Shown here in pieces: positions 1 to 63,297 of a DNA stretch of 63,297 bases (positions are counted from its first letter, which is position 1; each line of letters begins with the position of its first letter). Source of the DNA: Bacteroidota bacterium (GTDB lineage: Bacteria > Bacteroidota > Ignavibacteria > Palsa-1295). The notes below the pieces were generated by a model. The model had not been told where the DNA came from. It worked only from the letters and a program-made list of their open reading frames with translations, and made no database searches. The stretch covers positions 1 through 63,297 of the forward strand of contig JAUZNX010000018.1 of assembly GCA_030706745.1 (NCBI GenBank), read 5' to 3'. Both the position numbers and the translations under genes were made by a program.

Positions 1-168
1 GTCCCGTGAGAGGATCATCGTAATCGACTCGCTCGGCACGTCGATCTTGCCTTTCAGTCCTTCATAGTGATAGAGCGACCGGACAGGCGGCGGATCGGCC
101 AGCCCAAACAACCGCTCGATCGATAGCTCCCGATGGATTCGCCGCACGCCCGGAATCATTAGTGCCAT
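1..168 (-). CDS. Hypothetical protein, 5' part only
   Basis: Only the first 56 codons of a minus-strand gene are present; the reading frame is open to the left edge. It begins MALMIPGVRRIHRELS and continues with a charged, soluble-looking sequence. There is no signal peptide, membrane segment or motif that I recognise. A second ATG lies four codons inside and could be the true start. The upstream side (169-558) is non-coding and repeat-rich, so this is the first gene of its transcript. No function is assigned. Confidence 0.5.
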   Translation of the reverse strand, partial: MALMIPGVRRIHRELSIERLFGLADPPPVRSLYHYEGLKGKIDVPSESITMILSRD

Positions 169-201
169 AGTAGTACATCCCTTCTAATTGGAGGCACCCG
201 T

Positions 202-240
202 TTCATATTTCATACTTCATATTTCATATTTTCCCCGAAA
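202..240 (+). repeat. 39-bp AT-rich dispersed repeat, copy 1
   Basis: A run built from TTCATA(T/C)TTCAT units and ending in TTTTCCCCGAAA. The identical 39 bases occur again at 56031-56069 in the same orientation, and GGTGCCCA follows shortly after both copies. Shorter degenerate versions occur at about 51950-51975 and 52055-52080. It lies in the 5' flank of the partial gene at the left edge. Function unknown. Confidence 0.85.
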
Positions 241-300
241 GAGGTGCCCATAATAGCCGGTGCCAATATACGACAAAAACGAACGGTCGTTTTGAAATCG

Positions 301-520
301 AGTCCCGAAGGGACGGAGTACTCGCAGCCCAGCATGAAGCGAGGCGCGCCTATGGTGCGCCAAAGCGGAATGCTGGGATTGGGATCCAATCAAAAATCAA
401 AAGCCCCGAAGGGGCGATGTACATCGCCCTTTCAGGGCTAATAACTATTGTTGCGATTCCGTGACCCAGGGTTCCGCTCCGCTCCACCCTGGGCTGCGCG
501 TACTCCGTGCCTCCGGCACT
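301..520. repeat. Composite palindromic (REP-like) repeat cluster
   Basis: Several nested hairpins fill this non-coding stretch. An arm near 301-330 (AGTCCCGAAGGGACGGAGTA) is matched in opposite orientation by 501-520 (AGTGCCGGAGGCACGGAGTA on the minus strand), so two related elements face each other. Between them, CCCAGCAT at 328-335 pairs with ATGCTGGG at 370-377. A near-perfect 38-bp palindrome spans 402-439, and CCCAGGGT/ACCCTGGG pair around 465-493. A 65-codon open frame over this stretch encodes only repeat sequence. This is typical of REP-like elements; no transposase is nearby. The rest of 169-558 holds no gene. Confidence 0.75.
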
Positions 521-558
521 GAATAGTACCCATGGCGAAGCAGCCGCCCAATTCTCAA

Positions 559-1770
559 TCAGCGAGTGAGCATGATTGGTAGCTTCTCAACCCGCCCGTT
601 CATCCGCACAAGACATTCGTACAGCCCGCGTGGCGCGGCCATCTTGGCCGCGTCCCATATGAAGGTATGCTCCCCCGCCGCCACCTCGCCTGAGAATATC
701 CGCGCAACCTCCACGCCCAGCAGGTTCACGACCGAGATCTCGGTATAGCCGCTCGACTCCGGCGTGAAGGAGATCGTGGTGGTTTGGGAGAAGGGATTGG
801 GGTAAACGCTAAACTTATTCTGCTGCGCAGGAGTCTCAGATACTCCTCTCGCGCGAATCAGATCAGAGATAGCAAATCGGGAGAGCTCACCACTCGACGT
901 TCCGGCCACGAGGTAATTATCCGATACGGCCAATGCGGTTACACCTGCATCAAGAATCGCAGCGTTGGTCCAGGTTTGTCCCGTATCAGTGGAAATGAAT
1001 ATACTATGACCAGAGGTACCAGCGAAAAGATAAGATCCGGATTGTGCGAAGGCCATACAATCCTCGGCAAGCGTAGAATCCCAGGTCTCTCCGTTATCGG
1101 ATGAAGTAAAAATCACATCGGCGGGCACATCTCTATATGTACTAAGGACTAACTTCGAGCCTATCTTGGCCAAGGCTAATGTTTTAGAATATTTTGGGCC
1201 GACGATCGACCACGTTAGACCATTATCCGTTGATCTATACACGCTTTGGCCGTAATGGAGGCCGCCTCCGGCGAAAATTTCGGTGTCACTGGCGGCGATT
1301 GCCACAATCATGTCTGAGAGGCCAACATGCGACCAATGAGTCCCTTGGCCCGTCGAACGGTAAATCCCGGCTGACGTCCCGGCATATAGGCTCGAATCTT
1401 TGAGACAAAATGAAATTGTCGGGCTACCTAAACTTGTGTCTGGGATCCAAGTCTTGCCAAAGTCCCTCGTGTAATAGACGCCACTGGTAGCGGACACAAC
1501 TAATGTACCACGCGTGGCTACAATCGCGAAGACTGTTTCACGCGCAAGCCCGATATCATGCCAACTTGCTCCCTGATCAGTTGAACGCAGGATACCATCG
1601 TATGACGGCTCACCTGAAGACTGGGGATAAGCAGCAATACCCGCATAGAGGTCCTGGCCCACCGAGGTGAGTGCTCTCACGGCAAGCACCCACTGCGCGT
1701 GCAGAGAACTGGCGCTTGTTAACGCAAACGCAACGAAGACGGAGAGTGCGATGAGTCGCTTCGTGACCAT
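559..1770 (-). CDS. Secreted Asp-box (BNR) beta-propeller protein with T9SS sorting domain
   Basis: A 403-residue exported protein. The start at 1770 is chosen because it yields a clean signal peptide (MVTKRLIALSVFVAFALTS, cleavage after SLHA); the frame stays open to 1917 but that stretch overlaps the end of the upstream gene. The mature part carries at least six Asp-box motifs (STDQGASW, TRDFGKTW, STDNGLTW, SSDNGETW, STDTGQTW and a degenerate STGQGTHW), the hallmark of sortilin/sialidase-like propellers. From about residue 320 it has a C-terminal sorting domain opening with SVYPNPF and ending GLYECLVRMNG...LPIMLTR. Such domains direct export through the type IX system and surface attachment or release. 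The ligand is unknown. It lies 62 bp downstream of the esterase gene and could be co-transcribed with it. Confidence 0.85.
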   Translation of the reverse strand: MVTKRLIALSVFVAFALTSASSLHAQWVLAVRALTSVGQDLYAGIAAYPQSSGEPSYDGILRSTDQGASWHDIGLARETVFAIVATRGTLVVSATSGVYYTRDFGKTWIPDTSLGSPTISFCLKDSSLYAGTSAGIYRSTGQGTHWSHVGLSDMIVAIAASDTEIFAGGGLHYGQSVYRSTDNGLTWSIVGPKYSKTLALAKIGSKLVLSTYRDVPADVIFTSSDNGETWDSTLAEDCMAFAQSGSYLFAGTSGHSIFISTDTGQTWTNAAILDAGVTALAVSDNYLVAGTSSGELSRFAISDLIRARGVSETPAQQNKFSVYPNPFSQTTTISFTPESSGYTEISVVNLLGVEVARIFSGEVAAGEHTFIWDAAKMAAPRGLYECLVRMNGRVEKLPIMLTR

Positions 1771-1832
1771 GATACCATTCAAAGTGCGAGCCGTAGCGGA
1801 TAGTGCCGGTTGGCAAGGGCAATTGCGAGTGC

Positions 1833-3620
1833 CTAAAACTTCGGCAATAGGTGTGATGCCGTTGAGTGATCGATGTAAATCAAACCGTCGTATTCCTCCG
1901 GGAGGGTCTGCGTCCAATACATATTGTCTTCGACGGCACCGATGCTGCGCACAGGTAGTGGCTTAGTAAGCCACGCGGCGTTCGGGTCGCTTGGCTTGGC
2001 ATCACGCAGGTTCAAAAAGAACATTGGTAACTGCGTGGCATGGAGAGTATACTCGAGCGATCCTAATTTCGCCGGCGAAGCGGTGATGGCCATCGGTCCA
2101 CCATGTGATTGCGTTATGGCCGTATAGGTACCATCGTTGAACGCAAATCCGATATTGACGTACTGTGTACCATACCGCTTGCTTAGCCAACTACCCATGT
2201 GACCTCGGGACTTTGAAATGTGACCATTGTGCGCCCACACCATAATCCGCGCACCTGGATTGTGAGTCTCGATCCAGGCAATATTCAGTGCCATACAAGA
2301 ATCGCGCAGCCCACCGGTCATCGCTGTCTTCTCTGCGACGGCCTGCTCGACGATGCGCGCATTCTGAATCATCCGGTCGACCATGCCGCTCGGCAACGAT
2401 CGCACATATCGCGCCTGATTCGCTTCGAGATGATTAATTACTTCAGTGGCGCCTGCCAGAGCGGCCCAATCCTTCACGGCCGCCTTGGCTTTATCGCTCG
2501 ACCACATCACATCTTCGACATCGCGAACGATGGAGTAGGCTCTGGTGACCGAATCGCTAAACTTCGGGTCCGCTCGTTTCACGTAACTCTCAACTTCATC
2601 CGCCGCCACGCGGGCAGTCTGCATGTCGAATCCGGCAAACTGAAGTCTTCCCTTTCCAGACGCGTTGTACGCGTGCATCCACTCGATCATGTCGAGCACT
2701 TCCTGCGTGTCCCAGGTCCAGAAGTAAATCCCGGCGAGCAGTTTCTTGGGATCGCCCTGACCCGTCAGCACATACTCGTTAATCCGCTCGCACTCGGGCA
2801 TGTTTGCTTCGATGGCGAAAATATTGAAGCCCTCTTTTTCGACGAGGTATTCGAGCACCCGGTGCTTCATTCGAAAAAACTCGGATGTCCCGTGTGTGGC
2901 CTCGCCCACTCCGACGATCTTCGCCGAGCCGATAAAATTATGAAGCACCGCGAGATCGTCGAAGCCATGTCCGGCATCGACCGTCTTGATCGGGCTCGCA
3001 TGCTGCTTGAGCCAGTCCAGTTGCGCCGATGTTGCTTCGAAGGGAATGGGTTCAACATACGGCTTGCTATCGAGCTGAATCTCCAGATCGTCATACCATG
3101 CATCGCCATGTCCATTCAACAGCACACCGAAATTGATATTGATCGCGCTGGTATCGACCGGCAATTCGAAAGAGTATCGCTTCCAATCGCGCGTATCGTT
3201 GACGGCACTGTCATACATATTATTGAAAGCAAGCACGCCACCTGGACCATCGACCCGAAGCCAGAGGCCGGCGGATTTGGTTACTTCTTTCGTGCGGATC
3301 CATCCGCTGAGCCGGATGGTCTTCCCCCTGGCCGCCGCGATGGGAAATGTGGAGGTCCCAACGCCAAAGCTGCTGTGCGGATCGGCTCCTTCGTGATCGT
3401 ACTTTAAGTGCAGACTGTAGCGGCCACCATGCACGATCGAGCTATCCAGCGTGGCCACGTAGCCATCCCCACCGACATACCAATGCGAGGGCGTATTGTC
3501 AGACTCGCGCTGCTCGAATCCGAGGTTCAACTCGGATTCCGGCATGGAAGCCGTCCGGCAGGATACTGCCAGAATGGTTGATGGGACAACGAAAAGAAAG
3601 ACGTAGCGGAGTGCTCGCAT
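1833..3620 (-). CDS. Erythromycin-esterase family lipoprotein
   Basis: A 595-residue protein. The start at 3620 begins MRALRYVFLFVVPSTILAVSC, which looks like a lipoprotein signal with Cys as the lipidated residue; longer starts up to 3755 would bury it. Residues about 30-195 look like a jelly-roll carbohydrate-binding-type module (NLGFEQ..., WIRTKEV, WYDDLEI). Residues about 205-560 match the erythromycin esterase family (EreA/EreB): GVGEATHGTSEF near residue 240 with the conserved Glu/His pair, FAIEANMPE, YFWTWDTQEV, FAGFDMQ and a late MVWAHNGHISK. Family members hydrolyse macrolide lactones, but most homologues in environmental bacteria have unknown substrates. The lipid anchor and added N-terminal module suggest an envelope hydrolase rather than a dedicated resistance enzyme. 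Confidence 0.85.
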   Translation of the reverse strand: MRALRYVFLFVVPSTILAVSCRTASMPESELNLGFEQRESDNTPSHWYVGGDGYVATLDSSIVHGGRYSLHLKYDHEGADPHSSFGVGTSTFPIAAARGKTIRLSGWIRTKEVTKSAGLWLRVDGPGGVLAFNNMYDSAVNDTRDWKRYSFELPVDTSAININFGVLLNGHGDAWYDDLEIQLDSKPYVEPIPFEATSAQLDWLKQHASPIKTVDAGHGFDDLAVLHNFIGSAKIVGVGEATHGTSEFFRMKHRVLEYLVEKEGFNIFAIEANMPECERINEYVLTGQGDPKKLLAGIYFWTWDTQEVLDMIEWMHAYNASGKGRLQFAGFDMQTARVAADEVESYVKRADPKFSDSVTRAYSIVRDVEDVMWSSDKAKAAVKDWAALAGATEVINHLEANQARYVRSLPSGMVDRMIQNARIVEQAVAEKTAMTGGLRDSCMALNIAWIETHNPGARIMVWAHNGHISKSRGHMGSWLSKRYGTQYVNIGFAFNDGTYTAITQSHGGPMAITASPAKLGSLEYTLHATQLPMFFLNLRDAKPSDPNAAWLTKPLPVRSIGAVEDNMYWTQTLPEEYDGLIYIDHSTASHLLPKF

Positions 3621-3732
3621 AAAATCGAGGTAATGTAGAAAACAATCTGTCTTCTTACAAAATACTCCCGCGCTTCGTGCCAGATGCGAGTACCACAATG
3701 GGCAGCCTCGCGAACCGCCCTCGAGTCGAACG

Positions 3733-3915
3733 CTATATTGTGGGTTTTTCGGCAATCAACAGCAAATCTCTGACGAATTCCAGAGAGTGAAAAGTCACAA
3801 ATGCCCGCTTGGGGCCAAGATCGATCGACTGTTGCTTGACGGCATCGATAATCTCATCGGGTGTCCGATCCAGACACTCAGAGGCGGTAAGTTCTACGAC
3901 AATACACTGCTTCAT
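3733..3915 (-). CDS. Small acidic hypothetical protein
   Basis: A 60-residue frame starting MKQCIVVELTASECLDRTP and ending RDLLLIAEKPTI. The ATG at 3913-3915 fits better than one nine codons upstream. It has no signal peptide, membrane segment or known motif; composition looks protein-like (predicted helix around DEIIDAVKQQ, hydrophobic tail). It sits between cystathionine beta-synthase, 85 bp away, and the esterase. No ribosome binding site is visible, so it may be spurious. Confidence 0.45.
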   Translation of the reverse strand: MKQCIVVELTASECLDRTPDEIIDAVKQQSIDLGPKRAFVTFHSLEFVRDLLLIAEKPTI

Positions 3916-4000
3916 TGGGTTTGAGTTGTGCAAACCCAACACCGATCCTCACTAGTGGTTCGGTGGCCTGAGTGAATTCCCCGCCACTGGTACCTGGATT

Positions 4001-5362
4001 CTACAAATACTCCAGCACATCGTGCCGTGTGACAATGCCGGTGACGCGGCCGAACTCCTCGATCAGCAGCGCGGGCGAATCCTTCAGCAGTGCGACGCAA
4101 CTCTTGGTATCGACCATCTCGTCCACAACCGGAAATGACGCTTCCATTACATCGATGATCGGCTGTTCGAGTATCGCGCGGTCTTCGAGCGCACGCGCCA
4201 TAAGCCGGGATTCGCGGACCGAACCGATGGACTTGCCTTCGGAATCGATTACCGGAAGCTGCGAGATACCGGAGGTATCCATGCGACCGATTGCCTCGCG
4301 GACCGAATCATGCGGCGAAACGCTGACCAGCTTCTCGACGCGGGACTTTTTCATCCCCGCCAGCACACCGATCGAAAGGCGGTCGGCTTCGAGCAATCGC
4401 TTATCGCGCAGCCACTCGTCGGAGTGGTGTTTTGTGAGATAGCGCTCACCGGTGTCGCAAATGATCGTGACGATCACGCTTCCCGCCGGGGCACGTTCGG
4501 CCACGCGGAGTGCAGCCCACACGTTCATGCCCGACGATCCGCCGCAGAGAATCCCCTCTTCTCTTGCGAGGCGACGCGCCATCATGAAACTATCTTTATC
4601 CTGCACATTGATGATGTCGTCGATGTACTTAAGTTGCAGATTTGCCGGGATACGCTCCTGCCCGACACCCTCGACTAAATACGGTAGCGCCTCGACAAGA
4701 CGGTTGGTGTCCTTGAAAGTCTTGATCGCCGAGCCAACCGGATCGGCGGCGACGACCTGGATATTCTTGTTCTTCTCTTTCAAGAATCGGCCGGTGCCGC
4801 TGATCGTCCCGCCCGTGCCCATGCCGGCGATGAAGTGGGTGACCTCGCCATCAGTGTCGTTCCAAATTTCGGGACCGGTCGAGACGTAATGCGCTTCCGG
4901 GTTCTTCGGATTATCGTACTGGTTCAACATGATCGCGCCCGGAATTTCCTGCGACAGCCGAACCGCTGTGTTGTAATAGTACTCCGGTGAACTTGCCTTT
5001 GCGGCGCTCGAAACGATCACGATCTCCGCACCCATTGCACGCAGGTAACGGACCCGCTCCATCGAAGCTTTGTCCGTCATGACGAACACACACTTGTAGC
5101 CTTTCTGAGTGGCGGCGAGGACCATCCCGATACCGGTGTTCCCGCTGGTCGGCTCGACGAGCGTACCCCCCGGTTTCAGGCGCCCCGACTTTTCGGCATC
5201 CTCGATCATGCGAATACCGATCCGGTCCTTGACGGAACCACCCGGATTGAGTTCTTCGAGCTTGACGAGTACCGTGCTTTTGAGGTCTTTCGAAACGACG
5301 CGCTGCAGTTTGAGCAACGGTGTGTTACCGACGAAATCGAGGATCGAGTTTGCGTATTTCAT
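4001..5362 (-). CDS. cbs: Cystathionine beta-synthase (PLP domain plus CBS pair)
   Basis: A 453-residue fold-type II PLP enzyme. It would condense serine (or O-acetylserine) with homocysteine to cystathionine in transsulfuration, or act as a cysteine synthase. The PLP lysine is Lys45 in NPGGSVKDR, and the substrate loop is [10 protein letters not shown] at residues 71-80. A glycine-rich [13 protein letters not shown] phosphate loop and a GGSSGMN segment follow. Residues about 335-453 form two CBS modules ([14 protein letters not shown]..., [24 protein letters not shown]). These distinguish it from plain CysK/CysM, and its overall length is right for a haem-less bacterial CBS. It is separated from pyrC by a 488-bp interval with a strong minus-strand terminator, so it is probably transcribed independently. 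Confidence 0.92.
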
Positions 5363-5455
5363 TTTATGTGGTAGCGCAGCAACGTGCCGCGAATGGAGGT
5401 CGGCGCCCTAACAACGCTCGCGCCGAAGCCGTCGCCACAAAAATACGACAACCAC

Positions 5456-5490
5456 AAAAAAAAACCTCGGGTGGTGAGAGTTACCCGAGG
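5456..5490 (-). terminator. Intrinsic terminator (minus strand)
   Basis: CCTCGGGT at 5465-5472 and ACCCGAGG at 5483-5490 form an 8-bp GC-rich stem with a 10-nt loop. On the minus strand the stem is followed directly by nine U. It would end the transcript running through pyrC, or a separate RNA from 5491-5850, and shield the downstream cbs gene. Confidence 0.85.
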
Positions 5491-5850
5491 CCTGATTGAG
5501 TTGTGTTGTGTCTTCAAATAGCCGGGGTTGTCCCTAGATCCCGGCTAAACCTATTGAGCTATGAGGAGATCATCGTTGATCTCACTGCTCTACTGCTTTC
5601 AAATCTTCTACGAAATCGGTTATGGGTTTGTTACAGCTATGGTTTTGGATTTCTATCAATTTAGCTGATTATGACGGTCAAGAATCCTTTCACTGTTCAC
5701 AATCTAAGACTTCACGAAAAAGGATGACAATTTCCAGGCCAGTCCCAAAACTTCATGCCAGGCAACTTAATGGCACATTTTATAAACAGATGCCGGATAG
5801 ATTTGTTACCCAGTGGAAGAATAAATTACGCAATATTAATGAGAAAACCC
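5491..5850 (-). other. AT-rich non-coding interval with hairpins; possible 3' UTR or small RNA
   Basis: No convincing gene is seen between the pyrC stop and the terminator. The terminator-proximal part is structured: TAGCCGGG at 5519-5526 pairs with CCCGGCTA at 5540-5547, and GAGATCA at 5566-5572 pairs with TGATCTC at 5577-5583 across a 4-nt loop. The second hairpin resembles GAGATCATCGATGATCTC inside the repeat at 7153-7279. The sequence is visibly more AT-rich than its neighbours. It lacks a tRNA T-arm and does not match tmRNA, RNase P or SRP RNA as I know them. Confidence 0.5.
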
Positions 5851-7128
5851 CTAGTTTCTGCTCCAGAAAGCTTGCCCATTATTCAGCGTCCCAATTACTC
5901 TTCCCGTAAATTCCGAACCGACAAAAGGCGTGTTATGGGATTTTGACCGGATATCACTCTCCGCGAAGCGCCACCGATCGTCCGGAGCGAAAATCGTCAT
6001 GGAAGCGGGCTCACCTTCCAGAATCCGAATAGCTGGCAACCCAAGTAACCCCCGCGGATTCGTCGAGCATCGCACAATGTACTCGGAAAGCGTAAGGTGT
6101 CCCGTCGCAACAAGCTGTGTGAGGCCAATCGGAATTGCTGTTTCGAGCCCAATAATTCCGAAGGCCGCACTTACAATATCGGTCTCTTTGTCGTGCGCGG
6201 CGTGCGGAGCGTGGTCGGTCGAGATTGCGTCGATTGTGCCATCGCGAAGGCCGGCAATGATTGCATTGATGTCCTCCTGCGTGCGCAACGGCGGGTTCAT
6301 CTTCGCCTGCGTCCCATAGGTCTCTATTGATTCATCCGTTAGCGTGAAATGATGAGGCGTCACTTCGCAGGACACTTTGGCGCCGCGCGCTTTGGCCTCG
6401 CGGATCAGCCGGACTGAACCGGCAGTGCTAACGTGTGCCGCATGATATCGGACGCCGCCGACATACTCGGCCAAAAGAATATCCCGCGCGATAATAATCT
6501 CCTCCGCCACGGATGGCCATCCGGTCAGTCCAAGCTTCGTCGAAATCTTTCCCTCGTTGATCGGCGCCGAGGCTGTCAGCGTGTGCTCTTCGCAGTGTTG
6601 CGTCACGAGCAAGTCGAACATTTTCGCATACTCGAAGACGCGCCGCATGACCATCGCGTTACTGACGGCTGAGCCATCGTCCGAGATCATTCGCACACCG
6701 GCTTCGGCGAGCGATGCAATCGGGGCAAGTTCCTCCCCTTTTCGGGCCTTCGTCATAGTACCGCAAATCGCGAGATCGACTAAGTGACCGCGAGCCTTCT
6801 CTTTGATGAAGCTGACGACAAACGGGTCTGAGACCGGCGGCTCGGTGTTCGGCATGCAGCAGATGGCCGTGAAGCCACCCGACATCGCCGCATTCAGGCC
6901 CGACTGGATCGTCTCCTTGTGCTCCTGACCTGGCTCGCGCAGATGGACGTGCATGTCGCAAAACCCCGGCGCAACGACCGCACCCTTGAGATCGCGTGCA
7001 TCGAAATCCGACTTAAGACCTTTGCCAATACGTGCAATCTTGCCGTCCCGAATTTCAATGTCGAGTCCAGTCTCGTCGCGATTCTGCGAGGGGTCGATGA
7101 GGCGCGCGTTTTTGAGAAGAAGGTTCAT
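5851..7128 (-). CDS. pyrC: Dihydroorotase
   Basis: A 425-residue zinc amidohydrolase that closes carbamoyl-aspartate to dihydroorotate, the third step of pyrimidine synthesis, in the cytoplasm. Metal ligands are visible in CDMHVHLREPG (His60 and His62), with later conserved His residues in TQHCEEH and YHAAHVS, and the catalytic Asp in ISTDHAPHA near residue 305. The CMPNTEPP motif is typical of class I (multifunctional-type) dihydroorotases, as is the length. It follows pyrB in the same orientation after 185 bp that hold a MITE-like repeat, so the two are probably one operon. The terminator at 5456-5490 would close it. Confidence 0.95.
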   Translation of the reverse strand: MNLLLKNARLIDPSQNRDETGLDIEIRDGKIARIGKGLKSDFDARDLKGAVVAPGFCDMHVHLREPGQEHKETIQSGLNAAMSGGFTAICCMPNTEPPVSDPFVVSFIKEKARGHLVDLAICGTMTKARKGEELAPIASLAEAGVRMISDDGSAVSNAMVMRRVFEYAKMFDLLVTQHCEEHTLTASAPINEGKISTKLGLTGWPSVAEEIIIARDILLAEYVGGVRYHAAHVSTAGSVRLIREAKARGAKVSCEVTPHHFTLTDESIETYGTQAKMNPPLRTQEDINAIIAGLRDGTIDAISTDHAPHAAHDKETDIVSAAFGIIGLETAIPIGLTQLVATGHLTLSEYIVRCSTNPRGLLGLPAIRILEGEPASMTIFAPDDRWRFAESDIRSKSHNTPFVGSEFTGRVIGTLNNGQAFWSRN

Positions 7129-7152
7129 ACTGTATTGATTCTCTGATCGAGT

Positions 7153-7279
7153 GTCATTGCGAGGAGGGCTAGTGAGATCATCGATGATCTCACGCCCGAC
7201 GTAGCAATCCCATGCACGAAGTCCGAGCCAATCCTAGAAGGGATTGCTTCGTCGCTCCTTCGTCGCTTCTCGCAATGAC
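7153..7279. repeat. MITE-like inverted-repeat element between pyrB and pyrC
   Basis: A 127-bp element bounded by perfect 11-bp terminal inverted repeats, GTCATTGCGAG and CTCGCAATGAC. Inside it are a palindrome GTGAGATCATCGATGATCTC near 7171 and the pair GTAGCAATCCCAT / GGGATTGCTTCGTC. The GTCATTGCGAG...AGCAATCC pattern belongs to a widely scattered class of intergenic palindromic repeats in bacteria. It has no coding capacity. It lies within the presumed pyrB-pyrC transcript, where it would fold. Confidence 0.8.
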
Positions 7280-7298
7280 GATTAATGAGGCGCTCATT

Positions 7299-7326
7299 CG
7301 TAATTCCTAATTCCTAACTCGTAATT
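7299..7326. repeat. AT-rich tandem-like repeat overlapping the pyrB stop codon
   Basis: CGTAATTCCTAATTCCTAAC followed by TCGTAATT. Runs of TAATTCC/TAATTCG units like this occur as intergenic repeats in several phyla. Read on the minus strand it supplies the last codons (Ile-Thr-Ser) and the TAG of pyrB, so the 3' end of that gene was set by the repeat. Confidence 0.65.
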
Positions 7327-8291
7327 GAAAACAGCAACTCGAGAACGGCCATGCGCACGGCCACGCCCCGCTTGACTTGACGCAGCACCAGCGAACGCTC
7401 ACCGTACGCAGTCTCGCTATCGAGTTCGATGCCGTGGTTGATCGGTCCCGGATGCAGGATGAGCGCTTTCGAGCGTGACATCCGCTCGGGCGTCATGCCG
7501 TATTGCGCGCGGTACTCTTCAAGACTCGGGAAGAATCCGCGCGCCTGACGCTCGAGTTGAATTCGAAGCATCATGATCGCGTCCGCCGTTGGAAGCACTT
7601 CGTCCAGATTCGTGGTGGTCTTGATTCCAAACACTTCAGCGGCATCGCGCGGCATCAGCGTCTCCGGCGCAACGAACGTCACTCGGGCGCCCAGCGACTT
7701 CAACAGCCAGACATTCGATCGCGCCACGCGCGAGTGGAGAATATCGCCGACGATCGCGACGTGCTTGCCGCGCAAAGCGCCCAACGCTGTACGCATTTCG
7801 GCGGCATCGAGCAATGCTTGTGTCGGATGCTCATGCGCGCCATCACCGGCATTGATAACGTGAACGTGCTCGGGAAGATGATCGGCAAGAAACTGCGGAA
7901 TGCCGGCAGAAGCATGGCGCACGACGATCGCATCCAACCGCATCGCTTCGAGCACCCGAACGGTATCCAGCACCGACTCCCCTTTCGAAAGGCTGCTGAC
8001 GGCTGGTGTAAGCGTCACGACATCCGCGCCTAACCGCCGCTCGGCAAGCTCGAATGATGTCCGGGTGCGCGTGGAAGCCTCGAAAAACAGGTTCGCAATC
8101 GTGTAGCCTTTAAGTATTGGCTCCCCCTCCTGCGAGCGGAGCGAGATAGGAGGGGGCTTGGCCATCGCCCACGATGGGGTGGTCCATCGACCGGGGCGTT
8201 TTAGAAGCTCTAAATAGTAATCGCTTCGGTCGAGTAGGGTTTGGGTGGTCTCGGCCGGCAGATGCTCCGTGGTGAGAAGGTCTTGCCTCAC
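7314..8291 (-). CDS. pyrB: Aspartate carbamoyltransferase with an inserted palindromic peptide
   Basis: The catalytic chain (325 residues) joins carbamoyl phosphate and aspartate to N-carbamoyl-aspartate, the second step of pyrimidine synthesis. Carbamoyl-phosphate binding is shown by FFEASTRTRTSFE (residues 69-81) and the SKGES loop. HPTQALLD and a C-terminal LHPGPINHGIE are the other family signatures. Residues about 31-59 (around WTTPSW, PPPISLRSQEGEP) have no counterpart in the family and sit just before the normally invariant KGxTIANLFFE strand. They are encoded by a palindromic repeat at 8123-8156 and its flanks. The frame and all active-site segments are intact, so the enzyme is likely functional. 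The stop codon lies in another repeat. No regulatory pyrI gene is present. Confidence 0.93.
   Translation of the reverse strand: MRQDLLTTEHLPAETTQTLLDRSDYYLELLKRPGRWTTPSWAMAKPPPISLRSQEGEPILKGYTIANLFFEASTRTRTSFELAERRLGADVVTLTPAVSSLSKGESVLDTVRVLEAMRLDAIVVRHASAGIPQFLADHLPEHVHVINAGDGAHEHPTQALLDAAEMRTALGALRGKHVAIVGDILHSRVARSNVWLLKSLGARVTFVAPETLMPRDAAEVFGIKTTTNLDEVLPTADAIMMLRIQLERQARGFFPSLEEYRAQYGMTPERMSRSKALILHPGPINHGIELDSETAYGERSLVLRQVKRGVAVRMAVLELLFSITS
8123..8156. repeat. Palindromic element inserted in frame within pyrB
   Basis: CCCCCTCCT at 8123-8131 pairs with AGGAGGGGG at 8148-8156, enclosing the smaller palindrome GCGAGCGGAGCGAG. It encodes PPPISLRSQEGE (residues 46-57 of PyrB). Aspartate carbamoyltransferases lack this segment. 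The bases on either side (about 8115-8200, with CATCGCCCACGATG and GGTCCATCGACC) are also repeat-like and probably belong to the same insertion. Confidence 0.75.
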
Positions 8292-8334
8292 AAGTGGCCG
8301 AGTTAAGCCGATTTCGAGGCAGATTGTTCCAATG

Positions 8335-8390
8335 GTGTAGGCGCGACCTCCAGGTCGCGCGTAAGGGCGAGCTGGAGCTCGCCCCTACAC
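8335..8390. repeat. 56-bp double-palindrome repeat, copy 1
   Basis: GTGTAG...CTACAC ends frame two internal palindromes: GCGCGACCTCCAGGTCGCGC at 8341-8360 and GGGCGAGCTGGAGCTCGCCC at 8365-8384. A second copy at 10576-10631 differs at one position. The two copies, in direct orientation, bracket the Asp-box gene between them. The core GACCTNNAGGTC is shared with the inverted repeat inside rnhB (24669-24746). Confidence 0.85.
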
Positions 8391-8395
8391 ACCGC

Positions 8396-10507
8396 TTATT
8401 GCATCAACAAAATCGGCAGCGAACGCACCCCATCCCGCGTGTGAACGATGCACTCATACAGCCCAGGCGCAACACCCGAAGCGTCCCAAGTGAAGCTGTG
8501 TGGCCCTGCTTCCAGCGTGCCTGAGAATAACCTTGCCTTTTCGACCCCAAGCGAATTGAATACTTTGAGTTCGACACCCTCTCGCAAATTTGCATCATAC
8601 TCAATGCTCACCCGATTGAAGAATGGATTTGGCGATGCTCGCAATGTGAACCCCAGCGGGACTGCACTTAACCCTTTGACTGACAACCCGGAGATCATCT
8701 CCCCAAGTGGCCGCCGCCAAACACCACTCGAACCGGCAAACAAATCATACTTGCCGACTGCTAGCTGTCTGACCACTGCAAACTTCGGCAAGCCGTCGTC
8801 GACTCTATGCCATGATCCACCGAGATCGCTGGATTGAAAGATGCCTGCCGAATCATAGCCAAAATCCTGCATTATGTCGATTGCTGCTGCGAAGAGATTT
8901 GTCCCCTTCGACTCTAGGTCAAAGACTTCCCAGCCAGGTGAGCCCCCACCATCCTTCCCCCAGTCTGTTCTTGTCCAGGTGGTACCGCTATCTGCTGAAA
9001 CGTAAATTCCTACAGCCGCGGCAACAAAGAGCCTGCCACCAGTTGAAATGATTCGATTGATTCCAGAAGAGTACATAATGCGCTCGGTGTCAGGCCAACT
9101 CTGCCCATCATCGCTGGACCGAAAAAGATGTGTAACACTGCTGACAAGCACGTACCTACCTAGTGTTGCAATCTCATTAATCGGATAAGAGCCTGACACA
9201 GTTGACTTCTGATTCCAGGTTACTCCGCTGTCTGCCGAACGAAACAGTGTCGTGCCACACGCTGCAAAGACAATCGAGTCTGTGGATAACAACGCGGTGA
9301 CACCTATATCAGTTAGGCCTACGTTCGATGTGTTCCATGTAAACCCTCTATCGGTGGATCGCAATATCCCATTGTCGGAGCCTGCCAGAAAGATTGCGCC
9401 AATGCTGGCGAACGACGATACGGTCTTTATCCCATTTGGAGTGTTTGGTCTATACCACGTCGAACCAGCATCCGGTGAGATCCAGAATCTATTCTCGGCA
9501 TTCGCAAATATGGTACTACCCTCCGCACCGAGTGCATAAATGGATTGCGCAACAATACCAGTATTTGCATCGAGCCATGACAGCCCGGAGTCTGACGTGC
9601 GAAACATCCCCGACAATCCACCACAGATCACTGTATTCCCACAAGACACGAATGCATTCGCGTATTGAGCGACGGTGCTATCAACTAAGGTCCACGTTCC
9701 ACCATGATCGGTTGATCGAAATATGTTAACAGTTGACCCTGCATAGACCACATTGTGATCGGCGAAGATCGAGCTGAATTGACGACTTGGAGAAGCAGAC
9801 AATAGAATGTCCCAGGATTTGCCTTCATCAGTCGAATGATACACACCGCCGGAAGTCGCGGACCACACCCCCGAACTATCCGCTGCAAATTGATGGATAT
9901 TGAGCGTAGAATAACCGCAGTTGATCCACGTCCAACTTGTATCGTTCAGACTCATGCGGAAGAGGCCACTATCGGTCCCGACAATGAGAGTAGTATCGCG
10001 CGACACAAGCGTCAGCCCCCTGCGGTTTTCCGGCAGTCCACGATTACAAGGAAGCCACAGATCGCCACCATTCGTCGTGCGGGATATCCCGCGGTTTGTC
10101 GCGGCAGTCACCGTATTTGTGGAGATAACGATAGAAAACACGGTTTCTCCTGATAGTCCGAGATAATTCCACGTGACTCCGGCATTCGTTGAGCGATAGA
10201 GCCCACTATCCTGAGTTCCCGCATAGAGAGTGCGATTGTCGAGAGCGAGCGACCAAGTATTGCCCAATCCCAACCCTAACCAGGCCGTAGCCGACCAGCT
10301 CACTCCAGAATCGGTTGATTTGAACACACCAGCTCCTGTGCCGGCGTATACCGTCGCCCCGTCGGAGACTAATGATGAAACCGACCCACCATACGGTCCA
10401 CGGGTTCGAACCCACTGAGCCGACGCCGATGATGTTACTCCAACAACCAAAATGGAAAGCGTGGCCGCAATCGCAACCACGGACGAGAACGAAGATTTTG
10501 AACTCAT
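8396..10507 (-). CDS. Secreted Asp-box (BNR) protein with T9SS sorting domain
   Basis: A 703-residue exported protein. The ATG at 10507 gives a signal peptide (MSSKSSFSSVVAIAATLSIL, cleavage after SASA). The longer open frame to 10660 reads through the 56-bp repeat and is rejected. About a dozen Asp-box motifs (STDSGVSW, STNAGVTW, STDEGKSW, STDHGGTW, SADSGVTW and others) span residues 40-610, enough for two propellers. A T9SS-type C-terminal domain starts near residue 620 with RASPNPFFNRVSIEY and ends GLYECIVHTRDG...ILLMQ, close to that of the protein at 559-1770. It is divergent from uvrA and alone in its orientation between two direct repeats, so it may have moved as a unit. The binding target is unknown. 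Confidence 0.85.
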   Translation of the reverse strand: MSSKSSFSSVVAIAATLSILVVGVTSSASAQWVRTRGPYGGSVSSLVSDGATVYAGTGAGVFKSTDSGVSWSATAWLGLGLGNTWSLALDNRTLYAGTQDSGLYRSTNAGVTWNYLGLSGETVFSIVISTNTVTAATNRGISRTTNGGDLWLPCNRGLPENRRGLTLVSRDTTLIVGTDSGLFRMSLNDTSWTWINCGYSTLNIHQFAADSSGVWSATSGGVYHSTDEGKSWDILLSASPSRQFSSIFADHNVVYAGSTVNIFRSTDHGGTWTLVDSTVAQYANAFVSCGNTVICGGLSGMFRTSDSGLSWLDANTGIVAQSIYALGAEGSTIFANAENRFWISPDAGSTWYRPNTPNGIKTVSSFASIGAIFLAGSDNGILRSTDRGFTWNTSNVGLTDIGVTALLSTDSIVFAACGTTLFRSADSGVTWNQKSTVSGSYPINEIATLGRYVLVSSVTHLFRSSDDGQSWPDTERIMYSSGINRIISTGGRLFVAAAVGIYVSADSGTTWTRTDWGKDGGGSPGWEVFDLESKGTNLFAAAIDIMQDFGYDSAGIFQSSDLGGSWHRVDDGLPKFAVVRQLAVGKYDLFAGSSGVWRRPLGEMISGLSVKGLSAVPLGFTLRASPNPFFNRVSIEYDANLREGVELKVFNSLGVEKARLFSGTLEAGPHSFTWDASGVAPGLYECIVHTRDGVRSLPILLMQ

Positions 10508-10575
10508 GAGGAGGTGTGAAAACGTGACCCGCAGAGGCAACGGGTGCATCAAGCCTCCCGTTCCTGCCAAACACC

Positions 10576-10631
10576 GTGTACGCGCGACCTCCAGGTCGCG
10601 CGTAAGGGCGAGCTGGAGCTCGCCCCTACAC
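10576..10631. repeat. 56-bp double-palindrome repeat, copy 2
   Basis: Same sequence and orientation as 8335-8390, with one substitution at the sixth base. It lies between the divergent starts of the Asp-box gene and uvrA, so it may be transcribed in their 5' regions. The remainder of 10508-10717 shows no gene. Confidence 0.85.
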
Positions 10632-10717
10632 CCACCAAGTAATGGTGCACCGCGCGGCACACGGAGCGGGTGATTTGGTGTTGTAGGTAGGTTGCACGCA
10701 AAACGAAGCTCTAATTA

Positions 10718-13681
10718 GTGGCAAAACAGGCACAACCCAACACCGAGATTTCACCAAGCGACATGATCGTCGTACGGGGTGCGCGCGTGCATAATTTGAA
10801 GGGCGTGGATGTCGATATTCCGCGCGAGAAGTTGGTCGTGATTACCGGCATTTCGGGTTCGGGCAAGTCCTCGCTGGCGTTCGACACGATCTACGCCGAA
10901 GGCCAGCGCCGTTACGTCGAATCGCTCTCGGCTTACGCGCGGCAGTTCCTCGACATGATGGACCGCCCCGATGTCGATTACATCGACGGCCTCTCGCCGG
11001 CCATTTCGATCGAACAAAAGACCATCGGCTCGACTCCGCGCTCGACCGTCGGCACTGTGACCGAAATTTACGACTTCATTCGACTCCTCTTCGCGCGCGC
11101 GGGTACGCAGTTCTGCGTTGATTGTAATCTTCCCGTCGAGAAACAGACCATCGACCAGATCATCGACGCTCTCTTGCGTCAGCCATCGGGTACGCATATT
11201 ACGATCCTTGCGCCGCTCGTTCGTGGGCGCAAGGGACACTACCGCGAGCTGTTCCGCGATACCCTGCGACAAGGTTATACGCGCGTTCGAGTCGATGGGA
11301 AGATTCAGGAAATTACGGATGGCCTCGAAGTCGATCGGTACAAGCTGCACACGATCGAGGCTGTCGTTGATCGCCTCGTGCTGGCCGATGGCATCCGCCA
11401 GCGATTGACGGACTCCGCCACAACTGCGCTCAAGATGGGTAAGGGCGTGATGACGGCAGTTATCGAACGCGACAAGACTACCTCGGAGGATATGCTCTTT
11501 AGCGAGAAGTATAGCTGTCCGAATTGCGGGCGGTCGTACGAAGAGCCGCAGCCGAATACGTTCTCGTTCAACTCGGCGGTGAGCGCGTGTCCGCGCTGCC
11601 ATGGTCTGGGCGAGATCCGCGACTTCGTGCTGGACCTGATTATTCCGGACAAAACGAAATCCGCGGATGATGGCGCGATAATCCCGTTCGGCAAGCCCAA
11701 ATCGAACTGGCTCTGGGCGCAGGTCGAATCGGTGTATGCGTCATTCGGCGAGCAAGTCTCGACTGCAATCGAAAAGCTTTCGCCGGAATTGCTCGATACG
11801 TTGATGAATGGCTCGGGCAAGACGAAGATGACGGTCAACTGGGTCTCGGGCACGGGACGCAAGAGTCTCTACAAAACCAAATGGGCCGGGATTCTCGAAA
11901 CGCTGAAATACTGGTACGGCGAGTCGAACTCCGAGGCACAACGGTCGTGGGCCGAGGAGTTCATGGCTGCGAGTCCCTGCACGGAGTGTAATGGCGGACG
12001 GCTCAAGTCCGAGCATCTCGCAATCCGCATCCATGGCAAGAACGTAAAGGATGTCGTCACGCAATCACTTGTGGAGGCCGTTGGGTATTTCCGCTCGCTC
12101 AAATTCGAAGGCACCAAACAGACGATCGCGGAGCCGATCCTGCGCGAGATTGTCCCACGACTCGAATTCCTTCTGCAAGTCGGACTCAGCTATCTTTCGC
12201 TGGACCGCTCGGCGCGTTCGCTTTCAGGCGGCGAGTCGCAGCGTATTCGGCTGGCAACTCAGATCGGCACGCAGCTTGTCGGCGTGCTCTACATTCTGGA
12301 TGAGCCGAGCATCGGATTGCATCAGCGCGATAACCGGCGGCTCATCCACTCGCTCGAACAACTGCGCGATCTCGGCAACACCGTCATCGTCGTAGAGCAC
12401 GACCGCGAGATGATGGAGTCCGCCGATCTGTTGATCGATATTGGCCCGCGCGCTGGCGAACATGGTGGGCACCTTGTGGCCTATGGGCCACCGGAATATT
12501 TTCGAGGATGGTCCGCGAAGAGCAATGGGACTGATGGGGCGCATGGGACTCATGAGACCCATCCGTCCCAAGGGTATTTCGTTTCAGGCGATTCGCCGAC
12601 TGCCCGGTATCTTTCTGGCGAGGAGCAACTTGAAATTCCTGCGGAGCGTCTGAAGCCTCGCGAAAACGCGACTATCGTGCTTGAGGGCGCGACCGGCAAC
12701 AACTTGCAGAGCGTCGATCTGCGAATTCCGATCGGCACGTTCACCTGCATCACTGGAGTATCCGGCAGCGGCAAGTCAACGCTCATCAATGAGACGCTGG
12801 CGCCAATTCTGAATCGGCACTTCTACAACTCGCACACCGTCCCGATGCCATTCACGAAAGTGGATGGCCTGGACCTTGTGGACAAAGTAATCGAGATCGA
12901 TCAGTCCCCGATCGGCCGCACGCCACGCTCGAATCCTGCCACTTACACGGGACTCTTTACGCACATCCGCGATTTCTTCGCAACGCTACCCGAGGCGAAG
13001 ATTCGCGGCTACAAAGTTGGTCGTTTCTCCTTTAACGTCAAGAGTGGCCGCTGCGAAGAGTGCGAAGGCGATGGCGTCAAGAAGATCGAGATGAGCTTCC
13101 TGCCCGATGTCTATGTCACGTGCGATGTCTGCAAAGGCAAGCGCTACAACCGCGAGACGCTGGAAGTGCATTACAAAGGCAAGTCGATCGCGGACGTGCT
13201 CGCGATGAGCGTCACTGAAGCCGAGCAGTTCTTCTCGGAGATTCCGCGCATCAAACGCAAACTCGGCGGACTTTCGGGCGTTGGTCTGGGCTATATCCGT
13301 CTGGGTCAACCCGCGCCGACGCTTTCCGGCGGCGAGGCGCAACGCGTGAAGCTTGCAACCGAGCTATCCAAACTTGCGACCGGCAAGACCGTCTACATTT
13401 TGGACGAACCAACCACCGGTCTCCACTTTGAAGACATCCGCCATCTGATGCATGTGCTGCTCGCACTCCGCGCGCGCGGCAACACTGTCATCGTGATCGA
13501 GCATAATCTCGACGTGATCAAGATGGCCGACTGGGTCATCGATCTGGGACCCGAAGGTGGCTCCGGCGGTGGGCTCATCGTCGATGAAGGCACTCCGGAG
13601 GATGTTGCCAGCCGCTTCAGCACCAGCGGAAGCCATACGGCTTTCTATCTCAGGAAAGAGCTGGGGATGCCGATCGACTGA
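10718..13681 (+). CDS. uvrA: Excinuclease ABC subunit A (UvrA)
   Basis: The 987-residue DNA-damage sensor of nucleotide excision repair; it dimerises, loads UvrB and hydrolyses ATP. It starts with GTG. Two ABC modules are complete: Walker A GISGSGKSS near residue 45 with signature LSGGESQRIRLA, and a second Walker A GVSGSGKST with LSGGEAQRVKLA and ILDEPTTGLHFED. Zinc-binding cysteines are seen in CPNCGRSYEE...CPRCHGLGE and CEECEGDGVKK...CDVCKGKRYN. It is somewhat longer than usual, mainly because of an insertion near residues 602-622 (SNGTDGAHGTHETHPSQG), placed between the first ATPase half and the conserved TARYLSG segment. That insertion is encoded by a low-complexity repeat. It is a single gene, convergent with the methyltransferase 15 bp downstream. 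Confidence 0.96.
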   Translation: MAKQAQPNTEISPSDMIVVRGARVHNLKGVDVDIPREKLVVITGISGSGKSSLAFDTIYAEGQRRYVESLSAYARQFLDMMDRPDVDYIDGLSPAISIEQKTIGSTPRSTVGTVTEIYDFIRLLFARAGTQFCVDCNLPVEKQTIDQIIDALLRQPSGTHITILAPLVRGRKGHYRELFRDTLRQGYTRVRVDGKIQEITDGLEVDRYKLHTIEAVVDRLVLADGIRQRLTDSATTALKMGKGVMTAVIERDKTTSEDMLFSEKYSCPNCGRSYEEPQPNTFSFNSAVSACPRCHGLGEIRDFVLDLIIPDKTKSADDGAIIPFGKPKSNWLWAQVESVYASFGEQVSTAIEKLSPELLDTLMNGSGKTKMTVNWVSGTGRKSLYKTKWAGILETLKYWYGESNSEAQRSWAEEFMAASPCTECNGGRLKSEHLAIRIHGKNVKDVVTQSLVEAVGYFRSLKFEGTKQTIAEPILREIVPRLEFLLQVGLSYLSLDRSARSLSGGESQRIRLATQIGTQLVGVLYILDEPSIGLHQRDNRRLIHSLEQLRDLGNTVIVVEHDREMMESADLLIDIGPRAGEHGGHLVAYGPPEYFRGWSAKSNGTDGAHGTHETHPSQGYFVSGDSPTARYLSGEEQLEIPAERLKPRENATIVLEGATGNNLQSVDLRIPIGTFTCITGVSGSGKSTLINETLAPILNRHFYNSHTVPMPFTKVDGLDLVDKVIEIDQSPIGRTPRSNPATYTGLFTHIRDFFATLPEAKIRGYKVGRFSFNVKSGRCEECEGDGVKKIEMSFLPDVYVTCDVCKGKRYNRETLEVHYKGKSIADVLAMSVTEAEQFFSEIPRIKRKLGGLSGVGLGYIRLGQPAPTLSGGEAQRVKLATELSKLATGKTVYILDEPTTGLHFEDIRHLMHVLLALRARGNTVIVIEHNLDVIKMADWVIDLGPEGGSGGGLIVDEGTPEDVASRFSTSGSHTAFYLRKELGMPID
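12521..12572. repeat. ATGGGACT-type repeat inserted in frame within uvrA
   Basis: Repeated ATGGG(A)CT/CATG units (GCAATGGGACTGATGGGGCG, then CATGGGACTCATGAGACCCA). A related run lies between genes at about 28381-28432. In UvrA it encodes a His/Gly/Thr-rich linker absent from typical family members. Confidence 0.65.
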
Positions 13682-13696
13682 TGAGTGGTATCGTGC

Positions 13697-14368
13697 TTAT
13701 TCCTTCACCAGCACCGCTTGATATTGCCGCCGAACAAACGGCTGCTCCGGCTTTCCCACTAAGAACTCATCCATTGCCTGCTTTACCCCCGGGCAGTGCT
13801 CCCATTCGTAGTCATCAAGGATGATGATTCCGCCGATCGCCATACGCGGATAGAAGAACTGGAGTGCATCGAGCGTGGACTGGTAGAGATCACCATCGAT
13901 GTGAACAAAGGAGAACCGCTCTGCTTCCAATCCCTTTGCCGTGTCTGGAAAATACCCTTTGCGAAAGACGACATTCGTCAAGCCATGAAGTAAGTCGGAG
14001 ACACGCTCGATCGACGTATCCTGAAAATCGCCTGCCTTGTGCTTGTCGATCGGTTGCTCGTTCGGCATCCCTTCGAACGTGTCGAACAAGAACACTTTCT
14101 TGTTCGACGCGACCGTTGCAGTGAGCTTTGCAGCGCCGCCCTTATAGACGCCCAACTCTGCAATCGATCCCGCGATGGGAGCACTCATCTTCAGATACCG
14201 GTAGAGCGAGGAAAATTTCTCGAAGCTCAGAAGAGTATGGCGCTGAACATCACGATACCGCGTAGCCAATTCCCAGGTGTATGCAAGTTTACGCGGGAGC
14301 GGGAGATCGTATCCCCCAAGGAGCTTATATGATTGATCGAGCAGCGAGACAATGTTAATCTTCTTCAT
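13697..14368 (-). CDS. TylF/MycF-type O-methyltransferase
   Basis: A 223-residue SAM-dependent methyltransferase from the ATG at 14368; the frame is open to 14434, so a longer form of 245 residues is possible. AELGVYKGGAAKL near residue 70 is the AdoMet loop. FDTFEGMP is typical of the TylF (macrocin O-methyltransferase) family, and HIDGDLYQST with ILDDYEWEHCPG supplies the acidic metal-binding residues. Family members methylate sugar hydroxyls in antibiotics or glycans. No biosynthetic cluster is nearby, so the substrate here is more likely a surface glycan. It is divergent from cyaY and convergent with uvrA. Confidence 0.82.
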   Translation of the reverse strand: MKKINIVSLLDQSYKLLGGYDLPLPRKLAYTWELATRYRDVQRHTLLSFEKFSSLYRYLKMSAPIAGSIAELGVYKGGAAKLTATVASNKKVFLFDTFEGMPNEQPIDKHKAGDFQDTSIERVSDLLHGLTNVVFRKGYFPDTAKGLEAERFSFVHIDGDLYQSTLDALQFFYPRMAIGGIIILDDYEWEHCPGVKQAMDEFLVGKPEQPFVRRQYQAVLVKE

Positions 14369-14442
14369 CCGGCAAGGTTCTTCAGAACTGTGTGAATTCA
14401 GCGGGACAATATCGGGTTTGTAACGGATAACCACTAAATGCC

Positions 14443-14757
14443 ATGTCCGGTTTTGCCCGTAATTACGATACCACCATCCGCGATCTCGAGTCTCGACTGA
14501 GCGATCTCGTGGATGCCGGTAAAGACTTCGACTTTCAACGCAAAGGCGATGTCCTCGAAATTGAATTCTCGGATGGCGAGCGGGTCGTCATCACGCCACA
14601 GTCGCCGCTCGAACAGTTGTGGATCAGTGCCGACTTCGCCGGTCACCGCTTCAATCTTAAGGATGGCGACTGGCTGAAGGAGAAGAACGATCAGCCGCTC
14701 AATGACTTCCTCTCGCGAACGTTCTCAACGCATCTGGGACAGTTTATCGAGCTATAG
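14443..14757 (+). CDS. cyaY: Frataxin homologue CyaY
   Basis: A 104-residue protein with the frataxin pattern: an acidic N-terminal helix (TTIRDLESRLSDLVDAGKDF), then strands DVLEIEFSDGERVVITPQSP, the conserved LEQLWISADFAGHRFNL with the core Trp, and DGDWLKEKNDQPLNDFLSRTF as the last helix. Frataxins bind iron and tune the cysteine desulfurase IscS during Fe-S cluster assembly in the cytoplasm. Length matches bacterial CyaY. No isc or suf gene is next to it. Its last 6 bases overlap the end of the convergent VOC gene. CyaY is typical of Proteobacteria and mitochondria, so its presence in this background is unexpected. Confidence 0.85.
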   Translation: MSGFARNYDTTIRDLESRLSDLVDAGKDFDFQRKGDVLEIEFSDGERVVITPQSPLEQLWISADFAGHRFNLKDGDWLKEKNDQPLNDFLSRTFSTHLGQFIEL

Positions 14758-15102
14758 AAGTTCGTAAATCGTGATCGCATTCCCTTCCGGGTCGCGGAAT
14801 TGCGCCATGCGATAGGCTTCGCCGGTCGCGAGTTGCTTGTCGAAGAAGACACATCCAAGCGATTCCAATCGCTCGATTTCTTGCAATAGATTCTCGACTT
14901 GAAATTGAAGCGAGAGCCTCGACACACCTGCCTCCGCAAGCACACCGCCCGAATGCAGCGAGAGACGCACGTCACCCGCATCGAGCTGGCCGTACTTGTC
15001 GTGCGGTTCGAGATAGACCGCGGTGAGCCCGAGCACATCCTGATACCACAGGACCATCCGGTCCCAGTCCTGGACTTTGAGATTGATGAGATTGAGGTGC
15101 AT
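14752..15102 (-). CDS. VOC (glyoxalase/dioxygenase) family protein
   Basis: A 116-residue single vicinal-oxygen-chelate domain made of two beta-alpha-beta-beta-beta units: MHLNLINLKVQDWDRMVLWY...LGLTAVYLEP and LSLQFQVENLLQEIERLESLGC...FRDPEGNAITIYELL. The FxDPxGN...E ending is typical of the family, which includes glyoxalase I, bleomycin-resistance proteins and dioxygenases. The ATG at 15102 is preferred over a TTG two codons upstream. It follows the Uma2 gene with a 2-bp gap. A short remnant of a second copy of its 5' end lies on the far side of the Uma2 gene (15724-15771). Its substrate cannot be told. Confidence 0.85.
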   Translation of the reverse strand: MHLNLINLKVQDWDRMVLWYQDVLGLTAVYLEPHDKYGQLDAGDVRLSLHSGGVLAEAGVSRLSLQFQVENLLQEIERLESLGCVFFDKQLATGEAYRMAQFRDPEGNAITIYELL

Positions 15103-15104
15103 CC

Positions 15105-15668
15105 TCAATGCTGAAAGAGCTTCTGTAGACTCATAGAGAAGCCCGGGAACATTGGGGAAGTAAGCTCGCTGGGCTCCTTGACGAACGAAGCTCGTTCGAA
15201 CCTGCCCTGGTCATTGAGCAACACCTCAACCGTATGCTCCGCTGGATCGACGATCCAATACTCCGCCACTCCGCACTCGCCGTAAATCATTCGTTTCCTG
15301 ACGTAGTCTTGTTCCTCGGTCGAGGGAGAAAGCACCTCGACGACAAGGTCCGGCACGATGCGGATTCGGTCATTCGGATTGATCTGCGACAAGTTCTCCT
15401 TGCAGATGAAGAGCAGGTCCGGCTGATAAACATCCACGACCGTAAGGTGGACATCCATCGGTGAGAGCACAACCTTACCAAGATCGTACTGTCTAACGAA
15501 GGCGTGAAGTTCAGCGAAGAGTTCGCCGACGATATTCTGGTGAAAGAACGATGGGATCGGACTCAACATCAGCTTCCCTCCTATCAATTGATACGGCGCA
15601 CCCTCGGGCAATCGATCATAGTCGAGGGCCGTTGCGATCTTCTTCGGTTGTCCCGTTGTGAGGTACAT
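15105..15668 (-). CDS. Uma2 family (DUF820) PD-(D/E)XK nuclease-like protein
   Basis: A 187-residue protein from the ATG at 15668 (MYLTTGQPKKIATALDYDRL). The open frame continues to 15770 but reads there through a VOC gene remnant. Family signatures are YQLIGGKLMLSPIPSFFHQ near the N-terminus, the metal-site strands VYQPDLLFI and IVPDLVVEVLSPST, and GVAEYWIVDP. Uma2 proteins are abundant, fast-moving accessory genes, especially in Cyanobacteria. Their restriction-endonuclease-like fold is known, but the biological role is not settled. Its insertion beside a broken VOC copy supports recent acquisition. Confidence 0.85.
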   Translation of the reverse strand: MYLTTGQPKKIATALDYDRLPEGAPYQLIGGKLMLSPIPSFFHQNIVGELFAELHAFVRQYDLGKVVLSPMDVHLTVVDVYQPDLLFICKENLSQINPNDRIRIVPDLVVEVLSPSTEEQDYVRKRMIYGECGVAEYWIVDPAEHTVEVLLNDQGRFERASFVKEPSELTSPMFPGFSMSLQKLFQH

Positions 15669-15723
15669 CGTATTGGAGTCAAAAAACGGCTTTCTGAGCG
15701 TTTGGTTCTCACGGATTGAGTCA

Positions 15724-15771
15724 TGGGATCCCGTTCCGGATTTTGAGATTGATGAGGTTAAGCTGCGCATC
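15724..15771 (-). pseudogene. Remnant of the 5' end of a VOC-family gene
   Basis: Read on the minus strand in the proper frame, this stretch encodes AQLNLINLKIRNGIP followed by a stop. That aligns with MHLNLINLKVQDWD, the start of the intact VOC gene at 15102; LNLINLK is identical and the DNA is similar too. The rest of the copy is missing, replaced by the Uma2 gene. This suggests that a duplicated or split VOC gene was interrupted here. Confidence 0.6.
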
Positions 15772-15787
15772 AGAGAAGAAGAAATGT

Positions 15788-17944
15788 CTAATGTTCCACA
15801 CCAATCCTGAAGCCAAAGCTGCCACTCTCGGCCCTGGCAATGAAGAAATACGAACCGGAGGCAAGCCCGGAAAGATCATACTCCGATGTACCAGCACTCA
15901 ACATTCCAGGAGCAGGTTGCCATTCCGCGGCCAAAACACCGAGCAGATTGTAAGCGTAAAGTGTGAGGCTTATGGATGCCGATGGAGGCGTGAGTCTTAA
16001 ACGATTATTCTCGACGTTGAAGGACCATTCTGTTGAAGCGATTGGACGAGTCTGAACAGCACTAAACTGGTCCATGATCGGTGTTCGACTCCTGAACAGC
16101 CCTGCGCTTGTAACCCAAAGGTAGCCTTGACGATCGAACATCATAGACTCCATATAGAACAAGCCGCCAGCAACTTCAACCGGGGGAGCGACATTCTGCC
16201 AGGAATCCCCGTGGTCAGTCGACGCAAATACCCCTTTTGTAGTGCCGAGATAGAGCGCTTTTGATGTCGCTACCAAGCAACCCGGTGGGTTAGTATCCTG
16301 AGAGAATGTCATAATCGGATGCCAGGTCTCTCCTCGGTCGGATGAGCGCCAGAGGGAATCTCCCCCATTAACATACATCACTCCACTCGAATCAATCGTC
16401 ATGTAGGTGCCTTCGTTCAGAATGAATGGGAGCGAGGGTAAATCCTTCCATGAATACCCGTCATCGGTGGTAACCAGAAGATCAATAGTACTAATAGTAC
16501 CAGACTGGTATATGGAATGGAGACCAAAGCCCATCCCATCAGGTGCCCATACTATGCACGACGGGTTCTCGGCCAGAATGATGGTGTCCCACGAGAGGCC
16601 CAAATCGCTGGAACGGTAGAGGCCTTGAGCAAAACGAATGAACAAGTATCCTCGATGACTACTAATCTGCTGGCCTTCTCCGGGGAACGATGGGACTAAT
16701 TCCCAGGAACGTCCAGAATCAAGCGATTCATAGAGATCACCATAGTGAATCGTCAACCACACCTTACTTGAAATCAAGAAAGGATCACCATTCGGCTTGG
16801 CACTCAAAAACCAGTTATTGCCTCCATCCTTCGACAAAGCAGAATATGTGCTCGTAACGACAACGAGAAGCGAATCGCCAAGTTGATGAATAGCGCCAAC
16901 TCCATCATTTCGCAGTCCAAAGTTTGGCACGCGCCAGGCCGTATCGGTCGGAGTCAGGATTGAAGGATAAACGTATTGATTGGCTCCTGGATTTGCGATC
17001 AAATCCCCAAACCTGTCACGCAAGATCGTATATGGCACCTCCCAGTTCGACCCGTAATATTGCGGAAGCGTGCGCCAGGAATCTCCTTGATTTGCGGACA
17101 CGAATAAGCCGCGTCTATTGGCTCCATACAGGTAAACCTGATTTTGTGAATCGATCGATATCAGCCCCCAGGAGTCCGGGCTGAGCTCCCAGGGGTCGAT
17201 AGGCGACTGCATACTGTCCCAGTGTACCAAATCGGAGGAACGGTAAAAGCCGGAGTAATCCACAGCGCAAGCAAACCCGTCCTTAGAACAGGCAATACTG
17301 CTTATTGTCGTAGAAGATGGAAGTCTCTGCTGGTGAAACTTAATCGAACTCCACGTCTTCCCGTAATCGCTGGTCAGAACCATCCCGTTGGCTCCAACGA
17401 GCAACGTGCTATCTCCATAAAATGCGACACAATATGGTGTGACTCTCAAAGGCAGTGCAACTACTGTTCCGACGGAATCCGCACTTCGGGTGATGAATAG
17501 CAGCCTAATGCTCTGAGTATTACTATAGGATATCTGGGCGATTGTCCCATTTCGGGAGACTGCAAAATCACCCTGGATTTGGAAGTCAGGAATGGGACAC
17601 GGTTTGATTGCCCATGAACTGCCTTCATCCGAGGACATAGCAATGGAGCCATCCACCAATGCGGCGATGATAACTCCGCCAGCCGACCGGGCAAGTCTCC
17701 TGGCCACGCGTCCACCCGGGAATGGAGTCGAGAGCTGCGTCCACGTTTGGAGATGATTGCTGAGGCGATACAGACCACTGTCAGTCGCCGCGAACACGTC
17801 CTGCTTTGCCGAATCGAGAAGTATATCGTAGACGGATCCGACGTAAGGTGCCGTGCCCTGCTGCCAGAAGTACGAATTTTGGGCGTACGCATGAGGAGCA
17901 AGAGCTGCGACCAGCAACAGTACTCCAACAATCTTATATTTCAT
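15788..17944 (-). CDS. Secreted Asp-box (BNR) protein with C-terminal sorting-like domain
   Basis: A 718-residue exported protein starting MKYKIVGVLLLVAALAPH, cleaved after AYA; the ATG at 17944 is chosen for this signal peptide, with another four codons upstream. Asp-box motifs recur through the body (SSDEGSSW, TSDYGKTW, SANQGDSW, SSDLGLSW, TTDDGYSW, SSDRGETW, STDHGDSW), consistent with one or two propellers. The last 80 residues (LTLYAYNLLGVLAAEWQPAP...GSYFFIARAESGSFGFRIGVEH) have the strand pattern of a T9SS C-terminal domain but lack the usual YPNPF opening. That makes this a divergent member. No partner gene is obvious; pruA lies 98 bp upstream in the same orientation. Confidence 0.8.
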   Translation of the reverse strand: MKYKIVGVLLLVAALAPHAYAQNSYFWQQGTAPYVGSVYDILLDSAKQDVFAATDSGLYRLSNHLQTWTQLSTPFPGGRVARRLARSAGGVIIAALVDGSIAMSSDEGSSWAIKPCPIPDFQIQGDFAVSRNGTIAQISYSNTQSIRLLFITRSADSVGTVVALPLRVTPYCVAFYGDSTLLVGANGMVLTSDYGKTWSSIKFHQQRLPSSTTISSIACSKDGFACAVDYSGFYRSSDLVHWDSMQSPIDPWELSPDSWGLISIDSQNQVYLYGANRRGLFVSANQGDSWRTLPQYYGSNWEVPYTILRDRFGDLIANPGANQYVYPSILTPTDTAWRVPNFGLRNDGVGAIHQLGDSLLVVVTSTYSALSKDGGNNWFLSAKPNGDPFLISSKVWLTIHYGDLYESLDSGRSWELVPSFPGEGQQISSHRGYLFIRFAQGLYRSSDLGLSWDTIILAENPSCIVWAPDGMGFGLHSIYQSGTISTIDLLVTTDDGYSWKDLPSLPFILNEGTYMTIDSSGVMYVNGGDSLWRSSDRGETWHPIMTFSQDTNPPGCLVATSKALYLGTTKGVFASTDHGDSWQNVAPPVEVAGGLFYMESMMFDRQGYLWVTSAGLFRSRTPIMDQFSAVQTRPIASTEWSFNVENNRLRLTPPSASISLTLYAYNLLGVLAAEWQPAPGMLSAGTSEYDLSGLASGSYFFIARAESGSFGFRIGVEH

Positions 17945-18042
17945 GGTGGGTGCCATTTCACCGAGCGACACCCCACGAGGCTCGATTGTTACATTCAAAA
18001 TCCACCGAATGCCGCTCGTTGGTCTTCGGAAACCAATTTACG

Positions 18043-19638
18043 TCATCTTTTCGTGATCGTTCTCTTGGTCTTCGCCGGACTCATCACCTTCTCCGCAATA
18101 CTCTTCCCCTGCAAAAAGAGGAGCAGATAATCCCGACCGCCGGCTTTCGAATCGGTGCCGGACATATTGAATCCACCGAACGGATGGGCGCCAACCATCG
18201 CGCCCGTGCATTTGCGATTGATATAGAGATTGCCCACGAAGAAGTCACGCTCGGCGCGTTCGATATTCTTGCGGCTCTTCGAGTAGAGAGCGCCCGTGAG
18301 TCCATACTCCGTGTTATTTGCGACTTCCATCGCTTCGTTGAAGTTCTTGACTGGAATCAGCGCAAGTACGGGTCCGAATATTTCCTCTTGTGCCATGCGT
18401 GATGTTGGCGAAAGGTCTGCAACAACAGTCGGTGCGATGAAGTATCCTTCGCTTCCGACCGTTCCGCCGCCGGCAACGATCCGTCCTTCCGAGCGGCCAA
18501 TCTCGATGTAGCCCTTGATGCTGTTGAATGCCCGCTCGTTGACGACCGGTCCGACGCGCTTGTTCTCTAAGGGATCGCCTACTTCGAGCGCTGCGACGCG
18601 ATCGGCTATCTTCTGCACCATCTTCGCATAAACTGGTTGCTCGATAATGACGCGCGAGCAAGCGGAGCATTTTTGTCCCTGGAATCCAAAGGCACTGGCC
18701 ACGATGCCATCCGCAGCGGAATCCAGATCGGCATCCTTAGCAACGACAATACCGTCCTTGCCGCCCATTTCAGCGACAACGCGCTTGATCCACTTTTGTC
18801 CGGCGCGGTGTGTTGCCGCGTTTTGCGCGACTCGCAATCCGACCTCTTTCGACCCTGTGAAGGAGATAAACCGCGTAATTGGGCTATTGACCAGATGATC
18901 GCCCACTTCCCCACCCGGCGCGGTGACGAAGTTGAGTACGCCCTTTGGCAGTCCGGCCTCTTCCATGATTTCCATAAAGAGCCAGCCCATCATCGGGGAG
19001 TCGCTCGATGGCTTCAGCACGATCGTGTTGCCGGTCACGATCGCGGCGGCACTCATTCCCACCAAAATCGCGAAGGGGAAATTCCACGGTGGGACGATCA
19101 CACCGACGCCAAGTGGAATATACTCGAGCCAATCTTTTTCGCCTTTGAGTTGCACGAGTGGCTGCGGACCACCGAGTCGAAGCATTTCGCGGGCGTAGAA
19201 CTCCATGAAGTCGATTGCTTCGCAGGTATCGGCGTCGGCCTCCAACCAGTTCTTACCCACTTCGCGGACCATCCACGCGTCGATTTCGAGGCGGCGGCGG
19301 CGGGTGATCTTTGCGGCAGTGAGCAACAGCTTCACACGCTTTTCAAACGGCACCTGGCTCCACGTCTTGAACGCTTCCAGTGCGGTATCGAGGGCTTGTT
19401 GCGCGTGGTCAAGTCCGCCTTTTGCGAAACTGCCGATGAGTTCGGTCGGGCGAGCCGGGTTGCGCGACGTGATATGCTGCTCCGTGTGAATCTTCTTTCC
19501 GCCGATAACGAGCGGGTATTTCTTACTCAAGTTCTTGCCCGTCGCTGCCAGGGCTTTTAGCATTGCCGCGCGCTCTTTCGGCTGGCTGAAATCGAGGTAG
19601 GTTTCGTTCTTAAATGGTGGGAGTTTGGTCTTGGCCAT
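18043..19638 (-). CDS. pruA: L-glutamate gamma-semialdehyde (1-pyrroline-5-carboxylate) dehydrogenase
   Basis: A 531-residue NAD-dependent aldehyde dehydrogenase that oxidises glutamate semialdehyde to glutamate, the second step of proline catabolism. The ATG at 19638 (MAKTKLPPFKNETYLDFS) is preferred over an ATG-like start 22 codons upstream. Diagnostic segments are VPPWNFPFAI, TGNTIVLKPSSDSP, FTGSKEVG, the catalytic Glu in VVAEMGGKDG and the catalytic Cys in FGFQGQKCSACSR, then EEIFGPVLALIPV and FGGFNMSGTDSKAGG. The N-terminal extension and length are those of the monofunctional P5C dehydrogenase family. No proline dehydrogenase gene is in the window. It lies 79 bp downstream of the FmdB-like gene. 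Confidence 0.93.
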   Translation of the reverse strand: MAKTKLPPFKNETYLDFSQPKERAAMLKALAATGKNLSKKYPLVIGGKKIHTEQHITSRNPARPTELIGSFAKGGLDHAQQALDTALEAFKTWSQVPFEKRVKLLLTAAKITRRRRLEIDAWMVREVGKNWLEADADTCEAIDFMEFYAREMLRLGGPQPLVQLKGEKDWLEYIPLGVGVIVPPWNFPFAILVGMSAAAIVTGNTIVLKPSSDSPMMGWLFMEIMEEAGLPKGVLNFVTAPGGEVGDHLVNSPITRFISFTGSKEVGLRVAQNAATHRAGQKWIKRVVAEMGGKDGIVVAKDADLDSAADGIVASAFGFQGQKCSACSRVIIEQPVYAKMVQKIADRVAALEVGDPLENKRVGPVVNERAFNSIKGYIEIGRSEGRIVAGGGTVGSEGYFIAPTVVADLSPTSRMAQEEIFGPVLALIPVKNFNEAMEVANNTEYGLTGALYSKSRKNIERAERDFFVGNLYINRKCTGAMVGAHPFGGFNMSGTDSKAGGRDYLLLFLQGKSIAEKVMSPAKTKRTITKR

Positions 19639-19717
19639 GAGTTCTGATGTTTCTGTAATGATATGAGCGGCCCTAAACAAAATATCGTCGTGAACGCTCC
19701 GCACGACTGGGTGCGGA

Positions 19718-20059
19718 TCAATCCACCTTTGGTGCGGAGGGTTTTGTTACTGTGCTCGGCGCATCGGTGCTCGGGGTTGAAGTTGCCTCTTTCGATGTGT
19801 CGTTCGATGCGCCTTTCGATGTTGAATCGCTTTTCGTCACACTCGGGGATGCAGTGTCTTTCCCGCCGGAAGACTTTTTTGAATAATCGGTGACGTACCA
19901 GCCTTCGCCGCGATAGATCACGCCGGCGCCACCAGAGACGATCCGCGTCAACTGTTCCTTACCGCAATTGGGACACAGCACGAGCGGCGGATCGCTCATG
20001 CGCTGGTCTGCTTCGAGTCGCTGGCCACAGGCCTGGCACCGGTATTCATACGTGGGCAT
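19718..20059 (-). CDS. FmdB-family zinc-ribbon protein
   Basis: A 113-residue protein. Residues 1-45 are a zinc ribbon of the putative regulatory FmdB type: MPTYEYRCQACG and LVLCPNCGKEQLTRIVSG, with two CxxC pairs. A short RGEGWYVTDYSKK segment follows, which is common in the family. The last 50 residues are a low-complexity Ser/Thr/Lys/Pro tail, presumably disordered. Family members are small and widespread with no firmly known role. It is the last gene of the tight run beginning at 28322, 9 bp after the PorZ-like gene. Confidence 0.85.
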   Translation of the reverse strand: MPTYEYRCQACGQRLEADQRMSDPPLVLCPNCGKEQLTRIVSGGAGVIYRGEGWYVTDYSKKSSGGKDTASPSVTKSDSTSKGASNDTSKEATSTPSTDAPSTVTKPSAPKVD

Positions 20060-20068
20060 AATACAACG

Positions 20069-22351
20069 CTATTTTCCGATGATAACTAACTTCGCCGCGC
20101 CATTATCCGAGGCTTGCGGCGATGTGGCCGTCACGAGGTACTCCCCGCTTGTCACTTGCCGGCCCAGATCGTCGCGGCCATTCCAGGTGACGATAGAGCC
20201 AAGATTCGTACCATTGATCGATGCCACAAGTTTCCGATCGAGCGTGAAGATCTTGACGGTTGAACCAGCAACCAGCCCATCGATGTAAACAGTCGGGCTT
20301 GTCTCTCGGGTCTGCACGATCGGGTTGGGGTACACCCGGATCTGGCTGTAGTCTGGTTTGCCCTGCTTGAAGAGCGTACTAAAGCGCGAAATTCCGGACG
20401 GCGTTCCAGCGTAGGCCTCGCCGCGCCCTGGATCAAGCGCGATTGTGTAAATTGTATTATCGATCAGCGGCGAATTCTCTTTCGTAAAATGCGCGACCGA
20501 ATCGGAGCCATCAGGCGATACGACAAAAATCCCGTTTTCGGTACCAATCCACTTATTGCCGACGCCATCGGTGGCCATCGCGTGAATGATTTGGAACTTC
20601 AAAAAGTCAACTGGCCGGATAATCAAATCTGGATTGGGCTCCAGGATCGCGTACGGATTCGATATGATTTGGAGTCCATAGGAGGTTCCACACCAGATTT
20701 CATCATCCTGATCGGTCAACAGCGCATTCACGTAATTGCTTGCTAACGGATGTCCGGAGCCTCCGGCGATATTGCCATAGGCATGCGTGGACATGTTATG
20801 CCAGGAAACTCCGGCGGGAGCCGGCGCATCTTGCCAGAAGAATCCTCCGGCCCAGAAGTTCCCTTCGTGATCTTGCGTGACGCAACCCCACGAATCATAA
20901 GCATCAATAAGCTTATAATTGGTAAAGTGATAGGTTGTCCCTGGGTCCATCACGGATAGGGCTTCTCCCTGACCCGCATACGAAGTCAGCACGATGCGTC
21001 CGCTATTATCCAGAATGGGCTGGCCGGGCGCGGAAAGAAATTCCGAATTCGGATCTTTGTAATCACTCGTGGGCAAGCCATTATGATGCACATCGATGGT
21101 TTGAAAACTTGGCGATGCACCACCAATGCCATGCAAGACAATCGGATCGCCGGTCGTCATCAACCACGTAACATCTCGGACCGAATCATAGAAGATATTC
21201 TCCCATTTTACATTAGGGATCACGCCTGCGTCGTTTCGGTAGTTAGTCCATTTTTCGCTGTCCGGCTGGAATAGTCCAATGCCATCGCCCTTATTCGCCA
21301 GATAGAGCTTGTCGGTTGCAGATGAAAAATAGAGATCCGCAATCGTATTGCTAATCGGTCCCGCGGGGAAAATACTGGTATGAATTGAATCACCGGCCGA
21401 GTATCCAATCCCGCTCGATGAGGTGCCAAGGACCAGCGTTACATACGGTGCCGGGCTCAGAGCATTTACATGGCTTCCGAGGGTGCTCGCAAACGGCTCG
21501 AGCGTGAAGTTTTGCAGATCGTGTGTAGCGGTAACGTTGCCGAGACTATCGAGGATGTATAGGGTATCGCCGGATGTAGCGAGGCGGTCGATGCTCGCAT
21601 GAAACGAAGTCCTCACAAGGGACAACCGATTGGCAGAGACCGTATACAGCCCGGTGGACGTACCGACGCACACATTGCCACCCAAGGACGCGAGTGTCAT
21701 AACCAGGCCAACACTATCGGTCGTCAACGACCAGCTTGATGGGGTTGGAAGATCGCTATCCTTGGGAGCAGATGCCAGCGCGCTCGGAAGCGCGGCAAAG
21801 ATGTACCCACCCGCAACAATCGCTTGACGGACACTGTCACCTCGATGCGCATTACTTCCAAGTTGAGCTACGGTCGTCGCATAGTATGCGCCGCTTTTCC
21901 GGTACACCTCGAGGCCATAGGCCGTCGCAATGATGATACTATCCCCGTTAACCGCGAACGAATTAATTGCCTTTCCCGGATACCCCGAGTGTTGAATGTC
22001 GCTGCCAAGTTTCTCGATGGTTCCCTTCGAACTATGATAGACATCGAAGGCGCCGGTGCGACCACCCAGATATGTGTCTCCTCCATCCGAGGCGACGGCG
22101 GTCAAGTCATTTTCCGAAAGGCCGTCTGTCGTTCGGAGTGCAACGATTGGCTCGCCGGGATCGCGAAGACTCACGCGGAACGCACCGCCTCCGGTCGCAG
22201 CCCAAAGATGAAGGCCGTCACCAGCGACTGCTATTGCCCGGACGTCCCGCATCGAAGTGTAACTACGCCACTCACCCGGCTTGAGGGACTGTGCGTGAAT
22301 CGGAGAAGCAACGGCCAAACCGATTAGAACTACTCGAAGGATTAACTTCAT
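20069..22351 (-). CDS. PorZ-like two-propeller protein (T9SS-associated)
   Basis: A 760-residue protein with a signal peptide (MKLILRVVLIGLAVASPIHA). Propeller blades of the ligand-binding sensor type are seen (GLHLWAATGGGAFRV, LATSGDTLYILD, GNFWAGGFFWQD, DEIWCGTSYGLQII, GNKWIGTENGIFVV). The last 90 residues (IDGLVAGSTVKIFTLDRKLV, VTWNGRDDLGRQVTSGEYLV, KLVIIGK) follow the pattern of the C-terminal domain of PorZ, the T9SS cell-surface protein that delivers anionic LPS to the attachment complex in Porphyromonas. Length and architecture also match. The assignment is by pattern, so a general two-component-regulator-propeller protein is the alternative. It sits 6 bp after ribH in a housekeeping operon. 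Confidence 0.6.
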   Translation of the reverse strand: MKLILRVVLIGLAVASPIHAQSLKPGEWRSYTSMRDVRAIAVAGDGLHLWAATGGGAFRVSLRDPGEPIVALRTTDGLSENDLTAVASDGGDTYLGGRTGAFDVYHSSKGTIEKLGSDIQHSGYPGKAINSFAVNGDSIIIATAYGLEVYRKSGAYYATTVAQLGSNAHRGDSVRQAIVAGGYIFAALPSALASAPKDSDLPTPSSWSLTTDSVGLVMTLASLGGNVCVGTSTGLYTVSANRLSLVRTSFHASIDRLATSGDTLYILDSLGNVTATHDLQNFTLEPFASTLGSHVNALSPAPYVTLVLGTSSSGIGYSAGDSIHTSIFPAGPISNTIADLYFSSATDKLYLANKGDGIGLFQPDSEKWTNYRNDAGVIPNVKWENIFYDSVRDVTWLMTTGDPIVLHGIGGASPSFQTIDVHHNGLPTSDYKDPNSEFLSAPGQPILDNSGRIVLTSYAGQGEALSVMDPGTTYHFTNYKLIDAYDSWGCVTQDHEGNFWAGGFFWQDAPAPAGVSWHNMSTHAYGNIAGGSGHPLASNYVNALLTDQDDEIWCGTSYGLQIISNPYAILEPNPDLIIRPVDFLKFQIIHAMATDGVGNKWIGTENGIFVVSPDGSDSVAHFTKENSPLIDNTIYTIALDPGRGEAYAGTPSGISRFSTLFKQGKPDYSQIRVYPNPIVQTRETSPTVYIDGLVAGSTVKIFTLDRKLVASINGTNLGSIVTWNGRDDLGRQVTSGEYLVTATSPQASDNGAAKLVIIGK

Positions 22352-22357
22352 GGATTC

Positions 22358-22825
22358 TTATGAACGAAGCGCCCTGAGGATATTTGCGGTCTCAACTGCT
22401 GCCAACGCCGCTTCGGCGCCTTTATTATCATCATCATCGCGCGACCGCGCGATGGCCTGGTCCGCGTCATACGTGGTCAGAATGCCGCAAGTTACGGGTA
22501 CCTCATAGTCCCGCGATACCTTGGCAATGCCCTGCATCGCAATCGAGCTGACATACTCAAAATGAGCGGTTTCTCCTTTGATGACACAGCCCAGTGCGAC
22601 AATCGCGTCGCAAGCGCGCTCTGCAAGTGTCTGCGCGGCCAAGGGGATCTCAAACGCCCCGGGCACTTCCGCGATCGTAATCCGCTCGTCCGGCACTCCG
22701 CAGGAGCTCAGCGCCTGTCTGGCGCCCGCGAGTAATCCATCAGTGACTTCAGCATTCCAGCGGCTCACGACAATGCCAATCTGCAATTGGTGGCCATCCA
22801 AACTCCCTTTTATTACGGGCGACAT
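22358..22825 (-). CDS. ribH: 6,7-dimethyl-8-ribityllumazine synthase
   Basis: 155 residues, the normal size. It condenses 5-amino-6-ribitylaminouracil with 3,4-dihydroxybutanone phosphate to lumazine, the penultimate step of riboflavin synthesis. Substrate-binding motifs are in order: VVSRWNAEVTDGLL, the VPGAFEIPLAAQ loop, ALGCVIKGETAHFEYVS with the catalytic His, and CGILTTYDADQAIARS. It usually forms 60-mer or pentamer shells. No other rib gene is adjacent. It follows the ABC ATPase gene after 57 bp and precedes the PorZ-like gene by 6 bp. Confidence 0.95.
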   Translation of the reverse strand: MSPVIKGSLDGHQLQIGIVVSRWNAEVTDGLLAGARQALSSCGVPDERITIAEVPGAFEIPLAAQTLAERACDAIVALGCVIKGETAHFEYVSSIAMQGIAKVSRDYEVPVTCGILTTYDADQAIARSRDDDDNKGAEAALAAVETANILRALRS

Positions 22826-22882
22826 AGTGTTATTTTAGAATCGATGTATGGAAACACTTCGTACGGAGTGGCGGCTCCTGAG

Positions 22883-23572
22883 TTAGGGCAATTCTCGATG
22901 CCCTTGGATCCGCTCCAGGCGGAGGATTCTTCCATCCGGAAAGCAGGAGGCAAATGCTTCGTCGCTGGTGGTGATGAGAACCGTCATACCCCGACGCTCC
23001 TCTCGAATCAGAGCATTGGCAATGTCCTGCGATGCAACGACATCCAGGTGCGCAGTGGGTTCATCCGCAATCAGAAGATATGGCTCGGCGATGACGGCAC
23101 GACCAATGGCCGCGCGCTGCCGTTCGCCCATCGAAAGCGATTGCGGCCGTGCGCTCGCCAGAGCGGTGAGCTCGAATCGATCGAGAACATCCCGCAAGCG
23201 GATCTCGCGCCGCTTTGGACTAACGCCATTCAGTTCTAGCGGTAAGGCGATGTTCTCGCCAATATTCCGGTCATCCAGAAGGGGCATAGAAGATGAGACC
23301 ATCCCCAGCATCTTGCGATGCTCCGCACGATCACGCTCCCGAGCGGATGTCATGTCAACACCATTGACCAGAATGCTCCCGACTTCCGGCTGCAAATCGC
23401 CCACCAGCAATGCGCAAACCGTGCTCTTTCCACTGCCGCTTCCACCGAGCAGCACGGTGAGGCTCCCCTTCTCCAAGGCAAGATTGAAATCCTGAAGCAC
23501 CGGACGTTCCGAATCGGGATGCCGCGCCGTCACATTCTGAAATGCGATCATGGGTCTATTAGTAGAAGGCAT
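22883..23572 (-). CDS. ABC transporter ATP-binding protein (FtsE/LolD-like)
   Basis: A 229-residue single nucleotide-binding domain: Walker A LLGGSGSGKST, signature LSMGERQRAAIGRA, Walker B LLIADEPTAHLD, and an H-loop replaced by TTSDEAF. It resembles FtsE/LolD-type ATPases, which pair with FtsX/LolC-like permeases in cell division or lipoprotein release. No permease gene is adjacent, so the partner must lie elsewhere. The switch His appears to be Ser here, which could weaken ATPase activity. The start at 23572 overlaps yraN by 14 bp; an ATG at 23551 (MIAFQNVTARHP) would remove the overlap and is equally likely. Confidence 0.82.
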   Translation of the reverse strand: MPSTNRPMIAFQNVTARHPDSERPVLQDFNLALEKGSLTVLLGGSGSGKSTVCALLVGDLQPEVGSILVNGVDMTSARERDRAEHRKMLGMVSSSMPLLDDRNIGENIALPLELNGVSPKRREIRLRDVLDRFELTALASARPQSLSMGERQRAAIGRAVIAEPYLLIADEPTAHLDVVASQDIANALIREERRGMTVLITTSDEAFASCFPDGRILRLERIQGHRELP

Positions 23573-23957
23573 TCTTGTGGTGGCGGATTTCGACCTTCCT
23601 GTTGATCAGCTCGACCGCAATGACATCGAATCGGCAAGCAACGTCCTGCAGAGCATTGACATAGTAGTAACTTCTCGCCACGCGCTTGAGCTGAGCCTGC
23701 TTCCGTGGATTGACTGATGCCTCCGGAGTGCCAAAGCTGTGGTCCGAACGGGTCTTGACCTCGATAAACACCAGTTCTTCGCCATCGTAAGCAACAATGT
23801 CTATCTCGCCGACCTGACCAAACCGGAAATTCCGCTTGACGATCCGATACCCAAGCGAAGCAACATGCTTGCAGGCGTGCTCCTCTCCTTCTTTCGCCTT
23901 TTCCTGAGCGAGTGTTTTACGTGATTTGGGTCCGGGGGCATCTGCGGGATTTGTCAT
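23559..23957 (-). CDS. yraN: UPF0102 (YraN) family endonuclease-like protein
   Basis: 132 residues. The core EEHACKHVASLGYRIVKRNFR...GEIDIVAYDGEELVFIEVKTRS holds the E...D...ExK residues of a PD-(D/E)XK nuclease-like fold, the YraN signature. RKQAQLKRVARSYYY and CRFDVIAV complete it. Its biochemical role is unproven in most bacteria. It directly follows rnhB with a 10-bp gap, a conserved gene pair in many genomes, supporting a link to nucleic acid processing. The N-terminal 25 residues are basic and probably flexible. Confidence 0.88.
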   Translation of the reverse strand: MTNPADAPGPKSRKTLAQEKAKEGEEHACKHVASLGYRIVKRNFRFGQVGEIDIVAYDGEELVFIEVKTRSDHSFGTPEASVNPRKQAQLKRVARSYYYVNALQDVACRFDVIAVELINRKVEIRHHKNAFY

Positions 23958-23967
23958 GTCGATGCGC

Positions 23968-24765
23968 TTAAACCAATTCGGGAAGGACTTCGAACGCCAG
24001 TTCCGCTTGCGCGTACCGCTCCGGATTGAAAGTCATGCGATGCTCCGGGCAAGGACCGTACTCTTTGATTGCTCGAATATGTTCCGGCGTGCTGTAGCCT
24101 TTGTGAGACTTGAAATTGTATTGCGGATACACGCGGTCGAGCTCGACCATGATCCGGTCCCGTGTCACCTTCGCGAGAATCGATGCTGCCGCAATGAGCG
24201 GGGACTTGGCATCGCCATCGACCACAGTCTGATACTCATACGGCAACGTCGTCCGAAAATAATTGCCATCGACCAGCAGCATCTCGGGCACGGTGTCTTC
24301 CGTGGCAAGTTTCCTTGCGGCCTCATCGACTGCAAGCGTCATTGCCATCATCGTTGCTTGCAGAATATTATGACGATCGATGTCTTCTCGTGAAACGATG
24401 CCGATGCCCCAGGCTCGAGCATGCTTTTGAATCAATGTGAAGAATCGCTCGCGTTCTTCCTCGATCAATTGCTTCGAATCGTTCAGGTCGCGGAGCGTCT
24501 TCGGAAATTTCTGGCACTTGTCATAATCGAAGAACACTGCGGCGGCAACCACTGGACCCGCGAGTGGCCCGCGTCCGGCTTCGTCAATACCAAGAATCGT
24601 GCGGACGCCGCGTTTCCAATGCGCACGTTCGGTCTTCCAGGAGAGCGGTTTGCGCGAGCGTGGCAGTATAGCCGTGACCTTTAGGTCACGGTCTGCATCG
24701 CCAAAAGACTCTTCGCTATCAGATTGTGACCTAAAGGTCACGGCTATGACGTCTTCGTTCTCCAC
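23968..24765 (-). CDS. rnhB: Ribonuclease HII with repeat-encoded N-terminal extension
   Basis: 265 residues. It cleaves RNA in RNA/DNA hybrids and excises single ribonucleotides from DNA. The DEDD active site is present: IDEAGRGPLAGP, LLVDGN, and GDAKSPLIAAASILAKVTRDRIM. HKGYSTPEH and HRMTFNPE are also typical. The first 54 residues precede the catalytic core and are unusually long. The stretch IAVTFRSQ...DRDLKVTAI is encoded by a perfect 21-bp inverted repeat at 24669-24746. The ATG at 24765 is the only one before the core, 3 bp after the Omp85 gene, so the repeat is probably translated. It is followed by yraN. Confidence 0.93.
   Translation of the reverse strand: MENEDVIAVTFRSQSDSEESFGDADRDLKVTAILPRSRKPLSWKTERAHWKRGVRTILGIDEAGRGPLAGPVVAAAVFFDYDKCQKFPKTLRDLNDSKQLIEEERERFFTLIQKHARAWGIGIVSREDIDRHNILQATMMAMTLAVDEAARKLATEDTVPEMLLVDGNYFRTTLPYEYQTVVDGDAKSPLIAAASILAKVTRDRIMVELDRVYPQYNFKSHKGYSTPEHIRAIKEYGPCPEHRMTFNPERYAQAELAFEVLPELV
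24669..24746. repeat. Inverted palindromic repeat inside rnhB
   Basis: Perfect 21-bp arms at 24669-24689 and 24726-24746, 36 bp apart. Each arm contains GTGACCT..AGGTCAC, itself a palindrome with the core GACCTNNAGGTC seen in the 56-bp repeats at 8335 and 10576. The whole unit lies within the N-terminal coding sequence of rnhB and is in frame. Confidence 0.85.
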
Positions 24766-24768
24766 GCT

Positions 24769-26589
24769 TTAGAATTGCTTTACCAGTCCGAAATGAAACT
24801 TCGCCTGATCGATCGGCTCCCCGCGCGCAAGTCCGATGGAAACAGCAAGCACACCAAGCGGACTTTCCACCTGCGCGCCAATGCCGTAACTCAGCAGGTA
24901 CCGGGCCTGTTCCGCCGGTGCGGCATTCGTCGAGTCTTTCGCCGTTAATCCGCCATCGCAGAAGACATCGAAGAACGATAATCGGCCGGTCATGAATCGC
25001 AATTCAGTGTTCGCATAGGCATACCGGGAGGCGAGTAGTTCTTCCTCTCGGTAACCTCGTATCGTGAATAACCCACCGATTCGGAACAGATTGCCCGCAT
25101 CCAGCGCCGCTCCCTGAGCGGAGACACTTCGAGCGTGCAAGCCGATTGCGCCGACGATGGTCGAGGAAAACATCGCTTGATAGCCGCTCGCATCCAGCAA
25201 GATTGTACGAATTCCGGCCACCGTGGGCGTTGCAGAGTCGAGGGTGCTCGCCGGACCGTAAATCGATTTAAGACCATAACTCGCTCCAAGAAGTCCAGAC
25301 ACTCCGGATCTGGGAGCAATCCCATTGTCCCGCGTATCGATCGACGCCGAAAGTCCAGTCGTGATCGTCCGACTGTCATACGTTGTGAATGGCAAGTCTG
25401 GCTGATCGTTCGGAATGACTCGTTCAATGGAAAGCTGACCAATGAGTCCAATATCTGGTGTAAAGGCAAGAATGAGATCGCCACGACCTTCGGTCCGCGT
25501 GAAGGTCGAATCCTGCTGCCGCTGGAGAAACCCGAACTGCACATTTAATGGATATCCAAACAGCCACGGTTCGAGGTAATGGATTTCGAGGGTTTGCGAT
25601 TGCTGCGTTCGATGATCATAGGTGAGAGATGCGCTCCGACCTGTGCCAGAGATATTCCGGAAGCTCAGATCCGCAAGACCGCTGATAAAGCCGGATTCTG
25701 TCGTGTTCCGCGGCGGCGTATAGCCAAGCACACCATCAATGGCGCTCGTGCTCGCTTCCTTTACATGAAGCACAACGGCGACAGTGGAATCCCCAGTCAG
25801 GTACAACTCCGGCTCCGAAATGGATTCGAAAAACCCCAGCCGCTCGACTCGAGCTCGCGACGATGCGAGCGCCACCGAATTATAGTAACTCCCGGGTGTC
25901 AATCGTAATTCTCGCACAATCACTTGCGGATCGGTTGTCTCATTTCCCGTAATTACGATCTTTCCTATCCTGGCTCGCGGGCCCTCAGTAACCGCAAGTT
26001 TAATGTCCAGCGTGCCCATACGAGTGGCGGAATCAAACGATGGTGTTACCGACGCGATCTGCACGTGCGCCAAGGGATAGCCACGCGCTTCATACATCGT
26101 GAGAATGCCATCGATATCCGATTTCAGCACCGCATTATCGAGCCGCGAACCGGCAACAGTCGACATCGAAGCGAGCAACGCACTCGTAGGCAGCAGGGTG
26201 ACTCCCGTGAATGCCACTGAGCGGACGCGATACTCGAATCCTTCCGTTATCAGAAATATGAGTTGGTATCCCTGTCCGGAATCCGCCGGATTCGCAAGAG
26301 CGACTTGAAACGAATCGATACCAGCATGGAAGTATCCTTCATGCATATAGAGCCGCAAAATTCGCTCTTCGATCTGTTGCGCTGCGAGTAACAACTCCGA
26401 TCGACCGGTAAAATCGAGCTTCAGTGGGTTCTCGGGGAGTTCGGCAATTGCAGCGGTCAGTCGGGCGGCGGGAAGGCGATCGTTGCCTCGAAAAACGACT
26501 TTAGTGATCGGATACCCGAATAATGGCACCGCGAGCGAAAGCGCCCAGAATGTGAGCGCGGTAATCACTAAGCAATGACTGCGTTTCAT
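24769..26589 (-). CDS. Omp85-family (BamA/TamA-like) outer membrane protein with POTRA domains
   Basis: A 606-residue protein with a signal peptide (MKRSHCLVITALTFWALSLA). Residues about 25-260 look like three POTRA domains (ITKVVFRGNDRLPAARL, VRSVAFTGVTLLPTSALL, IGKIVITGNETTDPQVIV). Residues about 290-606 form the barrel, with the conserved loop motif FTIRGYREEELLASRYAYA near residue 505 and a C-terminal aromatic residue (LVKQF). Omp85 proteins insert or secrete proteins across the outer membrane. Three POTRAs and modest length fit TamA or an accessory paralogue better than the main BamA. Its ATG overlaps the stop of the GH57 gene by 4 bp, indicating translational coupling. Confidence 0.85.
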   Translation of the reverse strand: MKRSHCLVITALTFWALSLAVPLFGYPITKVVFRGNDRLPAARLTAAIAELPENPLKLDFTGRSELLLAAQQIEERILRLYMHEGYFHAGIDSFQVALANPADSGQGYQLIFLITEGFEYRVRSVAFTGVTLLPTSALLASMSTVAGSRLDNAVLKSDIDGILTMYEARGYPLAHVQIASVTPSFDSATRMGTLDIKLAVTEGPRARIGKIVITGNETTDPQVIVRELRLTPGSYYNSVALASSRARVERLGFFESISEPELYLTGDSTVAVVLHVKEASTSAIDGVLGYTPPRNTTESGFISGLADLSFRNISGTGRSASLTYDHRTQQSQTLEIHYLEPWLFGYPLNVQFGFLQRQQDSTFTRTEGRGDLILAFTPDIGLIGQLSIERVIPNDQPDLPFTTYDSRTITTGLSASIDTRDNGIAPRSGVSGLLGASYGLKSIYGPASTLDSATPTVAGIRTILLDASGYQAMFSSTIVGAIGLHARSVSAQGAALDAGNLFRIGGLFTIRGYREEELLASRYAYANTELRFMTGRLSFFDVFCDGGLTAKDSTNAAPAEQARYLLSYGIGAQVESPLGVLAVSIGLARGEPIDQAKFHFGLVKQF

Positions 26590-28322
26590 CCATTGCTCCG
26601 CGACATCGCTGGAGAATGATCGTCTGGATGTTCCGTTGGCTCCGGCGCTCCAATCTCATCCACCTGAACTGGGATCGGAAGAAACAGGGACTCCGGCACC
26701 ATCAGATCGAGATGCGCATAGACCGACCTTAAATGGGTCCGAAACAGCTCATCGAAAATATTCTTTTGCGGGCTGTGATGCTCATCGCCATACCACCAGC
26801 ACCAATCACTACCTTCGGCAATCAGCAGTTCCTCGTGTGCGCGCTCGAGATTGGCCACTGCAAGCTGTTTGGCCGAACCCTTCAGATGCACCACCCGACG
26901 CTTGGCATCGTCGTATGCTTCCCTCGCTGCACTCAATAGATCCCAGGCTAGGTTATCCTCAGGATGTCCGATCCAAATGCGAAAATTCGCATTGATCCAC
27001 GATCCCGCAACAACATGATCCAGAAGCGGTAGATTTGACGCACCAGCTTCCCGAAGGGCCCCGCTGAAGGTCATCGGCTGAATCCAGGCATGCGTGGAGA
27101 GCACCGAGTACAGCTCGTCCAGAAATTCATAGCCGTTATTTTGATAATACTCCCAGCAATTCTCGCCGTCGAGTATGACGGGGATGCAGGCCGTCCGAAG
27201 AATCTCCATGCCATAGGATGCAACGAGCGTCGAGCGGATCTCGGTAATCTTTTGCGCAAAATCCTGCGCGGCATCCGTGGCATTCCACGACTGGTAATTA
27301 AAGCCAATATCATCGGAAAGCCCGCGATCGCGAAAAAACAGTGAGATGGAACCGCTCGGCGTAGATACTCGCCATGGGAAGAACTTTGCGTGCTTCGGGT
27401 CAACCTCGATCGCGCCAATTCGAAATGATTCTGCCCCCAGCGATTGTGCCAGAACAGCTTCATCACTCGCCGCCCACTGAAATCCGCTTTTTCGAATCAA
27501 CGTGAGGGCAGCATCGGAAATGCTTCCTTCGCTGGGCCAGACGCCACGCGGAGCAGCACCAAAGCGCGACGCAAAGAACTCGCGAGCCCGTCTTAATTGC
27601 AGTTCCGCTTCCTCGGGAGCTTCGAATCGTTGGTGCGGTAGCGAAACGTGCGGCTGGGGCTCACGGGCAATATCGGTGTCAATGAGCAGCGGAAGTATCG
27701 GATGGTAGAACGGCGTGGTCGTGAGTTCGACAGCCCCGCCATCACTCAGCGTTTGATGAAGCGGGATAATACGCCGCACATTTTCGATCTGTGCCGCCAT
27801 CAGCGCTTGCTTATCATCTTCACTATAGACACGGTCCTTGGCGACAAGGCTTGCATATGGCTCTGATTGACGCGCCATTTCACCGGTCCACGCCAACGAA
27901 TAGTGGACGGCGAGATCGCGAAAGTCCTGCTCGACAAACTTCGCTGGCGCAGACTGCGCAAGATCGTAGAGTTCACGATAGCGTGCGGAGCGGTCGATCA
28001 GCGTAGACTGATTTGCCAAAAAGAAATTGTCAATCATCTCTGTTCGCTCAGCGGGCGAGAGTGCGCTGGCCGGCTTCGTCATCAAATCAATGACCGGATC
28101 GAATGCCTCACCGCTCAGATATTCTTCGATCTGTTTCAGGAGCGAGGGAACGAGATTGATGGTGGCCCGCATCTTTGGATGCCGCTCGAGATGTTGCGCC
28201 ATCTCCAGGTAATCCTTGGTCGCATGAAGCCACGCCCACGGCATGAGAAAGCGCGCTCCAGCCCGGTAGTAGGGCTGGTGCTGATGCCAAAGAAGGCAAA
28301 GTTTGATAGGTGGAATGATCAC
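26586..28322 (-). CDS. Glycoside hydrolase family 57 protein
   Basis: 578 residues, first gene of the operon that runs to the FmdB-like gene. GH57 conserved regions are visible: LWHQHQPYY at residues 10-18, the nucleophile region GVWPSEGSIS near residue 265, WAASDEAVL, the acid region SDDIGFNYQSW, and ILDGENCWEYY. GH57 enzymes are retaining alpha-glucan hydrolases or branching enzymes (alpha-amylase, amylopullulanase, 4-alpha-glucanotransferase). There is no signal peptide, so it should act on cytoplasmic glycogen-like glucan. An acidic/proline tail (EIGAPEPTEHPDDHSP) ends the protein. Exact activity cannot be told. Confidence 0.88.
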   Translation of the reverse strand: MIIPPIKLCLLWHQHQPYYRAGARFLMPWAWLHATKDYLEMAQHLERHPKMRATINLVPSLLKQIEEYLSGEAFDPVIDLMTKPASALSPAERTEMIDNFFLANQSTLIDRSARYRELYDLAQSAPAKFVEQDFRDLAVHYSLAWTGEMARQSEPYASLVAKDRVYSEDDKQALMAAQIENVRRIIPLHQTLSDGGAVELTTTPFYHPILPLLIDTDIAREPQPHVSLPHQRFEAPEEAELQLRRAREFFASRFGAAPRGVWPSEGSISDAALTLIRKSGFQWAASDEAVLAQSLGAESFRIGAIEVDPKHAKFFPWRVSTPSGSISLFFRDRGLSDDIGFNYQSWNATDAAQDFAQKITEIRSTLVASYGMEILRTACIPVILDGENCWEYYQNNGYEFLDELYSVLSTHAWIQPMTFSGALREAGASNLPLLDHVVAGSWINANFRIWIGHPEDNLAWDLLSAAREAYDDAKRRVVHLKGSAKQLAVANLERAHEELLIAEGSDWCWWYGDEHHSPQKNIFDELFRTHLRSVYAHLDLMVPESLFLPIPVQVDEIGAPEPTEHPDDHSPAMSRSNG

Positions 28323-28380
28323 GTGTGATCTTTGCAGGGCAGAATCACTTCATGCGATGATTCATTGATTGTCTCGATCT

Positions 28381-28432
28381 CCCGCATGAGACCAATGGGA
28401 CCCATGCCTCGCATGGAATCCCATTGAGTCGA
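28381..28432. repeat. ATGGGACC-type low-complexity repeat, intergenic
   Basis: Units such as GAGACCAATGGGACCCATGC and CGCATGGAATCCCATTGAG lie between the EF-G-like gene and the GH57 gene. The pattern matches the in-frame insertion in uvrA at 12521-12572. The rest of 28323-28439 holds only a short palindrome, GATCACGTGTGATC, near 28318. Confidence 0.55.
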
Positions 28433-28439
28433 TATCCCT

Positions 28440-30545
28440 CTACTCCACTTCCGCCACATGATGCTTGGCGGCTTCGGCAACAATCTTCTCGGCAACATCA
28501 CGCGGAGCTTCCTCGTAATGGCTAAAGGATTGCTTGTGCTGCGCCCGGCCCTGCGTTAGTGAGCGAAGCCGCGTTGAATAATGATAGAGTTCAGCCAGCG
28601 GCACCTGTGCTCGAATAACCTCTAATCCGTCGGTGGAGTCCATGCCAATGATCTTGCCACGACGCGAAGAAATGTCACCCATCACGTCGCCCATGTGATC
28701 GCCCGGCACGGCCACTTCCACATCGCAAATTGGCTCGAGCAGAACCGGCCTGGCGGACAAGAACGCCTCTTTGAACGCCATCTTGCCAGCAGTTTTGAAT
28801 GCATTCTCATTCGAATCGACTGGATGTTCTTTACCATCATAGAGCGTCACGGCAAGATCGACGACCGGATACCCGGCCAGCGGACCTGTTTTGAGAAATT
28901 CGTGAATGCCCTTATCGACTGCCGGAATATGTTTGCCGGAAATTACTCCGCCGACAATCGCATCGATAAACTCGTATCCTTCGCCTCGCTTGCGTGGCTG
29001 AAGCTTGATCGCAACCTCGCCGAATTGTCCGGCCCCGCCTGATTGCTTTTTGTGACGATAGCGCGTATCCGCCGGAGACTTGATCGTTTCACGAAACGGA
29101 ATCCGAGGCTCGACGATCTCGACATCCACTTTGTAGCGTTCGCGGAGTCGCTTGACAGCAATATCCAAATGGAGTTCGCCCTGCCCTTCGATCAGCATTT
29201 GATGAAGTTCGGGGTCCAAACGAACGATGAACGTCGGATCTTCCTCGTGCAGCGTGTGCATGCCCAGCGCGACTTTCTCCTCGTCCCCCTTATTCTTTGC
29301 CTGCACCGCGCTCGTGATGACCGGCGCGGGAAAGTCGATCGGCGTGAGCACGACCGGGAAACTCTTCGATGATAGCGTATTATTGGTATGCGTATCTTTC
29401 AGCTTAACGGCTGCAGCAATATCGCCACACGGGACCGAGGTCATTTCCTTGCGGTTCTTACCACTCATCACAAACAATTGCGCGATGCGCTCGGTCTTAC
29501 CGTTCGACTCGTTAACGAGATCGGTACCCGGATGTAACTCGCCATGAAACACACGGAAGAACGAGAGATCGCCGAGGTGAGTCTCGCTGACCGTCTTGAA
29601 TACAAAGAGCGTGGTCGCATCTTTAGGAGCCGTATTGAGGCTTACCTCCTTTTTCGTATCCGGATTGACGCCATGAACATCAGCAATGTGCTCCTCTGGT
29701 GCCGGGGCATTTGCTATAATAAAATCCAGCACGCGCCGCGTGCCGATATTTTTTTCCGCAGATGCACAAAGAACCGGAAAGAGTCTGCGATGCGCGAGTG
29801 ACGCCTTCAGCCCCTGTGATAGATGTGACTCCTCCAACTTTCCATCGTTCGCAAAAAACTCTTCCATCAGCGCGTCGTCGCTCTCTGCGACGATCTCGAC
29901 CAACTCACGATGCAGTTCGTCGGCGCGAGCTTGCACCGAGGCAGGGATTGCCGATTCGGTATATGTGCCATCGGCGGCGAACTTCAGCGCCTTCATCTTG
30001 ACGATATCGATAATTGTGCTAAAGCCTTCACCCGGGTCCAGTGGAAATTGGGCAACGGCTACTTCATGCCCGAAGCGGCTTTTCAATTGCGCGACAGTAT
30101 CGTCAAAATGGCTCTCGATGTGATCGAGTTTATTGGCGATGAAGATAACGGAATTCTGATCGTGCGCGCAAAATTGCCATATGGTTGCCGTGCCGGCCTC
30201 GACTCCATGCTGGGCATCGACGACCATCAGAGCGGTGTCGGCCACATGCAGTGCTGCGCGGACTTCACCGACGAAATCGGCATAACCCGGCGAGTCTAAT
30301 AGATTGAGTTTGGTGTCGTTTGGGGAGGAACCGGAGGTCAGGGAGATGAGGGAGGTATTTATGGAATGCTTTCGAGCAATCTCATCGGGGTGATAATCCG
30401 AGAGCGTGCTTCCTTCTAGTATCGTGCCGCGGCGGTTTGTCAGCCCCGCGGCGAATGCAATGCCCTCAGCCAGCGTCGTCTTCCCCGAGCCGGCATGACC
30501 GACGAGGGCAAGATTTCTGATATGAGCGCCATTGGTAATTCCCAT
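28440..30545 (-). CDS. Elongation factor G-like translational GTPase
   Basis: 701 residues with the five-domain EF-G plan: P-loop GHAGSGKTTLAEG, G3 LDSPGYADFVGEV, G4 NKLDHIES, domain III around LHEEDPTFIVRLDPELHQMLI...GQGELHLDIAVKRL, domain IV (GGAGQFGEVAIKLQP, VSGGKH-like ISGKHIPAVDKGI) and domain V ending near YSTRLRSLTQGRA. The switch I motif RGITI of canonical EF-G is replaced by RKHSINTSL, and the P-loop lacks the usual AHIDAGKT. This places it in the EF-G-like (EF-G2) subfamily, whose members may have a ribosome role other than bulk elongation. It has one of the few clear Shine-Dalgarno sites here (AAAGGAGAT, about 7 bases before the ATG). Confidence 0.9.
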   Translation of the reverse strand: MGITNGAHIRNLALVGHAGSGKTTLAEGIAFAAGLTNRRGTILEGSTLSDYHPDEIARKHSINTSLISLTSGSSPNDTKLNLLDSPGYADFVGEVRAALHVADTALMVVDAQHGVEAGTATIWQFCAHDQNSVIFIANKLDHIESHFDDTVAQLKSRFGHEVAVAQFPLDPGEGFSTIIDIVKMKALKFAADGTYTESAIPASVQARADELHRELVEIVAESDDALMEEFFANDGKLEESHLSQGLKASLAHRRLFPVLCASAEKNIGTRRVLDFIIANAPAPEEHIADVHGVNPDTKKEVSLNTAPKDATTLFVFKTVSETHLGDLSFFRVFHGELHPGTDLVNESNGKTERIAQLFVMSGKNRKEMTSVPCGDIAAAVKLKDTHTNNTLSSKSFPVVLTPIDFPAPVITSAVQAKNKGDEEKVALGMHTLHEEDPTFIVRLDPELHQMLIEGQGELHLDIAVKRLRERYKVDVEIVEPRIPFRETIKSPADTRYRHKKQSGGAGQFGEVAIKLQPRKRGEGYEFIDAIVGGVISGKHIPAVDKGIHEFLKTGPLAGYPVVDLAVTLYDGKEHPVDSNENAFKTAGKMAFKEAFLSARPVLLEPICDVEVAVPGDHMGDVMGDISSRRGKIIGMDSTDGLEVIRAQVPLAELYHYSTRLRSLTQGRAQHKQSFSHYEEAPRDVAEKIVAEAAKHHVAEVE

Positions 30546-30665
30546 GGCTTAATCTCCTTTCAATTGTGGTGTTACATAAAGACTCTGCGTGAGCGCATGA
30601 GCGCGATTGCATTTGGAGTGCAATTCAAAGACGCGATGTGACACGCCATCTCTTATAAGTTACTA

Positions 30666-30695
30666 CAAACTTAAAAAATGCCCGTAAAATGACAA
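30666..30695 (-). promoter_or_regulatory. Candidate Bacteroidota-type promoter for the EF-G-like gene
   Basis: On the minus strand TTG at 30695-30693 and TAAGTTTG at 30673-30666 are 19 nt apart. This matches the Bacteroidota -33/-7 consensus TTG-N19-TAnnTTTG. It would give a leader of about 110 nt to the start at 30545. It sits between the end of the upstream Asp-box gene and the EF-G-like gene; apart from it, the interval 30546-30716 holds only the ribosome binding site. Confidence 0.45.
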
Positions 30696-30716
30696 TGCGG
30701 AAATTCCATTAGGCAA

Positions 30717-32534
30717 CTATCGCTCGATAGAGAGCGTGCGGGTTTGTGCATTGCCATTGGATGAACACCGGAGATAGTAGATGCCAGATGGGAGCGGTGC
30801 AACATCGAGTGCCAGGTCGTTCGAGCATTCGCCGCGAAGACGCTCGGTGCCGAGTGCATCATAGAGCCGGTACTCGATAGAAGAACCCGCTTCGCCAGCA
30901 AAAGTTACGGCGACCTCACTCTGCGCGGGATTCGGTACGACGCTCACGATGCGGAACAGAATCGAATCCGCCATGAGCTGCCGCAAGGTGTTGTCGCCGC
31001 AGCCTTGGATTGCAATTGTAACGGAATCTCCGCCGCCGAGCGCGAGTGTGGCGCAGCCGGCGCGGGTGGGTGGGCCGATGAAGTGGATGCTGTCTAATAC
31101 AAATTGTGCTGAGGTGTTTTCGGACACGAGTGTGCGAAAAAATAGCTGCGCGATGTGGCCGTCCATCGTGCTGTCTCTGCGCTTGAAGACAAGCCGCAAG
31201 TAACCCTCCGAACTACTGGAATCGAATAGCAGCCAATTAGGTGAAGACTGAATTTGCACAAGCTCCGACGACATTGTATCATAGCGCATCCGAAACGAGA
31301 TAGTATCATAGCCCGGCACAAGCTGAGACAACCCGGCATCCAACCGCACCGTGTCCCCGCCACGAATGCGCACACCATTCACTGATAGCTGCACATTCGC
31401 CACTTCGAGCGAATCGAGATTGAGCATCCAAAGATGATAAGTGAAAGGCGGAAAATTCAGGCCCGTTGAGTCCGTCGATGCCATAAATATCTTGCTGCCG
31501 TTCACCCAAGACCTGCGTCCGAAGATCAGTGGCTGACTGACCGGACCTCCAGTATATCGCCACGTGTTGCCCTGGTCAGTGGAAAGATAGCAGCCCTTCT
31601 TTATTTGGACGAAAAGATGGCAAAAATCCCCGCGAATACAGCCGGTACTCATTACGTGAAACGCATCGGGTGTGGCCTCCTTTTGAGGAAATGGGACCTC
31701 TCTCCAAGTGTCCCATGCGTCGTCGCTCACAAAAACCGCTGCACTAAGGTCCGTGATAGCGAACTGTGTGCCGGTGCCTTTGACCGCAAGTGGCTGCCAG
31801 CACTCGCTGTCCATAGCAATCGAACGCCAGTTATGTCCGCCGTCCGTCGTGCGCGACCAATGAGTCGTCCCAGGCGCAAAACCCGCATATTGGGACGTCG
31901 CTACTCCTAAATTTCCATTGGCGAACTCATAGCCTGCATGATAATCGTCCATGACGTGTGTCCATGTCGTACCCTCGTCCCAGGACGTGAATTGGTATTG
32001 CGTGCCGTGGGCATTTGTGAACAGCCCACCACTACTGCTGTCGAACGCAACGGATCCACACAGAAAAGGATCGGGCAGATTTCCGTTGCCGATTCTCTGC
32101 CACTTATCACCACCGTTGGTCGTTTTGAATATCCCGTAGCCATCCGCAAGCCATCCTATAAGGCTATCCTTGAATACGATGTCCCGAATGTCAAATTGTT
32201 GGGCGGTCGTGCCGAGATCACCGTTGTAAAGCCCCTTCCACGTTGTACCTCCGTCTGTCGTCTTATATAAGATCGGCTGGGTCCATGTATAGAAGGCGGA
32301 TGCGGCGAAACCGATTTCGGGATGGCCTTGATTGTTTAGAAAGTAAATGGCGCCAAAATCGCCTCCATCGAGGAGCTTCTTCCACTGCCCATCACAGTTG
32401 CGTGGAAAGACGAATTGCACGAATTGCATCAATACAAAAGCGAAAGGCATCCAGCCCCTCTTCGTGAGGAGCTGGGCGCTGTTAAGTAAATTGCCATCGA
32501 CTCTTAAGAACCGATTGAACTCTCTCTTCGACAT
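30717..32534 (-). CDS. Secreted Asp-box-like protein with T9SS sorting domain
   Basis: 605 residues. The N-terminus MSKREFNRFLRVDGNLL is long for a signal peptide; a start at 32450 (MPFAFVLMQFVQFVFP) would give a more ordinary one ending NCDGQ. Asp-box-like repeats run through the first 350 residues (TTDGGTTWKGL, TTNGGDKWQRI, SWDEGTTWTHV, TTDGGHNWRSI, STDQGNTWRYT), followed by a beta-rich module with LDSLEVANVQLSVNG. From about residue 525, VVPNPAQSEVAVTF to GIYYLRCSSNGNAQTRTLSIER is a T9SS C-terminal domain. Function is unknown; it is probably surface-attached. It lies 21 bp after the YadA-like repeat gene and is probably co-transcribed with it. Confidence 0.82.
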   Translation of the reverse strand: MSKREFNRFLRVDGNLLNSAQLLTKRGWMPFAFVLMQFVQFVFPRNCDGQWKKLLDGGDFGAIYFLNNQGHPEIGFAASAFYTWTQPILYKTTDGGTTWKGLYNGDLGTTAQQFDIRDIVFKDSLIGWLADGYGIFKTTNGGDKWQRIGNGNLPDPFLCGSVAFDSSSGGLFTNAHGTQYQFTSWDEGTTWTHVMDDYHAGYEFANGNLGVATSQYAGFAPGTTHWSRTTDGGHNWRSIAMDSECWQPLAVKGTGTQFAITDLSAAVFVSDDAWDTWREVPFPQKEATPDAFHVMSTGCIRGDFCHLFVQIKKGCYLSTDQGNTWRYTGGPVSQPLIFGRRSWVNGSKIFMASTDSTGLNFPPFTYHLWMLNLDSLEVANVQLSVNGVRIRGGDTVRLDAGLSQLVPGYDTISFRMRYDTMSSELVQIQSSPNWLLFDSSSSEGYLRLVFKRRDSTMDGHIAQLFFRTLVSENTSAQFVLDSIHFIGPPTRAGCATLALGGGDSVTIAIQGCGDNTLRQLMADSILFRIVSVVPNPAQSEVAVTFAGEAGSSIEYRLYDALGTERLRGECSNDLALDVAPLPSGIYYLRCSSNGNAQTRTLSIER

Positions 32535-32555
32535 GATGAAATAGTTAATCGATTC

Positions 32556-35500
32556 TTACGGTCTTGCGCAGACCTTGAAGAAGAATGGCAAATCGGCATC
32601 CGTGCAAATATGGGCCGAACCGCTCCCCGAGTAGGTCCGCACGATGAACATCGTATATGGTGCTGCGGAGATAAGGTGTGAGGCTGTCGCGTAGCCGCAT
32701 GTCCCCACCGCAACGGTGGAATCGGCGTCGTCATTGATTGTGACCGTAACAGATCCATGAGCGAACTGCTGTAGCCCGCGAGCATCTGGAAGCTGCGTAC
32801 TCGGCCGCACGACATAGACGCCCGCCGACGGGTTCGTGACGTATGCTACACCGAAATCGTCGTTTACGAGGCCACCCGCGCTGACATCACCCCACGCAAG
32901 GATCGTATTATCGTTGTAGGTAGCGCCGTAGATTGGGTATCTTCCTGGAGTCCCGAGAACGACGTGGGAATTGTCGTTCTGATCGAACACGACGGAGTGC
33001 CCGTCATACGACCATTCGCCGGCATTGGACGTGCCACCGACAGCCGAACCATTTCCGATAGCGAAAATTGGTGCATCCATAGCCGTGCCGCCGTGGGCGT
33101 AGTCGAGCCGCGATTGATATGCAACGCTACCGGCCGGTACGTTGTAAGCGCCAATGACGGTTTGCGCATAGCTTTGGGCCGTGAGGTGGTCCCCCGCGGG
33201 GATCGCAGCCATTACGCCCGTGGAGTTAATCACGTTGCTATCGCCCGCGCCTATGAAGGCAGAGCCGAGCCCATTGGCAAGGGCGGTCGTGAGACTCAGG
33301 TTCGCCGAGTTTCCCCGACCAGCCACGATCGCATTTTCGCTACCGCCAATGAGCCTATTGCTGTCCCCAGCGCCAATGAAATCGCCATCGTCCTCACTTC
33401 GATTATTTTGGCCTGCCCCGATAAAGGAGTACGCTTCATCGATTGTATCAAAGACACCCGCGACGATTGCTGAAGCGAAGGCCGGATCCGCAGCGAAATC
33501 CACTCCAGCCCCATCTATGATATTGTTCTCTCCCGCGCCAATGAAGTTCGAGCGCCCCAGAGACGAGTTGATCGTAGAGATTGTATTATTGTGGCCCGCG
33601 ATAATTGCTGAAAAGCGATAATAATTCTGGATCCAGTTATCTTGTCCGCCTCCGATGAACGAGTATCCGGATGCATAATCAATAGCGTTGTTCTTCCCAC
33701 CAGTGATCGAGGCATAAACTGATGCTATGCTGTTATGTCCGCCGCCTCCGATCATCGAATACGGATTGTATTCATAGATAGCATTGGAGCTCCCGCCGGC
33801 AATGACTGAGTGTTCGGAGCCTACAAAGATACTATTCGTGTCGCCCCCGGCAATTACACAGTCACCACTAGCGATTATATTCTGCTCACCGGAAACGATA
33901 CTAGAATTATAACTTCCCTGCGAGAGAGAGTTCGTAGTTCCTGCTCCAATAAAGCTGTTATCGCTTCCCTGCGCGATCGAATTCGCATTACCCGCTCCGA
34001 TGAATGCTGCCGGGCTGCCTGCCGCGTGAGTTGCATCGGCACCAAGGATGCGATTGCTAAATCCGCTCGTGATGGCCGAGTATGGACTGGCGGAGTCGAT
34101 CTTGTTTTGGTATCCAGTCGCGATCAGTGAGTTGATGCTTCCGTTGGCAATCGTATTGAATTCACCCGCGATAATCGCAGCACCATTCGCTGCGACGGAG
34201 TCATTCGCGCCAGAACCGACGAACGAGCTGGCTCCAGTGGTGGCATTCGAGCGTCCGGCGACGATACCGGATGCGTCGGCATACGCGACGTTGCCGATGC
34301 CGTTGATCCCTCCCGTCGTACCGGCAACCACTGCGGCATTCAGGCCGTAGACGCGGTTGAGGGTGCCTCCTCCAATGAACGAGGAGCCGCCCGTCGGTCC
34401 GATGGAGTCGTAGTTACCCGCTCCAATGAATGCGTTAGTTGCGGTGCTATCGATCCAGCCGTGATACCCCGCTGCGATGGCTGCCATGTTGCCAAGATTG
34501 CGGTTGGCCATACCTGCGCCAATGAACGCTTTCGAGCCATAAGCATAGTTGGAGTCTCCCGCGACGATGCCCGAGTGTCCCCACCTCGTGGCGGTATTCA
34601 CATGTCCCGCCCCAATGAAGGAGTTTGGCGCTGAATCATCGACATGGTTCGAATCGCCACCGGCGATTGATGCGGATGCGCCATTTAGCAAATTGTTCGC
34701 TCCGCCAAGTATTGCGCCATCCGCATTGGGCCATCCATCAACAATATTATGATGTCCTCCAACGACTATGCCGCCGTTTGAAGTTACCTTGTTCGAGTCC
34801 CCTCCTCCTATGAAGCCCAGCGGCCCCGTTCCCGAGATATGATTACCCAGACCTCCGACAACTGATCCAAAATTCGCATCTACGTGGTTGGCTTGTCCAC
34901 CGCCAATGAACGATGTATCCCCGATGATCACGTTTGTATCGCCGCCAGCAATTGCATCATAATTCCCCCATGCCTTATTGTTCGCGCCTCCCCCTACAAA
35001 ATCGTGACCATTGGTCTCAGGAGCTCCGAGTGGTCGGTCCCACGCCTCATTATTTGTGCCACCGACAACCGAGTTCGTGCTTGCGGGATTACTCGGTCCG
35101 AAGGTGCCGTCGTCTGTGTTCGGCGAGACGGCTGGTTGGTACCCGATAAAGCTCGCCTGCGGATGTCCGATGGTGAGGCTCGATGTTGCCGAGTCGTATC
35201 TGAGCGAGAGATCATCCGCCGAATGGAGATTGAGGATGCTCCCATGTCCGGTGAGCCGGTAGCCATCCACGTTGATCCCGGCAATATAATCAGTCGCCAG
35301 CTTTGCGGCCGTAACCGCGCCATCGGCAAGTTTCGCTGTGGTAACCGCATTATCGGCGACGTTCAACGCATAAGCGGACGCCGTGACTTGCGCCAGTGGC
35401 CTCATTTCAGTACCGCCATCAATAGCTACGCCGAGCCAAAGTGGGCGGTCGAGCGCCTGGGTTTCGGGCAATGGATTGTCCGGCGTCCCAAGCTGGACGC

Positions 35501-35780
35501 TAAAGACACCATCCGGACCGACCGTGACCATCATGGTTCGTTGCCAAAGTCTCGCCGTGCCGTTTTCATCGGCATAGAGCGAGATTGTAAGTAACCTGTC
35601 TCCTATAATGGGAGCCGCCTCCTTTCCGTTCACATCCGTTGGACGCAAGACGCCCTGATACGAGAGCGTGCGTGGTGTCGTGGCGATCGAAGGATGCCCC
35701 GGCTGGGCATGAATCCCTCTGACCGCAAGGATACTAAGTAGCAGCATGGCTGCAACGAGTTTGGTCTTAGAATGTCCCAT
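32556..35780 (-). CDS. Secreted YadA-head-like repeat protein
   Basis: 1074 residues with a signal peptide (MGHSKTKLVAAMLLLSILAV). Residues 35-165 form an N-terminal module common to tail-fibre-like secreted proteins (LSYQGVLRPTDVNGK, ASAYALNVADNAV, TTAKLADGAVTAAKLA). Residues about 210-900 hold about three dozen repeats of the form (S/A)FIGAGxxNxI or IIAGGxxNxI, with a step of roughly 14-24 residues. This resembles the left-handed beta-roll of YadA/Hia trimeric adhesin heads. The C-terminus (SVTVTINDDADSTVAVGTCG...FFFKVCARP) resembles neither a YadA anchor nor an obvious T9SS signal. It is likely an extracellular filamentous or adhesive protein, possibly trimeric. It is first of a two-gene run, preceded by a hairpin 12-31 bases before its ATG. 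Confidence 0.75.
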   Translation of the reverse strand: MGHSKTKLVAAMLLLSILAVRGIHAQPGHPSIATTPRTLSYQGVLRPTDVNGKEAAPIIGDRLLTISLYADENGTARLWQRTMMVTVGPDGVFSVQLGTPDNPLPETQALDRPLWLGVAIDGGTEMRPLAQVTASAYALNVADNAVTTAKLADGAVTAAKLATDYIAGINVDGYRLTGHGSILNLHSADDLSLRYDSATSSLTIGHPQASFIGYQPAVSPNTDDGTFGPSNPASTNSVVGGTNNEAWDRPLGAPETNGHDFVGGGANNKAWGNYDAIAGGDTNVIIGDTSFIGGGQANHVDANFGSVVGGLGNHISGTGPLGFIGGGDSNKVTSNGGIVVGGHHNIVDGWPNADGAILGGANNLLNGASASIAGGDSNHVDDSAPNSFIGAGHVNTATRWGHSGIVAGDSNYAYGSKAFIGAGMANRNLGNMAAIAAGYHGWIDSTATNAFIGAGNYDSIGPTGGSSFIGGGTLNRVYGLNAAVVAGTTGGINGIGNVAYADASGIVAGRSNATTGASSFVGSGANDSVAANGAAIIAGEFNTIANGSINSLIATGYQNKIDSASPYSAITSGFSNRILGADATHAAGSPAAFIGAGNANSIAQGSDNSFIGAGTTNSLSQGSYNSSIVSGEQNIIASGDCVIAGGDTNSIFVGSEHSVIAGGSSNAIYEYNPYSMIGGGGHNSIASVYASITGGKNNAIDYASGYSFIGGGQDNWIQNYYRFSAIIAGHNNTISTINSSLGRSNFIGAGENNIIDGAGVDFAADPAFASAIVAGVFDTIDEAYSFIGAGQNNRSEDDGDFIGAGDSNRLIGGSENAIVAGRGNSANLSLTTALANGLGSAFIGAGDSNVINSTGVMAAIPAGDHLTAQSYAQTVIGAYNVPAGSVAYQSRLDYAHGGTAMDAPIFAIGNGSAVGGTSNAGEWSYDGHSVVFDQNDNSHVVLGTPGRYPIYGATYNDNTILAWGDVSAGGLVNDDFGVAYVTNPSAGVYVVRPSTQLPDARGLQQFAHGSVTVTINDDADSTVAVGTCGYATASHLISAAPYTMFIVRTYSGSGSAHICTDADLPFFFKVCARP

Positions 35781-35791
35781 GTGATGTCTTG

Positions 35792-35811
35792 GTTAGTTTT
35801 CAGAAACTAAC
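35792..35811. other. Hairpin in the leader of the YadA-like gene
   Basis: GTTAGTTT at 35792-35799 and AAACTAAC at 35804-35811 form a perfect 8-bp stem with loop TCAG. It lies 12-31 bases upstream of the ATG at 35780 and could occlude ribosome access or stabilise the mRNA. GGACTCACG and CGTGAGCC further upstream form an outer imperfect pair. Confidence 0.5.
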
Positions 35812-35893
35812 TGGACTCACGCGGACTTAAAGCCTACGCTCGAAGCTTCACGTGAGCCAGTAAACGAGGATCGTGAGCGGCTTAGAGTATTCT

Positions 35894-35928
35894 TGGGACG
35901 AGCAACGCAATTGCTCGTCCCATTTTTT
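35894..35928 (+). terminator. Intrinsic terminator facing the plus strand, without an upstream gene
   Basis: TGGGACGAGCAA and TTGCTCGTCCCA form a perfect 12-bp stem with a 5-nt loop, followed on the plus strand by six T. On the minus strand no U-run follows. All neighbouring genes are on the minus strand, so it would end an unannotated plus-strand RNA starting within or before 35781-35893. Confidence 0.65.
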
Positions 35929-36491
35929 ATCAAATCGGAGAAGTTCTCGGGGAGCGGTGGCTCGGAAGGAGTGTCTCGGTGCGAGTGCCTCGGAACGAGT
36001 CAGGGAACGGGAGACCCGGCGAAATGAAATCAGCCGCGGAATATTGTTTTGGCACATCCAGTCCCGAATGAATCGAGGACCGGAGATACCTCGCCAATAT
36101 TCCTGCACAAAAGTAACACATTGCCAGTGACGGTACAAGCAATTTGGCTCTCGCTCCCATTATATCTTTGAAGAATTCTTCGCTTGGCGTGTCTCATTAT
36201 CGGCCAGTTGCGTCATTTTAGGACGGACGAATCTCAGCGACGGACACTGCCCCCTGGGAACTGAAGGAACACGGCGTTGTTAGCGGAAATGCCTGCAGGG
36301 TCGTTGACAGGCACCAATTGCTCATTGAAAGATAAGGCATTTCGAATCGCGGGTGTGAGCTAGGCATTCATTAAATGACAACTCAAAAGAGAGAATTCAT
36401 TCATGAATGAAATCGAGGCAAATGGCTAAATTGGCTCAGAAACGGCAGTGATTATGAATATGAAATTCAAAAAACAAAATCGCGGCATGAC
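35929..36491. other. Non-coding interval downstream of the hybrid kinase
   Basis: No credible gene is seen; open frames on both strands between 35848 and 36160 have low-complexity Arg/Ser-rich products and overlap the terminator hairpin. The last 130 bases are AT-rich and hold a 31-bp dispersed repeat (36367-36397). Presumably it contains the 3' UTR of the kinase gene and the promoter of the YadA-like gene. Confidence 0.5.
36367..36397 (+). repeat. 31-bp dispersed repeat, copy 1
   Basis: TTCATTAAATGACAACTCAA followed by AAGAGAGAATT. The same 31 bases with one change occur in the opposite orientation at 55939-55969, about 280 bp upstream of the ECF sigma gene. Both copies lie in AT-rich non-coding DNA. 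It could be a regulatory site or part of a mobile repeat. Confidence 0.75.
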
Positions 36492-38294
36492 CTACGCTTC
36501 CATCATCAGATGGTCCAGAGCAGAGCGCAAATCACGAAAACTCACAGGTTTGACCAGGTGCGCATGGAATCCTGCCTGAAGCGAACGACGGATATCCTCC
36601 GGCATCCCAAAGCCGCTCATCGCGATTCCACGGGTCGGACGAAGCGCGCTTAACTGGGTGAAAAGTTCAATGCCATTGCCATCGGGCAGACTAATATCGC
36701 TGATCAGAATCTCGCACGGATACGTCTTGGCAATCTCGAGCGCCGCCTGTGCGGAATGTGCCGCCAGCACTCGATACCCGGCACGCTCCAGAAGTACCTG
36801 CAAGGCGCGACTGGTGTCTTCGTTGTCTTCGACTAATAAGACCTTGAGTTGCGGAGAATTCTCATGCACTGCAGATGGCAATTCGGACGTGCGTCCTATG
36901 CTTCGTGTTGGACGTGACTCCCCCGTGACCGGTGGAAATTCGAGTGTGAAGGTAGTACCCTTTTCATTTCCTGCACTGGCGACCGTGATTTTGCCACCAT
37001 GCTGCTCGACGAGCGCCTTGCTGATTGCGAGTCCAAGTCCAAGCCCACCGAATCGCCGCGTGATGCTGTTATCACCCTGGTCGAAGGCATTAAAGACGCG
37101 ATCGATGTAAGAGGGTGGAATGCCGATGCCGGTATCTGTTACGTTACACCGAAATCCGCCATCCGGAGTGCTCTCGGTCCGGATTTCAATGTTGCCACCT
37201 TCGGGCGTGAATTTGATGGCATTCTTGATGAGATTCCAGAGCACCTGTTTTAGTCGCGCCGGGTCGGCATCCACCTGCGCGTTGGATGCTTCGAGAGAAA
37301 GCATCAGTTCAAGGTTTTTCGCATGAATTCCATCCATGCACATTGCTGCGGTTTCCTCGATGGCCCGGTGCGCATCCGTGAGTTCAAGATGAAGCGGGAG
37401 TTTGCCTTTGGAGATCCGCGTAAGATCCAACAGATCATCAATCAGGCGTGCCTCGAGTTCAATGTTGCGCCCAATCGTAGCAACCCATCCCTTCGCATCG
37501 GCTGGCAGCGTGGGATCTTCCATGAACATCTGAACGATCGCAAGCGCCGGGGTGAGGGGCGTTCGCAACTCATGGCTGAGTACCGCCAGGAACTGGTCCT
37601 TGGCCTGACTCGCCATTTCTGCGCTTTCTTTCGCGACCCGCAAGGCATCGTTCATTTGACGCAATTCTCTGGTTCGCTCGATCACTCGAAGCTCGAGATT
37701 CTCATTGAGACGCCGCATCTCTTCGGTCTTGGCTTCTAACTCATGATATAGTGCCCCAAGCACTTTATTGGTCTTTGCCAATTCTTCGTTGGTCTCTCGC
37801 AGAAGCTTTGCCCGCTCCCGGACCTCTGATGCCATCCTCTCGATCTCGAGCGTCTTTCGGTGCAGATCGACAAAAACCGCGATTTTGGCGCGCAGTATTT
37901 CCGGCTCGAATGGTTTGAATAGATAATCAACGGCCCCCAGCGAATAGCCGCGAAAGACGTTATTATCGCTTGTGCTGACCGCCGTCAGGAAAATAATGGG
38001 AGTATGCTCGCGTCCCGGCTTTGACCGAATCAGCGAAGCAGTCTCGAAACCGTCCATACCCGGCATCTGGACATCGAGCAGGATCACAGCAAAATCATAC
38101 TGGAGTACCGCCCGAAGTGCCTCAGGGCCACTCATGGCACGCACTAATTCGAGCGGCCCATGCAATTCAGGCCCGGCACGAAGGGATGCTTCGAGGACCA
38201 ATAGGTTTTCCGGCCGATCGTCCACCAGCAAAATCCGTATCGGCGGATTCGGTGCGCCATAGATGAGCTGGCCGGGTTGATCCGTTTCGGGCAT
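36492..38294 (-). CDS. Hybrid histidine kinase: receiver - coiled coil - kinase - receiver
   Basis: A 600-residue cytoplasmic protein with no membrane segment. Receiver 1 spans residues 20-140 (ILLVDDRPEN, phospho-Asp in ILLDVQMPGMDGF, conserved Lys in LFKPFEPE). A coiled coil at about 145-225 (LRETNEELAKTNKVL...NENLELRVIERTREL) leads to the dimerisation helix with phospho-His in [13 protein letters not shown] near residue 240. The HATPase domain has LWNLIKNAIKFTP, DTGIGIPPSYIDRVF and FGGLGLGLAISKALVEQHGG. A second receiver follows at 480-600 (VLLVEDNEDTS, LISDISLPDGNGI). The input receiver suggests it is itself driven by another kinase. The 2212-residue kinase gene ends 103 bp... upstream in transcription order it begins at 45043 and ends at 38405, so the pair may act in one phosphorelay. 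No output domain is present. Confidence 0.92.
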   Translation of the reverse strand: MPETDQPGQLIYGAPNPPIRILLVDDRPENLLVLEASLRAGPELHGPLELVRAMSGPEALRAVLQYDFAVILLDVQMPGMDGFETASLIRSKPGREHTPIIFLTAVSTSDNNVFRGYSLGAVDYLFKPFEPEILRAKIAVFVDLHRKTLEIERMASEVRERAKLLRETNEELAKTNKVLGALYHELEAKTEEMRRLNENLELRVIERTRELRQMNDALRVAKESAEMASQAKDQFLAVLSHELRTPLTPALAIVQMFMEDPTLPADAKGWVATIGRNIELEARLIDDLLDLTRISKGKLPLHLELTDAHRAIEETAAMCMDGIHAKNLELMLSLEASNAQVDADPARLKQVLWNLIKNAIKFTPEGGNIEIRTESTPDGGFRCNVTDTGIGIPPSYIDRVFNAFDQGDNSITRRFGGLGLGLAISKALVEQHGGKITVASAGNEKGTTFTLEFPPVTGESRPTRSIGRTSELPSAVHENSPQLKVLLVEDNEDTSRALQVLLERAGYRVLAAHSAQAALEIAKTYPCEILISDISLPDGNGIELFTQLSALRPTRGIAMSGFGMPEDIRRSLQAGFHAHLVKPVSFRDLRSALDHLMMEA

Positions 38295-38404
38295 GTGTGT
38301 TTCTTATCGTGTATGGCGCATTCGGTAAATATGTGGCAACCATGATGCCACAGATGAAGGGCTATTGCTCTTGTCTAGCCCAAGATCATCCGAATGCATG
38401 TATT

Positions 38405-41400
38405 TTATTTGAAGAGCCATACACGCAATAGAGACAATAGCTGATCGACATCAACCGGCTTTGTAATATAATCCGAGGCTCCGGCTTCGATGCATTTCTC
38501 GCGATCCCCGCGCATGGCCTTAGCTGTTACCGCAATAACTGGCATCGATTTCAACCGTTTATTCCGGCGGATTTGCCGCATTGCCTCGTAACCATCCATT
38601 CCCGGCATCATGATATCCATTAGGATGACATCGAACTCCGGACTCTGATTCAGCTTGTCGAGTGCTTCCTGACCGCTTTCCGCATAGCTGACTTTCATAT
38701 TGTGTCGTTCGAGAAAGCTGGTGATCGCAAAGATATTGCGAATATCGTCGTCGACGATCAGTACCCGTTTGCCAGCCAATAACACATCGTTGGTATGAAG
38801 ATTATCGATTCGTCGCCGTTTTTCCTCCGGAAGGTTCGCATGCGCTCGATGCAGAAAGAGCGCCGTCTCATCAAGCAATTTGTCGACAGAGTTCATGTCC
38901 TTGACGATGATGGATTCCGCAAGCTTATTCAGTTGCGAACTCTCCTTTTTCGTCAACTCTCGACCGGTATATACCACGATCGGTAAATCGGCAAGCCGGG
39001 AGTCCTTTCGGATGTTTTCAATCACTTCGAAGCCTGACATATCCGGCAAAGTCATATCTACGACCATGCAATCGAACTGTTCTGATTTCACTCGTTCGAG
39101 TGCTTCACGTCCGGTGCCGATCGAAACCAGTTCAACGTCCTGCCCTCCATCGATCATGTCTGCAATGGATTTCCGGTCGTTCTCGTCGCTCTCGGCGACT
39201 AGCAATCGCTTGACCGGCCGCGAGATGAACTGGCGCATCCGTTCCAGCGATTCATTTACATCATCCGGAGAAACCGGCTTCTGCAAATGGGTAATAGCCC
39301 CCATTCGCTTGCGTCGTGGAAGTCTGTCGACGACCGAAACAATGTGTACCGGAATATGTCGTGTTGCCGGGTCGTGCTTGAGACGATCGAGCACGGCAAG
39401 CCCATGAATGCCCGGCAGCAGAATGTCGAGCGTGATCGCATCCGGCTTGTAGCGTTTGGCATAGGCCAACCCCGTCTCACCCCGGCTGGCGTGAATGACC
39501 TTAAACTGCTTATCGTGAGCCATGTCGAGTAAGATCGCCGCGAATTTTGGATCATCTTCGATCACCAGCAGCAAGCTGTCACCCGGTTCAATTTGATCTC
39601 GATCATCTTCGATCTCTTCGGGATCCGCACTCGTTGCAGTCATTTCATTAGAGCCAGAACTGGTAGCAAGTTCTTCCCAGGCGGCAATTGAGTTCTTCGC
39701 TCGAAATCCATTGCGCTCGGTCGGCATGGAAATTCTCTCTATGCTCCCAGCCGAAAATTCGCTTGAATTCCCGTTTTCATTCTCGTGCGTCCCCATCGTG
39801 GTCGGCACGTAGTTCTCCGGTAGATAAAGGGTAAACTTGCTCCCCTTTCCTGGCTCACTCGAAAGCTGAATCTCGCCGCCGAGTAACCGAGCGATCTCCC
39901 GGCTGATCGAGAGCCCGAGACCCGTGCCGCCATATTCGCGGCTCGTCGTACCATCTGCCTGTTGGAATGATTCAAAAATGACACGGTGCTTCTCGGCCGG
40001 AATTCCAATGCCAGTATCGATGACAGAAAGCCCGACCACGGCTGAAGCTTTGTTCAGCAGTTCGTTGCCGAAGAACATGTCATCTGGGGCGCGCCGGATC
40101 TCAAGCTTCACACCGCCGGTATGAGTGAACTTGAACGCGTTCGAAAGCAGGTTCTTCAGGACCTGCTTCAGGCGTTTCTCATCTGTCATCATTTCTTCCG
40201 GCACATCCGAGGCCCGCATGAGATCGAACGTGAGTCCTTTCTCCTGGGCCACACTTTCGAACGTCCGGTGCATGTCCTCTTCAACTTCGCTCAGTTGGAC
40301 CTGCCCGACATCCACCGCCACCGTGCCAGACTCGATCTTTGACAGGTCGAGGATCTCATTAATAAGTGCAAGCAAATCGGCTCCGGAAGAATGAATTGTT
40401 TCAGCGAATTCGATCTGCTTGTCCGTTAGATTGTGCTCCGGATTCTCTGAGAGCATCTTCGAGAGGATCAGCATCGAATTCAGCGGAGTCCGCAATTCAT
40501 GCGACATATTCGCCAGGAATTCGCTCTTGTATTTCGAAGTCAGCACCAACTGTTCGGCCTTTTCTTCGAGTGCTCGACGCGCCAGTTCGATTTCGCGATT
40601 CTTGCGCTCCACTTCGGTCTTTTGTTCGCCCAGCAAACGCGCCTTGTCCTGAAGTTCGTCGTTCGTCTGCTGGAGTTCTTCTTGCTGCTTTTTGAGCAGC
40701 TCTTCTGAAGCTTGAAGTGACTTTGCCTGCTGTTCGAGACGGCGATTTGTCTCTGTCAGCTCTTGCTGCTGGGATTGCAGTTCCTGCGTCAGCGATTGCG
40801 ATTGCGCCAGCAGTGCTTCCGTCCGCATGTTCGCTTCGATTGTATTCAAAACGATTCCGATCGACTCCGTCAATTGATCGAGGAATGCAAGATGGATCTC
40901 GTTGAACGCATGGAAGCTTGCCAGTTCAATAACGGCCTTCACCTGGCCTTCAAAGAGTACCGGCAACACCACAATATTCAGCGGAGCCGACTCACCAAGG
41001 CCAGAATTGATTTTGATATATTCGCTTGGGATTCCGTTGATGACAATGCGTTCTTTCTCCAACGCGCACTGCCCCACCAACCCTTCTCCAAGTTTGAACT
41101 GATTCGATAAATTCTTTCGCTCTTTATAGGCATAGCTCGCAAGCAGCTTCATGACCGGCTGATCACCTGTCGACTCTGAAATATAAAACACACCGTGCTG
41201 CATATTGACGAGTGGTGCCAGTTCGCTCAGGATCACGCGCGAAACCGTCCATAAGTCCTTTTGCCCCTGCAATAGTCGAGTGAATCTTGCAAGATTCGTT
41301 TTGAGCCAATCCTGTTCGGTATTCTTTCGAGTAGTATCCTTGAGGTTGCGGATCATCTCGTTTACATTGTCCTTGAGATACGCAACTTCACCCGCCGCTT

Positions 41401-44400
41401 CGACCGTGATCATTCGGGAGAGATCGCCCTTGGTCACAGCCGTAGCAACTTCGGCCATGGCGCGCACCTGCGTTGTCAGGTTAGCCGCGAGACGGTTTAC
41501 ATTATCAGTCAAATCTCTCCACGTTCCGGCGGCCCCCGGCACATTCGCCTGTCCACCGAGTTTTCCTTCGATACCGACCTCGCGCGCAACTGTCGTAACC
41601 TGATCGGCAAACGTCGCGAGTGTATCGATCATGGCGTTAATCGTATCGGCAAGTTCGGCGATTTCACCCATGGCCTCCACAGCAAGTTTGCGCTTCAGAT
41701 TTCCATTGGCGACCGCGGTAACGACTCGCGCAATTCCGCGCACTTGCGTCGTGAGATTTGCCGCCATGAAGTTTACATTGTCGGTCAGGTCCTTCCAGAC
41801 TCCGGCAACACCTCGCACTTCTGCCTGACCACCCAACTTACCTTCGGTGCCTACTTCGCGGGCCACACGGGTTACTTCCGATGCGAACGAATTGAGCTGG
41901 TCCACCATCGTATTGATTGTGTTCTTTAGCTCCAGGATCTCGCCCTTTACATCTACCGTGATCTTCTTGGACAAATCACCATTGGCCACGGCAGTCGTAA
42001 CGTTTGCGATATTTCGCACTTGGCCCGTGAGGTTCGAGGCCATGAAATTTACATTATCGGTCAAATCCTTCCACGTTCCAGAAACACCTTTTACATCCGC
42101 CTGGCCGCCAAGTTTTCCTTCGGTACCTACTTCGCGCGCCACACGGGTTACCTCCGATGCGAATGAGTTAAGTTGATCGACCATCGTATTGATCGTATTC
42201 TTCAACTCGAGGATCTCGCCCTTTACGTCGACCGTGATTTTCTTCGACAAATCTCCATTCGCCACAGCCGTTGTCACATTTGCGATATTTCGCACCTGTG
42301 CCGTAAGGTTCGAGGCCATGAAATTCACATTGTCCGTCAAGTCCTTCCAGGTACCCGAGACACCTTTTACTTGCGCCTGGCCGCCGAGCTTTCCTTCTGT
42401 ACCGACTTCTCGGGCGACGCGCGTTACCTCAGCCGCGAATGACGAGAGCTGATCGACCATCGTGTTGATCGTGTTCTTCAGCTCCAAAATTTCGCCTTTC
42501 ACGTCCACCGTGATCTTCTTGGACAAATCTCCTGTCGCCACAGCCGTGGTAACTTCTGCAATGTTTCGCACCTGAGCCGTCAGGTTACCGGCCATCGAGT
42601 TTACATTGTCTGTCAAATCCTTCCACACACCCGCCACACCACGGACTTCGGCCTGACCGCCCAATTTGCCATCGGTTCCTACCTCGCGGGCCACACGGGT
42701 TACTTCGGAGGCAAACGATCCGAGCCGATCGACCATCGTGTTGATCGTATTCTTCAACTCGAGAATTTCACCTTTTACATCGACAGTGATTTTCTTCGAA
42801 AGATCACCATTCGCCACAGCCGTCGTGACATCGGCGATATTACGCACCTGACCGGTGAGGTTCGAGGCCATGAAATTCACATTGTCCGTAAGGTCTTTCC
42901 ATGTACCGGCGACGCCTTTCACTTCGGCCTGACCGCCAAGCTTGCCTTCCGTACCGACTTCACGAGCCACACGCGTAACCTCTGCCGCGAACGAGTTAAG
43001 CTGGTCCACCATCGTATTGACCGTGTTCTTCAGCTCTAAGATTTCGCCTCGAACATCTACCGTGATTTTCTTCGACAAATCACCATTGGCGACCGCTGTG
43101 GTAACCTCCGCAATATTACGCACCTGAGATGTCAGGTTCGCAGCCATGAAGTTCACATTGTCGGTGAGGTCCTTCCACGTACCAGCGACGCCTTTCACTT
43201 CCGCTTGACCGCCAAGCTTTCCTTCCGTGCCCACTTCTCGGGCAACACGAGTCACTTCGGCAGCAAACGATGAAAGCTGATCGACCATTGTGTTGATCGT
43301 ATTTTTCAACTCCAAAATCTCACCTTTAACATCTACCGTAATCTTCTTCGACAGATCGCCATTAGCGACCGCCGTCGTAACTTCGGCAATATTACGCACC
43401 TGCCCCGTAAGATTCGAGGCCATGAAATTTACATTATCCGTAAGGTCCTTCCAGACGCCCGCAACCCCTTTTACATCGGCTTGTCCGCCCAGTTTTCCTT
43501 CCGTACCGACTTCACGGGCGACACGAGTTACCTCAGCAGCGAAACTCGAAAGCTGATCGACCATCGTATTGATCGTATTCTTCAGCTCCAGGATTTCCCC
43601 TTTTACATCGACTGTGATTTTTTTAGAAAGATCACCATTGGCTACCGCCGTTGTAACTTCCGCGATGTTACGCACCTGGCCTGTAAGGTTCGAGGCCATG
43701 AAATTCACATTATCGGTAAGGTCTTTCCATGTACCCGAAACGCCCTTCACAATGGCCTGTCCGCCGAGCTTTCCTTCGGTACCTACTTCACGGGCCACAC
43801 GAGTTACTTCCGAAGCAAACGAGTTAAGCTGATCAACCATCGTGTTGATCGTATTCTTCAGCTCCAGGATCTCACCTTTCACATCCACCGTGATCTTCTT
43901 GGACAAATCACCGGTCGCAACGGCCGTCGTAACCTCCGCAATATTACGGACTTGCGCCGTCAGGTTCGAGGCCATGAAATTCACATTGTCTGTCAAATCC
44001 TTCCATGTGCCCGAGACACCCTTAACCTGCGCCTGACCACCAAGTTTCCCTTCCGTACCTACTTCGCGGGCTACACGAGTTACTTCCGATGCAAAGCTCG
44101 AAAGCTGGTCGACCATCGTATTGATCGTATTCTTCAGCTCCAGAATTTCGCCTTTTACATCCACCGTAATCTTCTTCGAGAGGTCTCCATTCGCCACTGC
44201 TGTCGTCACCTCAGCAATGTTACGCACTTGACCTGTCAGGTTCGAGGCCATGAAGTTCACATTGTCCGTGAGGTCTTTCCACGTTCCCGAAACGCCCTTG
44301 ACAACGGCTTGTCCACCAAGTTTCCCTTCTGTACCTACTTCGCGGGCCACACGGGTCACCTCCGATGCGAACGAGGCAAGCTGCTCGACCATCGTATTGA

Positions 44401-45043
44401 CCACCTTGCCCGTCCGAAGAAACTCACCCTTGAGCGGCCGACCTTCAATTTCCAGCGTCATTGTTTGCGATAGATCTCCCTTGGCCACACTACCGATGAC
44501 GCGAGCAACCTCCGTCAGTGGCTGTGCCAGATCGCTAATAAGAGTATTCACGCCCTCGACGGCGACCGCCCATGCGCCAGCCGCATTCGGAAGCGCCGCC
44601 CGCTGGGTAATCTTACCTTCTTTGCCCACAGCCGCACTCGTTCGCTCGAGTTCGCGAACCAGACTCTGGTTCATTTCGATGATCTCATTGAGCTCCTGTG
44701 CGATCCGGTACGTCAGCGGATCCGATACGGCCAGCGTCTCATCCACATTGAACCGCGAAGCGAAATCACCCTTCCGGACTGCAACCAATGTAGAAAGTAA
44801 TCGGCGGGCCGCCATCGTATCGATCTGCTCCGTACGTACCTTTTCATTCGGACTGTGGCCATTTGACCCGCTGTTACCCGACGATCCGAGTGTAAGGCTG
44901 CCGGTCCCAATCTCGCCCAAAGATGATTGTTTAGCTTTACGTCCCCTCATACCAGCCTTGTCGAAGGATTGATTTTCTGTAGCACGACTGCGGATACCAT
45001 CTCCGTTTTCGTTCGACAGTTTGCTCGTCATCTTTGATTTCAT
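38405..45043 (-). CDS. Giant poly-HAMP hybrid histidine kinase with three receivers
   Basis: 2212 residues, soluble, with no membrane helix. A polar Ser/Gly-rich N-terminus (1-78) is followed by 13 HAMP-type GDLS units between about 85 and 1225. Ten consecutive units from residue 234 to 1153 repeat exactly every 92 residues ([13 protein letters not shown]...[14 protein letters not shown]...[18 protein letters not shown]). A GAF domain (about 1235-1405) and coiled coil (to 1500) follow, then the phospho-His in [13 protein letters not shown] near 1515 and a HATPase ([40 protein letters not shown]). Three receivers near 1820, 1945 and 2090 carry [24 protein letters not shown] and [12 protein letters not shown]. 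The plan resembles fungal group III (Nik1/Os-1) osmosensing kinases and their bacterial relatives. The ligand and target regulator are unknown. Confidence 0.93.
41585..44344 (-). repeat. Ten tandem 276-bp coding repeats (HAMP array)
   Basis: The core of the giant kinase gene is ten units of exactly 276 bp (92 codons). Protein copies are near-identical: they vary mainly at VSGTW/VAGVW, at SSFAS/NSFAA and at the residue after GGQA. DNA copies differ at many third positions, so this is an old array under protein-level selection rather than a fresh amplification. An eleventh, more divergent unit follows from residue 1154. Confidence 0.93.
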
Positions 45044-45325
45044 GGCAGTTTCCTAAATAGGTGTCCTCTTACAATTTCAAATTGGAACGGGACTCGCGTC
45101 ACAGAATTGCGCGCCGTCACACCGGGCCCCGCAAGATTTCATCAAATCGGCGACAATAACCGAGCTTGTTCCATCCTGATGGTCTTGCGATAAAACAGAA
45201 GAGCTGTGCGACAAAAAGCGGGCCACCCACTTTTCAAACACACGAATCGAGTGTCTGGAGCAACTCCCAGTTACTCCAGAATATCAAAAGACAACTGGTT
45301 CCAACACTCTAAATGCCTGGCAGTC
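45044..45325. other. Intergenic region upstream of the giant kinase
   Basis: 282 bp with no gene. A weak 6-bp inverted pair CTGGAG/CTCCAG lies near 45255-45280. No clear promoter or operator motif was found. The kinase transcript presumably starts here. Confidence 0.5.
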
Positions 45326-45829
45326 TTACTGCTTGATGGTCAGCGCTTCAATCTTGTTGATCCTGCCATCGGCACTGCTGACGGAAATTACGATATCTGC
45401 CATGCCGTCGCCATTCACATCACCGATTGCAACCGATCCGAGATTTGGCTGCGGAGGAGTACCTTTGGATACACTGCCCCATTCTTTGGTGATGGTGATC
45501 GGCTGGTGCTGGCGCTTACCGGAGGCCATGCCCGATGAGGTCTCATGAGCAGTGATGACCGAGGTGAAAGTGATCGTGGCTGAAGTCGTCGAATTAATTG
45601 GAAGGCCGGCTCCGCTGGCATTCGTGAGTGAAAGTTTGTAGGTGCCTCCTCCCATGATTGGAAAGCTCCCCTTCAGCTTACCACCGGATGGGATCAGTTT
45701 GACAATCTTGGCCGGCCCCTTGGCACCTTCAATCTTCAGATAGTAATTCAGCGCGGCTCTCGATGGGGCTGCGAAGGCAAACATCAGCACACTCGCGAAT
45801 AGAGCAAATCGAATCGATCGAATGATCAT
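45326..45829 (-). CDS. Secreted protein with Hcp-like and FG-GAP-like features
   Basis: 167 residues from the ATG at 45829 (MIIRSIRFALFASVLMFAFA, cleavage after PSRA). The mature protein begins ALNYYLKIEGAKGPAKIVKL and contains ETSSGMASGKRQHQPITITKEWG. Both resemble segments of type VI secretion tube protein Hcp, which itself has no signal peptide. The C-terminal part has GDVNGDGMADIVISV, a D-x-N-x-D-x-x-x-D calcium-type loop as in FG-GAP/VCBS repeats. No type VI genes are present. I read it as an Hcp-fold domain used in an exported protein, but the similarity is short and unverified. It follows a small membrane protein gene by 57 bp. Confidence 0.6.
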   Translation of the reverse strand: MIIRSIRFALFASVLMFAFAAPSRAALNYYLKIEGAKGPAKIVKLIPSGGKLKGSFPIMGGGTYKLSLTNASGAGLPINSTTSATITFTSVITAHETSSGMASGKRQHQPITITKEWGSVSKGTPPQPNLGSVAIGDVNGDGMADIVISVSSADGRINKIEALTIKQ

Positions 45830-45886
45830 GGCTGTTTTGGAAAAAGTGACGGAAACAGACAACTCCGGAACACAATCGCATGGCGA

Positions 45887-46081
45887 TCAACGCTCCCGGA
45901 GCCGCTTACTTATGACATAGGCAAATCGAATTAGGCCATAGGCGCACCATGCTGCCAACCAGACGAGCAACATTCCTGGAATACGTAGAAAGCCAACGAA
46001 AACCAGCGTCCCAAAGAAGATCGCAAGAGTGATCAATGGAAAATGCTGGAGCCGGTCTCGACCAATGGTGGGTATGTGCAT
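45887..46081 (-). CDS. Small two-helix membrane protein
   Basis: 64 residues, MHIPTIGRDRLQHFPLITLA followed by two hydrophobic stretches (about 16-33 and 35-55) and a basic tail ISKRLRER. Its ATG directly follows the TAG of the arylsulfotransferase-like gene with no gap, so it is probably translated by coupling. No family is recognised. The basic C-terminus suggests a hairpin in the inner membrane with both ends cytoplasmic. Confidence 0.6.
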   Translation of the reverse strand: MHIPTIGRDRLQHFPLITLAIFFGTLVFVGFLRIPGMLLVWLAAWCAYGLIRFAYVISKRLRER

Positions 46082-47995
46082 CTATTTAGCGATCTCAATC
46101 CGTTTGGTGAAAGTCCCCTCGCCGGTTCGCAACACGCAGAGATACAAACCGTTCTGGAGTGCGGAGACATCCACTGTGAATGCATGCGGGCCTGCCTGAA
46201 GCCATCCGGAAACAACCACTGCAGCTTCATGTCCAAGTGCGTCGAAAATGCGAAGGTCCGCGCTCATCTCATGGGGTAGTGCGATCGAAATAGTAGTGAG
46301 CTTCATTGCGGGGTTTGGGTAGACATCTCCGAGTACTGCTGACTCAGGAATATCCGAGAGATAATGCGGGATGACTCCAGCGAACGATGCCGGTGGAGTC
46401 CAAGGGAATTTGAATGCCCGATAGGTCAGATACGGCTGCTGCATGTCCATCTCGAGTGCGATCGAACCATCGGAGTGCACTTCCGTGAACGCTGGATTTC
46501 GAGTCGATAGGATATTATCGCCACCCCATCCTATAAAGGTATTGCCATTCGGAAGTCGCTGGACATCCCCCATGTACGTGCTGGTATCTCTTCGGCCTTC
46601 ATCGTACGACCATACAAGTGTAGCGGTCTTCGCTTTCTCATCAAGCGCGTATTCGAGAGCGCGCGAGTAATTTGCGGCGTTTGGATTGTGAAGCCGGTGG
46701 TCGTTACCATTATCGAAAATGGTGATATGACCGTTTGCGATTCGACGCACATGATGCTGGTGCGAAAAGCCGATTGTATCTCCGATTATAGTAAACTCAT
46801 TTCTATTCCCACCCCATCGCCAGACAATCCGGTTCGAATCCCTACTAATCTTCGTGATTTCATCCAAATGGCGGGCCGAAAGCAGAATCGTGCCGTCTGT
46901 ATCAATATCCAATGAGTTTGCATGGACTTCATCGATGTTCTGTTGCGCAAGGCCGTGAGGGTACTCGACCATCTCCGGAACGGAGAAATTTCCCGAGTCG
47001 AAACTGCGCCAGTTAAAAATAACATTCTTCGCCGAGTCCAACTCCTGAATCACCACTCCAATAACATTTGCATTGGTGTTGCCACCCATGACATATTGAC
47101 TCAGGTCAATCTTCTGCTCCGTATCATACGCCATAAGCAATGCGTGATGATTGGGTAGTAAAACGATATCATGGAGATCGGTCGCGTACCCATTCTTCGC
47201 CCAAAAGCTATCGACGATAGTAAACGTTGAGTCCATGACATAATACCGGAAGGTCGCGTCGCGATAGAAGCTGAACTGACCGTTCGGATTGAGTTTGAAA
47301 TCGGTCATGCGACTATCACCGGCTCGGGACCATAGTACCCGGCCTGAGTCATTAATAATCGCAAGGTATGGAATATATGGGGTTGGGGCTTGGGCAGAAT
47401 TGAATGTAGCGATGAAGATACTGCCGGCTGAAGGATTGTCGATCGTCGTCATCGTCAGTTTCGGGAAAAAGGGCAACGAATCATCCTGCACCATACTTGG
47501 TAGGAATGGAATCGGGACGGCGCCCGGGGCCATCGCCGCATCCGGCGCGAACTCTAAACTGCTCACTGACTGAATTTGCGAATGGCCTGTAAGAGGCTTG
47601 GACTGTATTGTAAAATAGAACCAGAGTGAATCCACCAACTTGCCGCCCGTTGTACGGATTCCTCGCGCCAATGAGACTCGGACACGTTCAGAATAGGTGA
47701 ACGCCAACTTAGACGTAAACACGAGCGTCTTCTTGTCATCTGAAAGGACGAATGTTCCGGCATGCGTGCCACTAAACGTTCCTGTAACTTTGAGGAGCGA
47801 TGCTTTGACCGTTGAACGATTGATCGAATCGCCAGGTCGAATGATAATATTCGTCTGACGAGGTATCGCTGTTGCGCCTCTGGATGGGAATTGATATTGA
47901 ACATTCAGCGTGCTGCTCCGCTGCGCCATCCCTGGCGTGGCGAGCAGAATCAGCAACGACAAGATCCGACATGAAAGGCGACGAAGATTCCTCAT
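46082..47995 (-). CDS. Secreted arylsulfotransferase (ASST)-like protein with T9SS sorting domain
   Basis: 637 residues. Signal peptide MRNLRRLSCRILSLLILLAT, cleavage near GMAQ. Residues 30-130 form an SbsA-type Ig-like domain (YQFPSRGATAIPRQTNIII, FVLSDDKKTLVFTSK). Residues 180-540 match the arylsulfotransferase propeller: LHDIVLLPNHHALLMAYD, DEVHANSLDIDTDGTILLSARH, VWRWGG, GFSHQHHVRRIANGHITIFDNG, VQRLPNGNTFIGWGG. Conserved His residues in HANSLD and HQHHV fit the family. From residue 555 (VYPNPAMKLTTISI...GLYLCVLRTGEGTFTKRIEIAK) it has a T9SS C-terminal domain. Whether it transfers sulfate or only uses the fold is open; the Ig and sorting domains indicate a surface protein. Confidence 0.85.
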   Translation of the reverse strand: MRNLRRLSCRILSLLILLATPGMAQRSSTLNVQYQFPSRGATAIPRQTNIIIRPGDSINRSTVKASLLKVTGTFSGTHAGTFVLSDDKKTLVFTSKLAFTYSERVRVSLARGIRTTGGKLVDSLWFYFTIQSKPLTGHSQIQSVSSLEFAPDAAMAPGAVPIPFLPSMVQDDSLPFFPKLTMTTIDNPSAGSIFIATFNSAQAPTPYIPYLAIINDSGRVLWSRAGDSRMTDFKLNPNGQFSFYRDATFRYYVMDSTFTIVDSFWAKNGYATDLHDIVLLPNHHALLMAYDTEQKIDLSQYVMGGNTNANVIGVVIQELDSAKNVIFNWRSFDSGNFSVPEMVEYPHGLAQQNIDEVHANSLDIDTDGTILLSARHLDEITKISRDSNRIVWRWGGNRNEFTIIGDTIGFSHQHHVRRIANGHITIFDNGNDHRLHNPNAANYSRALEYALDEKAKTATLVWSYDEGRRDTSTYMGDVQRLPNGNTFIGWGGDNILSTRNPAFTEVHSDGSIALEMDMQQPYLTYRAFKFPWTPPASFAGVIPHYLSDIPESAVLGDVYPNPAMKLTTISIALPHEMSADLRIFDALGHEAAVVVSGWLQAGPHAFTVDVSALQNGLYLCVLRTGEGTFTKRIEIAK

Positions 47996-48087
47996 ATCAT
48001 CATTAGAAATGGCAGACTACCGCAAAGCAGAAAAACACGCTTCGGCGACGTTGATCACGAACACACCGCGATCAACTTTTGTGGCGG

Positions 48088-51000
48088 CTATTTATCAATT
48101 AGAAATGGCACTGTGCTCACCCAGTCCAGTGAACGCACCCGAAGGAAATATCGCCCTGATGCCAAACCGGTAACTTGAACCGGCAGCCGATAGCTACCGC
48201 GCGAAAAACCGCCCGCAAATGCTAATCGCACTAAATTGCCGGTGATGTCAAATATCTCTCCAGTTACATAGCCATCGTTGCCAAGCTTGACGGGCACGCT
48301 TGCATCGTCGGCAACAACGGTTGGGATAACTGGACCCAGGGAATACGCCCCACTCACTGAGATGCTGCCGTTGAGTCCAGTACAATCCTGAACTGTGATC
48401 TGGCCTGGAGAAACTCGGAGTTCGAAGAGCGAGTCGGGTTCGATTGCCAGACTCAAAACAGAACTCGCCCGCGGCCCGAGCAGACCAAGTAATTGTATTG
48501 TATGAATTTGTTGCGGGGCCTTGCCAAAGTTGATTATCTGGTCAAATGAGTATTGTCCCGAAGCCGTCTTCTGTCCTCCACCGGTCGGCCACACGACTTG
48601 AGGATCATATAGCAGGGTAACAGACAAAGGAATCGAATCCTTGAAAGTTGAAGAGTCCAGGCGAATGTCGATGGGCATGATGCTTCCGGACAGCACTGTT
48701 GCACTTGCCACCGTAAAGTGTGCCCACGGCTTGGCAATCGGCGCGCCGACGCCAAAAAGAATCGGCCGGGCGGTTGAACCGATGTGAAGCGTGTCGGACG
48801 CCGCGCCTGCCTGCTTTGGGCAAAACCGAAAATGGAGTTCTCGGGACGAGCCCGAGGAAATCACTATTGGCAGCATCGCGGCATCCAGAAACTCGAATGG
48901 AGCCGAGACTGGAAGCAAATTGATTGTGAGGGGTGGCCCGCACGGATTTTCGATAAGCATCGAGTCCTCGATGCAAGCCCCTACAAGTGCTGTATCGAAC
49001 ATGACATTCGCAGCCCTAATGACCGAAAGGCTCCCCATACCTCGCAGCAACACTGAATAAGTCGAATCGCAGAGTCCGGCCATCGCAAGAATATCAAGAC
49101 GGTTCGAATCAATCGCTTCAGCAGCCGGAAAAAACACAACACGGATCTTCACGCTATCCAAAGGCAAGATCGTGGCTTGGGAATCCAGCAGCCCGAATGC
49201 TCCACCCCATTGTGTCATATCAATATGCAGAGCGGTTGTATCCATGTCGCGATTCCGAATCAGAATCGTCGCAGTATCACTCGAGCCCAAACACAAATCA
49301 TGGAAATCAAGAACCGAATCCATCGCGAGCAATGGCGCCGAGACCTGGTATTCCAGGATAGTGGTGAAGGTTGAATCGGCGGATACATAGTGAAGGGTGT
49401 CCTTAAAAATCCCAACCCTATCGGTTGTCAAGCTCCATAGCACGATTGCTTCGCCGTGCGCCGGAATGATCGTTGGGACCGCTGGCGAAATAATCCGGAT
49501 CTGCTGGGAGGCACTCGTAGCGGAGACAAGCGTTATTGTGTCATTCCCAACATTCAAAATAGCTTCCTGAAATGAAGTTGAGGCACCCAGACAAATATCT
49601 CCTAAGCCTGCGGTGGATTCTATGTCGAGTCTACGAAGAACGGCATGCCCCGAAACGAGGAGGGAATCCTCTTTTCCATCGAGCGGAAATTTGAATGCTT
49701 GATCGCCGGAATCCGAAGGGCAATAGATGATCTGGGCTTTGGCGGTCGCACCCGGTGCCAATGCAGAATCTCGTGGAGTCAATCTCAAACTGAATGGAGG
49801 AGAATTCCACTCAGTCGAATTCAGATAGAGCGTGTCGGTGCCGGCTGAGCGGAAGGTCACCGTCGCAGTGTCACATGCACCGACCAACACCCTTGCGAAG
49901 TGGATGAAGGGAGGCGTCAGCACCAACGAGTCATTGCGCTTGACACCAAAGCCCCTGAGTGTAATTCTACGTGTGAGACTCAGACTATCATTCGAGTATA
50001 TCGTGAGTGATCCCGTGGCGCTGCCAATCGCTTGTGGGCAAAATGTCACTTCGATCGTGTCAATCGAATTTGGCGAAAGAACGATAGGCCCCGACGCATT
50101 GGCGCTAAAGACAATACCCGCGAGTCTCAACGAGTCAACGCGAAGTGGCGCAGCACCTTGGTTGGCAATGATAAGTTTTCGAGTGCGGCAATGTGTCAGC
50201 CGGACCGTGTCGAAATCAAGAGAATCGACAACCACCAGGAACGGAGACGGGATCTGCGGCAGCATCGCCATTCCAACGTGCGACAGGATCCAATCGGGCT
50301 CCGAGTTCGCTGCAGTCTTTGATGGGAAGCGGACTTTTATCATCGCCATCACAAATTCGATCGAGTCATGGCTCTTTGGTATCCACTTGGTCCATGTACC
50401 CAATCGCCGCGACCGGACTGTATCGAAGTGTTGCCAATTGGTATGAAGCGACCTGTAATAAATCCGTACTGAATCGAGATCGTTGATTGTGTCTGGTGCA
50501 AAGCCTGTGAGCCGAATGAAATTGCCGAACTTGCCCATCCGCTGAGTATCGATTGAGATTCCTCCGGACGCAACTTGCGCAAGAGTCGTGGAGCCCGGCA
50601 GCACGGCAGAGCCATCCATCCGTAGCCGTCCGAGTCCGCCCGCACCACCGTTGGATTGACCCACCCCCCCATTGCCGCCTTTACCTCCTAATACTAGAAG
50701 CTCGGAATCGGCGAACGTGATCGATTTCGCGCTGGCCAAATAAATCGCCCCGCCAGAGCCGCCGCCGCCGCCCGCAGCATTCTTCCCGCCGTCGCTAGTG
50801 CCCGAATCACCGGAGGCATTGATGCTAGACCTTTGAATCAAAATTGAATCGAACGTGATAAGCGAAATTGCGCCGCCACCTCCGCCCCCCGATCCTGCCA
50901 ACGAGTCGCTACCTTCCGCGTTGCCCGCACCACCACCAGAACCTCCGGCCAGTGGTATTAGAAAGCGGCCACCGCTACGTAAACCATTATTGGGCTGACT

Positions 51001-52059
51001 GCCGCCTGCACCGGTTACGCCATCGGTACCGAATCCCCCGCCGCCGCCGCCATAAGCCAGATTGGACGGCGTCGATTCACCACCTCCGGAACCTCCACCA
51101 TAGCCGCCAGGCGCCGAGTTATGATTGTTCAGCCCCGCTGCCCCACTGGAACCGAATGGCGCGCCTGTACCCCCACCGCCCCCTTGATCTTCTTCAGGGC
51201 TACTACCTCCGCCGAGCACTCCGGTAATCGATCTGCCACCATTGTTGATTGTTGCATCGGAATCGCTACCCGCATTCGACGTTGGAGGTGGCGGACGAAC
51301 ACCACAATTACCGCCGCCGGTAAACCCAAAACCGCCTGCACCAGCAAAGCCATGTCCGCCTCCACCGCCGCCGGGTCCCGCATTCACGCCCTGCGCCCTG
51401 ACCGAGATGGTACTGTTATTTAAAATGATGGGACCGTTAGAAAGGATTGTGACCGGCACGTATCGCGGATTGCCAGGTTGCAATGGATTTGGATTTTGAA
51501 CGGAGACTGTGATCGTGGCATTGTTTGCAATAAGCTTATCGACGACGATCGTGTTGCCATCGGAGAGCGGACCATACGCACCTTCACCAATTGTGACGTT
51601 CCCGGAGAGTGTCGTGAATTGCTGTAGACCAACCACGCGAAAGACCGTGTCTGTATCCGAGCCGTTTGGATTCTTGACCACAAGTGGCACCAACATGGGC
51701 GAGTCGCTCGGCATGATGAAGACAGGCACCTGGAGGAGCCGTCCGCTCCAACTCGTTTCGATCGGGCCAATGATGATTCGGTTTGTGTCCGATGCGAATA
51801 ACAGTCGGCAATCCGTTGAAGCTGGCGCAAGTCCGTCCGCTCCAAACCGTCCAGAGTCGTTCGCCCGTGCAAGCAGCTCAAGAACCACGGTCATTCCCGG
51901 CGCGGCCTGATCGGGACGAAGGGCAACGATTTGAGCGGAGGCTGGAAGGATGAAATATGAGGTATGGAATATGAAGCATAGCAGGGCCACGGAAGCAGTT
52001 CGCAATTGCCGCAAACGCTTGCCGCCTAAACTCGTGCTACACAATGCTTCACCGTTCAT
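48088..52059 (-). CDS. Large secreted glycine-rich protein with ASH-type repeats and T9SS sorting domain
   Basis: 1323 residues. The signal peptide (SVALLCFIFHTSYFILPASA) is partly encoded by a degenerate copy of the AT-rich dispersed repeat. Residues 45-160 are an Ig-like module (LRPDQAAPGMTVVLELLAR, VVKNPNGSDTDTV). Residues about 220-480 are extremely Gly-rich (GPGGGGGGHGFAGAGGFGFT, YGGGSGGGES, GGKGGNGGVG). Residues about 600-1090 hold several ASH/choice-of-anchor-D style beta sandwiches (DFDTVRLTHCRTRKLIIANQ, VLVGACDTATVTFRSAGTDT, DICLGASTSFQEAILNVGND). The C-terminus (GYVTGEIFDITGNLVRLAFA...GRYFLRVRSLDWVSTVPFLIDK) is a T9SS-type domain. It is probably a surface or matrix protein. It lies 24 bp after the OmpA-family gene. 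Confidence 0.8.
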   Translation of the reverse strand: MNGEALCSTSLGGKRLRQLRTASVALLCFIFHTSYFILPASAQIVALRPDQAAPGMTVVLELLARANDSGRFGADGLAPASTDCRLLFASDTNRIIIGPIETSWSGRLLQVPVFIMPSDSPMLVPLVVKNPNGSDTDTVFRVVGLQQFTTLSGNVTIGEGAYGPLSDGNTIVVDKLIANNATITVSVQNPNPLQPGNPRYVPVTILSNGPIILNNSTISVRAQGVNAGPGGGGGGHGFAGAGGFGFTGGGNCGVRPPPPTSNAGSDSDATINNGGRSITGVLGGGSSPEEDQGGGGGTGAPFGSSGAAGLNNHNSAPGGYGGGSGGGESTPSNLAYGGGGGGFGTDGVTGAGGSQPNNGLRSGGRFLIPLAGGSGGGAGNAEGSDSLAGSGGGGGGAISLITFDSILIQRSSINASGDSGTSDGGKNAAGGGGGSGGAIYLASAKSITFADSELLVLGGKGGNGGVGQSNGGAGGLGRLRMDGSAVLPGSTTLAQVASGGISIDTQRMGKFGNFIRLTGFAPDTINDLDSVRIYYRSLHTNWQHFDTVRSRRLGTWTKWIPKSHDSIEFVMAMIKVRFPSKTAANSEPDWILSHVGMAMLPQIPSPFLVVVDSLDFDTVRLTHCRTRKLIIANQGAAPLRVDSLRLAGIVFSANASGPIVLSPNSIDTIEVTFCPQAIGSATGSLTIYSNDSLSLTRRITLRGFGVKRNDSLVLTPPFIHFARVLVGACDTATVTFRSAGTDTLYLNSTEWNSPPFSLRLTPRDSALAPGATAKAQIIYCPSDSGDQAFKFPLDGKEDSLLVSGHAVLRRLDIESTAGLGDICLGASTSFQEAILNVGNDTITLVSATSASQQIRIISPAVPTIIPAHGEAIVLWSLTTDRVGIFKDTLHYVSADSTFTTILEYQVSAPLLAMDSVLDFHDLCLGSSDTATILIRNRDMDTTALHIDMTQWGGAFGLLDSQATILPLDSVKIRVVFFPAAEAIDSNRLDILAMAGLCDSTYSVLLRGMGSLSVIRAANVMFDTALVGACIEDSMLIENPCGPPLTINLLPVSAPFEFLDAAMLPIVISSGSSRELHFRFCPKQAGAASDTLHIGSTARPILFGVGAPIAKPWAHFTVASATVLSGSIMPIDIRLDSSTFKDSIPLSVTLLYDPQVVWPTGGGQKTASGQYSFDQIINFGKAPQQIHTIQLLGLLGPRASSVLSLAIEPDSLFELRVSPGQITVQDCTGLNGSISVSGAYSLGPVIPTVVADDASVPVKLGNDGYVTGEIFDITGNLVRLAFAGGFSRGSYRLPVQVTGLASGRYFLRVRSLDWVSTVPFLIDK

Positions 52060-52083
52060 GTTTCATACATCATATGTCATATT

Positions 52084-54156
52084 CTATTTGACTGCCCTCT
52101 CGATGGTAATGTTAACCGTTCTTGAGAAAAATCGTCCCTCGGGTAGTCGGTTATCATAGAGGAGATCGTGAGAGCCCCGACCCTCCGTATGAAGATCGCC
52201 GGGAATAGCTGCCTTCTCATCCTTCAAGGCGATTTTTAAACGATCCGCTATTTGTGTTGCCCGATCCTGACTCAACTGGTCGTTGTGAGCAGCATCTCCG
52301 GTCTCATCCGTAAACCCCTGCACCAGAACGCGCTGAACTGGGATATGCGCAATCATGTCCGCAGCCCTGCGAACTTCGCGATCATTGCGGCGCTCGACTC
52401 GCGACTCATCAAAGCCAAACAAGATCAAACTGAACCGCTCGACTCGCTCCTCTCGGTCGCTTGTGACTCGCTGTATATCCAACGGGATCGCCGAATGTGC
52501 GTGAGCGTGATGTCCCGCACTATCGGTAACGTCATATTCGATCGAAAGAGAATCCGACAACTTCGAAAGCAATTCTTCTGTCGGAGCCCACAACTTCTCG
52601 GTGGTTGAGGATTTTGCATCGCCATTGAAGGATTGGAACTCCACCCCGCCAGCCTGAATCGACGCATGAGTCCGCAAAATATCTGGTCGCGAAACCGATG
52701 GTTTCAGTCGAATCTGATCTGGTGTTGCCAAGTGCTCGATATTCGTCACGACGATCGGGTCATTCACTCGCTCGTCATCCACTCGAAATTCCACTCGCCG
52801 GTTTTCGGCCTGGCCTTCGGCTGTCGTGACTGGACTTGGCCGTTCCGGCAACAGCGTTGCCTCACAGCGAATTTTGGTTGGATCGATCTGCCAAACACGC
52901 ACGAGATAGTCTTTGACACGATTGACTCTGGCATGCGCAAGGGACAATCCTCCGCGTTCGTTGCCACTCGTGCTTCCGATCAGCGTCACTTGTGCCTTCG
53001 GGTGCTTTCGCAATCGGTCGCCGAGAATATTCAGCGTCTCTCGGTAGAGGTCCATCAACGCAACACCTTGTCGCTCCGTCGAACCTCGGAAGCTTCGGCT
53101 CGCCTCATCGAACGATGCGAATTGCAGGTAACGAGAGGGAAAAATCGATGACCCATCATCGAAGAAGATATAGTTCAGAATCGGATAGGCATTCCTGGTG
53201 CGGACTTCTTCAATCGTCATGCGAACGACCTTGGACTCTTTACCACTCTTGCCAACAGCCACTGCTTCGATGGAGGCGGTCAGCGGAGCCACCTCAGGCT
53301 CGCGATGAATCACAACCGGAACCTCGCTCTTCACAAACGTTGGAACGGTCTCTAGTCTTGGAGTCAGATCGAACATTAACGATACACCGGCCTTCGCATC
53401 GATTCCGCTCCAAAGTGCCGACCTTCCTGCTACAAGCCAATGATAGTCCAGCTCGATGTTTGGCGCCGCACGTAGCGTTCGCGAAAGAGGCACTTCATAG
53501 CTTGCAGCAATAGAGAAGCTTGGCAACATCGTCAGCTTGTCGCTTAGTGACCCACTCTGAAGTGTCGTATCTTGCGTATGACTGCTGAGGAATTCCGCTC
53601 CAGTCATGTGCTCCGTTTTGGAGTAGCTCCTCGTGATCGAGATTCCAATTGCAGGGCCGGCATGAAGAGCAAAAGCTGGACTCACTTGATACTCAAACCG
53701 ACCTTCGATGCCAACCGTACTTAGCGTTGCGCTGATCTCGTGCTGAATCGTGAACGTGTCGAGGCTATTTCCGTCGACGCTCAGCCCTTCCGCACGTTGC
53801 GTCCAATCGAATTTCGCTTTCCGAAGATCGACAGAGATTGCCGGTGCAAATTTCCACTTCGAAAGATCTCCCCAAAAAGGAATCTCCGCCATCGCCCGGA
53901 GACCATAATCGCTGCCGGTCCCCTGATCGAACCGATCACAGCCTGTTTGGAAGATCGGCTCCTGAAAATTGCTGTTCGAGTAACTCGTCAAACCGCCAAA
54001 CAACTCGAAGCCACCTCGAAGTGGACTATGCTCGATCGTGTAGCGGCTTTCGACGAGGGTATCGCGCAGGACCGTTGTATCCCGTGATGGCGATTGCGCT
54101 AGTGCAGCCACCGATCGGAACAGCAGTAAAAGAATCCCAAACGATTTCCATGTCAC
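52084..54156 (-). CDS. Outer membrane protein with two OmpA peptidoglycan-binding domains
   Basis: 690 residues from a GTG at 54156 with an AAGGGA site just before it; a TTG at 54207 is the upstream alternative. The signal peptide is VTWKSFGILLLLFRSVAALA. Residues 45-270 alternate in a beta-barrel manner with aromatic girdles (GGFELFGGLTSYSNSNF, ALHAGPAIGISI). Two OmpA-like domains follow. The first, at about 365-470, has VTLIGSTSGNERGGLSLAHA and AENRRVEFRVDDE. The second, at about 585-690, has VLVQGFTDETGDAAHNDQLS, RATQIADRL and EGRFFSRTVNITIE. Such domains bind peptidoglycan and tie the outer membrane to the wall; two in tandem are less common. It is downstream of the sigma/anti-sigma pair. 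Confidence 0.85.
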   Translation of the reverse strand: MTWKSFGILLLLFRSVAALAQSPSRDTTVLRDTLVESRYTIEHSPLRGGFELFGGLTSYSNSNFQEPIFQTGCDRFDQGTGSDYGLRAMAEIPFWGDLSKWKFAPAISVDLRKAKFDWTQRAEGLSVDGNSLDTFTIQHEISATLSTVGIEGRFEYQVSPAFALHAGPAIGISITRSYSKTEHMTGAEFLSSHTQDTTLQSGSLSDKLTMLPSFSIAASYEVPLSRTLRAAPNIELDYHWLVAGRSALWSGIDAKAGVSLMFDLTPRLETVPTFVKSEVPVVIHREPEVAPLTASIEAVAVGKSGKESKVVRMTIEEVRTRNAYPILNYIFFDDGSSIFPSRYLQFASFDEASRSFRGSTERQGVALMDLYRETLNILGDRLRKHPKAQVTLIGSTSGNERGGLSLAHARVNRVKDYLVRVWQIDPTKIRCEATLLPERPSPVTTAEGQAENRRVEFRVDDERVNDPIVVTNIEHLATPDQIRLKPSVSRPDILRTHASIQAGGVEFQSFNGDAKSSTTEKLWAPTEELLSKLSDSLSIEYDVTDSAGHHAHAHSAIPLDIQRVTSDREERVERFSLILFGFDESRVERRNDREVRRAADMIAHIPVQRVLVQGFTDETGDAAHNDQLSQDRATQIADRLKIALKDEKAAIPGDLHTEGRGSHDLLYDNRLPEGRFFSRTVNITIERAVK

Positions 54157-54234
54157 GATTCCCTTATTAACACCTTCCAGGGTACGGAAATTACATCCTG
54201 CAAACAATCACATTCTGGCCACCGGAGAAATCGA

Positions 54235-54285
54235 AGCCCGCTCCCCTTGCTTAAAGGAGCGGGCTGCGTGGATGATCGATCATCC
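54235..54285. terminator. Double hairpin after the anti-sigma gene
   Basis: AGCCCGCTCC at 54235-54244 and GGAGCGGGCT at 54256-54265 form a perfect 10-bp stem. Next to it, GGATGATCGATCATCC (54270-54285) is a perfect palindrome. On the minus strand both follow the anti-sigma gene and precede the OmpA gene. No U-run follows, so they may attenuate or protect the message rather than fully terminate it. Confidence 0.45.
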
Positions 54286-54320
54286 ATCGGGAGAGATCGT
54301 GTTACTACGGTGTCAAGTTA

Positions 54321-54980
54321 TCATTTCGTGCCAATCTTCGGTTGATCGAGGATAATCGGACCACCACCAGCTACGCCGCTGACCGGATCTGCCGCTGCCT
54401 TCGGAGTGCTCGCAAGCTTAACGCTTTCATGCATCCGATGACGGACAGTAGCGGCGCGCTGGTGGTTATCCTGAACTTGTGGGGTCGGCGCCGCAATAGC
54501 GGTCTCAGCCTGGCTCCGATCGAGGGGCGCAACGGGGGACGCTGCATGCATCACAACTGGTGCCGGAGTGACCGGCGCCGGACTAATGACCGAGTGAAGT
54601 CCATAACCCGCCATGGCAGAGACACCCAGACCCGCGGCGGTGATGAGCGTGCTCACCTTCGTCGCAAAAATTGTTTTGAAGGCGCTCTTGGTCGCAGCCT
54701 GCGTAACCGCCTTCGTCGCTGCTTGCGTTGCAGCATTCGCGTGCTCCGAGCCGACCATTTCGGCGCCGGCAAGGCCAATCGCGGCGAACACCGACCGGCG
54801 AAGCGTGTGAGGGGGATTCACAGACGATTCATCGCGGTGCAATACCTTCTTCAGCACCAGCTCTGAGCGGAAGGACTTTCGAAGTCCATCGCTCGCTGCC
54901 AGCGAGATGAGGAACTCCTGCTCTTGCTCGAGCGTGAGTTCGTTATCGATGTATGAGCTGATCCGTTCGTCGTGTGTCAT
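54321..54980 (-). CDS. Anti-sigma factor-like membrane protein
   Basis: 219 residues starting MTHDERISSYIDNELTLEQE, the typical opening of anti-sigma and zinc-finger-like N-terminal domains, though the HxxxCxxC motif is absent. An Ala/Thr/Lys-rich linker (ATQAATKAVTQAATKSAFKT) precedes one membrane helix at about 110-130 (STLITAAGLGVSAMAGYGLH). A Pro/Ala-rich periplasmic part ends the protein. Its start lies 9 bp after the ECF sigma gene, the usual arrangement in which the membrane protein holds its sigma factor inactive until an envelope signal arrives. Sequence support is moderate; context support is strong. Confidence 0.75.
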   Translation of the reverse strand: MTHDERISSYIDNELTLEQEQEFLISLAASDGLRKSFRSELVLKKVLHRDESSVNPPHTLRRSVFAAIGLAGAEMVGSEHANAATQAATKAVTQAATKSAFKTIFATKVSTLITAAGLGVSAMAGYGLHSVISPAPVTPAPVVMHAASPVAPLDRSQAETAIAAPTPQVQDNHQRAATVRHRMHESVKLASTPKAAADPVSGVAGGGPIILDQPKIGTK

Positions 54981-54989
54981 TGGCTTTTC

Positions 54990-55661
54990 TTAAAAGTCTG
55001 TTCCACTTTTCAATTCCATCCATGCGGCAATGATCTTGCGGAGCCGCTCCCGTGCTCTGAAGGCCCGGGTCTTTACGGTGACCATCGTGTCTCCCGTAAT
55101 GTCCGCGATTTCCTGATAGGCATACCCATTGTACTCCCTCAGAACAAATGCCTCTCGCTGTGCCACCGGCAACTGCGCCAGGGCTCGTTCGAAGAGATCT
55201 CGTAAATCCGAGTCTTCGACTTCGTGCGTTCGAAGCATGGCATCGAACTCTGCAGAGGCATCTTCCAACGGATCCGGTGTCAGCTTCCGCGATCTCAGCG
55301 CGTTCATCGAAAGATTTCGAGCTACCGTAAAAAGCAACCCCGAAAACTTTGTCACGACGGCCTTCTCGTTTCGAAGCCGGTAAATCCGAACCCACACTTC
55401 CTGGAACACGTCCTGAGAGTCCTGCTCCGAACTCAAAAGACGTAGGATGTAAAGATACAGTGGCCGCTCGTACAGATCGTACAGCGCGCGGAATGCATCG
55501 TCATTTCCATCCAGGAATCGACTGAATAATCCGGTGTCGCGGTCCTTCTGCCGATTTCGAGAGTCGATCTGAACCGTTCCGCGATCCGGTTGGCCCGAAA
55601 GCCCCTCGATCGTCGAAACCTTGTCAATCGCGGGCCTTCGCCCTATTCCCGATTTCTGCAT
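54990..55661 (-). CDS. ECF-type RNA polymerase sigma factor
   Basis: 223 residues. Region 2 spans about 47-115 (DDAFRALYDLYERPLYLYIL, DSQDVFQEVWVRIYR, FSGLLFTVARNLSMNALRSR). Region 4 spans about 155-210 (ALAQLPVAQREAFVLREYNG, YAYQEIADITGDTMVTVKTR), a helix-turn-helix for -35 recognition. The first 40 residues are extra and charged; a later start is possible but no ATG is better placed. It heads the run anti-sigma, OmpA-family, glycine-rich protein, so an envelope-related regulon is plausible. A 31-bp dispersed repeat lies 280 bp upstream. Confidence 0.93.
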   Translation of the reverse strand: MQKSGIGRRPAIDKVSTIEGLSGQPDRGTVQIDSRNRQKDRDTGLFSRFLDGNDDAFRALYDLYERPLYLYILRLLSSEQDSQDVFQEVWVRIYRLRNEKAVVTKFSGLLFTVARNLSMNALRSRKLTPDPLEDASAEFDAMLRTHEVEDSDLRDLFERALAQLPVAQREAFVLREYNGYAYQEIADITGDTMVTVKTRAFRARERLRKIIAAWMELKSGTDF

Positions 55662-55938
55662 CGTAGTCTACAACTGCCGAAATACCCGATTCACGCCCTG
55701 CCTTCGCTGATTCCCTTCCATTTTCAATTTTTCTGGAAGAGCTTGGCATGCTGAATCATCTGAGCGACACGCCACAAGGCCCGTTTGTTACATGAGGTCT
55801 GGAAATACCTCCGTTTAGTTGCCGATAAGACACGAGAAGTTCTAAATTTCATGTTCATCCGCCTCGGCGGACTGCCGATTTCAAGCCAAGTTCGCCTTTG
55901 CCTACTGAAACAGGTGCCCAAAGTTAAAGTAAAACTTT

Positions 55939-55969
55939 AATTCTCTCTTTTGAATTGTCATTTAATGAA
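55939..55969 (-). repeat. 31-bp dispersed repeat, copy 2
   Basis: Inverse-oriented copy of 36367-36397, 30 of 31 bases identical. It lies in the non-coding region upstream of the ECF sigma gene, next to AAAGTAAAACTTT, a small AT palindrome. Confidence 0.75.
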
Positions 55970-56030
55970 CAGCCTCTCCATTTGCGGGAAACAGCCCAAG
56001 TTGTCAATGAGCTAATGACCGTCCCCATTC

Positions 56031-56069
56031 TTCATATTTCATACTTCATATTTCATATTTTCCCCGAAA
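56031..56069 (+). repeat. 39-bp AT-rich dispersed repeat, copy 2
   Basis: Identical to 202-240. It is followed by AACTGGTGCCCATC, compared with GAGGTGCCCATA after copy 1, so the shared unit probably extends a little further. The interval 55662-56030 holds no gene apart from the presumed sigma promoter. Confidence 0.85.
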
Positions 56070-56822
56070 ACTGGTGCCCATCACTTTGCAGGTAACATAA
56101 CACATTTTTTGCACGAATACAAATTCCGCCAAAAATATCTGTCGCTCTAAAAAGGCAGGCTATCGGGTGCGATTGAAACGGTGCGCGAGCATGACCTTGC
56201 ACAGCCACTACTCCATTTCCACAGTTTCAATTAGATCGGACATTTTGGAACGAAGCAAGAATCTTTGCCCCAGCAATGCGGTTCGATGAACGGTAGTTTT
56301 CCCTGCCGATGCGCGACCGGGTCTCCGGTTCTCCAGCGCTTCGGTAACGCCCGGCCACCGGGATCAACAAAGTAGAAGCGGAGGACGCGTCTGATGCCGC
56401 GCCCGAAAGAAGCGGCTGCTTAAGCTTTGAGCATGGTGCTCAGAGCCGTGTTCGTTATTGAGCAGCGCTATGAAGAATTGTCCGAACAATCGAGCTCTCT
56501 CGCCCAGCGTCCCTTCGCCGGTCGCAATACTATGTGCATCCACGAGTCCGGATGTTCCATGCACCTCCTGCACCTTCGCACGTCCCGATCAATCAAAGTT
56601 TGCGCTGGCTCTCTTCGGGCTGGCACGAAAAAAAGACGGACTGCTGAAACAGTCCGTCCTTCTTAACCCAAGCCACACCCCATTCGTGAGAAATCACGAG
56701 TGGATTACCGATACCGCAAAGTTCCGGCGCGTGGGCTTATGGCTGGGGAGCACCACTGGTGCGCCCAAGGCTATAAGCCCCACGTGCTCGGAATAATTCT
56801 ATTAAACAAAACCGACACGATT
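56070..56822. other. Long interval without a confident gene
   Basis: About 750 bp. Two overlapping plus-strand frames (56427-56666, 56458-56796) and one minus-strand frame (56364-56573, containing GTSGLVDAHSIATGEGTLGE) have no recognisable domain or start signal. The base composition of 56270-56620 is GC-rich like coding DNA, so a decayed gene is possible. A terminator-type hairpin lies at 56628-56658. ATGGCTGGGGAGCACCACTGG and nearby hairpins precede the plus-strand gene at 56823, whose promoter must be here. Confidence 0.45.
56628..56658 (-). terminator. Intrinsic terminator (minus strand) in a gene-free interval
   Basis: GACGGACTG at 56635-56643 pairs with CAGTCCGTC at 56650-56658 across a 6-nt loop. 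On the minus strand seven U follow directly. No minus-strand gene lies upstream of it within reach, so it may end an antisense RNA from the start of the gene at 56823, or be left from a lost gene. Confidence 0.65.
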
Positions 56823-58061
56823 ATGGCAAATACGCCAAATTCACTACCCAGAGCGGTCTCAGGCCGCCGCATCACAACTCCTCGATGGAGGAGCCTTTTG
56901 CCGCTACTCGCTATCCTGACAATAGCACTACCGATGGTCAGCATTGCGCAAACCCCAAACACCATAAATGCGATCGGGGCTGCTGTCGATGGATCATGTG
57001 GCACTACGAACGAATGCTGCGTTCATCTCCAACTGACAGTCAACCAGACGACGGACAAGGCAGTAGTCGATTTTGCCTCGGCAGTAAGTCCAATAGCGGA
57101 CTGCATCGATCACGCCTGCATTAACCCGCCTGTTGCTACAGTGACAAAGAATAGTGCGGGAGAATTCGAATTCGATTTCTCGCCAGCGGCACAGCCTGGC
57201 ATGGTGTATGACATTTACATCTGCGCACCGTCGAATTGCTGGTGCAACTGGTCATGGTGGAACGTCAACACCTCCAATCTTGGAGCGCCAGCTGGAGTTG
57301 GAGGTGGCGTAATCCCGAACTGTGGAGGATGCGTTGGAGGGAATCCTGTACCTACTGATTGTAGCGGCTGTGATACATTGATGGTCTACAAGCAGGACTG
57401 CTGGATCGACATCTGCGTCAATCATCTTGGCTCTGGCCCGAATTCGTTTACTCTTAATTTCAACCCACCATTACAGCCTTGCAATCATCCCAGCCCTACG
57501 GACCCACACGGTCCTTGCGAGGGTTGGACCAATCCAACTATCATCCCGCAGTATCCCTGGACCTATACGATTTCACCTGATGGCAGTACAATTATAGTAT
57601 CTGGTGGCAACTATGAGCCTTGTCAGGAAGTCTGTATCGCAATCCCAACGTGCATGACCAGCGTTCCCCCGAGCGATACGCGCCAACCCGTTACAATTAC
57701 ACTTACGAGCCCAAACGCCTGCCCTGGCAATGGCGCAACTGTGGCGATGAAACAATCGGATGGGTCATGGATCCGGCCTGATGGATCATCAGCCAGTCCG
57801 AATTATCCGAACCCCGTAACAGCTTCGACGGGCTTCAAGACCCTTATTCCATTCACAACAGCAGTGCAGGGTACCGCCTACATTCGCGTTGTAAACGCGA
57901 AGGGAGAGGAAGTCCTGAAGGACAATGAAGATGTGACGTATGCCGGACAGCACTTCTTCTATTTTAGCGCCGATCAACTTCCATCTGGTACCTACTTCTA
58001 TCAGATCGAATTTCCGAAGGGTGTTATCATTACCAGCAAAACAATTCTTGTCGTTAAGTAA
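56823..58061 (+). CDS. Cys-rich secreted protein with T9SS sorting domain
   Basis: 412 residues from the ATG at 56823. A signal peptide of about 43 residues ends LLAILTIALPMVSIAQ; longer starts back to 56700 only add unlikely sequence. The mature region is rich in Cys and Asn/Pro/Gly (GSCGTTNECCVHL, APSNCWCNWSWW, NCGGCVGGNPVPTDCSGCDT, CQEVCIAIPTCMTS), suggesting a disulfide-stabilised extracellular domain. No family is recognised. From about residue 326, NYPNPVTASTGFKTLIPFTT to GTYFYQIEFPKG...TILVVK is a T9SS C-terminal domain. It is very close to that of the next gene and different in subtype from those of the minus-strand proteins. A strong hairpin follows at 58073. Confidence 0.82.
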   Translation: MANTPNSLPRAVSGRRITTPRWRSLLPLLAILTIALPMVSIAQTPNTINAIGAAVDGSCGTTNECCVHLQLTVNQTTDKAVVDFASAVSPIADCIDHACINPPVATVTKNSAGEFEFDFSPAAQPGMVYDIYICAPSNCWCNWSWWNVNTSNLGAPAGVGGGVIPNCGGCVGGNPVPTDCSGCDTLMVYKQDCWIDICVNHLGSGPNSFTLNFNPPLQPCNHPSPTDPHGPCEGWTNPTIIPQYPWTYTISPDGSTIIVSGGNYEPCQEVCIAIPTCMTSVPPSDTRQPVTITLTSPNACPGNGATVAMKQSDGSWIRPDGSSASPNYPNPVTASTGFKTLIPFTTAVQGTAYIRVVNAKGEEVLKDNEDVTYAGQHFFYFSADQLPSGTYFYQIEFPKGVIITSKTILVVK

Positions 58062-58072
58062 CAAATCTGATT

Positions 58073-58097
58073 GAGGAGTGCCAATCCGGCACTCCTC
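58073..58097 (+). terminator. Hairpin after the Cys-rich protein gene
   Basis: GAGGAGTGCC and GGCACTCCTC form a perfect 10-bp stem with a 5-nt loop, 12 bp after the stop codon. Only scattered T residues follow (GATCTATTC), so termination may be partial and the next gene may share the transcript. Confidence 0.6.
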
Positions 58098-58130
58098 GAT
58101 CTATTCAACTACTATTAATCATTCACACTT

Positions 58131-61100
58131 ATGCGCTGGTGCCTGGTGGGCCTTCGTTTCTCGATCTTGTGCTGGATCCTTCCGGTCTTCAACCTCTCAG
58201 CTCAGACCCACTGGCAGCAACTTACTGTACCCGCAAACATTTCATCGCTCTCTCCTTATTTTGTTACTCCGGATTATGGATTCCTCTATACTTCTGGAAT
58301 TACTGGTTGGACAGGTCCATTTGCTCCAGACCCTATTAGCCCGAATGGTAGCCAAACCGACCCGCCTGGAATCTACCGGACACTTGATGGCGGGATAACA
58401 TGGAGGGCGATGGACATCGGTGAGATTGCGAACAAGAGTTATGCACTACTCGGTCAAATGCGTTTTACGTCAGCAACACATGGCTATCTTGCAGCTATCG
58501 TGCTGGACACCACAACAGGCTACCGGGGGGGACTATATGAAACCAAGGATAGTGGCAATCATTGGAATCGAATTTCACCAAATGGATTCGCCTTCGAATC
58601 GTTGACACTCACGGATTCATTGATCTTTCTCGTCCAGTTTGGTCAGCTTGGCAGCATACCTGAGGGTATTGCAATTTTCAACATCAATAATCGATCAATC
58701 CGTGAGGTCCCTGGTGCTGGGCCTTCCATTACGGGCAATGGTCATTCAACTATATACTCCCATCATAGAGATCAGAATAGTAGCCCAAACGGACTTACCA
58801 TGCGTAGCAGCGACGGTGGCACAACCTGGACGACAAGTGAGATGGGCACGAAGGCACTCGAAAGCTGGTCCGTTTATTCCAAGGAGGGCTCGAACATCAT
58901 TCTGCGCGTGGCAGAAATTCTTCCCGATGCCCCGTTAAGCGAAATACAACGCTCTACCGATGGAGGTCTCACTTGGAATTCCGTATATGAATCTATTGCT
59001 GAGCTTGCAATCGGCGACATTGATGGGAGCGACTGTGCGATCTATGCTCATGAGACACGCTTAGCGGGTCCCGATTCGGGGATTCTCCGATCTACTGACC
59101 TTGGTCTCACTTGGCAGAAGGTCGGCGGTCCAATCCATCGTTGTGACAGCCGTTCGCTCTCTGTGGTCGGCAATGGTGGCGTGGTTTACGCCGTCGATGA
59201 TGGAGATTGGTACAACAGCAAGTCAGGTGCAGTCCTTTTCACGAAGCTCTGGCGCACGACAGATGGCGGCGATGGTGCGTTCGAGGCAGTGCATCCTGCG
59301 AACATTGCGCAGAGCGCTTTGCCGAGCATTCGTGGTTGCGAGAACGCGGCAATGCTGTTTAGGCTTTCCTATAATGTGTGTCTCACCGATCTATCATTGG
59401 ATAGCATCGCCCTGCAAGGCGATACAATTCATTTCAGCCTAAGCTCAGTACCGCCACTACCGACTATTCTCACGAACGGGGCGAGTGATTCCTTTTATGT
59501 GCGCTTTCATCCTGGGAAGCAGGTCGGCAAATTCACGACCACCATCCACATTCGCGGCAGCTTACCGGGTGGATCGAGCAGCTACGACACAAATATTACT
59601 ATTACCGCTACCTCTACCGCACCACAACCTGAACTCGCTACCAATACAACGTCTCTCGATTTGGGCATGGTAAGTCTGTGTCTCGGCCGGAAGGATACAT
59701 CTGTTGTATTTACCAACTCTGGTTGCGAGCCAGATACACTGACGAGCGTAAACACTCTCGGCGAAGGATTCTCTTGGCTTCGCGATACTCTTCCAATCAT
59801 CATCCAGCCGGGAGATTCGATATGGCTTCGCTTCCAGTTTGTACCATCGGATTCAGGCACGTTTACCGCCACGACAAAGCTCATTGTTACTTCGATGGGC
59901 CTAACCGAAACGCCACAGCTTGCCCTCTCTGGTCGAGGTGTGCATGGCACCGGCATTCTGAATGTGCTCAGCACGTCCTTGCAGGCTGGCAGCTTCTCCT
60001 TCTGCGCGGGAGATACTACGGTTTTCGACACAATCAGAAATACTGGTTGCGACACGCTTTTGCTCTCGAACGGGCAGCTTCAAGGCGATCCGACGTTTTC
60101 GCTGCTAACGCCATTGCCCCCGCAGCTTCCGCCGGACTCTGTGGCCATCATTTCGATTCACTTCTCGCCGCGCACCAAAGGCGCACACGCCGCTCGCCTT
60201 CTGTTTGATTCGCACAGCCTCCACGGCGGCGACACTGTCCGCAAAACTGCTATCGCGGTGAGCGGCGTGGGACTTCCGGGCGAGAAGTTTATCTCCGCGA
60301 GCCTTGCCTCGGCCAATTTCGACTCGCTCTACCGCTGCGAATCCCGCGATACGACGATTACGCTTTACAACACGGGGTGCGATACCTTGATCGTCTTCGG
60401 CGATTCGCTTTCGAACGGCGCATACTCCGCAGCCGCGCTCTTTCCCATCGTGATCCCGCCGAATGGTTCATCGCGAGTGACCGTTCATCTCACAGCAGAC
60501 ACGAACGGAATGAATGGGATCCTATCGTTCGCGAGCAATTCAGACACAGGCGCAATTTCGATTCCGATGACCGCGAGCATCATCGTTCCCTCGCATGTAC
60601 ATCTCTCGCTCTCCGCAGCGGACAGCGCGAAGGCCCGCGGGATGGTGACGTTCGATGTACTGCTAACGGGCAATCATTCGAGGCTGAGTGGCCTGCACTT
60701 CGATCTCACGCACAACGACGATCTGCTCGGGTATGCGCGCGGACTTTCGCCCGCGAGCACCAGCGGACCGAGCACAGCACAAGTGCAGCACTTCGATCTC
60801 GGCCCAATCCCCACCGGCGACACGATCGGCACGCTCACATTCAACGTATATCTATCCGATTCCACCACGACCTCGCTCATGCTTTCGAACATCACGTTCG
60901 ATAACGCGCTGGGCCTTGCGCCGGACTGCATTGCATCGATCGATGACGCGGGATCGGGCTTCCGCTATATCTACTCCTGTAGCGACCATACACTCCAGCA
61001 ATTCCTGCGGACCGGCACGATCAGCACGGGTGGCCAGAATTATCCGAATCCGGTCAATGCTTCGACTGGATTCGCAACGACCATTCCGTTCACGACGAGC

Positions 61101-61298
61101 GGCAACGGCATGGCATACATCCGAATCATGGATATGACAGGAAAAGAAATCCTGAGCGACCGACAAGAAGCGACCTACGCCGGGAAACACTTTTTCTATT
61201 TCGACGCCGACCGGTTACCTTCCGGTTCGTACCGCTATTCGATTGAATTCCCGAAAGGGAATATCATTCAAAGCCGAACAATGACCGTTGTTCGATAA
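58131..61298 (+). CDS. Large secreted Asp-box / ASH-repeat protein with T9SS sorting domain
   Basis: 1055 residues. Signal peptide [20 protein letters not shown], cleavage after LSA. Residues 30-420 carry Asp-box motifs ([55 protein letters not shown]). Residues about 430-815 are three or four ASH-type modules with paired Cys ([60 protein letters not shown]). Residues 820-960 resemble a cohesin-like beta sandwich ([26 protein letters not shown]-type strands). Residues 968-1055 ([20 protein letters not shown]...[19 protein letters not shown]) form the sorting domain. It is a probable surface protein, paralogous to the next gene. Confidence 0.85.
   Translation: [1055 protein letters not shown]
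59943..60197 (+). repeat. Segment near-identical to 63043-63297 (coding, inter-gene)
   Basis: About 255 bp encoding one ASH module are almost the same in this gene and in the partial gene at the right edge. The first 156 bp differ at one site, then about nine differences cluster toward the end. Flanking homologous modules are far more diverged, which points to gene conversion or a recent segmental copy. Confidence 0.88.
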
Positions 61299-61304
61299 AC
61301 GCCA

Positions 61305-61341
61305 TAGAATGGACGCCACACAATGTGCGGCGTCCATTCTA
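61305..61341 (+). terminator. Hairpin terminator after the large ASH-repeat gene
   Basis: TAGAATGGACGCC at 61305-61317 and GGCGTCCATTCTA at 61329-61341 form a perfect 13-bp stem beginning 6 bp after the stop codon. CTGTTTT follows. It separates this gene from the next plus-strand gene at 61363. Confidence 0.7.
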
Positions 61342-61362
61342 CTGTTTTAAAAGAAGATCACT

Positions 61363-63297
61363 ATGGAAGAGAAGTACACCTTTACTTCGCTCGCGTTTGC
61401 ATTCGGGATTTGGATGCTCTTCACCAGTTCCGCATCGGCGCAATGGAAGCCAATCGGTCGATTACCGGCTACTCCGACCGCAGGCTTTTTTTGGGATCGA
61501 AATTCCGGCTTGGTCGCATGTTCTCCCAATTGGTGGAACCCCGTTCCGAGTGGGATGCCGGCTCTTTTCAAGACAACCAACGGTGGGCAAACGTGGACGG
61601 CCATTTCGATGACGATTTTTCCTACTTACAAAGGAAGCATAACAGGGATTTATATGAGAGACCGATTGAATGGGTGGCTAACGATTCATGTCTTCGATGT
61701 CCCTGGTGATTATTCTCCAGGGCTTTACCGGACGATGGACGGAGGGAACACATGGACTGTTGTGCCAAATTCAGTTCAATGGAATAATGTCTTTCAAACA
61801 AAAGAGGGGACTTTGTTTTTGAGTAATGGCGGAATTGCTTGCGCATCCGACTCCTTCTGCATGATCAGCTCGGCTGCATCTGCACAGCCTGCTAACAACG
61901 TAAAATTCAATGGGGACTCATTTGTATCGACAGATGCTGGCCAGAATTGGACTTCAGTTGGTCACAATCGAGAATCTTGGGGCGGACTTTATTACCAGAG
62001 TACAAGCCATATATTTTTCGATTATGGAGAAGGACCAGTCGTTGGCACGCCATCGCCCGAACTCTGGTCCACATCGGATTCAGGGCATACTTGGAATCCA
62101 GGTCCCTCGCCGCCGGGAATAGTGAAGAATGTGATAATGCAATCCACGACTGGTGATATCGAAGGCTCAGGAGAAGCATTTTACATTCAGAGTACATTCG
62201 GGCCAGGCATGTACCGCTCGACAGACCGCGGAGCTAGTTGGAAGTATGTTTATGGCCCTTCGAATAGACCAGATACTCGCTTTTGCGTGCTCCAGACCTG
62301 TAAGGGCGGAACCGTCATTGCGTTCGATACGGGCGGCGGCGTGTGGCTTACGACCAATGGTGGCGATGGCATGTTAAAAGAGGACGATACTTCCGCCGTC
62401 GTTATTAGTGCGCTCCCACGCATCAAGGCGTGTGATGCGAGTAAGGCTCTCACAACGATATTTAGCAACGCTTGCCCGAACGGTCTGCGCGTCGATAGCA
62501 TCGCGCTCGTTGGCGATACCATTCACTTCTCACTCGATTCAGTTGCGGGGTTGCCCATAACATTCGGCGGCGGGACCAGCGATTCGTTTTACGTCCGCTT
62601 CACGCCACTCAAGCAAGCTGGCACATTTACGACCAAGCTCCATGTGCGCGGTGTGAACATCCTGCCAGATACAACGCTGCCGTTCGATACACTTATCGCG
62701 ATCACGGCAACGGCAATGCCAGAGCCGCCGAGTCTTTTATCGGAGCTAACGCAATTCAATCTCGATTCCGCTAGCTTATGCAATGGCTTACGCGATACGA
62801 GCGTCACCTTCATCAATACCGGCTGCACATCGGATACGCTAACGGACGTAAGCACGCTCGGCGCGGGATTCTCCTGGCTTCGCGACTCACTGCCGATCGT
62901 AATCGCGAGCGGCGATTCGGTGCGGTTACGCTTTCGGTTTGTGCCTCCGGATTCGGGCGGCTTCTCGGGCACTGCGAAGCTCACGGTTGTCTCAATGGGA
63001 CTGACCCAAACTCCACAACTTGGATTTTCTGGTGTGGGTGTCCATGGCACCGGCATTCTGAATGTGCTCAGCACGTCCTTGCAGGCTGGCAGCTTCTCCT
63101 TCTGCGCGGGAGATACAACGGTTTTCGACACAATCAGAAATACTGGTTGCGACACGCTTTTGCTCTCGAACGGGCAGCTTCAAGGCGATCCGACGTTTAC
63201 GCTGCTCACGCCCTTGCCCACGCAGCTTCCGCCGGACTCTGTGGCCATCATTTCGATTCACTTCTCGCCGCGCACCAAAGGCCCGCACACCGCTCAA
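61363..63297 (+). CDS. Secreted Asp-box / ASH-repeat protein, 3' part missing
   Basis: An open frame of 645 codons from the ATG at 61363 to the right edge, with no stop in the window. The signal peptide is [20 protein letters not shown], cleavage after SASA. Asp-box motifs ([50 protein letters not shown]) occupy about residues 60-320. ASH modules then follow as in the gene upstream ([40 protein letters not shown]). By homology with 58131-61298, a further module, a cohesin-like domain and a T9SS C-terminal domain are expected beyond the edge. The start is chosen for the signal peptide and because the preceding terminator ends at 61341. An overlapping frame at 61323-61709 is a shadow. Confidence 0.85.
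   Translation, partial: [645 protein letters not shown]
63043..63297 (+). repeat. Segment near-identical to 59943-60197
   Basis: Partner of the converted or duplicated segment in the upstream gene, at a constant offset of 3100 bp. It runs into the right edge, so its far boundary cannot be seen. Confidence 0.88.

Follow-up and report, generated by a model that had tools for sequence, protein, structure and literature searches.

The fibre gene and its downstream neighbour

The window, by which we mean the whole 63,297-nucleotide stretch of an Ignavibacteria contig that was analysed, carries on its minus strand a gene with an ATG start (32556..35780) for a protein of 1074 amino acids, best described as a secreted MAT-type fibre with a YadA/UspA1-head-like shaft. 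The features of this gene and of its neighbour given below lie on the same strand. Residues 1-25 (35706..35780) were recognised by eye as a signal peptide ending in GIHA/Q, and a lipobox scan found no lipobox. Residues 34-133 (35382..35681) make up a beta-sandwich that opens with TLSYQGVL, hereafter the SYQG domain; its blocks in an AlphaFold2 model have pLDDT values of 85-98, and the model, the paralogues and NCBIfam comparisons point to it as the probable cell-proximal anchor. A linker follows at about residues 139-162 (35295..35366), visible in the sequence as NVADNAVTTAKLADGAVTAAKLATDY / NVADNAVTTAKLADGAVTAAKL; NVADNAVTTAKLADGAVTAAKLATDY is tail-fibre-like and resembles the linkers of phage fibres. 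The shaft or head, residues 237-875 (33156..35072), comprises about 37 predicted beta-roll repeats of 15-17 residues, delimited by motif counts, a profile and a structural model. The remaining C-terminal tip region, residues 875-1074 (32559..33158), contains a beta-sandwich at about residues 954-1074 that is phage tail-fibre-like in its predicted fold, with FFFKVCARP as its terminal strand. Searches of the fibre against Pfam, NCBIfam and PHROGs returned no family at E<=10, a threshold to be read with the HMMER filters in mind, which discard most matches above about E 0.1. An Rfam scan of the window gave no matches.

A second gene (30717..32534), encoding a protein of 605 amino acids that we call the partner, begins 21 bp past the fibre gene. 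Following a signal peptide recognised by eye, its product consists of an Asp-box (BNR) beta-propeller, a middle beta domain that by eye is cohesin-like, and a T9SS type A sorting domain, Por_Secre_tail, at residues 534-602 (30729..30935), which scored over the cut-offs of both Pfam (PF18962, 32.1 against 27 bits) and NCBIfam (TIGR04183, 30.9 against 23 bits). The relatives of the propeller in the PDB are xyloglucanases, Ycf48, sortilin and sialidases. The initial annotation had covered neither this T9SS-sorted neighbour nor the 26-gene family to which the fibre belongs. Having a Sec signal and an over-threshold Por_Secre_tail domain, the partner is, as judged from its sequence, T9SS cargo. The genome encodes SprA of the T9SS translocon, and a PorZ homologue is encoded within the window (20069-22351; match to 5m11 at E 9.5e-22 over residues 51-749). 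The genome carries T9SS sorting domains in at least 150 copies, so a T9SS-sorted neighbour alone is less remarkable, and what counts is that the same subfamily occurs in this position five times. Five partner homologues in the genome score below E 1e-80, ahead of the next at 1.8e-30, and each of them directly adjoins, on the 3' side, one of the five fibres that carry the window-type tip.

The repeat shaft

Between residues 201 and 900, a lenient repeat motif occurred in 31 copies, whereas 1000 shuffled sequences averaged 4.3 and never exceeded 12, and a strict motif, xI[GAV][AG]GxxN, occurred in 18 copies (shuffles: mean 0.07, maximum 2). A position matrix, which was trained on the same repeats that it counted, placed 37 of them (200 shuffles: mean 1.8, maximum 6), with a spacing of 15 or 17 residues in 27 of 36 cases, and the residues between the repeat cores are variable. 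The estimate of about three dozen FIGAGxxNxI repeats given in the initial annotation was therefore right. When a profile of 26 related C-terminal halves was compared with the PDB, the head of UspA1 was found at an E value of 1.1e-21 (3pr7) and again at 6.9e-7 (3ntn), so that the term YadA-head-like, used in the same annotation, also holds at the sequence level, and the fibre repeats are, on this profile comparison, homologous to trimeric-autotransporter heads such as that of UspA1. The Pfam YadA_head model itself gave no match to the fibre.

An AlphaFold2 model of residues 700-1074 had a mean pLDDT of 76. This predicted structure aligned by VIA with UspA1 3pr7 at Z 13.9 (2.8 A over 161 residues, 25% identity), with the ryegrass ice-binding protein 3ult at Z 13.7, a tie with UspA1, and with CbpF at Z 12.3; in the profile search, 3ult was far weaker than UspA1 (E 3.5e-4). 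The UspA1 profile match and the structural alignments together suggest that the shaft is a beta-roll of the YadA-head type, and by analogy with such heads the shaft would be a trimer.

The C-terminal region

The last 120 residues are modelled by AlphaFold2 as a beta-sandwich, with 11 of the 13 final ten-residue blocks at pLDDT 84-97 and the other two at 55 and 73. The best solved structure for the tip was the AP22 tail fibre 4mtm, a weak match (Z 5.5, 2.7 A over 80 residues) in which the alignment spans model residues 254-374. Below it ranked an Ig-like match, IL-12 (Z 4.6), followed by BclA (3.8) and the Bdellovibrio MAT tip Bd2439 (3.4), and because unrelated Ig-like chains outrank both BclA and Bd2439, only 4mtm deserves weight. 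Foldseek found no matches in the PDB at E<=0.001. Against the viral models of BFVD, it returned 37 matches at E<=0.001 (best 3.9e-6), among which the named ones are phage proteins, including tail fibres, and the fibre matches are assigned to the tip by length only, having no aligned ranges, with several also covering repeats. These models weakly suggest a phage tail-fibre-like tip, which is the best, if unproven, reading of the C-terminus.

Since neither Pfam nor NCBIfam matched the fibre, these profiles show no YadA anchor and no T9SS sorting domain in its C-terminal part; at E<=10, there was no YadA_anchor barrel in the fibre (Pfam) and no Por_Secre_tail or type B CTD at its C-terminus (Pfam and NCBIfam). 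No YadA anchor was found genome-wide at E<=0.001, a search in which the E. coli control was positive. Two further statements of the initial annotation, that the protein lacks a YadA anchor and that its C-terminus is not a clear T9SS domain, are borne out by these searches, and the profile search for the C-terminus in known anchor or sorting families, proposed there as a test, left the claim unrefuted. Its interpretation stands in part: the head repeats, the missing anchor and the less than obvious route of export all hold, but the C-terminus is probably the distal tip of the fibre rather than the place of a missing anchor. We read it as a tip because of its weak likeness to phage fibres and because the N-domain is the part conserved across paralogues. 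An anchor or sorting domain at the C-terminus was rejected as finding no support from any profile.

A family of fibres with a common N-terminal domain

The SYQG domain is common to 25 other proteins of this genome (completeness 99.5%), and the resulting 26 family members have many different shafts and C-termini. One further locus, C3:65980, was found with the MAT model. The NCBIfam model of the MAT N-domain, NF053851 (Bdello_MAT_N), matched 12 of the 26 members at E<=0.01; relaxed to E<=10, where it was also positive in one of 14 control genomes, it matched 32 of 38 N-domains, the best at 2.3e-8. All of its matches in the genome are under the 60-bit curated cut-off, and it gave no match to the window fibre itself, whose link to MAT proteins is homology to paralogues that match the model. 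These sub-threshold matches make a distant MAT-type fibre the best reading of the window protein. Of 119 relatives searched with the SYQG profile, 60 gave a match at E<=1e-8, which suggests that MAT-like N-domains are common in this bacterial class.

A search with the N-domain by sequence against the PDB gave nothing convincing, and a structure search gave generic Ig-like matches only. A T9SS CTD-like fold for this domain was considered and rejected, since the mirolase CTD 8qb1 (Z 6.5) is tied with many Ig-like folds. No S74 family was detected in the 26 members at E<=0.01 (Pfam; two members are incomplete), and the Pfam family LbR_Ice_bind matched one of the 26 (1.7e-5).

Four of the paralogues are 95-98% identical over the first 100 nt of their genes, and their N-domains are 69-88% identical, compared with 24-34% for their tips. 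The window fibre is more distant from these four, with 36-38% identity in the N-domain and 26-39% in the tip. The cell-facing end of the four paralogues has been homogenised while the tip has diverged, a pattern to be expected if the binding ends of a fibre are exchangeable.

Linkage of the tip and the partner

In this genome, all five fibres with the window-type tip are followed by the partner, and none of the 19 other testable SYQG genes is; this count leaves out two genes whose downstream side ran off the fetched stretch or the contig, and includes one whose downstream gene is known for its first 678 residues only, without a propeller match. Picking five of the 24 at random as the paired genes would give this outcome with a chance of 1 in 42,504, a figure calculated after the fact. 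The partner is missing beside two paralogues in which FIGAG-type repeats (16 and 13) are joined to another C-terminus, and it is kept at a locus that has a signal-like start and the tip alone (L118), and next to a mini-fibre of 315 aa (L083). The partner follows the tip, not the shaft or the N-domain.

A search of the genomes of 245 relatives gave 31 tip loci that scored over 80 bits and are counted as strong; they come from 10 of the family's 13 genomes. They are not a fresh sample, since most of the loci behind profiles A5 and A6 were known beforehand, and adjacency was read from the DNA afterwards. At 24 of the 31 loci the fibre is paired, at six it is unpaired, and one lies at a contig end; that the loci were gathered by their tip is a caution for the linkage. 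The count omits 12 weak tip matches of other families (24-56 bits), and none of the genomes with these matches is in the partner table at E<=1e-25. Within the genus, 20 of 21 tip loci are paired, the remaining one being the contig-end case; elsewhere in the family, the partner accompanies 4 of 10 strong tip loci. The unpaired locus G010:C140 has a different T9SS-sorted protein 65 bp downstream (40.8 against 23 bits). Partner homologues also occur apart from such fibres, with at least three close ones (over 400 bits) and at least five weaker ones (266-322 bits) among the best six candidates per genome, so that stand-alone partners may be undercounted, and one more starts at a contig edge.

The distances of fibres and partners correlated across 20 pairs (Mantel r 0.45, 0 of 5000 permutations), a value uncorrected for species relatedness, and for fibre or tip against partner in the five pairs of this genome r was only 0.18. 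The use of such a mirror-tree comparison as proof of contact was rejected, since the correlation is inseparable from species relatedness and is so low within the genome.

Discussion

The reading that we favour, and hold to be fairly likely, is that the gene product is a mosaic adhesin, a trimeric fibre with its SYQG domain at the cell, a phage-fibre-like tip, and a partner that acts with this tip. The signal peptide would direct Sec export across the inner membrane, and the SYQG domain would lie adjacent to the cell and hold the fibre on the outer membrane, as suggested by the MAT proteins and by the constancy of this domain among paralogues. Three chains would be wound into a long beta-roll shaft, like the heads of UspA1 and YadA, with which the repeats share homology, and the C-terminal domain, given its weak fold resemblance to phage tail fibres, may cap the fibre as an outward binding tip. 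T9SS would display the partner on the surface, where it may work with the tip as a cap, a co-receptor or a tether of the fibre. On present evidence, the fibre is a MAT-type adhesin with an autotransporter-like shaft that is linked to a T9SS partner, and represents neither a new fold nor a new secretion system.

A rival reading is that T9SS exports the fibre in trans: the fibre, which has no outer-membrane signal of its own, would be carried or tethered by a partner bound to its tip, and tip and partner would change together, as a single module that can be swapped on a shared MAT-type fibre. Such a route would fit a fibre with no detected anchor or sorting domain, the over-threshold CTD of a partner encoded directly downstream in five of five cases, and the presence of SprA. 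Surface anchoring that involves a neighbouring gene is known in T9SS from SprB with SprF (PMC9143113). The unpaired fibre G010:C140, with its other T9SS-sorted protein 65 bp to the 3' side, could be counted in favour of this route as well. However, the 19 testable sister fibres, which have the same N-domain and other tips, manage without the partner, as do six tip fibres of other genera that have no adjacent propeller partner. Bdellovibrio is not known to have a T9SS. Its MAT fibres reach the surface nevertheless (PMC10769870), and together with the partnerless sister fibres this weakens the case for export in trans, which we consider improbable, along with the exchangeable module that it implies.

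It is also rather doubtful that the two genes are merely inherited together, as an ancestral segment with a fibre and a propeller that was duplicated and whose products do not interact. Both genes are indeed paralogous across the five loci, the near-identical first 100 nt of four fibre genes indicate recent exchange, and the distances of tips and partners within the genome barely correlate. Set against this, identity among tips and among propellers has fallen to 24-42% while 20 of the 21 loci of the genus have kept the adjacency, the other one being interrupted by a contig end; the partner is also absent from all 19 testable paralogues with other tips, and the pairing has outlasted loss of the N-domain and the shaft at L118.

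The reading of the shaft as part of an adhesin fibre also has to be weighed against an ice-binding surface protein, given the tie of 3ult with UspA1 in the structural alignment, the match of 3ult to the profile, the LbR_Ice_bind match of one family member, and one named relative from a Kapaibacterium MAG, isolate 'Chersky.7_45', Chersky being a permafrost site. Ice-binding faces are typically regular arrays. The positions between the repeat cores in the fibre are variable and form no regular Thr/Ser array, UspA1 is by far the better match by sequence, and the same N-domain bears many other shafts and tips in this genome, all of which make an ice-binding function very improbable. A type Vc autotransporter was rejected since the YadA anchor was not found, and a phage gene was rejected since there is one weak phage match and the 11 other window proteins that were scanned provided no phage context, none of them matching a phage family.

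The fibre has likenesses to, and differences from, several known systems. As described in the MAT report (PMC10769870), MAT proteins form fibres on the cell surface: a conserved domain of some 130 residues comes after the signal peptide, and the tips are diverse. The MAT report leaves open which surface element holds the fibres, and it states that they may be in use in predatory and other strains. The window fibre shares with the MAT proteins of the predator Bdellovibrio bacteriovorus, whose fibres grip its prey, a signal peptide directly followed by a conserved beta-rich domain, a length of about 1000 aa and varied C-termini, and both belong to large paralogue sets, with 21 there (PMC10769870) and 26 or more here. 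It differs in the remote similarity of its N-domain, which is below the NCBIfam cut-off, in its YadA/UspA1-type shaft, in that S74 was not found in the family, and in having a T9SS-sorted partner tied to one tip type. With YadA, UspA1 and CbpF it shares head repeats that are homologous in sequence and similar in predicted fold, but unlike trimeric autotransporters it lacks a C-terminal barrel anchor and has an extra N-domain and a tip-like C-terminus. The predicted tip fold is weakly similar to those of phage tail fibres (AP22 gp53 and cyanophage), and the tail fibre of Cyanophage Cy-LDV1 is the sole phage record with repeat similarity, a weak match at query residues 353-440; in contrast to phage fibres, the window fibre is chromosomal and has a signal peptide and a SYQG domain. 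In SprB-SprF and PG1035-PorP, T9SS cargo has a neighbouring partner of its own (PMC9143113); sprB and sprF are adjacent genes, of which one product aids the other at the surface, and there the adhesin bears a type B CTD and the partner is a PorP-like barrel. The window adhesin differs in having no CTD, and its partner bears a type A CTD.

Searches of the open-licence literature listed no paper that deals with MAT fibres in Kapabacteria or with a partner of such fibres that uses T9SS. The genome described here has at least 26 MAT-like fibre genes together with T9SS, and one tip type is nearly always accompanied, within the genus, by one T9SS-sorted partner. The partner can be named as a candidate for handling these fibres, and bears on how such fibres are held on the cell. 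The named relatives of the tip, at eight loci, come from Candidatus Kapaibacterium, Ignavibacteria/Ignavibacteriae and Bacteroidetes MAGs.

Tip and Partner Genes in Related Genomes

Two reduced fibre genes were found in the related genome G001 (locus L081, 322-1272, minus strand, and locus L118, 5586-6329, plus strand), and both are missing the N-domain and nearly all of the repeats. The two genes are 92% identical over their first 137 bp, which encode a signal-like sequence, MLPKR[LH][IL]TLSFFA, joined to the tip region. An 83-bp part of this opening recurs, at 81% identity, at the start of the stand-alone partner gene of locus L110. The L081 and L118 genes may represent tip modules that were relocated by recombination.

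The relative G004 has no tip of this type and carries a partner homologue (L109 7578-9401), which comes after a gene whose product begins MDFYLGQVILFAGSYVPQNWALCNGQ; the pair spans L109 5175-9401 on the plus strand. The product of this preceding gene resembles a phage tail-collar protein. In the relative G010, the unpaired tip fibre C140 is followed downstream by a gene (L087 3360-4619, plus strand) whose 419-aa product carries a T9SS type A sorting domain (40.8 bits) on a body unlike that of the partner, and this protein is perhaps a replacement partner for C140.

Among the 26 SYQG family members in the genome of the window (alignment A4), a strong match to collagen repeats (3e-42) occurs in one, and a match to a capsule-lyase C-terminal domain (1.1e-24) likewise occurs in one.

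Features Surrounding the Fibre Gene

The fibre gene starts ∼115 nt downstream of a perfect 12-bp inverted repeat with a 5-nt loop (window 35894-35922) and a T-run on the plus strand. The exact 11-base arm of this repeat was absent from all other fetched loci and was present only in the window's own stretch.

A 760-aa protein (window 20069-22351, minus strand), encoded some 10 kb away from the fibre gene, matched PDB 5m11 in sequence (E 9.5e-22, query 51-749). The PDB label of this entry is Immunoreactive 84kD antigen PG93, which corresponds to PorZ, a T9SS component, making the 760-aa protein a PorZ homologue.

The window also encodes a 2212-aa protein (38405-45043, minus strand) containing 10 exact copies each of WKDLTDNVN and of a second sequence, 10 residues long; these repeats precede what appears, by eye, to be a hybrid sensor kinase.
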